From assembly GCA_016874795.1 (NCBI GenBank), contig VGTG01000036.1, positions 1-42,134 on the forward strand: DNA of 42,134 nt. Direction: 5' to 3'. This document shows positions 1-42,134 of the stretch, one piece after another (positions within the stretch are counted from its first letter, which is position 1; each line of letters starts with the position of its first letter). The notes beneath the pieces are model-generated. The model saw only the letters and a program-made list of their open reading frames with translations, was not told the origin of the DNA and did not search any database. The position numbers and the translations under genes are program-made. This stretch comes from Deltaproteobacteria bacterium. GTDB taxonomy: Bacteria; Desulfobacterota; Binatia; UBA12015.

Positions 1-775
1 CCATCGCGAAGTGGATCCCGTCGAGCTCGCGTCCGGGGATCGGGAGATCGCGCGGATGCGTTGCACCCGTCGCGATCACGATTGCGTCGAACGTCGCACG
101 CAGGCGCGTGATGTCGATGTCGACGCCGACGTTGACGCCCGTCTCGAAGCGCACGCCTTCGGCCGCCATCTGCTCCATGCGGCGGTCGATGATGTGCTTC
201 TCCATCTTGAAGTCGGGGATACCGTAGCGCAGCAAGCCGCCGATGCGATCGGCGCGCTCGAGCACCATCACCTCGTGTCCGGCGCGCGCGAGCTGCTGGG
301 CGCAAGCGAGGCCGGCAGGTCCCGAGCCGATCACCGCGACGCGCTTTCCCGTGCGGCGGTCCGCCGGCATTGGGCGCACCCATCCCTCGCCGAACGCGTG
401 GTCGATGATCTGCTTCTCGATCTGCTTGATCGTGACGGGCTTCTGATTGATGCGGAGGACGCATGCTTCCTCGCACGGTGCGGGGCAGATCCGCCCGGTG
501 AACTCCGGGAAGTTGTTCGTCGAGTGGAGACGCTCGATCGCCTCCTCCCAGCGGCCGCGGTAGATGAAGTCGTTCCAGTCGGGAATGATGTTCCCGAGCG
601 GACAGCCGCGGTGGCAGAACGGAATGCCGCAGTCCATGCAGCGTGCCGCTTGCTCCTGCAGCGCTTCCTCCGAGTGCTTGCCCTCGAGCTCGCGCCAGTC
701 GCGCAGGCGCTCGTCGACCGGGCGCCGCGGCGGAAGCTCGCGCTCGTACTCCAAGAATCCGGTGATCTTTCCCAC
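1..775 (-). CDS. gltD: Glutamate synthase small subunit (NADPH-GOGAT beta), 3' part outside window
   Basis: The first 258 residues of the FAD/NAD(P)H-dependent beta subunit are present; the C-terminus lies off the left edge. Visible features are the N-terminal Cys clusters of the 4Fe-4S domain ([15 protein letters not shown], then CPAPCEEAC) and the first dinucleotide-binding loop GSGPAG near residue 149. The subunit passes electrons from NAD(P)H through FAD and Fe-S centres to GltB in the cytoplasm. The start is a GTG ([13 protein letters not shown]), chosen because it matches the family N-terminus and has an AGGGGG ribosome site about 10 nt upstream. It follows the gltB stop by 26 bp, so the two are co-transcribed. 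Family identity is secure; the intactness of the missing part is unknown. Confidence 0.95.
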
Positions 776-801
776 GGTAGGTCGTCCCCCTGGCGCAGCG
801 C

Positions 802-3800
802 TCAGACGCTGGCGAGCTTGGCGTCGTCGCTGTCGAGATGCCGCTCCGCCAGGACCTTTCGATACTCGACCGGCATGACCTTCCGGAAGCTCGCGACGGT
901 CTGCTTCCAGCCCGAGAGGATGCGCCACGCCACCTGGCTCTGCGTGTAGTCGTAGTGGCGTCGCACGAGGTCGTGCACCTGCTGCTGGTCCGCGGCCGAG
1001 AGCTCCTCGATCTCGACCATGCCCGTGTTCAGGTGCCCCGCGAACGTTTCGTCCGGATCGTAGACGTAGGCGATGCCACCGCTCATGCCGGCCGCGAAGT
1101 TGCGTCCCGTCGAGCCGAGCACCACCACGAGCCCTTTCGTCATGTACTCGCAGCCATGATCGCCGACGCCCTCCACGACCGCGGTCACGCCGCTGTTGCG
1201 GACGCAGAAGCGCTCGCCCGCCATGCCGCGCAGGAACACCTCGCCGCCCGTCGCGCCGTAGAGCGAGACGTTGCCGACGATGCTGTTCTCCTCGGGGACG
1301 AAGGTCGACCGCTCGGGCGGATGCATCACGATCCGGCCACCCGACATGCCCTTCGCGAAGTAGTCGTTCGCGTCGCCCTCGAGGCGGATCGAGATCCCGC
1401 TCGCGAGGAACGCGCCGAAGCTCTGCCCGGCCGAGCCGCGGAAGTGGATGTGGATCGTCTCCGGCGGAAGACCGGCCGCGCCGTAACGGCGCGAGACCTC
1501 GGCCGAGAGCATCGTGCAGACCGTCCGGTTCACGTTCCGGATCGGCAGCGAGAACTCGACCGGCTTCGCGTCGTCGAGCGCGTCGCGAGCGAGCTCGAGG
1601 ATCTGGTTGTCGAGCGCCTTCTCGAGACCGTGGTCCTGCGAGTCGACGCAGTGGATCGCGATGTTCGACGGCACCTCGGGCTTGTGCAGGATCTGCGTCA
1701 GGTCGATGCCCTTCGCCTTCCAGTGATCGATCGCGTCGGCGGCGTCGAGCCGGTCGACGCGTCCCACCATCTCCTCGATGGTGCGGAAGCCGAGCTCCGC
1801 CATGTATTCGCGCGTCTCCTCGGCGATGAACGTCAGGTAGTTCACGACGTGCTCCGGCTTGCCCTCGAAGCGCTTCCGGAGGACCGGATCCTGCGTCGCG
1901 ATACCGACCGGACAGGTGTTGAGGTGGCAGACGCGCATCATGATGCAGCCGGACGCGACGAGCGCCGAGCTCGCGAAGCCGAACTCCTCGGCACCGAGCA
2001 AGGCTGCGATGATCACGTCCCGCCCGGTCTTCAGCTGCCCGTCCGTCTCGACGCGGATGCGCCCGCGCAGGTCGTTCATCACGAGGACCTGCTGGGTCTC
2101 CGCGAGACCGATCTCCCACGGAATGCCGGCGTGCTTGATCGAGGTGAGCGGCGAAGCGCCGGTCCCGCCCTCGTAGCCGCTGATCAGGACGACGTCCGCC
2201 TTGCCCTTCGAGACGCCTGCTGCGACGGTGCCCACGCCGATCTCGGCGACGAGCTTGACGGAGATCCGCGCGCGGTCGTTCGCGTTCTTCAGGTCGTGGA
2301 TGAGCTGCGCCAGGTCCTCGATCGAGTAGATGTCGTGGTGCGGCGGCGGCGAGATCAGCCCGACGCCCGGCGTCGAGTAGCGGATCCGCGCGATGTACTC
2401 GTCGACCTTGTGGCCGGGAAGCTGCCCGCCCTCGCCGGGCTTCGCGCCCTGCGCCATCTTGATCTGGAGCTCGTCGGAGTTGACGAGGTAGTGGCTCGTC
2501 ACGCCGAACCGTCCCGAGGCGACCTGCTTGATCGCGCTCCGCCGCGAGTCGCCGTTCTCGTCCGGCACGTAGCGCACCGGATCCTCGCCGCCCTCGCCCG
2601 TGTTCGACTTGCCGCCGAGGCGGTTCATCGCGATCGCGAGGTTCTCGTGGGCTTCGCGGCTGATCGAGCCGAGCGACATCGCGCCCGTCTTGAAGCGCTT
2701 GACGATCGAAGCGGCCGGCTCGACCTCTTCGATCGGGATCGGATTCGACTTCTTGAAGCGCAGGAGACCGCGTAGCGTCGAGTGCTGTCGGCTCTCGTCG
2801 TCGACGAGCTGCGTGTAGAGCTTGAACTTCTGGTAGCTGCCGGCCCGCACCGCGTGCTGCAGGCGCGCGACACTCTCCGGGTTGTACGCGTGGTGCTCGC
2901 CGCGACGGCGCCACTGATAGTGCCCACCGGGATCGAGCTCACCGTTCATCGACGGCAGCATCCCGAACGCGTACTTGTGTCGCATCGAGCACTCGCGCGC
3001 GATCACGTCGAGCCCGACGCCCTCGACGCGCGACACAGTCCAGGTGAAGTAGCGGTCGATCACCTCGCGGCGGATGCCGACGGCCTCGAAGATCTGGGCT
3101 CCCCGGTAGCTCTGCAAGGTGGAGATGCCCATCTTGCTCATGACCTTGAAGAGACCCTTGCCGATCGCCTTGACGTAGTGCGCGACCGCCTCTTCGACCG
3201 TCACCTTCGACTTCGCGCCGAAGGCGTGCTCGCGCACCTGCTGCTGCAACGTCTCGAGGGCGACGTACGGGTTGACCGCACCCGCGCCGTAGCCCGAGAG
3301 CAGCGAAAAGTGGTGTACCTCGCGCGGCTCGCCGCTCTCGACGATCAGGCCACAGCGCGTCCGCGTTCCTTCGCGAACGAGGTGGTGGTGCACCGCCGCG
3401 GTCGCGAGGAGGCTCGGGATCGGCGCATGCTCCTCGTCGACGCCGCGGTCGCAGAGCACGAGCAGCGTCGCGCCGCGCGCGACCGCCGCCGAGGCGTCGC
3501 GGCAGAGGGTCTCGAGCGCGCTCTCGAGACCCTCTGCCCCGTCGGCGACGCGGTAGAGCATCCGCAGAGTGACGACCTCGATTCCGGGACGCGAGAGCGC
3601 CTTCAGCCGCGCGAGCGCCTCGTTCGTCAGGATCGGCTGCTCGAGCTCGATCTGCCGGCAGTGCTCGGGCGTCTCGGCGAACAGGTTCTGCTCGGTGCCG
3701 AGCGTCGTCTTCAGCGACATCACGAGGTCCTCGCGGATCGGATCGATCGGCGGGTTCGTGACCTGCGCGAAGAGCTGCTTGAAGTAGTTGAAGACGAGCT

Positions 3801-5415
3801 GCGGCTTGTCGGACAGCGCGGCGAGCGGCGCGTCGTTGCCCATCGAGCCGACCGCTTCCTCGCCATTGATCGCCATCGGCTGCAGCAGGATGCGCAGATC
3901 CTCGCGCGTGTAGCCGAAGGCCTTCTGCAGCGTGACGAGCTCGTCGTGGTCGAGATCCGGCGGGACCTGTCTCGCCTCGGCCGGTGGCGCATCCTCGAAC
4001 CGGAGAAGGTTCGCGCGAAGCCACTCCCCGTACGGCTGGCGCGCCGCCATCCCTTCCTTGATCTCCTGGTCGTCGATGATCCGTCCCTGCGCGGTGTCGA
4101 CCAGGAACATGCGGCCGGGCTGCAGGCGGTTCTTCGCGACCACGTCCTCGTCGGCGATCGGAAGGACGCCGACCTCGGACGCCATCACGACGAGGCCGTC
4201 CTTCGTCACGACGTAGCGCGACGGACGGAGGCCGTTCCGGTCGAGTACCGCGCCGATCACCGTGCCGTCGGTGAACGCGATCGAAGCCGGACCGTCCCAC
4301 GGCTCCATCAGGCAAGCGTGGTACTCGTAGAAGTCGCGCTTGCTCTGGCTCATCCCCTCGTGCTTCTGCCACGCCTCGGGGATCATCATCATGACCGCGT
4401 GCGGGAGCGACCGGCCCGTGTGGGTCAGGAGCTCGAGCGCGTTGTCGAAGTTCGCCGAGTCGCTGCCGTGCGACTCGATGATCGGCAGGATCTTCTCGAT
4501 GTCCTCGCCGAACTCGTCCGAACGGAACATCCGCTGCCGCGCGTTCATCCAGTTGATGTTGCCGCGGAGCGTGTTGATCTCGCCGTTGTGCGCGAGCATC
4601 CGGTATGGATGCGCGCGATCCCACGACGGGAGCGTGTTCGTGCTGAAGCGCTGGTGCACGAGGGCGAGGGCGCTCGTCATCTCCGGGTCGCGGAGGTCGT
4701 GGAAGAAAGCGGGGATCTGCTCCGGAAGGAGAAGGCCCTTGTAGACGAGCGTGCGCGCCGAGAGGCTCGGGACGTAGAACGACTCCGAGTCCTTCAGCTC
4801 CTCGGAAGAATTGACGAGGAACTCGACGCGCTTCCGGATCACGTAGAGCTTGCGCTCGAGGGCCGCCGCGTCCTTCGCGCCGGCGCCGGCAGCGATGAAC
4901 ACCTGACGGATCTCGGGCATCGACGAGCGCGCGAGAGGACCGGCCTGGCTCGCGTCGACGGGGACCGTGCGCGAGCCGAGGAACGTCTGCCCCTCCTCTT
5001 TGATCACCTTCTCGAAGATCTTGAGGCAGACGTTCCGCTCGAAGACGTCGCCCGGCAGGAACACCATCCCGACGCCGTACGTGCCGGCCGCAGGCAGCTC
5101 GAAGCCGAGCTTGCGACACTCGCGCGAGAGGAACTCGTGCGGGATCTGGATCAGGATGCCCGCGCCGTCGCCGGTCAGAGGATCGCAGCCGCACGCGCCG
5201 CGGTGGGTGAGGTTGTCGAGGATCTTGAGACCCTTCTCGATGATGTCGTGCGTGCGGTGCCCGTCGATGTGCGCGACGAAGCCGACGCCGCACGCGTCCG
5301 ACTCGGTGGCGCTCCGGTAGAGGCCCGATCGCTCGGCCTCGCGCCGGAGACGGCGGAGCTCGGCGAAATACACCTCGTCCCGACCACCCGAGGTGGTTGG
5401 CTCTTCTTTCGTCAT
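802..5415 (-). CDS. gltB: Glutamate synthase large subunit (GOGAT alpha)
   Basis: 1537 residues, the usual length for bacterial GltB. The enzyme makes two glutamates from glutamine and 2-oxoglutarate, working with GltD. Order of domains: class II glutamine amidotransferase beginning at Cys42 (ACGVGFVAH), which would become the N-terminal nucleophile after removal of a 41-residue propeptide; central domain; FMN-binding TIM-barrel ([25 protein letters not shown]); 3Fe-4S cysteines C1157, C1163 and C1168 ([12 protein letters not shown]); and the C-terminal glycine-rich beta-helix. The ATG is preceded by GAGGG. It lies 32 bp downstream of an Lrp-family regulator and 26 bp upstream of gltD. No broken motif is seen. 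Confidence 0.97.
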
Positions 5416-5447
5416 TTACCGACCCTCTTCGTGATGCGTGCGGACTG

Positions 5448-6005
5448 TCAGGAAGCCGCGGCGAGTGGCTTGACGCCCCCGCCGCGGACGCGCCGGCGCG
5501 CCGAGGCGGACGAGTTCCCGGTCGGCTCCTCCGGAAGCGGAACCTGGCTCCGCTCCGTGTGCGTGGAGAGCACGACCATGGTCTCGGTCCGGGCGACCCC
5601 GGGAATGCTGCGGAGCTGGCTGATCAGGTGCTCCAGCGAGGACGTATTGCGCGTCTTCACCTTGAGGAGAAGCGTGTGCTGCCCCGTCACGTGGTGGCAC
5701 TCGAGGACGCCTTCGAGGGCGCTGACGAGGCCTTCCAGCTCCTCGATGGCCGCCGGCTGCTCGACGACGACCCCGATGAAGGCGGTGACGTCGAGGCCGA
5801 TCCGGCGGGAGTCGAGACTCGCGTGGTAGCCGCGGATCACCCCGGCGCTCTCGAGCTTCTTGATCCGGTCGATGACCGACGGCGCCGAGAGCCCGACGAG
5901 CTTGCCGATGCGGTTGAGTGGGATCTTGCAATCCGACTGCAGGGTCTCGAGGATCCGGAGATCGATCGCGTCGAGGCCGTTTCCGCTGCCGTTACCTAAT
6001 TTCAT
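5448..6005 (-). CDS. Lrp/AsnC-family transcriptional regulator
   Basis: 185 residues. The N-terminal AsnC-type helix-turn-helix covers about residues 12-60 (DAIDLRILETLQSDCK, then LSAPSVIDRIKKLESAGVI). It is followed by the RAM ligand-binding/oligomerisation domain to about residue 150 (HHVTGQHTLLLKVKTRN). The last 30 or so residues are a Ser/Ala/Arg-rich tail beyond the usual 150-160-residue family length, with no recognised role. Being first in the minus-strand unit and only 32 bp from gltB, it is probably a local amino-acid-responsive regulator of gltBD and of itself. In E. coli, Lrp controls gltBD from an unlinked locus; the role here is inferred from position. Confidence 0.92.
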   Translation of the reverse strand: MKLGNGSGNGLDAIDLRILETLQSDCKIPLNRIGKLVGLSAPSVIDRIKKLESAGVIRGYHASLDSRRIGLDVTAFIGVVVEQPAAIEELEGLVSALEGVLECHHVTGQHTLLLKVKTRNTSSLEHLISQLRSIPGVARTETMVVLSTHTERSQVPLPEEPTGNSSASARRRVRGGGVKPLAAAS

Positions 6006-6012
6006 AAGGTGT

Positions 6013-6025
6013 CCGAGGGGCTCGG
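6013..6025. promoter_or_regulatory. Short inverted repeat in the leader of the lrp-gltBD unit
   Basis: Perfect 5-bp arms CCGAG/CTCGG around a GGG centre, located between the putative -10 and the Lrp start codon. It could be a half-operator for the regulator itself or a minor leader hairpin. Seen directly; the function is a guess. Confidence 0.3.
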
Positions 6026-6031
6026 CCTTAC

Positions 6032-6060
6032 GCCTAGCGGATCGACTACCCTTCGGTCAA
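6032..6060 (-). promoter_or_regulatory. Possible sigma-70 promoter of the lrp-gltBD operon
   Basis: On the minus strand TTGACC (6060-6055) stands 17-18 nt from CTAGGC/TAGGCG (6037-6031). The -35 is good and the -10 is weak. The -35 overlaps the stop codon of the upstream membrane-protein gene, so the operon would have its own promoter within a 51-bp gap. Confidence 0.4.
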
Positions 6061-8132
6061 TATTTTCCTCCAGACGATCGTAGAGACCGGGCGACGGCCC
6101 AGAGGACCAGCCCGGCTCCCGTCAGGAGGGACACCGCGACTCCGACGCGACGCGACATCGGGCGGTAGAGGAACCGCACGTCATGCTCCCCAGCGCCCAG
6201 GGCGACGCCCCGGAAGAGGTAGTTCGCCCGGAGGAGCGGCCGCGGCTCCCCGTCGACCGCCACCTCCCAGCCCGGCCAGAAGAGGTCCGCGAGGACGAGC
6301 ACCGCCGGGCGTGCAGTTGCGACCCGGAGGCGGACCTCCTCCGGCGCGTCGCGGACCCACTCGACCCCCGACCGGGTCGGGGCGGAGATCGAGTTGGCCG
6401 GCCATACGACCGTCCGATCGACCACGACCTCCCGGCGGGGCTGGAAGCGCTCCGAGCGGAGGTACTCGAGGGCCGCATCGTCGTCCTCGATCACCACCGC
6501 GCCCGAGAGGAGCGCTGCGCGAGGCCGGCTGCGGCGATTCTCCCAAACGCCGACCCGAGCCTCGTCGTCGCGGAAGGCCTCGCGGAACCAGGGCGGCAGG
6601 CCGGTCTGCCAGCCGACCGCGAGATCCGCGGCGACCCACCGCGTCGCCATCAGGTCGAGCATGCGCCACTGCGCTCCGGCGGGCGGAGCGACGTAGCGTC
6701 CCCAGAAGAGCGGCGCGTCCGGGTTCGCCCACGGCGGAAGCCCGAGGAACCGCCGATAGCGATCCGACGTCAGCGGCTCGAAATCCTGCACGACGTGGAT
6801 GCCGTGCAACGACCCGAGCTTCTCCATCAAATCGAAGCGGCGGCCCCAGTTCTTGATGAGAAGCGTTCGATCGGGGCCGGCGTGCTCGCGCAGGAAGTGC
6901 GCGAACGGCTTCGGCTCGAAGTACGCCTCGCCGCTCGACTGCGGGATCCTCAGGCGGTTCGGGTTCGCGGCGAAGCGCTCCGCGAGCGTGCAGAGCACGA
7001 GGAGCCACGCGCACGCTGCCGCGACGCGAGCGCCACCGATGCGCGCGAGCCAACCCTTCGCGACGTCGAGGCCGATCGCGGCGAGGACGGCAGCGGCGAA
7101 CGCGGCGGGAAGGAGCATGCGCATCGGCATCCGGAAGCGGTCGACGAGCGGCAGGTGGAAGAAGAAGTCGTCGAAGAGACGCGTGCCGAACCCGATCGGT
7201 AGCGCGACCGCGACGAGAGCGATCCCCGCGAGCACGATCGCGAGCCGACGCCGATCGAAGAGCGCCAGCACCGCGAAGAGCGCGACGGGTCCCGCGGCGA
7301 AGAGAGCCGCTCCCCAGCCGAGCGGCGGCTCGACGGGTCGCGCCTGTGCCGGTGTCAGACTCTGACGCGCCGCCTCGGAGACCACCTCGGCCGTCGGCAG
7401 GATCTGCGCCGCCGCGAGAAGGACCGTGACTCCCGCCGCGACAGCGAGCGCTCCCGCGAGACGGAGCCAGCTCCGCGACGGTCTCCATCCCGAGAGAAGC
7501 AGCCACGCGAGAGCCGCGAAACCCGCCGCGTATGCGTTGTAGACGACGATCTGCGCGTGTCCGCTCAGGACCTGCAGCGCGAGCGCGACTCCGAGAGCCG
7601 CGCCGCGGCCGAGGCTCGGCGCCGCGAGAAGCCGTCCGCCGAGGAGAAAGACGAGCGGGATCAGCGCACTGCCGATCAGGAACGACGGCTGCAAGTGCGT
7701 GAACACGAGCGTCTGGCCGAGCATGAAGAGCGCGCCGCCGAGGACGCTCGCCGGAAGCGACAGCCCGAGCGCACGAGCACACGCGAAGGTTCCGATGCCG
7801 GCGAGCGCGAGGCTCGCGACGCAGATCCAGCCGAGCGCCTCGGGCACCGGCAGGAGCCAGGAGAGCCAGTTGAGAGGGAAGAGGAGCCCGCCGTTGTAGC
7901 TCCCGACCGACGGGGCGCCGGCGAGCTGGTACGGATTCCACCACGGCAGGAACCCGTCGGCTCCGAACGCGAACGCGTGGAGCGGAACGTAGATCGTGTA
8001 GAGGTCCTGCGTCAGGACCGAGACGTCCTGCCCGGGCGGTATCGGCGCGAGGATGCGCCACTGCCAGTACGCGATCGCGGCGGCGACGAGGAGGAGAGAC
8101 GCCAATCCGGCGTGCGCACGCGGGCCCAGCAC
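6057..8132 (-). CDS. YfhO-family polytopic membrane protein
   Basis: 691 residues with about a dozen hydrophobic helices over the first two thirds, a soluble C-terminal region of roughly 200 residues, and a final membrane helix near the C-terminus (VAVSLLTGAGLVLWAVA). The N-terminal pattern (TQDLYTIYVPLHAF, FLPWWNPYQLAGAP) and the C-terminal beta-rich segment with a WPGWEVAVDGE-like motif are typical of YfhO proteins. These are GT-C-like and linked in Firmicutes to glycosylation of teichoic or other surface polymers from lipid-linked sugars. The substrate here is unknown. It lies 52 bp downstream of a same-strand sulfatase-fold gene, so a joint role in modifying an envelope glycan or lipid is plausible. 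Confidence 0.8.
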   Translation of the reverse strand: MLGPRAHAGLASLLLVAAAIAYWQWRILAPIPPGQDVSVLTQDLYTIYVPLHAFAFGADGFLPWWNPYQLAGAPSVGSYNGGLLFPLNWLSWLLPVPEALGWICVASLALAGIGTFACARALGLSLPASVLGGALFMLGQTLVFTHLQPSFLIGSALIPLVFLLGGRLLAAPSLGRGAALGVALALQVLSGHAQIVVYNAYAAGFAALAWLLLSGWRPSRSWLRLAGALAVAAGVTVLLAAAQILPTAEVVSEAARQSLTPAQARPVEPPLGWGAALFAAGPVALFAVLALFDRRRLAIVLAGIALVAVALPIGFGTRLFDDFFFHLPLVDRFRMPMRMLLPAAFAAAVLAAIGLDVAKGWLARIGGARVAAACAWLLVLCTLAERFAANPNRLRIPQSSGEAYFEPKPFAHFLREHAGPDRTLLIKNWGRRFDLMEKLGSLHGIHVVQDFEPLTSDRYRRFLGLPPWANPDAPLFWGRYVAPPAGAQWRMLDLMATRWVAADLAVGWQTGLPPWFREAFRDDEARVGVWENRRSRPRAALLSGAVVIEDDDAALEYLRSERFQPRREVVVDRTVVWPANSISAPTRSGVEWVRDAPEEVRLRVATARPAVLVLADLFWPGWEVAVDGEPRPLLRANYLFRGVALGAGEHDVRFLYRPMSRRVGVAVSLLTGAGLVLWAVARSLRSSGGKY

Positions 8133-8165
8133 GGCGGCGACTATACGGATTCGCGCGCTTCCGGG

Positions 8166-8186
8166 GAGGGGAGCGCGCCGCCCCTC
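8166..8186. terminator. GC-rich hairpin at the stop of sulfatase-like gene 1
   Basis: GAGGGG (8166-8171) pairs with CCCCTC (8181-8186), with partial pairing inside. It overlaps the stop codon region of the minus-strand gene. It resembles a degenerate copy of hairpin 1 of the dispersed two-hairpin repeat found at 20286, 23942 and 29923. There is no U-tract. Confidence 0.35.
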
Positions 8187-9657
8187 ATTTCAGATAGCCC
8201 AGGGCACGGAGCTGCTGCTCGAGCTCGGGATCGAGCTCGACGGGGCGACCACGGCTCTCTACCCGCGACCACTGGCGCTTCCAGGCCTCGGCCGCCTCAC
8301 GCAACCGCGACGGCGGCGGCTGCGGACCGACGGCGAGGTCCTTCGTCTCGCCCGGATCGCCGTCGAGATCGTACAGCTCCGCTCGCGGCCGTCCGCGGGC
8401 CTGCTCGATGTACTTCTCCCCGCGACTTCGCGCGAAGCGCTTCGGAGGGCCCGCGCGCGACGTCTCGCCGAAGGCGAGAAGCTCGGGGAAGTCGCTGCGC
8501 TCGCCGACGAGCCACGCGCTCAGATCCTGCTCTCGATGCGCCGTGTCCGCGGCCGTTCCGAAGTCCTTCGGAGCCGGCACCCCCGCGAGCCCGAGTATGG
8601 TCGGCGCGACGTCCGCGAGGCGGACCTGCTCCTCGACGACCCGTCCCGCCGGCACACGCCGCGGATGACGCAGCACGAGCGGCACGCGGACCGTCTCGTC
8701 GTAGAGCGCCTTCGCGTGGCCCTTGTTGCCATGCTCGAAGAACTCGTCGCCGTGGTCGCTCGTGACGACGACGATCGTGTCGTCGAGCACGCCGAGCCGC
8801 TGTAGACGCGAGAGCAGCTTTCCGACCCAAGCGTCGGTGAAGCGGATCTCGCCGTCGTAGAGGGCGATCACGTGCTCGAGGTCACGCGGTTCCATGCGCC
8901 GGTGTACACGCGCGCCGGTCTCGAAATCCGTTCCGTCCACGTCGCCCGCGTAGTCGGGATCGAACATCGTGTCGTAGGGGGGGGGCGGGTCGTAGTCGTA
9001 GTGCACGTCCCACATGTGGACGAAGAGGAAGAACGGCCGCCGCGGGCCGGCAGCGCCCCATTCGTCGAGCCAGGCGTCGACGCGCTGCACGAGAGCCGGC
9101 GACGTGACGCCGCGGTGCGCGTCCTGCTTACTCTTCTGCGCGAGCACGTCGTCCCACACTTCGAAGCCGCGCCCGTAGCCGTAGAGCGAGCGCAGGAACG
9201 GTCCGGAGACGAACGCCGCGGTCGCGTAGCCGTTCTCGCGCAGCACCTCCGCGAGCGTGCGCGTGGACGCGTCGAGGCGGCGGCGCGGATCGGTCAAGCC
9301 GTGGAGCTCCGGCGGCGTTCCCGTGAGGAGGGTCACGTGCGCCGGAAGCGTCCACGAGGACGGCGAGATCGCCGCCTCGAACCGCACGCCTTCGCGCGCG
9401 ATCCGGTCGATCACCGGGCTGGTCTCGCGCGCGTAGCCGTACGTGTGCAGATGGTCGGCGCGGAGGGAGTCGATCGAGATCAGGAGGACGTTGGGACGTA
9501 CGGTCTCGGCGGATCCCCCGGCGATCGCGAGACCGGCGAGAACCGCGACGAGCGCCGCTCCGTGCAGAAGACGTCGCGCCGCAACCGCGGGAGCTCCGAC
9601 GGCGCCGCCCTCGGCTCGCGCGTCCGTCTCGCCCCCGCTCGTGCCACTCGTGGCCAT
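8185..9657 (-). CDS. Sulfatase-fold hydrolase/transferase 1 (Thr at nucleophile position)
   Basis: 490 residues of the alkaline-phosphatase superfamily. A hydrophobic helix at about 30-50 (ALVAVLAGLAIAGGSA) suggests a signal peptide or membrane anchor, so the enzyme works outside the cytoplasmic membrane. Metal-site landmarks are visible: NVLLISID (Asp63) and SDHGDEFFEHG, followed by GHAKALYDETVRVPLVL. At the catalytic position, aligned on LLTG, the protein has SWTLPAHVTLLTG with Thr103 where true sulfatases carry the Cys/Ser converted to formylglycine. It may therefore be a phosphatase or phosphotransferase rather than a sulfatase. The C-terminus is LRALGYLK, shared with three paralogues nearby. 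A run of nine G on the plus strand (8977-8985) encodes Pro-Pro-Pro. Confidence 0.85.
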   Translation of the reverse strand: MATSGTSGGETDARAEGGAVGAPAVAARRLLHGAALVAVLAGLAIAGGSAETVRPNVLLISIDSLRADHLHTYGYARETSPVIDRIAREGVRFEAAISPSSWTLPAHVTLLTGTPPELHGLTDPRRRLDASTRTLAEVLRENGYATAAFVSGPFLRSLYGYGRGFEVWDDVLAQKSKQDAHRGVTSPALVQRVDAWLDEWGAAGPRRPFFLFVHMWDVHYDYDPPPPYDTMFDPDYAGDVDGTDFETGARVHRRMEPRDLEHVIALYDGEIRFTDAWVGKLLSRLQRLGVLDDTIVVVTSDHGDEFFEHGNKGHAKALYDETVRVPLVLRHPRRVPAGRVVEEQVRLADVAPTILGLAGVPAPKDFGTAADTAHREQDLSAWLVGERSDFPELLAFGETSRAGPPKRFARSRGEKYIEQARGRPRAELYDLDGDPGETKDLAVGPQPPPSRLREAAEAWKRQWSRVESRGRPVELDPELEQQLRALGYLK

Positions 9658-9739
9658 CCGCCCGAGCTTAGTCGGAGTGCCGGGACCGTTCTACGCGCCG
9701 GCGTCGCGGCGAAGCTCACGGGCGTGATAGGCATCCGGC

Positions 9740-11074
9740 GTGTCGCGGCTCCGTCCGGCTCCTCTCCTCGCGTGCCTGCTCGCCGGCGTGGCAGCGATCC
9801 TCTTCGGCGCCTGTCCGTCCGAAAGGACGCTGCCGATGGGGGCGGGCGCTCCGTGCCCCGACTGCAACCTCGTTTTGATCTCGCTCGATACCCTCGGCGC
9901 GGATCACGTCGGCGCCTACGGGTACGGAAAGCCGACGACGCCTTCGATCGACGCGCTCGCCGCGCGGTCGGTGCTCTTCGAGGACGCGGTGAGCCAGTCG
10001 GCGTGGACACGACCCGCGCACGCTTCGATGTTCACCGGTCTCCATCCGAACCAGCACGGCATCGCCTCGCAAGGCGAGAGCATCGCCCTCTCCGAAGAGG
10101 TCCCGACCCTGACGACGGTCCTGCGCGAGCACGGCTACGCGACGGCTGCGTTCACCGGCGGAGCGAACATGCAGCCGCGCTACGGACTCGGGCGCGGGTT
10201 CGACCTCTACCACGCGAAGTCCGAGCACATGCGCGAGAACGTCGCCCCGGCGCTCGCATGGATCGACGCGGCGAAGCAGCCGTTCTTCGTCTTCCTGCAC
10301 GGCTACGAGCCACATCGGCCGTATCGCTCGGACCCGGTCGATCGTGCGAAGCTCGGGCTTGCGGATCCACCGCGCGATTTCAAGGAGCGTTGCGAGCAAG
10401 GCCCGCCGCCCGCCGATCGCGAGCCGTACGTCGGCGAGTACGACGGAGCCGTGCGCCGCGGCGACCGCGCCGTCGGCGCATTCCTGCGGGGCCTCGAAGA
10501 GCGCGGTCTCCTCGACCGGACCGTCGTCATCTTCACCTCCGACCACGGCGAGGAGCTGTTCGAGCACGGCGGCTGCTACCACGTGGAAACGCTCTATGGA
10601 GAGGTGCTGCGCGTGCCGCTCCTCGTGCGCGCGCCGGGCGTCGAGCCGAAGCGCGTCGAGGGAATCGTCGCCGCTTCCGTCGCGGTCGCGCCGACGGCGC
10701 TCGAGCTCCTGGGCTTCGAGAAGAGCCCCCTTCCCGGTCCGAGCCTCGCAGGAAGCATCCTCGGCGAGGACTCACCCGCCGCTCTTTTCGTCGTGAGCGA
10801 AACGGGCTCCGCTGCGCGCGGGATGGTCCGCTCGCTCACCGCGGGGGACGAGAAGCTCGTGCACTGGGTGAATCGCGACCGGTTCGAGGTCTACGACCTG
10901 CGCAGCGATCCGGCCGAGCAACGACCGCTCGCCGAAGCGGATCGCGAGGAGAAAATGAAGAAGCAGCTCGCGGATTGGATCGCCGCGCATCCGCGCGTCG
11001 CAGAGCCGAAGCAGATCCAGCCGCCATCGCGCGCTCTCCGGAAGAAGCTTCGCCGCCTCGGCTACGTCGAGTAG
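9740..11074 (+). CDS. Sulfatase-fold hydrolase/transferase 2, possible lipoprotein (Thr at nucleophile position)
   Basis: 444 residues, GTG start. The N-terminus (LLACLLAGVAAILFGAC) is a signal sequence that could end in a lipobox with Cys25, although Phe at -3 is atypical. Landmarks are NLVLISLD (Asp50), SAWTRPAHASMFTG with Thr90 at the formylglycine position, SDHGEELFEHGGCYH, and the tail LRRLGYVE. A CPDCN motif just before the first strand (C39, C42) recurs as CPRCN in paralogue 4. Together with the KPT[TS]P[SA]ID segment this makes those two the closest relatives. It is divergent from paralogue 1 (82-bp gap) and convergent with paralogue 3 (8-bp gap). Substrate unknown. Confidence 0.85.
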   Translation: MSRLRPAPLLACLLAGVAAILFGACPSERTLPMGAGAPCPDCNLVLISLDTLGADHVGAYGYGKPTTPSIDALAARSVLFEDAVSQSAWTRPAHASMFTGLHPNQHGIASQGESIALSEEVPTLTTVLREHGYATAAFTGGANMQPRYGLGRGFDLYHAKSEHMRENVAPALAWIDAAKQPFFVFLHGYEPHRPYRSDPVDRAKLGLADPPRDFKERCEQGPPPADREPYVGEYDGAVRRGDRAVGAFLRGLEERGLLDRTVVIFTSDHGEELFEHGGCYHVETLYGEVLRVPLLVRAPGVEPKRVEGIVAASVAVAPTALELLGFEKSPLPGPSLAGSILGEDSPAALFVVSETGSAARGMVRSLTAGDEKLVHWVNRDRFEVYDLRSDPAEQRPLAEADREEKMKKQLADWIAAHPRVAEPKQIQPPSRALRKKLRRLGYVE

Positions 11075-11082
11075 AGAATCGA

Positions 11083-12624
11083 TCAGTCGAGGTAGCCGAG
11101 AGCACGTAGATTCTCGGCCGTCGCGGGATCGACTCCCGTCTCGGCGACCTCGCGGTGGTGTCGCGGTACCCCGTGCTCCTTCTCCCAGGCGAGGAGGAGC
11201 TCGCGCAGCCGTGCCGTCTGCTCCGGATGCTCGGACGATACGTCGGCGGCTTCCTCAGGATCGGCCTCGAGATCGTAGAGCGCGAAGCGCTCTTCCCGCG
11301 CGTAGACGTCCTTCCACGGATCATCCGGCACCGGCGGCGGGAACGCCGGCGTATGCACGAGCTTCCACTTGCCGAGGCGGACTGCGCTCATCTGATTCTT
11401 CAGGATCGAGACGGTGTAGAGGGGAATCTCGTCGAGATCGGCGCCGGCGAACACGCTCGAGACGTCCCGACCCTCCACCACGACGGGGCGCGGCATGCCG
11501 AGCCCACCGAGCAGCGTCGGCAGCACGTCCGCGACGCTCAGCGGAACCTCTTCCTTTTCGTCCGCTGGAACGCGGCCGGGGAGCCGGAACAGCAGCGGCA
11601 CGTGCACCGAATGCTCGTAGGGAAACCAGCCGTGCTGGAAGTAGTAGTCGTGCTCGCCGAGGCCTTCGCCGTGGTCCGCGGTGAGAACGACGAGAGTGTC
11701 GTCTTCGAGGCCGAGCTCGGCCAGCGTGGCGAGGAGACGTCCCACCTGCGCATCCGTGTGGCGGACCTCGGCACGATAGCGCGCTCGGTACGCGGAAGCG
11801 CGCTTGACGCCGGCGATCGCTTGATAGCGCGGGATCACGCCGAGACCGACGTTCACGGGAGCGCGCGGAAGAATGCGATCCGGAAGCCGGTCGCCGTCTT
11901 CGTGCGGCGGCAACTCCGACGCAGGCGCCGAATCGTACGGGCCGTGCGGGTCCATCAGGTGGAGCCAGAGGAGCCACGGCGGGCGGGCCGCGTTGCGAAG
12001 CCACTCCTCCGCGCGCGCGACCGCTCCCGAGTCGATCGAGACGCGCCGTCCCGCGACGAAGACGCTCTCGTACGTGTCGAAGCCCCGCGCGAAGCCGTTC
12101 TCCGAGCGGAGGGTCGAGTTCCCGACGAGCGCCGCGGTGTGGTAGCCCGCGCGACGCAGGATCTCGGCGAGCGTCGGAACCGGACCGGTCAAGCGGCTCG
12201 TGTTGTTGTAGACCGGATTCGTGCCGGGATACGTGCCCGTGAAGAGCGCGGCGACCGACGGCCGCGTCGCCGGAGCCGGCGTCGTCACGGCGAGGAACGC
12301 GGTTCCCTGCTTTGCGAGCGCATCGATCGAGGGCGTGAGGTCGCGAGGTCCGCTTTCGTCGTAGCCGACATGGTCGCCTCGCAACGTGTCGATACTCAGC
12401 AAGAGGATGTTCGGGAGCCGTCCGTCGGCGAGGCGCAGAAGGGCTCTCGCGGAGCCAGTCGCCCTTTCCGCCCGCGCCGCTTCGTCGGGCCGTACGGCGC
12501 CGGGCCCGGCTCGAACGGCGAAGGAAAGCGAGACAACGACGACCCCGAGTGCGGCGAAGCGGATCCACCCGAGGCCTGCGGTGGGATCGGGCGCCACCGG
12601 ACGGGAACGCGATTGCGACAGCAT
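11083..12624 (-). CDS. Sulfatase-fold hydrolase/transferase 3 (Thr at nucleophile position)
   Basis: 513 residues. A hydrophobic segment at about 20-38 (WIRFAALGVVVVSLSFAV) acts as signal anchor. Landmarks are PNILLLSID (Asp79), PAPATRPSVAALFTG with Thr120 at the formylglycine position, TADHGEGLGEHDYYFQHG, and the tail NLRALGYLD. The Pro-Ser after Thr-Arg retains part of the sulfatase C/S-x-P-S-R signature, but the nucleophile is Thr. It converges tail-to-tail with paralogue 2 (8 bp) and diverges from paralogue 4 (41 bp). As with its neighbours, sulfatase activity should not be assumed. Confidence 0.85.
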   Translation of the reverse strand: MLSQSRSRPVAPDPTAGLGWIRFAALGVVVVSLSFAVRAGPGAVRPDEAARAERATGSARALLRLADGRLPNILLLSIDTLRGDHVGYDESGPRDLTPSIDALAKQGTAFLAVTTPAPATRPSVAALFTGTYPGTNPVYNNTSRLTGPVPTLAEILRRAGYHTAALVGNSTLRSENGFARGFDTYESVFVAGRRVSIDSGAVARAEEWLRNAARPPWLLWLHLMDPHGPYDSAPASELPPHEDGDRLPDRILPRAPVNVGLGVIPRYQAIAGVKRASAYRARYRAEVRHTDAQVGRLLATLAELGLEDDTLVVLTADHGEGLGEHDYYFQHGWFPYEHSVHVPLLFRLPGRVPADEKEEVPLSVADVLPTLLGGLGMPRPVVVEGRDVSSVFAGADLDEIPLYTVSILKNQMSAVRLGKWKLVHTPAFPPPVPDDPWKDVYAREERFALYDLEADPEEAADVSSEHPEQTARLRELLLAWEKEHGVPRHHREVAETGVDPATAENLRALGYLD

Positions 12625-12638
12625 GGGTCGACGAGAGT

Positions 12639-12657
12639 GGGGATCTTAGGTATCCCC
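12639..12657. promoter_or_regulatory. Inverted repeat between divergent sulfatase-like genes 3 and 4
   Basis: Perfect 6-bp arms GGGGAT/ATCCCC around a 7-nt centre, filling much of a 41-bp divergent intergenic gap. The placement suits a shared operator; no binding protein can be named. Confidence 0.35.
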
Positions 12658-12665
12658 GTCCGGCG

Positions 12666-14111
12666 GTGCCACGCGCGAATCGCATCGCGAGGACGCTTGC
12701 CTCGCTCGTGCTCGGTCTCTCCGTGCCAGCGACGGCCGCGGAGCCTGCGGCTCCCTCCCGCTCGCCCGTGCCGTCCGTGTCGCACGCCGCAACCGAGGCG
12801 TCCGCAGCGAAAGCGCCATGCCCTCGCTGCAACGTCCTCCTCGTCACCTTCGACGCGCTCCGCGCGGATCGTCTCGGCGCGTACGGCCATTCGAAGCCGA
12901 CGAGCCCCGCGATCGACGAGCTCGCGGCACGCTCCACCGTCTTCCTGCGGAACCTGAGCCAGTCGGGCAGCACCATCTCGTCCGTCCCCTCTCTCCACAC
13001 CGGGAAGTTTCCGCACACCGACCGGCTCCTCGACGACGGCAAGCTGCGTGACTCCGAGGACACTCTCGCCGAGATCCTGTCGCGCGCCGGCTACCGCACG
13101 ATGGCGGTGATCGCGCATCGCTATGCGAGCTGCGAGTGGGGCGGCTGCCAGGGGTTCGAGAAGGTCGACAGCGACTACGAGGCACCGGAGGCCGCCGAGA
13201 CGACGCTCGAGCGCGCGCACAAGATGCTCGCTTCGAACGATCGCGAGCCGTTCTTCCTGTGGATCCACTTCCGCGTGCCGCACACGCCGTACGCGCCCGG
13301 ACGCGACGCCTTCCTCGCGTTCTACGACGGCCCGGACGACGCTCCGAAGTACTACGAGGGCGAGTCGCCGAACGCGCCGATCCCGTTCCAGACCCAGCGT
13401 CTCCTGCGCGCCTATCGAGAGCGCGGCGAGCCGGTCACGAACTTCCGCGCTCTCGGAGGAAGGCTCGATCTCACCCCGTCGATCGTCTCGCAGCTCGGCG
13501 CTCTGTACGACGGAAACGTGCGCGCGGGAGACACGGCGTTCGGCAAGCTGCTGAAGAGCCTTCCCGCGGAGCAGGCGGATCGCACGCTCGTCGTCATCGC
13601 CTCGGATCACGGCGAGAGCCTCGGCGCTCACGAGCGCGTCGGGCACAACACCCTCTACCAGGACGTCGTGCACACGCCCCTGATCGTGCACGTCCCCGGG
13701 CGAAAGGGAGCGCGCGTGGAGGTGCCGACGATGAACGTCGACGTCCTCCCGACCGTCCTCGCGGCCGTCGGCCAGCCGGTACCCGCAGGCCTGCGAGGCG
13801 TCGATCTCCTCGGCTCGCTTCCGCCGCGCACGCGACCGATCCTGGCCGAGTACTCGAACGGACAGGTGATCGTGATCGACGGCTGGGCGCTGCACAGCGG
13901 CAGACAGCCGCACCTCTTCGACCTCCGCACGGATCCCGGAGAGACGAAGAATGTCGCGAAGGAGCGGCCCGATCGCGTTCGGGACCTCGAGGTCGAGCTC
14001 GAGGCGATCCGCGAGAGCGTCGACGAAAAGGCGGCGGAGCGGGAGGACACGCCCGTCCTCGAGAAGCTCCGTGCCCTCGGCTACATCAGCGACGACCAGC
14101 CCGTCGAGTAG
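12666..14111 (+). CDS. Sulfatase-fold hydrolase/transferase 4, exported (Thr at nucleophile position)
   Basis: 481 residues from a GTG at 12666. This start is preferred over an upstream in-frame ATG at 12549, which would overlap the divergent neighbour. It gives a clean signal peptide (RIARTLASLVLGLSVPATAAE). A Ser/Ala/Pro-rich linker leads to CPRCNVLLVTFD (C52, C55, Asp63). The catalytic segment reads SGSTISSVPSLHTG with Thr103, and the usual following Pro is replaced (T-I-S), so this is the most divergent of the four. SDHGESLGAHERVGH supplies the second metal motif. The tail LRALGYIS is extended by a few residues. It converges with the thiolase gene (29 bp). Confidence 0.83.
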   Translation: MPRANRIARTLASLVLGLSVPATAAEPAAPSRSPVPSVSHAATEASAAKAPCPRCNVLLVTFDALRADRLGAYGHSKPTSPAIDELAARSTVFLRNLSQSGSTISSVPSLHTGKFPHTDRLLDDGKLRDSEDTLAEILSRAGYRTMAVIAHRYASCEWGGCQGFEKVDSDYEAPEAAETTLERAHKMLASNDREPFFLWIHFRVPHTPYAPGRDAFLAFYDGPDDAPKYYEGESPNAPIPFQTQRLLRAYRERGEPVTNFRALGGRLDLTPSIVSQLGALYDGNVRAGDTAFGKLLKSLPAEQADRTLVVIASDHGESLGAHERVGHNTLYQDVVHTPLIVHVPGRKGARVEVPTMNVDVLPTVLAAVGQPVPAGLRGVDLLGSLPPRTRPILAEYSNGQVIVIDGWALHSGRQPHLFDLRTDPGETKNVAKERPDRVRDLEVELEAIRESVDEKAAEREDTPVLEKLRALGYISDDQPVE

Positions 14112-14140
14112 TCGGAACGCGCTCCACGCGCTTCGCCGTC

Positions 14141-15304
14141 CTACACCCGCTCGAGGATCGTGCCCGTCCCGAGGCCGCCGCCGCAGCACATCGCGATCAG
14201 CGCGTTGCGTCCGCCGGTCCGCTCGAGCTCGTGCAGCGCCGTCGTGATCAAGCGCGCGCCGGTGCAGCCCGTCGGGTGCCCGAGCGCGATCGCGCCACCG
14301 TTCGGATTGACGCGCTCCGGATTCGGCTGCAGCTCCTTTTCCCACGCGATCACGACAGAAGCGAACGCCTCGTTCACCTCGAAGACGTCGATCTGCTCGA
14401 CCTTGAGCCCGGTCTGCGCGAGCACCTTCCGCGAAGCCGGGATCGGGCCCTTCAGCATCGAGACCGGATCGACGCCGACGAGCGTCGTCGCCGTGATGCG
14501 CGCGCGCGGCTTCAGCCCGAGACGCTTCACCGCCGCGGGAGAAGCGAGCATCACCGCCGCGGCGCCGTCCGAGACCTGCGACGACGTGCCGGCCGTGTGG
14601 ACGTTGCCCTCCTCGATGGGCTTCAGCGCCGCGAGCTTCTCGAGCGACGTCTCGCGCAAGCCCTCGTCGCGCTCGACGGAGCGCTTCTCGCCCGTCGGCT
14701 TTCCTTCCTCGTCGAGGACCGGAGCCGTGACCGGCGCGACCTCGCGAGCGAAGTAGCCCGCGGCCCACGCGCGGCCCGCGCGCTCCTGGCTGCGGAGACC
14801 GAAGCGGTCGGCTTCCTCGCGCGTGATCCCGTACTCCTTCGCGATCATCTGGGCGCCCTGGAACTGCGACGTCGGCTGGTAGTGCTCCATGTACGTCGGC
14901 GTGATCGGGAAGCCTCCCTTCATGTTCGAGCCGAGCGGGACGCGCGTCATCATCTCGACGCCGCACGCGAGCACGACGTCCTCGATCCCCGCGCCGATCA
15001 GTCCAGCGCCGATCGACGTGGCCTGCTGGGAGGAGCCGCACTGGCTGTCGACGGTCGTCGCCGCGACCTCGAGCGGCAACCCGGCGGCGAGCCAGGCGAC
15101 ACGCGCGATGTTGAAGGACTGCTCGCCCACCTGCGAGACGCAGCCGCCGACGACCTGTCCGACCTGCGCGGGATCGATCCCCGAGCGCTCGACTGCCGCC
15201 TTCTGCACGGCGCCGAGGAGATCGGCCGGCATCAGACCCGAGAGGGCGCCCTTGCGGCGCCCGATGGCGCTGCGGACGGCTTCGACGACGTACACTTCCT
15301 GCAT
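14141..15304 (-). CDS. Acetyl-CoA acyltransferase (3-ketoacyl-CoA thiolase, FadA-type)
   Basis: 387 residues, normal thiolase length. It cleaves 3-ketoacyl-CoA with CoA in beta-oxidation, or condenses in reverse. Catalytic landmarks are the acyl-accepting Cys89 (DSQCGSSQQA), the His of GHPTGCTGAR, and the second Cys of MCCGGGLGTGT. The CGSS.QA/CCGGGLGTG pattern is like actinobacterial FadA5/steroid-type thiolases, but substrate range cannot be read from the sequence. A strong AGGAG site precedes the ATG. It lies 43 bp downstream of the phosphohexomutase gene and may be the last gene of the surA-pdxA unit. Confidence 0.92.
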   Translation of the reverse strand: MQEVYVVEAVRSAIGRRKGALSGLMPADLLGAVQKAAVERSGIDPAQVGQVVGGCVSQVGEQSFNIARVAWLAAGLPLEVAATTVDSQCGSSQQATSIGAGLIGAGIEDVVLACGVEMMTRVPLGSNMKGGFPITPTYMEHYQPTSQFQGAQMIAKEYGITREEADRFGLRSQERAGRAWAAGYFAREVAPVTAPVLDEEGKPTGEKRSVERDEGLRETSLEKLAALKPIEEGNVHTAGTSSQVSDGAAAVMLASPAAVKRLGLKPRARITATTLVGVDPVSMLKGPIPASRKVLAQTGLKVEQIDVFEVNEAFASVVIAWEKELQPNPERVNPNGGAIALGHPTGCTGARLITTALHELERTGGRNALIAMCCGGGLGTGTILERV

Positions 15305-15347
15305 GGAGATCTCCTGTGATCTGGCCTGGAGTGGAGGTAGCGCACGC

Positions 15348-16745
15348 CTAGCCGGCGCGCTCGACCTCGGCTCGCGCCGTAGCGAGGACGCCCTCGACGA
15401 GGCGCCGGAGCTCGTCCCGGCGAGCCTCGCTCGACGCCTCGAAGCGCAGCACCAGCGCCGGCTGGGTGTTCGAGGCGCGGACGAGACCCCAGCCGTCGCC
15501 GAAGTCGGCGCGCACGCCGTCGACGTCGTTGATGGGCCAGTCGCGCGCGAGCATGTCGCGCACGCGGCCCGCGACCGCGAACTTCAGCGTGTCCGGGCAG
15601 TCGACGCGGATCTCGGGCGTCGCGAACGCGGCCGGTAGCCCGTCGAGCAGGTCGAGGATCCCGCCGGAGGACCGGGCGAGGATCTCGAGGAGACGCGCCG
15701 CCGCGTAGATCGCGTCGTCGTAGCCGAGGAAGCGATCCGCGAAGAACATGTGACCGCTCATCTCGCCGCCGACGACGGCGCCCGTCTCCTTCATCTTCGC
15801 CTTGATGAGCGAGTGGCCGGCCTTCCACATGATCGGCTTTCCGCCGAGCCGCTCGACCTCGTGGAAGAGACGCTGCGAGCACTTGACCTCGCTGATCACG
15901 ACCGAGCCGGGCCGACGCGCAAGGATCTCCCGCGCGAAGATCACCAGGATCTCGTCGCCCCAGAGGATGCGTCCGCCCGGCGCGACCACGCCGACGCGGT
16001 CGGCGTCGCCGTCGAACGCGACGCCGAGATCGGCGCCGGTCGAGTCGACGGTGCGGATCAGGTCCTCGAGGTTCTCCGGCAGCGTCGGGTCGGGATGATG
16101 ATTCGGGAAGCGGCCGTCGGGGTCGCAATAGAGTGCCGTCACGTCGCAGCCGAGCGCCTTCAGCACCGCCGGCGCGATTGGACCTGCAGCACCGTTCCCC
16201 GCGTCGACGACGACCTTGAGCCGCCGCGGCAGCGTTCCGAACTGCTCCGCACAGTAGGCGAGGTACGGCGCGATGATCTCGCGCTTCTCGACCGTCCCTC
16301 GACCGCTCGCGTAGCGCGCCGCCTCGATCTCCTGCCGCAGCGAGGCGATCGCCTCGCCGTACACCGAGCCGCGCCCCAGGCAGATCTTGAAGCCGTTGTA
16401 CTCCGAAGCGTTGTGGCTCGCGGTCACCTCGATGCCGCCGTCGACCGGATAGTGAAACAGCGAGAAGTAGAGCAGGGGCGTCGGACACGGGCCGATGTCG
16501 AGCACGTCGACGCCGGTCTCTGCGAGACCGCGGATCAGCGCTTCCGCATAGGCGTCCGAGGTCAAGCGACAATCTCGGCCGACCGACACGGTGACGGCGC
16601 GATCTCGATGCGCCGCCCGGACGCGCGTGCCGAAAGCGCGCCCGAGGTTCCACGCGAAATCCGCGTCGAAGTCCTCCTCGGCGACGCCGCGGATGTCGTA
16701 CTCGCGGAAGATCGTCGGGTTCATGCGTGCTGCTGCCTCGGTCAT
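15348..16745 (-). CDS. Phosphomannomutase/phosphoglucomutase
   Basis: 465 residues of the alpha-D-phosphohexomutase family, converting hexose 6-phosphate to hexose 1-phosphate for glycan precursors. Four family motifs are present: FREYDIRG at the N-terminus, the phosphoserine loop TASHNASEYNG (Ser110), the metal loop FDGDADRVGVV, and the sugar-binding GEMSGHMFF. The open frame extends far upstream, but that stretch overlaps pdxA. The ATG at 16745 overlaps the pdxA stop as ATGA, indicating translational coupling. A second possible ATG lies 7 codons in (MNPTIFREYDIRG). It probably feeds the sugar-nucleotide supply for envelope polymers. Confidence 0.93.
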   Translation of the reverse strand: MTEAAARMNPTIFREYDIRGVAEEDFDADFAWNLGRAFGTRVRAAHRDRAVTVSVGRDCRLTSDAYAEALIRGLAETGVDVLDIGPCPTPLLYFSLFHYPVDGGIEVTASHNASEYNGFKICLGRGSVYGEAIASLRQEIEAARYASGRGTVEKREIIAPYLAYCAEQFGTLPRRLKVVVDAGNGAAGPIAPAVLKALGCDVTALYCDPDGRFPNHHPDPTLPENLEDLIRTVDSTGADLGVAFDGDADRVGVVAPGGRILWGDEILVIFAREILARRPGSVVISEVKCSQRLFHEVERLGGKPIMWKAGHSLIKAKMKETGAVVGGEMSGHMFFADRFLGYDDAIYAAARLLEILARSSGGILDLLDGLPAAFATPEIRVDCPDTLKFAVAGRVRDMLARDWPINDVDGVRADFGDGWGLVRASNTQPALVLRFEASSEARRDELRRLVEGVLATARAEVERAG

Positions 16746-17836
16746 GACGACCCCTGTCTTGCCGGTCGGGTTCCGCGTTGTCGAGTCCGTTTCGCAGGCG
16801 CCAGGGACGCGCCGGAGGCGAGGCGGATCGCGAGCTCGAGCGCGGCGCACATGCTTCCCGGATCCGCGCGACCCGTTCCGGCGAGTGCGTAGGCCGTCCC
16901 GTGGTCGGGCGATGTCCGCACGAACGGCAGGCCGAGCGTCACGTTGACCGCGCGATGCACGTCTCTCTGCTTGACGGGAATCAGACCCTGGTCGTGATAC
17001 ATCGCGACGTACGCGTCGACCTTCGGCCCGAGAGCCGAGAAGAGGGTATCCGCGGGCAGCGGGCCGAGGGCGTCGATCCCCTTTCGGCGCGCCCGCCGGA
17101 TCGCGGGCTCGATCACGCGCTCTTCCTCGTCGCCGTACACGCCGCCCTCGCCGGCGTGCGGGTTGAGCGCGGCGACGGCGATCCGGGGTCGGGCGATCCG
17201 CCACGCGGTGCGCATGTGCTCCGCGGTCATCTCGATCGTCCGCACGACGCCGTCCACGGTGAGGGCACGCGGTACGCTCTTGAGAGCGAGGTGGATCGTC
17301 GCGAGAACGACGCGCAAATCGTCGACCGCCATCATCATGCGCACGTCTTCTGCACCGGAGAGCGCGCCCAGGATCTCGGTGTGACCGGTCCGCGCGACGC
17401 CAGCGCGCGCGAACCATTCCTTGCTGACCGGCGCGGTGCAGAGTCCGGCGATGACGCCGTCCCGAGCGAGATGCACCGCCGCCCGCACCGACTCGTAGGC
17501 GACCTTGGCGCCGCCTCGCGACGGACGTCCAGGACGCCGATCGGATGCGGAGAGAAGCTTCGTGCCCGGACGCCCGGGCGAGAGAATCGGGAGCGCCCCA
17601 CTGCGAGGCACGCCGGCGCGGAGGAGCTCCTCGAGCGTGACCGACTCGATCGGCTCCGTGATGCCGATTCCGCGCGCACGCTCGCGCGCGAGCTCCGGAT
17701 CGCCGATCAGCAGCAGACGACAGCGGCGCCGCAGCGGAGACAGCGCCGCTCGAAGCGAGACCTCCGGGCCGACGCCCGCAGGATCACCCAGGCTGATCGC
17801 CAGTGCCGGTAGTCGCGTCGTCGACCGTGGGGACAT
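16742..17836 (-). CDS. pdxA: 4-hydroxythreonine-4-phosphate dehydrogenase
   Basis: 364 residues. It catalyses the NAD-dependent oxidation and decarboxylation step of DXP-dependent pyridoxal phosphate synthesis. Motifs: ISLGDPAGVGPE at the N-terminus, the metal-site histidines in TGHTEILG, LNPHAGEGGVYGDEE and MYHDQGLIP, and the C-terminal TSPDHGTAYALAGTG. The start at 17836 gives about ten residues more than usual before GDPAG; no other ATG/GTG/TTG lies closer. Its first 53 bp overlap the 3' end of the surA-like gene in another frame. The surA-pdxA order is conserved in many Gram-negatives. Confidence 0.95.
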   Translation of the reverse strand: MSPRSTTRLPALAISLGDPAGVGPEVSLRAALSPLRRRCRLLLIGDPELARERARGIGITEPIESVTLEELLRAGVPRSGALPILSPGRPGTKLLSASDRRPGRPSRGGAKVAYESVRAAVHLARDGVIAGLCTAPVSKEWFARAGVARTGHTEILGALSGAEDVRMMMAVDDLRVVLATIHLALKSVPRALTVDGVVRTIEMTAEHMRTAWRIARPRIAVAALNPHAGEGGVYGDEEERVIEPAIRRARRKGIDALGPLPADTLFSALGPKVDAYVAMYHDQGLIPVKQRDVHRAVNVTLGLPFVRTSPDHGTAYALAGTGRADPGSMCAALELAIRLASGASLAPAKRTRQRGTRPARQGSS

Positions 17837-18842
17837 CTGCGGGAGGCGTGATCGTTTCCGTGGACGTCGTGGACGCCGCGGCCGTCGTCGGGGGGTTGAG
17901 CTTCTTCACGATCGCGTGCCCTTCGAGGAGGTCCTTCTCGACGTAGTCCTGGAAGCGTTCCTGTACGGCGTCGGCGTAGAGACGCTCCTGGATCTGATCG
18001 CGGACCTGATCGAGCGGCGTGTGCTCCGACGCCTCGATGTCTTCGACGAACAGGAGGTGCACGCCCGCGCCGGTACGCAGCGGCGGACCGTACTTGCCCT
18101 TCTTCAGGGAGAGCGCGACCTGCTCGAGCTCGGGGATCATCTGCCCCTTGCGCATCCAACCGAGATCGCCGCCGTCGGAGGCCTCGGGCCCCTCGGAGAG
18201 CTCACGCGCGACCTGCGCGAACGTCTTGCCGGAGTCGAGCTCCTGGATCGCCGCCTGCGTCTTTCGCGCGACGTCCTTCGTTTCCTCCTCGGAAGCCGTC
18301 GGAGGGAGCACGAAGAAGATCTGCCGCAGGTGCACCGCCGCGGGGTGCGCGTAGTCGTCGATGTGATCGTCGTAGTACTTCTGGATCTCGGCAGGAGTGA
18401 TCGTGACCTCCTGCCGGATCTGGCGCGTCACGAGCTGATTCTTGACGAGCTCCTTCGCAACCTGCGCCTTGTACGTCTCGATCGTAAACCCCTGCTGCCC
18501 GAGCGCCTGCTCGAGTGCGGCGTCGTCGAGGTTGTTCGCGCGCTTGATCTCGGCGATGTAGCGATCGACGTCTTCCTTCGACGCCGAGAGACCGAGACGC
18601 CGGCTCTCGAGACGGACGAGCGTTTCGCCGATCAGGATGTCGAGGGCCTTCTCGCGATCCTCGTCCGTCACCGCGTCCGAGTTGCCGCGAGCGTTCATGC
18701 GGATGAAGCGCTCGAGCTCGAAGGACGTGATTGGAGCGCCGTCGACGGTCGCGACGATGCGATCGACGATCACGGCTCGCGCGGGAACGGCGAGCAGAAG
18801 CGCAGCCAGCAGGGCGAGAGGGACGACTCTTCGTGGCCTCAT
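17784..18842 (-). CDS. surA: SurA-like periplasmic peptidyl-prolyl cis-trans isomerase
   Basis: 352 residues from the ATG at 18842, chosen because it begins a textbook signal peptide (MRPRRVVPLALLAALL, cleaved after ARA). Next come a SurA N-terminal chaperone domain (VDRIVATVDGAPITSFELER) and one parvulin domain at roughly 180-280 (LRQIFFVLPPTASEEE, GGDLGWMRKGQMIPELE). It ends in a Thr/Ser-rich, probably disordered tail. E. coli SurA has two parvulin domains; this form has one, as in many non-enteric bacteria. It helps outer-membrane proteins fold in the periplasm. The tail-encoding sequence overlaps pdxA by 53 bp. Confidence 0.88.
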   Translation of the reverse strand: MRPRRVVPLALLAALLLAVPARAVIVDRIVATVDGAPITSFELERFIRMNARGNSDAVTDEDREKALDILIGETLVRLESRRLGLSASKEDVDRYIAEIKRANNLDDAALEQALGQQGFTIETYKAQVAKELVKNQLVTRQIRQEVTITPAEIQKYYDDHIDDYAHPAAVHLRQIFFVLPPTASEEETKDVARKTQAAIQELDSGKTFAQVARELSEGPEASDGGDLGWMRKGQMIPELEQVALSLKKGKYGPPLRTGAGVHLLFVEDIEASEHTPLDQVRDQIQERLYADAVQERFQDYVEKDLLEGHAIVKKLNPPTTAAASTTSTETITPPADVPTVDDATTGTGDQPG

Positions 18843-18918
18843 GGGCTCCGCCTTTACTCGAAAGGCGCCGCCGTGGCCATGGTGGCGGCGGCCCGGGCGG
18901 CATGCAAAGCCTGCCCGC

Positions 18919-19599
18919 ATGCTTCTCCCGCGCCGTCCGACCCACGTCATCTTCGACATGGACGGCGTGCTCCTCGACACGGAGCAGATCTACACCGACG
19001 TCACTCAGGAGATCGTCGGCCGCTTCGGCAAGATCTACGACTGGAGCGTCAAGCGGCACATGATCGGCCGCCCTTCGATCGACTCGGCTCGCTACCTCGT
19101 CCGGACCCTCGATCTACCGATCGCACCCGAGCAGTATCTCGCCGAGCGGGAAGAGGCGTTCGTGACCCGGATGCCGGAAGCGAAGCGGATGCCGGGTGCT
19201 GCCGAGCTCGTCGCCGCCCTCCGCGCGCACCGGATTCCGACGGCGGTCGCGACGAGCTCGTCGCGGCACCTCTTCGAGCTGAAGACGCAGCGTCACCGCG
19301 ACTGGTTCGCCGGTTTCGACGCGATCGTCGTCGGCGACGATCCCCGCGTCGAGCGCGGAAAGCCGGCACCGGACATCTTCCTGCTCGCCGCGCGCGAGCT
19401 CGGCGCCGATCCGGCGACGTGCCTCGTTTTCGAGGACGCCCCGGCGGGAGTCGACGCGGCGCGCGCTGCCGGGATGATGGTCGTCGGCGTGCCCTATCCG
19501 GGGCTCGAGGTCGAGGCGCTCGCCCTCGCGGACCACGTCGCCGATTCCCTCGCCGTCGTCACGCTGGAGCGACTCGGCGTCGCGGCCGATATCGAGTAG
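18919..19599 (+). CDS. HAD-superfamily phosphatase, beta-phosphoglucomutase/HDHD1-like
   Basis: 226 residues. The ATG at 18919 is the first start giving the normal N-terminus; the frame continues upstream only over the surA region. HAD motifs: I FDMDGVLLDTE (nucleophile Asp13, acid Asp15), II VATSSSR, III Lys of GKPAPDIFLLAA, IV VFEDAPAGVDAARAAGM. The cap domain is of the C1 helical type. The family includes pseudouridine-5'-phosphatases, 2-deoxyglucose-6-phosphatases and sugar phosphatases; the substrate cannot be told. It is 12 bp upstream of the Nudix gene and divergent from surA across 76 bp. Confidence 0.9.
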   Translation: MLLPRRPTHVIFDMDGVLLDTEQIYTDVTQEIVGRFGKIYDWSVKRHMIGRPSIDSARYLVRTLDLPIAPEQYLAEREEAFVTRMPEAKRMPGAAELVAALRAHRIPTAVATSSSRHLFELKTQRHRDWFAGFDAIVVGDDPRVERGKPAPDIFLLAARELGADPATCLVFEDAPAGVDAARAAGMMVVGVPYPGLEVEALALADHVADSLAVVTLERLGVAADIE

Positions 19600-19611
19600 A
19601 GGAGCTCACCG

Positions 19612-20283
19612 ATGGATCTCGAGGTCAGGCACGCCGCCACGGTCATCCTCCTGCGCGACGGTCCGGACGGCCTCGAGACGCTGATGCTCCGCCGCGACTC
19701 GCGCCTCGACTTCGCCGGCGGCCACTGGGTGTTCCCCGGCGGACGCATCGACGAAGCGGATCGCGATCCGGCGCGACCCGACGACGAGCTCGCCACCGCG
19801 GAGCGCGCCGCGATCCGCGAGACGGTCGAGGAAGCGGGCCTGCACGTGAGACCCGGCGACATGGTCGCGTTCTCGCACTGGACGCCGCCGGCGATGGCGG
19901 CGAAGCGCTACTTGACGTGGTTCTTCCTCGCGGCTGCGCCCGACGGCGTCGTCGAGATCGACCAGCACGAGATCCGCGAGCACCAGTGGATGACGCCGCA
20001 GAGCGCACTGCTCCGGCGAAACGCCGGCGAGATCGAGCTGTCGCCGCCGACGTGGATCACACTCGAGCAGCTCGCGGTCTACGTGAGCGTCGAGGACGCG
20101 CTCGCCCAGGCCCGCGCCGCCTCGCCCGAGCGCTTCGAGACGCGCATCGCGTCCGTGCCCGGGGGCATCATCGCCGTGTACCACGGTGACGCCGCCTACG
20201 AGTCAGGCGACCCGGACGCCGTCGGCGGACGTCACCGCTTGTGGATGCTGGGAGACGGCTGGCGCTACGAGCGAAACTGTTGA
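19612..20283 (+). CDS. Nudix hydrolase
   Basis: 223 residues. The Nudix box is recognisable with an insertion between its halves: FPGGRIDEADRD, then ERAAIRETVEEAGL with the catalytic REXXEE glutamates. The protein is longer than minimal Nudix enzymes and has an extra C-terminal domain of about 80 residues. This resembles the mammalian NUDT19/acyl-CoA-pyrophosphatase-like group more than MutT. It probably cleaves a nucleoside diphosphate derivative, possibly acyl-CoA. It is co-transcribed with the HAD gene and converges with the hot-dog operon, with a two-hairpin repeat between the stop codons. Confidence 0.87.
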   Translation: MDLEVRHAATVILLRDGPDGLETLMLRRDSRLDFAGGHWVFPGGRIDEADRDPARPDDELATAERAAIRETVEEAGLHVRPGDMVAFSHWTPPAMAAKRYLTWFFLAAAPDGVVEIDQHEIREHQWMTPQSALLRRNAGEIELSPPTWITLEQLAVYVSVEDALAQARAASPERFETRIASVPGGIIAVYHGDAAYESGDPDAVGGRHRLWMLGDGWRYERNC

Positions 20284-20285
20284 AA

Positions 20286-20380
20286 GAGAGGGGCGCCGCC
20301 CCTCTCCTCCGCGCGGCAAAGCCTAAACTGCGCCTCTTCTCCCCGTTCGCTTTCGCTCGGCCGCGCGCTTCGCGCGCGGA
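20286..20380. repeat. Two-hairpin dispersed repeat, copy A (complete)
   Basis: Hairpin 1 at 20286-20306 has 10-bp arms GAGAGGGGCG/CGCCCCTCTC with a one-base centre. A conserved spacer follows (GCGGCAAAGCCTAAACTGCGCC). Hairpin 2 at 20361-20379 has arms CCGCGCGC/GCGCGCGG with a TTC loop. It fills the convergent gap between the Nudix stop and the stop at 20383. The same layout recurs at 23942 and 29923. It probably acts as a bidirectional terminator or a REP/BIME-type element. Confidence 0.8.
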
Positions 20381-20382
20381 GG

Positions 20383-20799
20383 CTATTGCAATCGGAGCGT
20401 CGCCTTGCCGATGATCGTCTTCGTTCCGGGCTTGGTCTCGCAGAGAAGCTCGACGTCGACGAGCTTCTGACCGCCCTCCTCGCGCTTGCCCGCGACCTTG
20501 CCCGTGCAGGTGACCGGCTCGTCCGGCCACGTGATCGCACGGAACTGGACGTCGAACATCTTGACGCTCGCCGCACCGGCCCAGTTCACGAGGACGTTCG
20601 AGAGAAGACCCATCGAGAACATGCCGTGCGCGAACACCGACGGCATGCCCGCCATCTTCGCGATGCCCTCGTCGTGGTGCATCGGGTTGTAGTCGCCGGA
20701 AGCGCCCGCGTACTTGACGAGGTCGGTCCGGGTCACCTTCGCGTGGACGTACTTCGGGAGCTCGTCTCCCACCTTCACGTCTGCGTAGCGGACCGCCAT
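20383..20799 (-). CDS. MaoC-type hot-dog dehydratase subunit, HadB-like
   Basis: 138 residues. The hydratase 2 signature YAGASGDYNPMHHDEGIAK carries the Asp/His catalytic pair, and FAHGMFSMGLLSNVL follows as in mycobacterial HadB. The family reversibly hydrates enoyl thioesters to (R)-3-hydroxyacyl thioesters. Stop and start of the two hot-dog genes are one base apart, so it probably forms an obligate heterodimer with the product of the gene just upstream (20801-21259). It could serve fatty-acid elongation or CoA-thioester degradation. It is the last gene of its operon, followed after 3 bp by a two-hairpin repeat. Confidence 0.88.
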   Translation of the reverse strand: MAVRYADVKVGDELPKYVHAKVTRTDLVKYAGASGDYNPMHHDEGIAKMAGMPSVFAHGMFSMGLLSNVLVNWAGAASVKMFDVQFRAITWPDEPVTCTGKVAGKREEGGQKLVDVELLCETKPGTKTIIGKATLRLQ

Positions 20800-20800
20800 C

Positions 20801-21259
20801 TCACTGACCCTCCGAAGTCTTGATCAGGAGCGCGCACACGCGCTTTCCCGACTGGTCGTAGAACGCCTGCTCCATCACGTAGATCGTGCGCAGGCCCGAG
20901 CGGCCCTCGCGCGTCGAGATCGACTTCAGCATCGACTTCATCGTCAGCACGTCGCCCGCGTAGATCGGGCGGTCGAACTGGATCTCCGTGCCCTCGTGGA
21001 GGAGCTTCGCGACGTTCCACTTGACGCGCGGTCCTTCGCCGCCCTCGCCCGGATCGGTATCCTGTCCGAGCGCGATCGGGAGCGTCGGCGGGCCGACGAG
21101 GCTCGGGTGGCCTTGTCGCTTCGCCTCGGCCTCGTCGTAGTGGATCGGATCCGTGAGGCCGACGGCCTTCGCGAACTGCCGGATGCGAGCTCGGTCGACG
21201 TGGATCGTGGCGGGCGGACTCTCCTTGCCCACCAGCTCTTGATTGGGGTTTTCGGCCAT
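20801..21259 (-). CDS. MaoC-N/FAS1-type dehydratase subunit, HadA-like
   Basis: 152 residues from the ATG at 21257-21259 (MAENPNQELVGKE). The hot-dog fold features are DRARIRQFAKAVGLTDPIHYDEAEAKRQGHPSLVGPPTLPIAL, typical of the N-terminal MaoC domain (HadA/HadC). That subunit holds the substrate tunnel while the HadB partner carries catalysis. A stop-G-ATG junction joins it to the HadB-like gene, suggesting stoichiometric synthesis. A longer open frame upstream is not coding, as it overlaps the methyltransferase gene. Confidence 0.87.
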   Translation of the reverse strand: MAENPNQELVGKESPPATIHVDRARIRQFAKAVGLTDPIHYDEAEAKRQGHPSLVGPPTLPIALGQDTDPGEGGEGPRVKWNVAKLLHEGTEIQFDRPIYAGDVLTMKSMLKSISTREGRSGLRTIYVMEQAFYDQSGKRVCALLIKTSEGQ

Positions 21260-21273
21260 CGGTCTCGTGCCTC

Positions 21274-21948
21274 CTATCCTTTCAGCTCCTCGGGCCGGCG
21301 CTTGCGGGCGACGGTCAAGCCATCGGACACCGCGAGCATGACGGACTCGACCCGAGGATCGTCTCTCACCTGGTCGTTCAGGGCGCGGATCGCGCGCGTT
21401 CCCGCACGCGCGTCTTCGACGTCGATCACGCGGCCGCCCCACAGCACGTTGTCGAACAGCACGAGGCCGTTCGGGCGGAGGCGCGGCAGGATCTCCGCGA
21501 AGTAGTTCGAGTAGTTCTCCTTGTCGGCGTCGACGAAGGCGAAGTCGAAGATCTCGCTGCGATCGAGCGAAGCAAGCGTCTCGAGAGCGGACGCGATCCG
21601 AATCTCCACGCGCTCCGCGAATCCCGCGCGATCGAGGTAGCGGCGTGCGATGGACGTCCACTCGTCGCTGACGTCGCAGCAGAGGAGCGTGCCGCCCGGC
21701 GGCAGGCCGCGCGCGATCGAGAGCGCGCTGTACCCCGTGAAGGTTCCGACCTCGAGCGCGCGCCGGGCGCCCGAGAGCCGGACGAGCAGCGTCAGCAGGG
21801 CGCCCTGGTCGGCAGCCACCTGCATCATCGAGATCGGGCCGAGATGGCGCGTCTCCTCGGCGAGCTCCGCGAGCAGCGGATCCCGGTCGCTCCGGTGATC
21901 CGCGAGGTACTCGTAGAGATCGGGCGTGAGGGCGGTGAACTTCGACAC
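21274..21948 (-). CDS. Class I SAM-dependent O-methyltransferase, caffeoyl-CoA-OMT-like
   Basis: 224 residues. Motif I LEVGTFTGYSALSIA binds SAM. FDFAFVDADKENYSNYF and LVLFDNVLWGGRV provide the divalent-metal Asp/Asn residues characteristic of the cation-dependent OMT family (caffeoyl-CoA, catechol). The enzyme would methylate a vicinal diol or phenolic substrate; which one is unknown. It sits 14 bp upstream of the HadA-like gene and 71 bp downstream of the diiron gene. Confidence 0.9.
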   Translation of the reverse strand: MSKFTALTPDLYEYLADHRSDRDPLLAELAEETRHLGPISMMQVAADQGALLTLLVRLSGARRALEVGTFTGYSALSIARGLPPGGTLLCCDVSDEWTSIARRYLDRAGFAERVEIRIASALETLASLDRSEIFDFAFVDADKENYSNYFAEILPRLRPNGLVLFDNVLWGGRVIDVEDARAGTRAIRALNDQVRDDPRVESVMLAVSDGLTVARKRRPEELKG

Positions 21949-22019
21949 CGCACTGGACGTATCGAGCCGCCCGAGAGCCTGTCAATTCCGCCGAAACGGG
22001 GCGGCGGAGGGTCTATCGC

Positions 22020-23135
22020 CTACGCGTACTCCGCTTCCTTCAGCTCGCCGAGCACCCAGGCCGCCGTGTCCTCCGGCAGGTCCGGAACGTTCGAGAGGAA
22101 GGATTCGAGGTCGTCGCCGACGACGTTCCCGGAGAAGTTCGCGAGCAGCATCTCGTGATAGTGCTTCGCGACGCGCTCGCTCAGGAGCCCGCAACGACGG
22201 AGCGTCGGGATGACGAAGCCCTGCACGGGTCCGAGGCGGTGCTTCTTGCCGCGCTTCGCCAGGATCTCCGGGATCTCCTTTTGAGCCGACTCGAGCAGCG
22301 CCGCCGCGTCGAGCCCCTCCTCCGTCCAGATCTTGAGGATCGTCGTGAACAGCGTCTGCGCGTTGCGCGCGTCGATCAGCGTCTTCGCCGCCTCGAGCGC
22401 GAAGTCCTCGAGCTCGGTCCGCTGCGCTTCTCCGAGAAGCGGAACGCACCGGTCGACGTACTGCACCCCGTACGCGTGGTGGCGCGACTCGTCGCGCGCG
22501 ACGTAGGTCAGCAGGTCCTTCAGCAGCGGCTCCTCGGTGAGGTTCCGCATCTCGCGAAAGCTGTAGAGCGCGAGACCCTCGACGACGATCTGCATCCCGA
22601 CGAGCTTCTTCAGCCAGTCCTCGGTCTCGAGCGTCGCGTCGAGCACCGCCTTCACCGGCTCCGCGATCGGCTGGATCTCGTCGAGCTTCTCGATGTAGCG
22701 CGCGAACACCTCCACGTGGCGCGCCTCGTCCATCGTCTGCGTCGCCGCGTAGAACTTCGCGTCGGTGTGCGGCACCGCGTTGACGAGCTGCGCCGCGACC
22801 ATCAGCGCGCCCTGCTCGCCGTGCAGGAAGTTGCTCAGACGGAACGCCGCCGTACGGCGCGTGAGCTGGACCTTCGTCGCCGCCGGGAGCGACTGCCAGT
22901 ACGACGTCTCGTCGATCGGCACGCCGGTGCCGAGCGGCGTCTTCGCGAAGAGCTCGAGGTCGATGGGCCTGTCCCAGTCGAGATCGCGCTCGGAGATCCA
23001 CTGTGCTTCGGCCGCCTTCACGTAGAGGCGCCGGAGCTCCTCGACCTCGGCGTCGTAGTTCCACTGGTAGACGACCTTCATGGCCGTATCGAGAGGCGGC
23101 TCCTGCGTGTCGGTCGTGATCTTGAAGTCGCTCAT
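22020..23135 (-). CDS. Ferritin-like diiron-carboxylate protein, candidate oxygenase/desaturase
   Basis: 371 residues, alpha-helical. A full set of diiron ligands can be read: Glu107 (LHGEQGA), Glu137 and His140 (DEARH), Glu186 (VVEGLAL), Glu216 and His219 (DESRHHAYG). The E...ExxH...E...ExxH order is that of ribonucleotide reductase R2, acyl-ACP desaturases, AurF and related oxidases. Substrate unknown. Its ATG overlaps the regulator's stop as ATGA, so the two are translationally coupled. The neighbouring hot-dog dehydratases and FadR-type regulator suggest a lipid or acyl-thioester substrate, an inference from context only. Confidence 0.82.
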   Translation of the reverse strand: MSDFKITTDTQEPPLDTAMKVVYQWNYDAEVEELRRLYVKAAEAQWISERDLDWDRPIDLELFAKTPLGTGVPIDETSYWQSLPAATKVQLTRRTAAFRLSNFLHGEQGALMVAAQLVNAVPHTDAKFYAATQTMDEARHVEVFARYIEKLDEIQPIAEPVKAVLDATLETEDWLKKLVGMQIVVEGLALYSFREMRNLTEEPLLKDLLTYVARDESRHHAYGVQYVDRCVPLLGEAQRTELEDFALEAAKTLIDARNAQTLFTTILKIWTEEGLDAAALLESAQKEIPEILAKRGKKHRLGPVQGFVIPTLRRCGLLSERVAKHYHEMLLANFSGNVVGDDLESFLSNVPDLPEDTAAWVLGELKEAEYA

Positions 23136-23938
23136 CGGGAACCTCCGTTCGCCGCTTCGTGCGCGTCGTGCGCGTCGTCGAGAACACCTTCGTAGAGCTG
23201 TCGAATGACGCCCTGGAGCTCGCGGGCGGCGTCGTCCTTGCGGTCCTCGGCGATCGCTTCGAGACAGCGATCGATCGTCGGCAGCAGCCGGACCGGATCG
23301 CGCCCGAAGCGTCTTCGCGCTCCCGCGAGCGGCGGGGCTTCGAGGAAGGCGCGCGTGCTGCGCGCGAGCATCTGCCAGACCGTGTTGCGGGTCATGTCCG
23401 AGAGGAGGACCAGGATGTCGCGCAGCACGGCGGCGTTTGCCTCCCGGTGGCCGCCCGCGGCGAGACGATCGCGCAGCTCGCGCAGCGCCGCGATCTGGTC
23501 GTCGGTGTGCCGCTCGATCGCGAGACGGCCCATCTCGAGCAGCATCGGCGACATGACCTCGACGAACTCGCTCATCAAGGCGAGGTCGATACGGTCGCCG
23601 TGGAAGATCATCGCCGGGAGCGCGTCGAAGGACGCCTCGGTGCGCGAGCGGACGGTGATCCCGTCGCCGTGGCGGACGGAGACGAGCCCGAGGCCCTCGA
23701 GCACCTTCACGGCGTCGCGGATCGAGGCGCGGTTCACCCGGAACTCCTCCGCGAGGTCGCGCTCGGAGGGGAGCTTCGTCCCGGCCGCGAAGCGGTCGTC
23801 GAAGATCGCGTCGCGAAGCTGCTCGGCGACCTCCTCGTGGAGGCGGCGACGCCGCGCGGGGCGGAACGGGACGACGATCTTGGGGGCGAGCGCCACGACT
23901 GGCTCACTGTTCCACTGGTCCAACCACTTTGTCAACAT
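23132..23938 (-). CDS. GntR-family regulator, FadR subfamily
   Basis: 268 residues from the ATG at 23938. A GTG at 23896 (254 residues) is an equally good start and would leave the operator-like site upstream of the gene. Still further upstream the frame runs into a repeat and is not credible. The winged helix is clear (LHEEVAEQLRDAIFDDRF, GTKLPSERDLAEEF, RASIRDAVKVLEGLGLV), followed by an all-helical FCD ligand domain. It is probably an autoregulated repressor of the downstream diiron-OMT-dehydratase operon, responding to an acyl-CoA or an organic acid. Coupled by ATGA to the diiron gene. Confidence 0.88.
   Translation of the reverse strand: MLTKWLDQWNSEPVVALAPKIVVPFRPARRRRLHEEVAEQLRDAIFDDRFAAGTKLPSERDLAEEFRVNRASIRDAVKVLEGLGLVSVRHGDGITVRSRTEASFDALPAMIFHGDRIDLALMSEFVEVMSPMLLEMGRLAIERHTDDQIAALRELRDRLAAGGHREANAAVLRDILVLLSDMTRNTVWQMLARSTRAFLEAPPLAGARRRFGRDPVRLLPTIDRCLEAIAEDRKDDAARELQGVIRQLYEGVLDDAHDAHEAANGGSR
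23916..23935 (-). promoter_or_regulatory. FadR-type operator overlapping a -35 box
   Basis: TGGTCCAACCA at 23916-23926 fits the FadR-subfamily consensus TNGTNNNACNA exactly. The wider ACTGGTCCAACCACT differs from the E. coli FadR site at only two defined positions. On the minus strand a perfect TTGACA lies at 23935-23930, just before it. A repressor here would cover the promoter spacer. If real, the GTG at 23896 is the true start of the regulator. Confidence 0.5.
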
Positions 23939-23941
23939 ACG

Positions 23942-24221
23942 GAGAGGGGCGCCGCCCCTCTCCTCCACGCGGCAAAGCCTAGCCTGCATTTCTCACCAGA
24001 TCACGTCGCGAGGCGGTCGAGAGTGCCGAAGATTCGCGAGCCTCGGACCGGAGGGCGACGCAGGCGTACTTGAACAGTACGTCGAGGAGCCCGGAGGGAG
24101 AAGCTCGCGAAGATTCGGTGCTATCGGCCGCCGCAGTAGGGATCTGGTGAGAAATGCAGGCTAAGTTGCGCCTCCTCTCCCCGCTCGCCCTCCGCTCGGC
24201 CGCGCGCTGCGCGCGCGGAGG
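23942..24221. repeat. Two-hairpin dispersed repeat, copy B, split by a MITE-like insertion
   Basis: Hairpin 1 is at 23942-23962 and hairpin 2 at 24200-24218 (CCGCGCGC/GCGCGCGG, loop TGC). The conserved spacer (CGGCAAAGCCTA...AGTTGCGCCTCC) is broken at the TA by 180 bp of inserted sequence (23982-24161). Uninterrupted copies A and C give the ancestral form. It lies upstream of the GntR regulator and is separated from the GDPD stop by a further single-hairpin copy. Confidence 0.8.
23982..24161. mobile_element. 180-bp MITE-like element with 21-bp perfect inverted ends
   Basis: Ends at 23982-24002 and 24141-24161 are perfect 21-bp inverted repeats beginning GCCTGCATTTCT. Each end is flanked by TA (23980-23981 and 24162-24163), and comparison with the empty repeat copies shows one TA at the site, so TA was duplicated. 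The interior has no credible ORF. It is centred on GTACT/AGTAC (24066-24080), with further imperfect arm pairing (GCCGAAGATTCGCGAGC against GCTCGCGAAGATTCGGTGC). TA duplication suggests mobilisation by an IS630/Tc1-mariner-type transposase not encoded here. The first 125 bp recur identically at 42010. Confidence 0.8.
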
Positions 24222-24230
24222 GTTCGCTGC

Positions 24231-24303
24231 AACCCCCCGTTCGGACATGAGAATTAGAGAGGGGCGCCGCCCCTCTCCCGCTCGCGGCACAACCCCCCGT
24301 TCG
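24231..24303. repeat. Direct repeat AACCCCCCGTTCG, two copies 60 bp apart
   Basis: Copies at 24231-24243 and 24291-24303 flank a single hairpin-1 copy. This suggests local duplication or insertion of that hairpin unit between short direct repeats. No ORF here is believable. With copy B and the MITE this accounts for the whole gene-free stretch 23939-24321. Confidence 0.55.
24257..24277. repeat. Isolated hairpin 1 of the dispersed repeat
   Basis: A perfect copy of the GAGAGGGGCG/CGCCCCTCTC hairpin, without the usual spacer or hairpin 2, located 45 bp beyond the GDPD stop codon. Confidence 0.65.
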
Positions 24304-24313
24304 ACGACGAACG
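24298..24313. terminator. Hairpin downstream of the GDPD gene
   Basis: Arms CGTTCG/CGAACG with an ACGA loop end 9 bp beyond the stop codon on the minus strand. No U-tract, so only a weak terminator candidate. Confidence 0.35.
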
Positions 24314-24321
24314 GGCTCGAA

Positions 24322-25116
24322 CTAGCGCAGGCCGCGGCGGTGGAAGACGGCGGCGGCGACGGTCGGGCGGTCGGTGATGATCCCGTCCGCGCCCAGGTCG
24401 AGGAGTCGCTCCATCTCGACCTCGTCGTCGATCGTCCAGACGTGGACCTCGAGGCCGAGGTCGTGCGCGAGCGCGACCACCTCCTCGGTCACGACCGGCT
24501 TGCCCATGAACGCCGGCGGCACCTGCAGCGCGACGCCCGGCGGCCGGTAGCCGGCGAGCGTGCCGTCCTGCCAGTGCTGGAGGAAGACGGCGACGTCCTC
24601 GACGGAGAAGCTCGTGATCACGTTCGTCGCGACGGCCCGGATCCGCTCCATGATCGGGCCCTTCTCCGCGGCGAGGAGCACCTGGCGGCGCGCGTCGAAG
24701 CGGTCGAGGACCGCGAGGACGGCCGACTCCATCGCCGGCTCGCTCTGCTTCACCTCGATGTTGAGCGGCACGCCGGGAAACGCCTCGAGGACCTCGGCGA
24801 GTGTCGGCACGCGCACGCCGCGCTCGCGGAAGGGTTGGCTGCCGTCCCCCGAGACGAAGCGCGCGCCCGCGTCGCAAGCGCGGATCTCGGCGAGCGTCTG
24901 CGCGCACGCAAGGCCGCGGCCGTCGGTCGTGCGGTCGAGAGTCTCGTCGTGCAGGACGACGACCTCGCCGTCGGAGGTCGCGCGCACGTCGAGCTCGAGC
25001 CGCTCGCAGCCGGCCGCGAGACCCGCGGCGAACGCCTCGATCGTGTTCTCGGGAGCCTCGAGACCGCCGCCTCGATGAGCGAAGAGACGCGGCCGCGGGC
25101 CCTCGAGGAAGTCCAT
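24322..25116 (-). CDS. Glycerophosphodiester phosphodiesterase
   Basis: 264 residues of the GDPD TIM-barrel family, hydrolysing glycerophosphodiesters to glycerol 3-phosphate and an alcohol. Motifs are FAHRGGGLEAPENTIEAF (catalytic His-Arg, Glu-Asn), ELDVRATSDGEVVVLHDETLDRTTDGRG (metal Glu/Asp and second catalytic His), and IEVKQSEP. No signal peptide, so cytoplasmic. Its ATG shares one base with the ligase stop (TGATG), so the two are translationally coupled. The link with an ACP and an acyl-AMP ligase suggests lipid remodelling or lipid-polymer synthesis. Confidence 0.9.
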   Translation of the reverse strand: MDFLEGPRPRLFAHRGGGLEAPENTIEAFAAGLAAGCERLELDVRATSDGEVVVLHDETLDRTTDGRGLACAQTLAEIRACDAGARFVSGDGSQPFRERGVRVPTLAEVLEAFPGVPLNIEVKQSEPAMESAVLAVLDRFDARRQVLLAAEKGPIMERIRAVATNVITSFSVEDVAVFLQHWQDGTLAGYRPPGVALQVPPAFMGKPVVTEEVVALAHDLGLEVHVWTIDDEVEMERLLDLGADGIITDRPTVAAAVFHRRGLR

Positions 25117-26594
25117 CAGCTGCGCCTTACCTTACCGCTCGGGGTCGTGGCCAGATGGGAAACGATGCGGAAGTCGGCGGGGACCTTGAATCGGGCGAGA
25201 CGCGCGCGGCAGTGCGCGAGGAGCGACGCCTCGGTCGGCGGAAGCGCGGGATCCGCCGGCACGACCTCAGCGACGGGTATCGCGCCGACGCGCGCATGCT
25301 TCTCCCCGTGGACGCGTGCGGCGCCGACGGCGGGATGCGCGAGCAGCGCCGCCTCGATCTCCTCGGGGAAGCACTTCTGCCCGGCGACGTTGATCACCGA
25401 GCCGCGCCGTCCGACGAGCTCGAGGTCGCCGTCGCCGTCGGCACGAGCGAGATCGCCCGTCCCGAACCAGCCGTTCGGAGCGATCTCGTCGCGACGGCGC
25501 CACGGCGAGAGATAGGCATCGAGAAGCCCCGGTCCGCGCACGTACAGCTCGCCGATCTCGCCCGGCGTTGCGCCCCCTCCGGGCTCCCCGCGGAGCTCGA
25601 TCTCGAAGCCCGGCACCGGCCGGCCGACCGCCTCCGGCTTCTCGCGCGCTCGCTCGACGTTCATCAGCGGAAGCCCGACCTCGATGATGCCGAGGACCTG
25701 CGTCAGCGGCACGCCGAGCCGCGCGTCGAAGCGCCGCGCCGTCTCGACGGCGAGCGGAGCGGTCGTCGAGAACGCGCGCCGGAGCGAGGGCCAGCGGGCC
25801 GCCGAGGGCTCCGCCGCAAGGAGCGCGTAGTGGAACGGCGCCGCGTACGTGATGGTCGCCGCCTGCTCGCGTCCGATCGCGAGGACGTCCGCCGCGAGAT
25901 GCGATGGTGCGAGCACGATCGCCGCGCCGGTCTGCAGGAAGAGGAGGATCGAGGACACGAAGTGGTGCGCCATCGGGAGGAACCAGACGACGCGGTCGTC
26001 CGCGCCGATCCCGAGGCCGCCGTTCGCGGCGGCGATCCGCCGGGCGATCGTCTCGTGCGAGAGGACGACACCTTTGCTGGCACCGGTCGTCCCCGAGCTG
26101 AAGCGGACGAAGGCGGGATCGAGCGAGGCGAAGTCGTCCTCGGAGAAGCGCGGCTCGCCGCCGCCGGCGGCGCGAACGCCGTTCGCCGCGAAGCGCACGA
26201 GGTCGACGTCGATGCCGCCGACCGAGCGCGAGAGGCGGCTCGCCTCGGCGCCGCGCCAGCGCGTCCGTCCCGCGACGACCACGACGTCGAGCCCGACCCG
26301 CTTCGCGAGCTCGTCCCGCTCCGCCGGAGACAGCTCGGGCGGCACCGGGACCACGCAGCCTCCGGCGCGGAGCACCGCGAGCGCCAGCACGAGATGGGTC
26401 GCGTCGCTCGGCGAAAGAAGACCGACGCGCGGAACCGCTCCCGCCCCGGCCACGCCCCCGGCCTCACGCAGATCCGCGGCCGCGGCGTCCACCTGCTCGA
26501 ACAAGCGGCCGCGCGAAAGCACGCCGTCGCCCGAGATCAGAGCGGGTGCCGCTTCGGGATGCGGAGCACCCCGGAGCCGGTCGACGATGTTCAC
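25116..26594 (-). CDS. Acyl-AMP/CoA ligase (ANL superfamily), probable acyl-ACP ligase
   Basis: 492 residues, near normal ANL length. Motifs: phosphate loop RFSSGTTGASKGVVLSHE; hinge-adjacent WFGTGDLARADGDGDLELVGR; C-terminal catalytic lysine in TTPSGKVRRS, which is also the end of the protein. The A5-type motif is unusual (QVLGIIEVGLPL instead of YGxTE). The family activates carboxylic acids as acyl-adenylates and passes them to CoA or a phosphopantetheine carrier. With an ACP gene 11 bp upstream, loading of that ACP is the likely role. Alanine/glycine-rich stretches suggest no extra domain. Confidence 0.85.
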   Translation of the reverse strand: MNIVDRLRGAPHPEAAPALISGDGVLSRGRLFEQVDAAAADLREAGGVAGAGAVPRVGLLSPSDATHLVLALAVLRAGGCVVPVPPELSPAERDELAKRVGLDVVVVAGRTRWRGAEASRLSRSVGGIDVDLVRFAANGVRAAGGGEPRFSEDDFASLDPAFVRFSSGTTGASKGVVLSHETIARRIAAANGGLGIGADDRVVWFLPMAHHFVSSILLFLQTGAAIVLAPSHLAADVLAIGREQAATITYAAPFHYALLAAEPSAARWPSLRRAFSTTAPLAVETARRFDARLGVPLTQVLGIIEVGLPLMNVERAREKPEAVGRPVPGFEIELRGEPGGGATPGEIGELYVRGPGLLDAYLSPWRRRDEIAPNGWFGTGDLARADGDGDLELVGRRGSVINVAGQKCFPEEIEAALLAHPAVGAARVHGEKHARVGAIPVAEVVPADPALPPTEASLLAHCRARLARFKVPADFRIVSHLATTPSGKVRRS

Positions 26595-26605
26595 GGACGG
26601 GACAC

Positions 26606-26884
26606 TCAGGCGGCGCTGCTCTGCTCGGCAAGCCGGCGCCGCAGGACCCGCGCGAGGCTCTGGACGGTCTTCAGGTTCTCCCGGGTGACGTCGCTCTCCG
26701 GCAGCCAGACGCCGAAGCGCTTCTCGATCAGGAGGAGGATCTGGATCACGGCCATCGAGTCGACGCCCGCCTCGTCGAGCGGCGCCGCCGGCGCGAGCGA
26801 GATGCCGTCGAGGATGCGCCCCTCGATGAGGGTGCGGATCTCCCGCTCGAGATCCGCGAGATCCGGGCCGCCGCCGCTCGACAT
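26606..26884 (-). CDS. Acyl carrier protein
   Basis: 92 residues with the four-helix carrier pattern and phosphopantetheine attachment serine Ser43 in GVDSMAVIQILLLIEKRFG (DSM instead of the commoner DSL). It is acidic in the first half and basic at the C-terminus (RVLRRRLAEQ), unlike housekeeping AcpP, so it is probably a dedicated carrier. First gene of a three-gene unit: ACP, 11 bp, ligase, one-base overlap, GDPD. Confidence 0.87.
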   Translation of the reverse strand: MSSGGGPDLADLEREIRTLIEGRILDGISLAPAAPLDEAGVDSMAVIQILLLIEKRFGVWLPESDVTRENLKTVQSLARVLRRRLAEQSSAA

Positions 26885-26898
26885 TCTTCGAATCTAGC

Positions 26899-26929
26899 GT
26901 GACGCCGCTTCAGCTCAAGAGAGCGTCAC
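26899..26929. terminator. Hairpin between the membrane GT gene and the ACP gene
   Basis: Perfect 7-bp arms GTGACGC/GCGTCAC with a 17-nt loop. One arm overlaps the stop codon of the membrane protein gene and the other lies 15 bp upstream of the ACP start. It may end the upstream transcript or act as an operator for the ACP unit. Confidence 0.35.
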
Positions 26930-28113
26930 ATTCTCTGGACGCGCCAGAACCACGTCCCCCAGACGTTCATCGCGACGCTCAGGAGCACGAGCGCGGGGAA
27001 AAGCCAGCCTCGCCGCCCCTCGGGAAGGTCGTTCTTCAGCGCGAGCGCGACGATGAGGAAGGGCGTGTAGTCGAGGGTGTAGCGGCTTCCGAACTGCCGC
27101 CAGCCGTCCCAGAAGTAGAGTAGGTAGAGCCCCTGGATCAGGACGCATCCGGCGAGCGCCACCCGGCCGAGCACGCGCGCGTCCGGAGCCCGCTCGCTCC
27201 AGCCGGGACGGAGCAGGAGGAGCACGGCAGGAGTGGTCGCGAGGAGGGAGAGACCGTGATCGTCGAACGTCAGGTAGGGCCAGGTCCCTTGCACTCGCGG
27301 CATCAGCCAGAAGTACTGGTGCAGGTTCTTCCCGAGGTAGTGCCAGCTGAACGAGCCGTGCTCGGGGTTGAGCAGCGCCTGGTTCGCGGAGATGTAGCCG
27401 TTGTCGAGCGGGTTCCCGAAGCGCGCGTAGTTGTAGGCGGCGAGTGCCAGGAAGGTCAGGAAGAGGGGGATGCCGAACTCGAACAGCGTGCGGAAACGCG
27501 GCCGCCGCCGGAACGCGAGGAAGAGGAAGAGCGGCGTCGCGAGCGCCGCGGGTCCACGGCTCGTCGCGGCGAGTGCGCACAGGAGGCCGAGCAGGAACGG
27601 ATTCGCTCGCCCGGTCGTCTCGAGCCACGCGAGCGTCAGCGCCGCGACCGCGAGGAGATGCCCGAGCATCCACGTGTTGCCGTACCAGGCGGCGTAGAAG
27701 TGGACGGTGCCGACCGCGAGCAGCAGAGTCGCCCAGTTCGCCGTGCTCCGGCGTACGCCGAGCCGGCCGAGGAGCAGTCGGATGAGCCCGACGTTGACTG
27801 CGCCCACCGCGATCGACACTCTCGCGAGGTTCACGTCGAGTCGCCAGAGCGCCGCAAGAGGAAGCAGGAAGATCGCAGGAAGCGGGTCGAAGTAGACGTA
27901 GGCCTTGCCGCCCACGAACGCGAACTCGGTGAGCCAGCTCGGCGGATCGGCGATGTACAGGCGACCTTCGAGGAGCGAGACCGCGAGGTGCAGATGGTAG
28001 TTGAAGAACATGAACGCGCCGTCGTTCGAGAACCAGTACGCGGCGTAGGCGAGGAGCGTCGCGAGGAGCGCGTCGATCAGGTTGCGGGCGTGCCCGCGCG
28101 CGTACTCAGCCAT
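26926..28113 (-). CDS. Polytopic membrane protein, GT-C glycosyltransferase-like
   Basis: 395 residues with about ten predicted membrane helices by hydrophobicity (LIDALLATLLAYAAYWF, WATLLLAVGTVHFYAAWY, LFEFGIPLFLTFLALAAY, others). There is an early loop with Asp (GGKAYVYFDPLPAIFLLPL) and a large loop with aromatic residues (HSFSWHYLG-like), as in GT-C mannosyl- or arabinosyltransferases that use polyprenyl-phosphate sugars. No precise family can be named. Divergent from a polyprenyl-P-sugar-synthase-like gene by only 20 bp, which supports a donor-synthase/transferase pair. Confidence 0.65.
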   Translation of the reverse strand: MAEYARGHARNLIDALLATLLAYAAYWFSNDGAFMFFNYHLHLAVSLLEGRLYIADPPSWLTEFAFVGGKAYVYFDPLPAIFLLPLAALWRLDVNLARVSIAVGAVNVGLIRLLLGRLGVRRSTANWATLLLAVGTVHFYAAWYGNTWMLGHLLAVAALTLAWLETTGRANPFLLGLLCALAATSRGPAALATPLFLFLAFRRRPRFRTLFEFGIPLFLTFLALAAYNYARFGNPLDNGYISANQALLNPEHGSFSWHYLGKNLHQYFWLMPRVQGTWPYLTFDDHGLSLLATTPAVLLLLRPGWSERAPDARVLGRVALAGCVLIQGLYLLYFWDGWRQFGSRYTLDYTPFLIVALALKNDLPEGRRGWLFPALVLLSVAMNVWGTWFWRVQRM

Positions 28114-28133
28114 CCTCGAAAAGGCCCTCTGCC

Positions 28134-28856
28134 GTGAGCGCTCGCTCGACCCGGCTGTCGAGCCTCTCGGCGTCCTTCCCCGCGCACAACGAGGAGGACA
28201 ACGTCGGGCCCATGCTCGCCGATCTCCTCGCCGCTTTACCCGACTTCGCCGAGCGCTTCGAGATCATCGTGGTGGACGACGGCTCGCGCGACCGGACGTT
28301 CGAGCGCGCGAGCGAGGTGGCGAAGCAGGATCCGCGCGTCCGCGTCGTGCGGCACGAGGTGAATCAGGGGTACGGCGCCGCGGTGTGGACCGGTCTCACC
28401 TCCGGAACGCTCGACTACGCGTTCTTCACCGACGGCGATCGCCAGTTCGACGTCCGGCAGATCGGCGAGCTGATCCCGTACGTCGACGACTACGACGTCG
28501 TCGTCGGCTACCGCGTGAACCGGCAGGACAACGCCGTGCGGAAGCTGAACGCGCACGCGTGGAACTGGCTCATCCGGCTTCTCCTGCACGTGCCCGTCCG
28601 CGACGTCGACTGCGCTTTCAAGCTCTTCCGTCGCTCGGCCCTCCAGGGCGTCCGCATCGAGTCGGGCGGCGCGATGTTCTCGTCGGAGCTTCTCGCGCGG
28701 CTCGTCGCGCGCGGCTCGCGGGTCGTCGAGGTCCCGGTGAAGCATCTGCCGCGCGAGACGGGGCGCTCCTCGGGCGGCAACCTGCGCGTGATCGCGCGCG
28801 CGTTCCGCGATCTGTTCCAGCTCTACGGGGACCTGCGCAAGGAAGGCGTCCGCTAG
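28134..28856 (+). CDS. GT2 glycosyltransferase, dolichol-phosphate mannose synthase-like
   Basis: 240 residues, GTG start. Typical GT2 fold motifs: SASFPAHNEEDNVGPML, IIVVDDGSRDRTFE and FFTDGDRQFD (the DXD-like metal site). VGYRVNRQD and the C-terminal GRSSGGNLRVIARAFRDL are like Dpm1 or polyprenyl-phosphate glucosyl/mannosyl transferases. There is no C-terminal membrane segment, so this is the soluble or peripheral DPM1 type. It would make the lipid-linked sugar donor used by GT-C enzymes such as the divergent neighbour. Sugar specificity unknown. Confidence 0.87.
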   Translation: MSARSTRLSSLSASFPAHNEEDNVGPMLADLLAALPDFAERFEIIVVDDGSRDRTFERASEVAKQDPRVRVVRHEVNQGYGAAVWTGLTSGTLDYAFFTDGDRQFDVRQIGELIPYVDDYDVVVGYRVNRQDNAVRKLNAHAWNWLIRLLLHVPVRDVDCAFKLFRRSALQGVRIESGGAMFSSELLARLVARGSRVVEVPVKHLPRETGRSSGGNLRVIARAFRDLFQLYGDLRKEGVR

Positions 28857-28877
28857 GAGAGGGGCAGCGCCGCTCTC
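28857..28877. terminator. Degenerate hairpin 1 between convergent GT2 and DsbA-like genes
   Basis: Starts immediately after the GT2 stop. GAGAG pairs with CTCTC, then one mismatch and three further pairs. It is a decayed form of hairpin 1 of the dispersed repeat, in a 27-bp convergent gap where a bidirectional terminator is expected. Confidence 0.5.
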
Positions 28878-28883
28878 GCACGA

Positions 28884-29831
28884 CTACCCCTGCTTCTTCG
28901 CGAGCTCCGGCTCGATGATCTCCTTGAAGGCCTCGAGCGGCTGCGCACCGGAGAGGCGGCGGCCGTTGACGAAGAACGTCGGCGTCGAGTTCACGCCGAT
29001 CGCCTCGGCCTCCTCGAGCGTCGCGACGATCACTGGCGCGGTCTCGTCCGCGTCGTAGCAGGCCTTCACCTTCGCAGGATCGGCGCCCGACTCCTTCGCG
29101 ATCTCGACGAGCTGGTCGACGGCGGTGTCCGCCTGGACCTCCTGCTGCTTCCCGAAGACCGCCGCGTGGTACTTCCAGTAGGCGTCGTTGCCGTTCTGGC
29201 GCAGCACGCAGATGCCGATCTCCGAGGCGGGCTGCGCCCACGGATGGATCGAGACGAGCGGGAACTGCTTGTAGACGAACTTCACCCGGTCGCCGTACTC
29301 CTTCAGCACCTCCTGCTGGACGATCTCCTCGGCGCGCGCACAGAACGGGCACTGGAAGTCGGAGTACTCGACGATCGTCACGGAGGCGTCCGCCGGACCG
29401 AGGAACGGATCGTCCGTCCCGATCTTGATCTTCTCGAGCACCTCGGTGACCGGGTCGATGGTCAGGTCGACGGGATCGGCGCGCAGGAACCAGCGGCCGT
29501 CGGCGGAGAGCAGGAACTCGAGGTCCTGCGACTGGTCCTCGCGCGAGAGGCGGAGAGTGCCCTTCTTCAGGCCGTCGATCTGCGAGTCGGAGATGTCGAC
29601 GAGCTCCATCGCGACGTCGGACGGGATCTGCCCGCTCGACTCGAAGTGACGCTTGATCTGCACCGCGAGCTCCTCGCGGTTCAGGTTGGCCTCGGCAGGA
29701 GCCGCGATCGGCTCGGGCGCATTCGCCGGAGCAGCTCCCGGAACCTGGCTGCCGGATCCGCCCTGCGGCTCACATCCGATTCCTACCGCCAGGACCGCCG
29801 CCACCGCGCTCGCAAACGCGCTCCGTCTCAT
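28884..29831 (-). CDS. DsbA-like thiol-disulfide oxidoreductase, probable lipoprotein
   Basis: 315 residues from the ATG at 29831, which begins a signal sequence ending at a possible lipidation Cys20 (AVLAVGIGC). An Ala/Pro linker and an N-terminal domain of about 75 residues come before the thioredoxin-fold DsbA domain. The active site is FQCPFCARAEE (Cys161, Cys164), a CPFC motif distinct from E. coli CPHC, and the cis-Pro loop is NSTPTFF. FVYKQFPLVSIHPWAQPASE is characteristic of the DSBA/BdbD-type group. It acts in the periplasm in disulfide formation or reduction. A longer frame upstream is not needed. Confidence 0.88.
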   Translation of the reverse strand: MRRSAFASAVAAVLAVGIGCEPQGGSGSQVPGAAPANAPEPIAAPAEANLNREELAVQIKRHFESSGQIPSDVAMELVDISDSQIDGLKKGTLRLSREDQSQDLEFLLSADGRWFLRADPVDLTIDPVTEVLEKIKIGTDDPFLGPADASVTIVEYSDFQCPFCARAEEIVQQEVLKEYGDRVKFVYKQFPLVSIHPWAQPASEIGICVLRQNGNDAYWKYHAAVFGKQQEVQADTAVDQLVEIAKESGADPAKVKACYDADETAPVIVATLEEAEAIGVNSTPTFFVNGRRLSGAQPLEAFKEIIEPELAKKQG

Positions 29832-29922
29832 CGCTGGTACTCCTCTTTGGTCCCGGGACCGGTCGATAGGACCGTCCGGGCGCGTTCTACGGGTGACCCC
29901 CGGAGCGGTCAACCCATCGTAC

Positions 29923-30017
29923 GAGAGGGGCGCCGCCCCTCTCCTCCACGCGGCAAAGCCTAAGCTGCGCCTCCGTTCCCCGCTCGCTGACGCTCGGCCG
30001 CGCGCTCCGCGCGCGGA
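29923..30017. repeat. Two-hairpin dispersed repeat, copy C (complete)
   Basis: Hairpin 1 is at 29923-29943 and hairpin 2 at 29998-30016 (CCGCGCGC/GCGCGCGG, loop TCC), joined by the same spacer (CGGCAAAGCCTAAGCTGCGCC) as copies A and B. It lies 13 bp beyond the stop of the sugar dehydrogenase on the minus strand and upstream of the DsbA-like gene, in the orientation seen in copy A. Confidence 0.8.
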
Positions 30018-30029
30018 GTCCTTGGAGCG

Positions 30030-31262
30030 CTACTCGGGATCGACGCGGAAGACCGAGCCGTCGATCGAGACGAGGTACAGCTCGCCGGCCGCATCCTCGC
30101 CGAAGGACGAGAGCCCTCCGAGGACGCCTTCGGGATCGATCTCGTCCGTGATCTCCAGGTGGTCGACCACCTCGCCGTCGCGCCACTCCATCGACCAGAC
30201 GCGGTTCGAGCAGTAGTCGCCGTACAGGTACCGCCCCTGCAGCGCGGGGATCGCGTCGCCGCGGTAGACGTATCCACCCGTCACCGAGCAGCCGAGGTCG
30301 CGGCCGTACTCGACCGCCGGAAGCGTAAGCCCGTCCATCCGGCAACCCGCGCTCGGCTCGAAGCAGTGGAAGCCCTCCATCACGTCCCAGCCGTAGTTCA
30401 CGGCGGTCGCACCGGCGGGCGTGACGTCGATCTCCTCGTAGAGATTCTGTCCGACGTCGCCGATGTAGAGGTCGCCCGTCGCGCGATCGAAGCTGAAGCG
30501 CCACGGATTCCGGAGACCGATCGCGAACACGTCCGGATCGCCGCCCGGGAAGTTGCCCACCGGAGGCGTGGGATGGGTGTCGACGTCGATCCGCACGAGC
30601 GAGCCGAGCTTCTCGGTCGGATCCTGCGCAGTGCCGCCGGGATCGCCGCCGTCGCCGCCGTCGCCGAGGCCCACGTAGAGGAGACCGTCCGGCCCGAAGG
30701 CGAGCATGCCGCCGTTGTGGTTCGGGAACGGCTGCTCGACCGTGAAGAGGATCCGCACCGCGTCCGGCGAGGCCCGGTTCGCATCTTCGGAGCGCGCATA
30801 CTCCGCGACGACCGTGTCTCCGCTCCGGTCCGTGTAGTTCACGAAGAGGCGCCCCCTTTCGGCGTAGTCGGGCGCGAACGCGAGACCGAGAAGACCGCGC
30901 TCGCCGCAGCACGACACGAGAGACGAGAGATCGAGGAACGTCGTCGTTCCTCCGCCCTCCAGGACCTGGATCCGCCCCGTCTGCTCGACGACGAAGAGGC
31001 GTGGGTCGTCCGGCGGGGAGGTGAGGAAGAGGGGCTTGTCGAGCCCGCTCGCGACCGAGGTCAGCCGGAGGCCCGTTGGTGCCGCCGGGCTCGCGGTCGC
31101 GGTCGGCTCGGGGGCGGGAGTCGGCGTCGTGCCGGGCGCGCTCGGTCGGGGAGACGGCGTCGGCTCGGGTCCGGGACCGGATCCGCCTCCACCCCCGCAC
31201 GCCGCGAGAAGCGCCGCGATCGCGGCCCCTGCGGACGCGGCCGCTCCGAACCTCCTCCCCAT
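30030..31262 (-). CDS. PQQ-type sugar dehydrogenase (GSDH/Hedgehog-interacting-like), lipoprotein
   Basis: 410 residues. Lipoprotein signal with lipobox LLAAC (Cys22), a Gly run and a Pro/Thr-rich linker to about residue 62. The six-bladed beta-propeller of the glucose/sorbosone dehydrogenase family follows: KPLFLTSPPDDPRLFVVEQ, ERGLLGLAFAPDY, FPNHNGGMLAFGPDGLLYVGLGDGGDGGDP, GLRNPWRFSFD, GDVGQNLYEEI. The His in NHNGG and the Arg of RNPWR match PQQ-site residues of soluble GDH relatives. It would oxidise an aldose or related substrate at the cell surface; substrate and actual PQQ use are unproven. Divergent from the thioesterase gene by 29 bp. Confidence 0.88.
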   Translation of the reverse strand: MGRRFGAAASAGAAIAALLAACGGGGGSGPGPEPTPSPRPSAPGTTPTPAPEPTATASPAAPTGLRLTSVASGLDKPLFLTSPPDDPRLFVVEQTGRIQVLEGGGTTTFLDLSSLVSCCGERGLLGLAFAPDYAERGRLFVNYTDRSGDTVVAEYARSEDANRASPDAVRILFTVEQPFPNHNGGMLAFGPDGLLYVGLGDGGDGGDPGGTAQDPTEKLGSLVRIDVDTHPTPPVGNFPGGDPDVFAIGLRNPWRFSFDRATGDLYIGDVGQNLYEEIDVTPAGATAVNYGWDVMEGFHCFEPSAGCRMDGLTLPAVEYGRDLGCSVTGGYVYRGDAIPALQGRYLYGDYCSNRVWSMEWRDGEVVDHLEITDEIDPEGVLGGLSSFGEDAAGELYLVSIDGSVFRVDPE

Positions 31263-31291
31263 CTGGTCAGCCTTCCGCCTCCCAACCCAAC

Positions 31292-32191
31292 ATGCAAGAG
31301 ACCTTCGACGAGGCCGTCCGCATGCCCCCCGTGCACAACGCCATCCGCCAGGTTTCGCACGCGAGCGTCGACTTCCTCGGCGAGCTCAAGGTCTCGGCGC
31401 TTCTCGGCCTTCTCGAGCAGACCGCCGTCGAAGCGTCCGCGGAGGCGGGGTGGGACCCGGCACGGTACGCGGCCGAGAAGCGCGTCTGGATCGTGCGGCG
31501 CACGCGCCTCGAGCGCCTGGTCCCGCTCGGCGGCGGCGACCATCTCCGCATCGCGACGCACGTCGACGACTTCCGGCGCGCACGCTCGATCCGCCGCTAC
31601 GCGGTCGAGCGTACGGCGCGCTTTCGCGAAACGACGGACACGAGCCGACACGCCGCGCGCGCGACGACCGACTGGGTGTACTGCGACGCTGCGTCCGGAC
31701 GTCCCGTAACGGTTACGGACGAGATGAAGAGCGCGCTCTTCGGCGAAGCGGCGCCCGTCCTCGCACGAGCGCCCCGGGTCGAGCTTCCCGTCGCGGAGCC
31801 ACGCAGCCGGCTCCGGCTCCCGGTGCGCCCCTCCCATCTCGACCACATGGGGCACGTGAACAACGCCGTCTGGGCCGACTTCCTCGAGGACGGCGCGTTC
31901 GAGCTCTTCGCCGAGGCGGGCTTCGGCCTCGATCGCATGCTGCGCGCGGAAGGCGCTCTCCGCGTGCGCCGCCTCGACCTCGAGTACCTCGCCGAGGCAC
32001 GGGTGGGGCAAGACCTATGTATTCTGAGCTGGCTCGAGGCACTGGAGCGCAGCACCGACCGTGACGCTCCCGCTCGCGCGCGCCTCGTCCAGGCGATCGA
32101 CGACGGCGATGGAAAGCGGCTCGTCCGCGCGGCGAGCGAGTGGGTCTGGCGCAGCCGGGCCGAGATCCTCGGCGGAGCGCCATCGGAGTGA
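31292..32191 (+). CDS. Acyl-ACP thioesterase-like double hot-dog protein
   Basis: 299 residues from the ATG at 31292; the open frame upstream overlaps the divergent gene. Two hot-dog modules are visible, about residues 15-150 and 165-290. The second carries RPSHLDHMGHVNNAVWADFLEDG, the HxxxxGHVNNxxY-type signature of FatA/FatB and 4-hydroxybenzoyl-CoA thioesterases. The first has a loose copy (GELKVSALLGLLEQTAVEAS). It likely releases fatty acid from ACP or CoA. It lies 55 bp upstream of the histidine kinase gene on the same strand. Confidence 0.75.
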   Translation: MQETFDEAVRMPPVHNAIRQVSHASVDFLGELKVSALLGLLEQTAVEASAEAGWDPARYAAEKRVWIVRRTRLERLVPLGGGDHLRIATHVDDFRRARSIRRYAVERTARFRETTDTSRHAARATTDWVYCDAASGRPVTVTDEMKSALFGEAAPVLARAPRVELPVAEPRSRLRLPVRPSHLDHMGHVNNAVWADFLEDGAFELFAEAGFGLDRMLRAEGALRVRRLDLEYLAEARVGQDLCILSWLEALERSTDRDAPARARLVQAIDDGDGKRLVRAASEWVWRSRAEILGGAPSE

Positions 32192-32208
32192 CAGTCCAAC
32201 ATTTCACC

Positions 32209-32236
32209 TTGCAAGGATCTCCAATGGTGATATAGC
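32209..32236 (+). promoter_or_regulatory. Possible promoter of the histidine kinase gene
   Basis: TTGCAA (32209-32214) and TATAGC (32231-32236) with a 16-bp spacer, in the AT-richest stretch of the surrounding 1 kb, ending 10 bp before the kinase ATG. The transcript would have an unusually short leader. Both boxes match consensus at 4 of 6 positions. Confidence 0.35.
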
Positions 32237-32246
32237 GGCCTCCCCG

Positions 32247-33440
32247 ATGTCCGGACCAAGGCGTTTCGCCCATGGGACCGGCGACGACTGGAAATCACCC
32301 GACGTTCTTCCTCCCCTGCTCTCGGCTCTGGTCGACGCGCTCCCCGGGCCTTTGCTCGTCGTCGATGCGGACGACTGCGTAGTCACCGCGAGTCCGACCG
32401 TAGAGGCCCTGTTCGAGTGCGAGCGCGAGCGCTTGCTCGGACAGCCGCTCGCCACGCTCTTCCTCGAGGGAAGCGAAACGAGCCCCGCGCTCGCGGTACG
32501 GAAGGACGGTGGCGTTCGCCGCATCGAGATCAGCCGCAGACAGCTCCAGGGGCTCGGCGTACCGCTGACGCTGCTCTGGCTCGCGGACGTGACCGAGCGC
32601 GACGAGCGGCGTCGCGCCGAGCGCCGCCTGCGCGCGATCCTGAAGGACCTCGAGCGCGCGACGAAGGCGAAGTCCGAGTTCCTCGCGACGATGAGCCACG
32701 AGCTCCGAACGCCGATGAGCGCGGTCCTCGGAATGACGGACATCCTCCTCGACAGCGCGCTCGACGAAGAGCAGCGCGAGCTCGCCGAGCGCGTTCGCCG
32801 CGCGGGCGTGCATCTCCTCACGACGATCAACGACGTGCTCGATCTGTCGAAGGTCGAGGCGGGACGGCTCGATCTCGAGTCGGCGCGCATCCCGCTGCGC
32901 GGCTGGCTCGCCGAGGTGATCGAGCTGTTCGACGCGCAGGCGATCGCGAAGAAGATCGCGCTTCGCGCCGAGGTCGCGCCGAGCGTTCCCGAAGCGATCG
33001 ACGGCGATTCGACGCGACTCCGCCAGATCCTCGTGAACCTGATCGGAAACGCGGTGAAGTTCACCGACTCCGGTCATGTCGCGGTCCACGTGACGATCGT
33101 CCGCTCGTCGAACGCTCGGAAGATCGAGTTCTGTGTCGAGGACACCGGCATCGGCATCCCAGCCGAGGAGCTCGACCGGCTCTTCGAGCCGTGGCGCCAG
33201 GTCTCGGGAACGAGCATGCGCCACGCGGGCACGGGTCTCGGGCTCGCGATCGCACGACGGCTCGTCGAGTGCATGGGCGGCACGATCTCCGCCGGCAGCG
33301 ATCCGGGACGCGGATCGACGTTCCGCTTCTCGCTTCCGCTTCGCGCCGAGGCGCCCGTTCGCCGGCACGAGGTCGCGCGCGCTCCGCGCAAGACCGAGCT
33401 CCCTCCCGGGAACGACGTCGCGATGGCGACGGGTGCATGA
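32247..33440 (+). CDS. PAS-domain sensor histidine kinase, soluble and orphan
   Basis: 397 residues from the ATG at 32247. PAS-like domain at about 23-115 (LSALVDALPGPLLVVDADDCVVTASP), a short linker helix, and a HisKA domain with phospho-acceptor His151 (ATMSHELRTPMSAVLGMT). The HATPase_c domain has an N box (RQILVNLIGNAVKFTDSG), a G1 box (VEDTGIGIPAEEL), an F box (LFEPWRQV) and a G2 box (GTGLGLAIARRLV). No membrane segment, so a cytoplasmic sensor. No receiver domain is attached and no response regulator is in the window, so its partner is elsewhere. The HPK1-type H box resembles hybrid kinases that have lost their receiver. Confidence 0.92.
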   Translation: MSGPRRFAHGTGDDWKSPDVLPPLLSALVDALPGPLLVVDADDCVVTASPTVEALFECERERLLGQPLATLFLEGSETSPALAVRKDGGVRRIEISRRQLQGLGVPLTLLWLADVTERDERRRAERRLRAILKDLERATKAKSEFLATMSHELRTPMSAVLGMTDILLDSALDEEQRELAERVRRAGVHLLTTINDVLDLSKVEAGRLDLESARIPLRGWLAEVIELFDAQAIAKKIALRAEVAPSVPEAIDGDSTRLRQILVNLIGNAVKFTDSGHVAVHVTIVRSSNARKIEFCVEDTGIGIPAEELDRLFEPWRQVSGTSMRHAGTGLGLAIARRLVECMGGTISAGSDPGRGSTFRFSLPLRAEAPVRRHEVARAPRKTELPPGNDVAMATGA

Positions 33441-33485
33441 TCCCGTCTCTGGTGGGTTCGGCCGCGGCGCGCTAGACCGAGCGAG

Positions 33486-35198
33486 GTGCGCTTCTCGAAC
33501 CTCTTCGCTCCGACGCTGAAGGACGATCCCACCGACGCCGAGGTCGTCAGCCACAAGCTCCTCGTGCGCGCCGGCATGATCCGCCAGGTCGCGCGCGGCA
33601 TCTACGACTACCTCCCGCTCGGTCTCCGCGCGCTTCGCAACGTCGAGCGCATCATTCGCGAGGAGATGGATCGCGCCGGAGCGCAGGAGATCCTGATGCC
33701 GGCGATCTGTCCGGCGGAGCTCTGGCAGGAGAGCGGACGGTGGGACCGCTACGGCAAGGACCTGCTGCGCTTGAAGGACCGTCACGAGCGCGACTTCTGC
33801 TTCGGTCCGACGCACGAGGAAGTGGTCACCGACATCGTGCGGCGCGAGATCCGCTCGTACCGCGACCTGCCGAAGAACCTCTACCAGGTCCAGACGAAGT
33901 TCCGGGACGAGATCCGCCCGCGGTTCGGGCTCCTGCGCGGCCGCGAGTTCCTGATGAAGGACGCGTACTCGTTCCACGTCGACCGTGCGGACTGCGAGCG
34001 CGAGTATCGCCGGATGTACGAGGCGTACGAGCGCGTCTTCTCGCGCTGCGGTCTCCGCTTCCGCGCCGTCGAGGCCGACACCGGCGCGATCGGCGGCAGC
34101 CTGAGCCACGAGTTCCAGGTGCTCGCCGAATCAGGCGAGGACTCGATCGCCGCGTGCAACGCGTGCAGCTACGCCGCGAACGTCGAGCTCGCGGCGCTCG
34201 GTCCGGCTCCCGTCGACGCGCTGACGGAGGAAGCGAGCGCCGAGCTCCGCCGCGTCTCGACGCCGAACCGCCGCACGGTCGAGGACGTCTCGTCCTACCT
34301 CGACATCCCGGCGGATCGCTTCATCAAGACGCTGATCTTCGTCCGCGAGGACGGGAGCCCGATCGCGGCGCTGGTGCGCGGCGATCAGATGCTCTCGGAA
34401 GCGAAGCTCCGCGTGGCGCTCGGCGTGCCGTGGGTCGGGCTCGCGGATGCGGACGTCGTGCGCCGCGTGACCGGTGCTTCCGTCGGCTTCGCGGGTCCGG
34501 TTGGCCTCGATGCGCCGATCCTCGCCGATCAGACGCTCGAAGGAATTCGCGGCGCGGCGAGCGGCGCGAACCAGGACGACGAGCACCTCGTCGGCGTCGA
34601 GCACGGCCGCGACTTCGGCGACGGGGTGACGTTCGCCGACCTGCGCGAAGCCCGCGCCGGCGACCGCTGCGCGCGCTGCGGCGAGGGCACGTACGAGATC
34701 TACCGCGGCATCGAGGTCGGGCAGGTGTTCTACCTCGGCACGAAGTACTCGACGGCTCTCGGCGCGACCTTCCTCGACGCGTCCGGACAGAGCCAGGTGA
34801 TGGAGATGGGCTGCTACGGGATCGGCGTGTCGCGCACGCTCGCCGCCGCGATCGAGCAGAGCCACGACGAGAACGGCATCATCTGGCCGAAGCCGCTCTC
34901 TCCGTACCCGATCGAGATCGTCCCCGTTTCGATGAACGACGCCGCCGTCGTCTCCGCCGCCGAGAAGCTCGCCGCGGACCTGCAAGAGCGAGGCATCGAG
35001 ACTCTCGTGGACGACCGCGACGAGCGCCCCGGCGTCAAGTTCAAGGATGCGGACCTGATCGGCATCCCGCTCCGCGTGACCGTCGGCAAGAAGGGCCTCG
35101 ATCGCGGGATCGTCGAGGTGAAGCATCGCAAAGACGGCACGGTCGAGGAGGTCGCCGTCGGCGACGCGGCCGCTCGCCTCGCCGAGAGGGCTCTTTGA
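33486..35198 (+). CDS. proS: Prolyl-tRNA synthetase, bacterial type with editing insertion
   Basis: 570 residues, usual bacterial ProS length. GTG start giving MRFSNLFAPTLKDDPTDAEVVSHKLLVRAGMIRQ, the expected N-terminus. Class II motifs: motif 2 around QTKFRDEIRPRFGLLRGREFLMKDAYSF and motif 3 GCYGIGVSRTLAAAIEQ. The YbaK-like editing domain lies at about 230-380 (YLDIPADRFIKTLIFV). The C-terminal anticodon-binding domain begins near PYPIEIVPV. It charges tRNA-Pro. Its stop overlaps a TTG start of pyrF, making it the first gene of a coupled four-gene operon. Confidence 0.97.
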   Translation: MRFSNLFAPTLKDDPTDAEVVSHKLLVRAGMIRQVARGIYDYLPLGLRALRNVERIIREEMDRAGAQEILMPAICPAELWQESGRWDRYGKDLLRLKDRHERDFCFGPTHEEVVTDIVRREIRSYRDLPKNLYQVQTKFRDEIRPRFGLLRGREFLMKDAYSFHVDRADCEREYRRMYEAYERVFSRCGLRFRAVEADTGAIGGSLSHEFQVLAESGEDSIAACNACSYAANVELAALGPAPVDALTEEASAELRRVSTPNRRTVEDVSSYLDIPADRFIKTLIFVREDGSPIAALVRGDQMLSEAKLRVALGVPWVGLADADVVRRVTGASVGFAGPVGLDAPILADQTLEGIRGAASGANQDDEHLVGVEHGRDFGDGVTFADLREARAGDRCARCGEGTYEIYRGIEVGQVFYLGTKYSTALGATFLDASGQSQVMEMGCYGIGVSRTLAAAIEQSHDENGIIWPKPLSPYPIEIVPVSMNDAAVVSAAEKLAADLQERGIETLVDDRDERPGVKFKDADLIGIPLRVTVGKKGLDRGIVEVKHRKDGTVEEVAVGDAAARLAERAL

Positions 35199-35968
35199 TC
35201 TCGGCCGCCACCCGCCCCGAGTCGCACCAGCGAGCCCGCGAGCGTCTGATCTTCGCGCTCGACGTCCCGAGCCTCCGCGAGGCGGAGGAGCTCGTGGACC
35301 TCCTCGCCGGCGAAGTCGGGATGTTCAAGGTCGGGAAGCAGCTGTTCCTGCAAGCCGGTCCCGCGATCGTGCGTCACATCCGCGAGCGCGGCGAGGACGT
35401 GTTCCTCGACCTCAAGTTCCACGACATCCCGCGCACGGTCGCGCGTGCTTCTCTCGAGGCTACACGCCTCGGAGTGAAGATGTTGACGCTCCATGCGTCT
35501 GGATCGGTCGAGATGATGCGCATGACCGCCCAGCAGGTGCGCCAGACGTGCAAGCGGGAGAACCTGAAGCGGCCCCGGCTCCTCGCCGTCACGGTGCTGA
35601 CGAGCCTCTCGAGCGAGGACCTGAAGCTCGTCGGGGTCCGCTCCGGCGTGATGCCGCAGGTGACGCGCCTCGCGAAGCTCGCCCAGGAAGCCGGGATGGA
35701 CGGGGTCGTCGCGTCGCCGCTCGAGGTCGGCGAGATCCGCCGCGAGTGCGGGCGCCGCCTGCAGATCGTCACTCCCGGCATCCGCCCCGCGAGCAGCGAT
35801 CACGAGGATCAGAAGCGCGTCGCCACACCGGGCGAGGCGATCCGGGCCGGCTCGGACTACCTCGTCGTCGGCTCTCCGATCCGGAACGCGGGGGAGCCGG
35901 TCCAGGCGGCGCGCGAGATCGTCGAGGAGATCGGCGCCGCGATGCGACGAGGCCGCGCTCGCCGATGA
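35195..35968 (+). CDS. pyrF: Orotidine 5'-phosphate decarboxylase
   Basis: 257 residues. It makes UMP from OMP. FALDVPS begins the barrel. The catalytic tetrad segment FLDLKFHDIP supplies Asp72, Lys74 and Asp78, and VTPGIRP plus YLVVGSPI bind phosphate. No ATG or GTG lies at a suitable place. The TTG at 35195 overlaps the proS stop (TTGA) and has AGAGGG about 4 nt before it, so a rare TTG start with translational coupling is proposed. The end overlaps the next gene as ATGA. Confidence 0.92.
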   Translation: MISAATRPESHQRARERLIFALDVPSLREAEELVDLLAGEVGMFKVGKQLFLQAGPAIVRHIRERGEDVFLDLKFHDIPRTVARASLEATRLGVKMLTLHASGSVEMMRMTAQQVRQTCKRENLKRPRLLAVTVLTSLSSEDLKLVGVRSGVMPQVTRLAKLAQEAGMDGVVASPLEVGEIRRECGRRLQIVTPGIRPASSDHEDQKRVATPGEAIRAGSDYLVVGSPIRNAGEPVQAAREIVEEIGAAMRRGRARR

Positions 35969-37389
35969 AGCGTCGCGCGCTCGCCTCGGTCCTGCTGCTC
36001 TCTCTCGCCCTCGCCTCTCCGGCGCGCGGCGCCGCGCTCTACGCCGACCAGGTCGTCGAGCGCACGCTCCCGAACGGCTTCAAGATGCTCCTTCTCGAGG
36101 ACCACAAGGCGCCGGTCGCGGTCGTGCAGGTATGGTACCGCGTCGGCGGCCGGAACGAGGTGCCGGGCGTGACCGGCCTCTCGCACATGCTCGAGCACAT
36201 GCTGTTCAAGGGAACCGAGAAGTACCCGAACGGAGAGTACTCGCGGATCATCGCGCGGAACGGCGGCGACGAGAACGCCTTCACGTCGGACGACGCGACG
36301 ACGTACTTCGCGAAGCTCGCGGCCGACCGGATCGACGTCGAGATCGGCCTCGAAGCGGACCGGATGCGGAACGTGATCCTCTCCGAGGAGCTCTTCGAGC
36401 CGGAGCGCCAGGTCGTGACCGAGGAGCGGCGCATGCGCGTCGACGATCAGCCGACGGCGTACCTCTTCGAGACGCTGACGGCGGCAACGTTCCTCGAGCA
36501 TCCCTATCGCCAGCCGGTGATCGGCTGGGCGAGCGACATCGCGGGCTGGAAGCTCACGGACCTCCGCGCGCACTACGATCAGTACTACCAGCCGAACAAC
36601 GCCTTCCTCGTCGCGGTCGGCGACTTCGACGCCGAGGCGCTCGCGAAGAAGATCGAAGCGAGCTTCGGACCGATCCCGCGCGGCCCCGAGCCGCCGCCGG
36701 TCCGCGCTCGCGAGCAGGAGCCGCGCGGTCCTGTCCGCGTCCTCGTCGAGCGGCCCGCGAAGCTCCCGTTCATCGCCGTGAACTACCGCGTGCCGAACCT
36801 GCGTCACGCGGACAGCCCTGCGCTCGAGGTGCTCGAGGTCGTGCTCTCGGGCGGCAAGAGCTCGCGGCTCTACCGGAGCCTCGTCGAGGACGGTCGCATC
36901 GCACTCGACGCCTCCGCCGGGTACGCCCGCACGGCGCGCGACGACAAGACCTTCACGCTGTCGGCGCAGGCGCAGCCCGGGATCGATGCCGAGCGCATGG
37001 AGCGGGCGCTGCTGGAGCAGGTCGAGGCGATCCAGACGAAGGCCCCGAGCGACGCGGAGCTGGCGCGCGCCAAGGCCCAGATCGAGTCGTCCTTCATCTT
37101 CTCGCTCGACTCGATGTTCTACCGCGCGATGCTGCTCGGCACCTATGAGATCGCCGGGAGCTGGCGCGACATCGACGAGTACCTGCCCGCCGTGCGCAAG
37201 GTGACGGCGGACGACGTGCAGCGCGTCGCACGCACCTGGCTCACGGAGAAGAACCGCGTCACGGGGGTTCTCATCCCGGCCAAGGACGAGAGCGCCGAAG
37301 CACCGATGCCGGTCGTGCCTCCTCTGGCCCCGGCCGGCGCACCCGCGCCCGACGGTCCCGGGGCGGCGCCCGGAACGGGGGTCCGCTGA
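35965..37389 (+). CDS. M16 zinc peptidase, catalytic subunit
   Basis: 474 residues. Signal peptide MKRRALASVLLLSLALASPARG, so periplasmic. The inverted zinc motif is intact: HMLEH (His74, Glu77, His78) with the third ligand Glu154 in VVTEERRM. Two M16 half domains follow. The second lacks the usual LAYS tyrosine (GRIALDASAGY), so the substrate-binding Arg/Tyr pair is incomplete. An Ala/Pro-rich tail ends the protein. It pairs with the next gene, which has the opposite pattern. It processes or degrades short peptides or exported polypeptides. Confidence 0.92.
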   Translation: MKRRALASVLLLSLALASPARGAALYADQVVERTLPNGFKMLLLEDHKAPVAVVQVWYRVGGRNEVPGVTGLSHMLEHMLFKGTEKYPNGEYSRIIARNGGDENAFTSDDATTYFAKLAADRIDVEIGLEADRMRNVILSEELFEPERQVVTEERRMRVDDQPTAYLFETLTAATFLEHPYRQPVIGWASDIAGWKLTDLRAHYDQYYQPNNAFLVAVGDFDAEALAKKIEASFGPIPRGPEPPPVRAREQEPRGPVRVLVERPAKLPFIAVNYRVPNLRHADSPALEVLEVVLSGGKSSRLYRSLVEDGRIALDASAGYARTARDDKTFTLSAQAQPGIDAERMERALLEQVEAIQTKAPSDAELARAKAQIESSFIFSLDSMFYRAMLLGTYEIAGSWRDIDEYLPAVRKVTADDVQRVARTWLTEKNRVTGVLIPAKDESAEAPMPVVPPLAPAGAPAPDGPGAAPGTGVR

Positions 37390-38732
37390 TGCGGCGTGTT
37401 CTCGCCCTCGCGACGCTCGGGACCTTTCTCTCGCACGCCTCTCCGATGGCGGTGCACGCCGGCGGGCCCGAGGTCTCCCGCGTCACGCTCGAGAACGGGC
37501 TCCGGCTCGTCCTTTCGCAGCAGACCTCGGTTCCGATCGTCGCGATCGATTGCCTCGTCGACGGTGGCGCGCGCGTCGATCCCGTCGACCGGCCGGGGCT
37601 CGCGGCTCTCACCGCGTCGCTCCTCGAGGAAGGGACCGAGGGTCGCACGTCGCAGGACATCGCGCTTCTGATCGACTCGCTCGGCGGCTCCTTCGAGACC
37701 GGCGGATCGAGCGACTGGATCTACGCGAGCTCGGCGGTGCTCTCGCGAGATTTCGAGACCGGCGTCGATCTGGTCTCGAAGAGCCTCCGCGTGCCGACCT
37801 TCGCGCCGGATGCGGTCGAGCGGATCCGCGCCGACACGCTCGGCGACATCCAGTCGGCCGAGGAGAATCCCGGCTACGTCTCGATGCGCGGCTTCCGGAA
37901 GGCGCTCTTCGGGGACGCGCCGTACGGCCATCCCGTCGAGGGGACCTCGGAATCGCTGCGCGCGATCACACGGGACGAGATCGTCCGCTTCCATGGCACG
38001 TGGATCCGTCCCGAGCGGACGATCTGCGCGATCGTCGGCGACGTCGAGCCGGCGAAGATGGAATCGGTGGCTCGCGAGAAGCTCTCCGCATGGGCGCGCG
38101 GCGGGCCCGCGCCGGAGCCGTCGCCCGCCACGGCGAAGCCGGCGACGGCGGTCCTGATCGACATGGCGACGACGCAGGCCAACGTCGTCGTCGGGCAGAT
38201 CGGCGTCGCGCGCGAAAATCCGGACTTCTTCGCGATCCGGCTGATGAATCACATTCTGGGAGGCGGCGGCTTCACGTCCCGCCTGGTCAACCGGGTGCGC
38301 GACGCGCACGGCCTCGCCTACTCGGTCGGGAGCTCCTTCGATTCGAGCCGCTTTGCCGGGCCCTTCCAGGTGGTCCTGCAGACGAAGGTCGAAAGCGCTG
38401 GGGAAGCGATCCGCCTCGTCCGCGAGGAGATCGAGAAGCTCCACGACCAAGGGGCGACCGAGGAGGAGCTGCACGCCGCGCAGGACTACCTCACGGGCAA
38501 CTTCCCTCAGAACCTCGACTCGACCGCGAAGCTCGCGGGCCTCCTCGCTCAGATCGAGTACTTCGGCTTGGGCGACGACTACATCGAGAAGTACGGCGAG
38601 CGTGTGCGAGCGGTGACGCTCGAGGAAGTTCGCGACGCGGCGCGCGAGTACCTCCACCCCGACGCTCTGGTCCAGGTCGTCGTCGGACCGGAGGAGCTAC
38701 TCGCGAGCCAAGGTCTCGCCGAGGACCGCTGA
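37389..38732 (+). CDS. M16 peptidase-like subunit lacking the zinc site
   Basis: 447 residues with a signal peptide (MRRVLALATLGTFLSHA, cut near VHAGG). At the place of HxxEH the sequence is LAALTASLL, with Ala73, Ala76 and Ser77 at the zinc/catalytic positions, so no metal can bind. The Arg/Tyr substrate-holding pair is intact (SRLVNRVRDAHGLAYSVGSSF). It is thus the regulatory half of a heterodimer with the upstream subunit, like the alpha/beta subunits of mitochondrial processing peptidase. Start and stop share one base (TGATG), favouring equal synthesis. Confidence 0.9.
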   Translation: MRRVLALATLGTFLSHASPMAVHAGGPEVSRVTLENGLRLVLSQQTSVPIVAIDCLVDGGARVDPVDRPGLAALTASLLEEGTEGRTSQDIALLIDSLGGSFETGGSSDWIYASSAVLSRDFETGVDLVSKSLRVPTFAPDAVERIRADTLGDIQSAEENPGYVSMRGFRKALFGDAPYGHPVEGTSESLRAITRDEIVRFHGTWIRPERTICAIVGDVEPAKMESVAREKLSAWARGGPAPEPSPATAKPATAVLIDMATTQANVVVGQIGVARENPDFFAIRLMNHILGGGGFTSRLVNRVRDAHGLAYSVGSSFDSSRFAGPFQVVLQTKVESAGEAIRLVREEIEKLHDQGATEEELHAAQDYLTGNFPQNLDSTAKLAGLLAQIEYFGLGDDYIEKYGERVRAVTLEEVRDAAREYLHPDALVQVVVGPEELLASQGLAEDR

Positions 38733-38801
38733 ACGACCCGCGAGCCTCTCAAGAGAAGCCCTCTCGCGGCCGAATCTCAAGGAAGGTGCGAAGGTTCTCC
38801 C

Positions 38802-38830
38802 TTGACTCCCTGGTATCCGGTAACTACGGT
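38802..38830 (+). promoter_or_regulatory. Candidate sigma-70 promoter of rpoD
   Basis: TTGACT (38802-38807), 17-bp spacer, TACGGT (38825-38830). This is the best promoter-like pair in the 267-bp gap before rpoD and would give a leader of about 160 nt. The -35 is good; the -10 keeps only TA...T. Confidence 0.4.
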
Positions 38831-38893
38831 TCACGCCGTCCGTGGTGCACTGTCCTTCCGTCTTCTGCCCTCGGGATCGGCGGCACCATCCGG

Positions 38894-38909
38894 CGAAAGC
38901 TTGCTTTCG
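38894..38909. other. Perfect hairpin in the rpoD leader
   Basis: Arms CGAAAGC/GCTTTCG separated by TT, between the candidate promoter and the rpoD start codon. It could be a leader structure affecting rpoD translation or a protein site. Nothing else is recognised in the 38733-38999 gap. Confidence 0.4.
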
Positions 38910-38999
38910 TCGCAGCGGCAGGGTTCCGAGAGCGGGTGTTGAACTTCTCCCTCGCTCGGGGTTCGCAAAGCACGACCGTCTGTTGAGAGTTCTGCCGTA

Positions 39000-41126
39000 G
39001 TGCAGAAGCGTCAGAGCAAGACCAGCGCCCGGGCCGTCGTCCGAAAGACGACAGGCAAGTCCGTCGGACAAGCCTCGGGAGCGGGAAAGGCGGCGGTGAA
39101 GAGCGCCAAGCAAGGACGGCTCGCGAAGGGTGACGCCACCAAGCCGGCGCGCAAGAGCTCGCCTGCGTCGAGCTCGTCGACCTCCTCCGGAGCGAAGGCG
39201 AGCCCGTCGGCACGGGGTGGCGCGAAGGTCTCGAGTCGCACGGACGAGCTCGCACAGGCGGGTGCACGCGCTTCCGGCGACGGTGCTGCGGTCGATCGTC
39301 GCTCCGATCCGAAGCTCAAGAAGCTCATCGAGATGGGCAAGGAGCGCGGCTACCTCACCACCAACGAGATCAACGAAGGTCTCCCGAAGCAGCTCGCTTC
39401 GCCCGAGGAGATCGACGGCGTCATGTCCATGCTCGGTGAGATGGACATCGAGGTCGTCGAGCACGGCGAGGGAGACGGCGAAGAGGCCGGCGAGTGGACC
39501 GGCGAGGACAGCGACGAAGGCGCCGATGCCGACGCGAGCGACGGCCCCGAGCCCGAGGTCGGCGCGCCCAGCGCCTCGGAGCGGACCTCCAGCTCCAGCG
39601 GATCCGGCGCCGACACCTCCGACCCCGTCCGCATGTACCTCCAGGAGATGGGCGGCGTCCCTCTCCTCTCGCGCGAGGAAGAGGTCACGATCGCGAAGCA
39701 GATCGAGGCCGGCGAGAACGAGATCAAGGAATCGATCTTCTCGATCCCGCTCGCGCTCCAGTACGTCATCATGCTCGCGCAGCGCTTGAAGGACGGCGAG
39801 CTCAGCCCGCACGAGGTCTTCGGCGAGGAAGAGAAAGAGGAGAGCGGCGAGGAGAAGGCCGAAGGCGAGCAGGGGAACGACGACCGCGACCAGCAGCGCG
39901 TCGAAGCGTTCGTCAAGCACCTCGCCGGCCTGAAGAAGCTCGCCGCCGAGCGCACCCGCCTCGAGCAGGCGGGGCGCGGACGCAAGAACTCGGCGGAGTC
40001 GGCGAAGCTCGACAAGCGCTACCAGCAGCTCGCCGAGAAGATAAAAGCGGCGCTCTACGCGATGCCGCTCAGCCGCAAGCACATCAACGACATCGCCGAC
40101 AAGCTGAAGGAGGCGGTGAACCTCGTCGACCGTCCGCGCGAGCTGATGCGGACGGTGATGAACCGCAGCGGCAAGAGCGAGCAGGACCTGCAGAAGCTCC
40201 TTCGACGAGTCAAGGTCGGCGATCGCGCGACCGCCGCCGGCGTCGGCCGCGCTCTCCGCGTTCCCGTCGACGAGGTATTGGAGCTCGCGCAGAACGTGCG
40301 CGAGGGCTGGCAGAACGCGACGCTCGTCGAGCGCGAGGTCGGCATGTCGACGGACGCCCTCCGCGGGGCGATCGATCGCCTGCGGCGCGGCGAATGGCGC
40401 GCGCAGGAAGGAAAGCGAGCGTTGATCGAGGCGAACCTCCGCCTCGTCGTCTCGATCGCGAAGCGCTACACGAACCGCGGCCTCGGCTTCCTCGACCTGA
40501 TCCAGGAGGGGAACATCGGCTTGATGCGCGCGGTCGAGAAGTTCGAGTACCAGCGCGGCTACAAGTTCTCGACGTACGCGACCTGGTGGATTCGCCAGTC
40601 CGTATCGCGTGCGATCGCGGACCAGGCGCGCACCATCCGCATTCCGGTGCACATGATCGAGACGATCAACAAGGTGCTCCGGACCTCGCGCTACCTCGTC
40701 CAGCAGCTCGGCCGCGAGCCGACGCCGGAAGAGATCGCGACGCAGATGGAGATGCCGGTCGACAAGGTCCGCAAGGTCCTGAAGATCGTGAAGGAGCCCG
40801 TCTCTCTCGAGACGCCGATCGGCGACGACGAGGAGAGTGCGCTCGGAGATTTCGTCGAGGACCGCCAGAGCGTGTCGCCTGCCGACGCCGCGATGGCGAT
40901 CAGCCTCGAAGAGCAGACGCGCAAGGTGCTCGCGACGCTGACGCCACGCGAGGAACAGATCCTCCGCATGCGCTTCGGCATCGGCGAGCGGTCCGACTTC
41001 ACCCTCGAGGAAGTCGGGCAGCGCTTCGCGGTCACCCGCGAGCGCATCCGGCAGATCGAGGCCAAGGCCCTCCGCAAGCTTCGCAATCCAGCGAGGACCC
41101 GTTCGCTTGAAACTTTCGCTGGATAG
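39000..41126 (+). CDS. rpoD: Primary RNA polymerase sigma factor (sigma-70)
   Basis: 708 residues, GTG start. The first 100 or so residues are a Lys/Ala/Ser-rich basic tail, then region 1.1 ([27 protein letters not shown]), an acidic linker, region 1.2 ([28 protein letters not shown]) and a charged non-conserved region. Region 2 has [20 protein letters not shown] and [17 protein letters not shown]. Regions 3 and 4 include the helix-turn-helix [29 protein letters not shown]. Region 2.4 and 4.2 residues are as in housekeeping sigma factors, so it should read TTGACA/TATAAT. dnaG is not next to it, unlike in many bacteria. Confidence 0.97.
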
Positions 41127-41269
41127 GGCTTTGGTGGCGGTGGACGAAGTGGAGCGCCCGAGGAAGAGCGTCTCCCAGGGAGTCCGTTCCCGATACACGG
41201 CGGTGATGGCGGGGCCGAAGGGCCGCGTCGCCGGCGTGGGGACGGGCGAGGTTGTCGAGTGGTGGTGGC

Positions 41270-41276
41270 AGGAGGT
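41270..41276 (+). promoter_or_regulatory. Strong Shine-Dalgarno of the 64-residue ORF
   Basis: AGGAGGT, a perfect anti-16S match, with 5 nt before the ATG at 41282. This is among the strongest ribosome sites noted in the window. It sets the start of the small gene and rules for it over the in-frame start 10 codons upstream. Confidence 0.8.
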
Positions 41277-41281
41277 GTCCC

Positions 41282-41476
41282 ATGGAGAGCGGTCTCGAGA
41301 AGGAGCTTCGGGAGTGGCGTGAGAACCGCGTGCGAGCGATGAGCGCGCTCGCAGCGACCCGCGCCCAGATCTTCCCGATGCCCTCCGTAACGCCGTCCCA
41401 CAAGGGCGGTCGGCGGCTCCGCGTGAACGGCCAGGAGGTCCTGGTCGTCGCCAAAGCGCGGCGCATCAGCAACTAG
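41282..41476 (+). CDS. Small conserved-looking protein of unknown function (64 aa)
   Basis: [20 protein letters not shown] begins an amphipathic, Glu/Arg-rich helix. The second half is basic and probably beta ([24 protein letters not shown]). There is no signal peptide, membrane segment or cysteine. The perfect ribosome site and a strong hairpin 8 bp after the stop show a genuine gene. It is 155 bp downstream of rpoD on the same strand and could share its transcript. A nucleic-acid- or polymerase-associated role is possible given charge and position, but no family is recognised. Confidence 0.65.
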
Positions 41477-41484
41477 GAAGCTCC

Positions 41485-41507
41485 CGGCCGCGCCTCGAGC
41501 GCGGCCG
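41485..41507 (+). terminator. Strong GC hairpin after the small ORF
   Basis: Perfect 9-bp arms CGGCCGCGC/GCGCGGCCG with a 5-nt loop, 8 bp past the stop codon. No U-run, but this is the most stable stem just downstream of the rpoD-small ORF unit. Confidence 0.55.
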
Positions 41508-41520
41508 ACGTCGGTAATCC

Positions 41521-41550
41521 GGATCCCTCCGGGATCCCCGCCCCGGGGCG
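41521..41550. other. Tandem palindromes in the gene-free tail
   Basis: GGATCCC/GGGATCC with TCC loop (41521-41537), followed at once by the 12-bp palindrome CGCCCCGGGGCG (41539-41550). With the hairpin at 41485 they make a run of structured sequence that may back up termination. The stretch 41477-42009 contains no credible gene on either strand. Confidence 0.4.
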
Positions 41551-41581
41551 AGTCGTGCTCGCCCTTCGGGCACCGCGAGCC

Positions 41582-41655
41582 CTGTGCCAGGGAAGTTCGT
41601 CTCGCGTGCGCTGCGAGACTCGGATGGCACACCGGGCGCGCGGACTGTGCCAGGG
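41582..41655. promoter_or_regulatory. Paired direct repeats and palindrome upstream of the sigma-54 site
   Basis: CTGTGCCAGGG occurs at 41582-41592 and 41645-41655, exactly 63 bp apart (six helical turns). They lie about 180 and 115 bp upstream of the predicted start site, the normal range for enhancer-binding-protein sites. Between them is a palindrome GTCTCGC/GCGAGAC (41599-41619), whose left arm recurs at 41707-41713. Seen directly; the activator is unknown. Confidence 0.4.
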
Positions 41656-41734
41656 TCGCACCACACAACGACACACTGTCACCTGCGGCGAACGGCGCAC
41701 CTCGCAGTCTCGCGGGTTTCTCGGCCCCCGGTCC

Positions 41735-41752
41735 TTGGCACGAGCCCTGCAA
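41735..41752 (+). promoter_or_regulatory. Sigma-54 (RpoN) -24/-12 promoter
   Basis: TTGGCACGAGCCCTGCAA fits the TTGGCACG-N4-TTGCA consensus with a single mismatch (C for the first T of TTGC). The invariant GG (41737-41738) and GC (41749-41750) are exactly 10 nt apart. Transcription would begin near 41762. No protein-coding ORF follows, but a strong hairpin does. Confidence 0.6.
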
Positions 41753-41761
41753 CGGACTCCT

Positions 41762-41835
41762 CACGTCCCCCAACCACCCCACGGGCCCTGCCGGATCCCC
41801 CCTCCCGCCGGCAGGGCCCTCCCTCTCTCCCCTGC
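41762..41835 (+). ncRNA. Putative sigma-54-dependent small RNA with C-rich loops
   Basis: From the predicted start a C-rich single-stranded leader (CCCCCAACCACCCC) leads into a perfect 12-bp stem GGGCCCTGCCGG/CCGGCAGGGCCC (41783-41794 with 41808-41819). The 13-nt loop contains six consecutive C then CCC, and a pyrimidine tract follows. The layout is that of a short sRNA of about 60-75 nt ending in a terminator stem, with C-rich loops able to pair with G-rich ribosome sites. It recalls the actinobacterial 6C RNA in style only. Expression is unproven. Confidence 0.4.
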
Positions 41836-41868
41836 CGCACCGAAGCGGCGAGCGCGGATCGAGAGACC

Positions 41869-41885
41869 GGGTCGGCAGCCGACCC
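41869..41885. other. Hairpin GGGTCGGC/GCCGACCC
   Basis: 8-bp arms about a single base (a real loop would open 1-2 pairs), 50 bp beyond the putative sRNA stem. It may be a further terminator or part of a longer RNA. Confidence 0.35.
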
Positions 41886-42009
41886 TCCCAGCGTCACCCA
41901 GGGCAAGCGAGGTTCCGACGGCCCGGCGAGACGCGACGACGGGCTCCTGGAATCGTTGCAGGGCCCCCGAAGCATGCTACCGCTCTAATGGGACACCCCC
42001 GGACGATTA

Positions 42010-42134
42010 GCCTGCATTTCTCACCAGATCACGTCGCGAGGCGGTCGAGAGTGCCGAAGATTCGCGAGCCTCGGACCGGAGGGCGACGCAGGCGTACTTG
42101 AACAGTACGTCGAGGAGCCCGGAGGGAGAAGCTC
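42010..42134. mobile_element. Second copy of the MITE-like element, cut by the window end
   Basis: The 125 bp present are identical to the first 125 bp of the element at 23982, with the same 21-bp end and a TA immediately outside (42008-42009). The right part lies beyond the window. Complete identity over 18 kb of separation implies recent transposition or gene conversion. Confidence 0.8.

Follow-up and report, generated by a model that had tools for sequence, protein, structure and literature searches.

A predicted sigma-54-dependent, C-rich small RNA family at ten loci in one family of uncultured bacteria

Several bacterial small RNAs, i.e., Qrr, GlmY/GlmZ and CrcZ, are transcribed from a sigma-54 promoter with upstream activator sites and occur as several sibling RNAs per genome. 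Such a control by sigma-54 and an enhancer is typical of signalling sRNAs that respond in an all-or-none manner.

Pxr, from Myxococcus, has a predicted sigma-54 promoter, an enhancer region, a length of about 108 nt and paralogues, in a host devoid of Hfq (PMC5568312, PMC5684412). Among bacteria without Hfq, it offers the closest precedent for control by sigma-54. The sX13 RNA of Xanthomonas has an unstructured 5' region, stable stems and C-rich loops; it is Hfq-independent and acts on G-rich motifs near translation starts (PMC3771888). NfeR1 / alpha-r14 of Sinorhizobium forms a sibling family in which CCUCC-type anti-Shine-Dalgarno boxes are unpaired (PMC10746234).

The window, i.e., the whole stretch of 42,134 nt that was analysed, is the entire contig C36 of a 6.27-Mb genome in 360 contigs. 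An earlier note had proposed that its tail encodes a C-rich sRNA transcribed by sigma-54 polymerase, and this remains the best reading, since promoter and stem are conserved and rpoN is present. From sequence comparison and by analogy with described RNAs, we consider it rather likely that positions 41735-41834 are a copy of a lineage-restricted family of trans-acting, C-rich sRNAs, predicted to depend on sigma-54 and to act without Hfq. This sRNA family has not been described before. It is known so far from one family of uncultured bacteria, which probably belongs to Binatia; a literature search for small RNAs in Binatia found no paper. The features of the locus are collected in Table 1.

Table 1. 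Positions, strands and supporting evidence for the features of the locus (window numbering).
Feature	Positions	Strand	Evidence
rpoD, upstream neighbour	39000..41126	+	NCBIfam NF004208, 684.5 bits vs cut-off 555
Candidate enhancer (UAS) region: TGTGCCA 41583-41589; inverted pair TGGCACAC 41625-41632 / TGTGCCA 41646-41652	41583..41652	.	motif enrichment
Sigma-54 -24/-12 promoter element TTGGCACGAGCCCTGC	41735..41750	+	direct reading; single window match; invariant in 10 loci
Predicted sRNA core (5' single-stranded C-rich segment, SL1, pyrimidine linker)	41762..41834	+	+1 from sigma-54 spacing; conservation; fold z
5' box CGTCCCCCAA, consensus CRTCCCCCRA	41764..41773	+	conserved in 10-locus alignment
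SL1: 12-bp stem, loop ATCCCCCCTCCCG	41783..41819	+	folds, alignment of 10 loci
SL2: CTCTC...GAGAG hairpin, window's genus (type A copies)	41824..41865	+	folds of four type A copies
lysR's own promoter region TTGCAG ... TACCGCTCTAAT ... GATTAG	41956..42010	+	aligned in other genomes
MITE-like repeat, partial copy, interrupts lysR leader, ends contig	42008..42134	+	identical copies; terminal inverted repeats

The near-consensus -24/-12 element with exact GG-N10-GC spacing announced by the earlier note is real: in TTGGCACGAGCCCTGC, GG (41737-41738) and GC (41749-41750) are separated by exactly 10 nt. The pattern GG-N10-GC alone has 855 matches in the window, both strands counted. The longer pattern TGGCAC-N6-TGC has a single match, i.e., the element itself, for a mean of 0.11 in shuffled sequences. 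With GC taken as -13/-12, the usual sigma-54 spacing places +1 at about 41762-41763. The gene rpoN, without which the proposal would fail, was found in the window's own genome. The same genome gives 33 matches to the Sigma54_activat domain, 27 of them strong.

Homologues of the element are present at 10 loci in 7 genomes, all of one bacterial family. When 39 relatives were searched at the DNA level, 6 genomes in addition to the window's own proved to have it. A covariance model was built from nine loci and its search added the tenth. Of the 148 genomes of the class, 7 have a match to the model; when the filters were relaxed for the 14 family genomes, all ten loci came out at E <= 1.4e-12 and the next match at E 0.08. 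In the phylum-wide search the matches reach only about 30 bits and were judged to be non-members. A pattern scan of genome contigs gave nothing new, i.e., the genomes already known and chance-like, unrelated-looking matches without the stem, and the same kind of scan gave zero matches in viral contigs. In three sister genera (g2, g5, g6) lysR and rpoN are present and the RNA was not found; loss of rpoN is ruled out as the reason, rpoN being found in 14/14 family genomes.

In the alignment of the ten loci, the promoter, the TCCCC(C) box and the stem core are invariant or nearly so, and the CCCTCCC core of the SL1 loop is invariant. Within the promoter, TGGCACG-N5-TGC as a whole is invariant, so that GG and GC are retained with the stem in 10/10 loci, as the proposed sRNA demands. 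Promoter and RNA core are about 0.8-0.9 identical among the loci, vs. about 0.26-0.45 for most bins of the flanks. From the -12 GC to the predicted start the sequence varies, and it is conserved again from +2/+3 onwards, as would be expected of a conserved unit that is the RNA made by this promoter. Covariation in SL1 is limited to one compensatory pair in ten sequences, which is not above shuffles; the stem is nearly constant and leaves hardly any room for compensatory changes.

Two types of loci share the promoter and the RNA core. Type A comprises the copies of the window, G001, G002, G003, G005, G006 and G010; type B comprises second copies in G001, G002 and G003. In type A the downstream gene is an orthologous lysR-type gene (Pfam HTH_1 and LysR_substrate) on the same strand, and its ATG is 269-294 bp from the -24 element in the six measurable copies, which belong to three genera. 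Type B is located away from any lysR: in G002 and G003 it has a short-chain dehydrogenase gene on one side and, on the other, the gene of an EamA transporter in convergent orientation, and in G001 the surroundings differ from these. Directly behind the linker, all three type B copies have a hairpin ACGGAYCG...CGGTCCGT followed by 3-6 T. In a strict terminator scan the G002 hairpin passes; in the other two copies this hairpin is followed by fewer T. No T-run terminator was found by the terminator scan behind the window copy. Taken together, the invariant promoter, a near-unique inverted pair upstream (see below), the core conserved at two kinds of loci and the diverged flanks point to a lineage-restricted RNA family.

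The perfect 12-bp stem, the six-C loop and the pyrimidine tract described from the letters are all present at 41783-41833. The arms of SL1 (41783-41794 and 41808-41819) pair without mismatch over 12 bp and enclose a 13-nt loop with a C6 run (ATCCCCCCTCCCG); the pyrimidine tract (41820-41833) follows directly on the 3' side. Perfect 12-bp stems with a loop of 4-20 nt exist at two places in the 42-kb window, SL1 being one of them. Folded from +1, the RNA has an energy of -39.2 kcal/mol (z = -5.6), and 0/200 shuffled sequences are as low. In the predicted folds the loop CCCUCCC is fully unpaired and the 5' CRUCCCCCRA is mostly unpaired. The fifth C of this 5' box is missing in one copy (A_G003). 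As for SL2, its outer arms align among type A copies and its inner part varies.

The ten 200-bp upstream regions contain 22 instances of the motif TG[AG]CACA vs. a mean of 0.4 and a maximum of 4 in 1000 shuffles; it must be noted that these counts are not independent, because the loci are related. At these loci the inverted pair is TGGCACA-N13/14-TGTGYCA and precedes the -24 element by about 85-120 bp. When TGGCACA-N12..16-TGTGYCA was searched in ten genomes, it was found only upstream of the RNA (G000, G001, G005, G006, G010) and at one other site, in G008. From its sequence, the pair fits a candidate site of a dedicated enhancer-binding protein.

The earlier note had placed the sRNA in a gene-free tail without any downstream ORF. 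This holds for this contig alone; elsewhere a lysR-type regulator follows, and the tail is an artefact of assembly. The lysR-type gene of the same genome is at the end of contig C95, where 10 bp separate its ATG from the last base. The window ends in a MITE-like repeat of about 185 bp, with near-perfect, TA-flanked inverted ends (TAGCCTGCATTTCTCACC...GGTGAGAAATGCAGGCTA). A full copy is present inside the same window (23979-24163). Of 267 candidates in the genome 40 were scored, and at least 40 copies are identical over 125 bp, a uniformity that suggests recent bursts. The tail thus looks empty because the assembly breaks at this repeat just before lysR; insertion of the element has presumably separated the lysR promoter from the start codon.

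The promoter-like region upstream of lysR is aligned in 10 other genomes, four of them without the sRNA, and lysR keeps it as TTGCGG...CTAAT...ATTAG in the sister genera g2, g5 and g6. The RNA is thus a separable unit, since this region is kept also where the RNA is absent. An arrangement resembling TTGCGG...CTAAT-N15/16-ATTAG precedes lysR in L042-L053 as well as at 41956-42010 of the window; judged by its sequence, it is probably the lysR promoter together with an autoregulatory operator.

The suggested regulatory link to rpoD is positional and confined to the window's genus, in which the type A RNA directly follows rpoD and a small ORF. This neighbourhood is lost in the two remaining genera with the RNA: rpoD was not found in the 18-20 kb around the RNA, and lysR still adjoins. 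The small ORF (41282-41476, 64 aa) is conserved, since five other family genomes have it at this place, after rpoD and before lysR; it has zero NCBIfam or Pfam matches.

The absence of a T-run terminator and the fixed distance to lysR in type A mean that the element also fits a 5' leader of lysR driven by sigma-54. Under the inducing signal, transcription would start at 41762, read through SL1 and SL2 and express lysR, the C-rich leader acting as an attenuator or riboregulator. The lack of a T run behind the window copy and the constant spacing on one strand over three genera favour this. On the other side, the stretch from the RNA to the ATG contains a conserved promoter-like region that belongs to lysR itself and is there even in genomes without the RNA; in type B the same promoter and core, followed by a terminator-like hairpin, are found where there is no lysR. 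We thus regard the leader as unlikely. To see only a terminator in the element is rejected, since type A has no T run and conservation covers the promoter as well as the stem. Another reading is that there is no functional RNA, i.e., that a sigma-54-like match lies by chance beside a GC-rich hairpin, or that descent has preserved an old terminator or repeat. The genome is GC-rich and GG-N10-GC alone is common, as the count in the window indicates; however, promoter, enhancer pair and core are conserved together at ten loci, unlinked paralogues included, while the flanks diverge, which makes this reading highly improbable.

The C-rich single strands might otherwise bind or titrate an RNA-binding protein instead of pairing with mRNAs, following the logic of CrcZ or CsrB. 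Repeated C-rich single-stranded tracts agree with this, as does the failure of the 5' seed search to find a conserved mRNA target; CrcZ/CrcY are controlled by sigma-54 and exist as sibling copies. However, Hfq/Crc motifs are A-rich and the CsrA motif is GGA, and the motifs of this RNA are of neither type. Moreover Hfq was not found in 14/14 family genomes (the control searches being positive), and C-rich loops are a known mark of sRNAs that pair with mRNAs. A protein-binding RNA thus appears improbable.

The seed search in question used perfect complements of the 5' seed. In seven genomes the complement CTTGGGGGAYG has 31 matches vs. 28 for the reversed control, i.e., no enrichment, and the RNA genes account for several of these 31. 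Between genomes, no conserved site was found outside coding sequence; the sole other conserved pair lies in a coding region of two sister genomes. Targeting of Shine-Dalgarno sequences by the C-rich patches is plausible by analogy with the RNAs cited above.

For the trans-acting sRNA, the following course of events may be proposed. A signal would activate an enhancer-binding protein, one of about 27 strong candidates, which would bind the TGGCACA/TGTGYCA pair; sigma-54 polymerase would then make a short RNA from the promoter at 41735-41750. This RNA would expose the free 5' CRUCCCCCRA box, the CCCUCCC loop closed by the highly stable stem, and the pyrimidine linker. Its C-rich patches would pair, without Hfq, to G-rich sites (GGGAGGG or UUGGGGGA-like) near the translation starts of several mRNAs, which would be repressed. 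The type B copies would end at their terminator-like hairpin and act as free sRNAs. More tentatively, a dedicated protein acting through the near-unique enhancer might make of the sibling C-rich RNAs a broad, Hfq-free brake on translation starts, type A being also tied to the expression of the adjacent lysR; this wider scheme is rather unlikely.

The element matches no family in Rfam at its gathering score. The comparison with 6C, recommended by the earlier note as part of an Infernal scan against Rfam, turned out negative, as for all other families. Identity with the 6C RNA is rejected: the window copy is unmatched at E <= 10 and its nine homologues at E <= 1. The 6C RNA of Actinobacteria resembles the window RNA in having a loop with a six-C run; the latter differs by one conserved SL1 and a free 5' C box. 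Membership in alpha-r14 (RF02344) is also rejected, the window element scoring 17.7 bits (E 0.35) vs. a gathering score of 58.8. CCUCC-type boxes in unpaired regions and sibling copies are common to both RNAs; on the contrary, NfeR1 has three hairpins, each with CCUCCUCCC, and is controlled by LsrB and NtrC.

Other genomes of the phylum (L106 from position 4026 on the + strand, L108 and L109) have a different C-rich element, namely GTCGCCTTCTCCTAACCCCTCC and, behind it, a hairpin that resembles a terminator, with CCCCCUCC in its loop and a T run after it. This element has no sigma-54 GG/GC element and no Rfam match; by its sequence it looks like an unannotated C-rich sRNA.

The likeness to sX13 (C-rich loops, independence from Hfq, G-rich targets) is drawn from its description. 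sX13 belongs to another lineage and has three stems with C-rich loops, where the window RNA has one conserved SL1 and a free 5' C box. Pxr has three stem-loops and lies between nla19/pxrR and Mxan_1079. A position directly downstream of nla19/pxrR, a sigma-54 response regulator, is not observed here: the upstream neighbours are rpoD and the small ORF in the window's genus, and the nearest upstream gene is a desaturase in the copies scanned from other genera (G005, G006). The 3' part of Pxr alone, rebuilt from published primers, gives short, chance-level matches with these RNAs.

With Qrr, GlmY/GlmZ and CrcZ the window RNA shares the sigma-54 promoter, the upstream activator sites (here candidate ones) and the siblings. 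These RNAs have other sequences, targets or partner proteins and are mostly linked to Hfq or Crc. The locus forms a compact and testable cassette of promoter, enhancer and RNA, for which the covariance model parts ten true loci from the background in the family. It combines two themes that are usually separate in the known systems, i.e., control by sigma-54 and an enhancer, and C-rich anti-Shine-Dalgarno pairing, here predicted, without Hfq.
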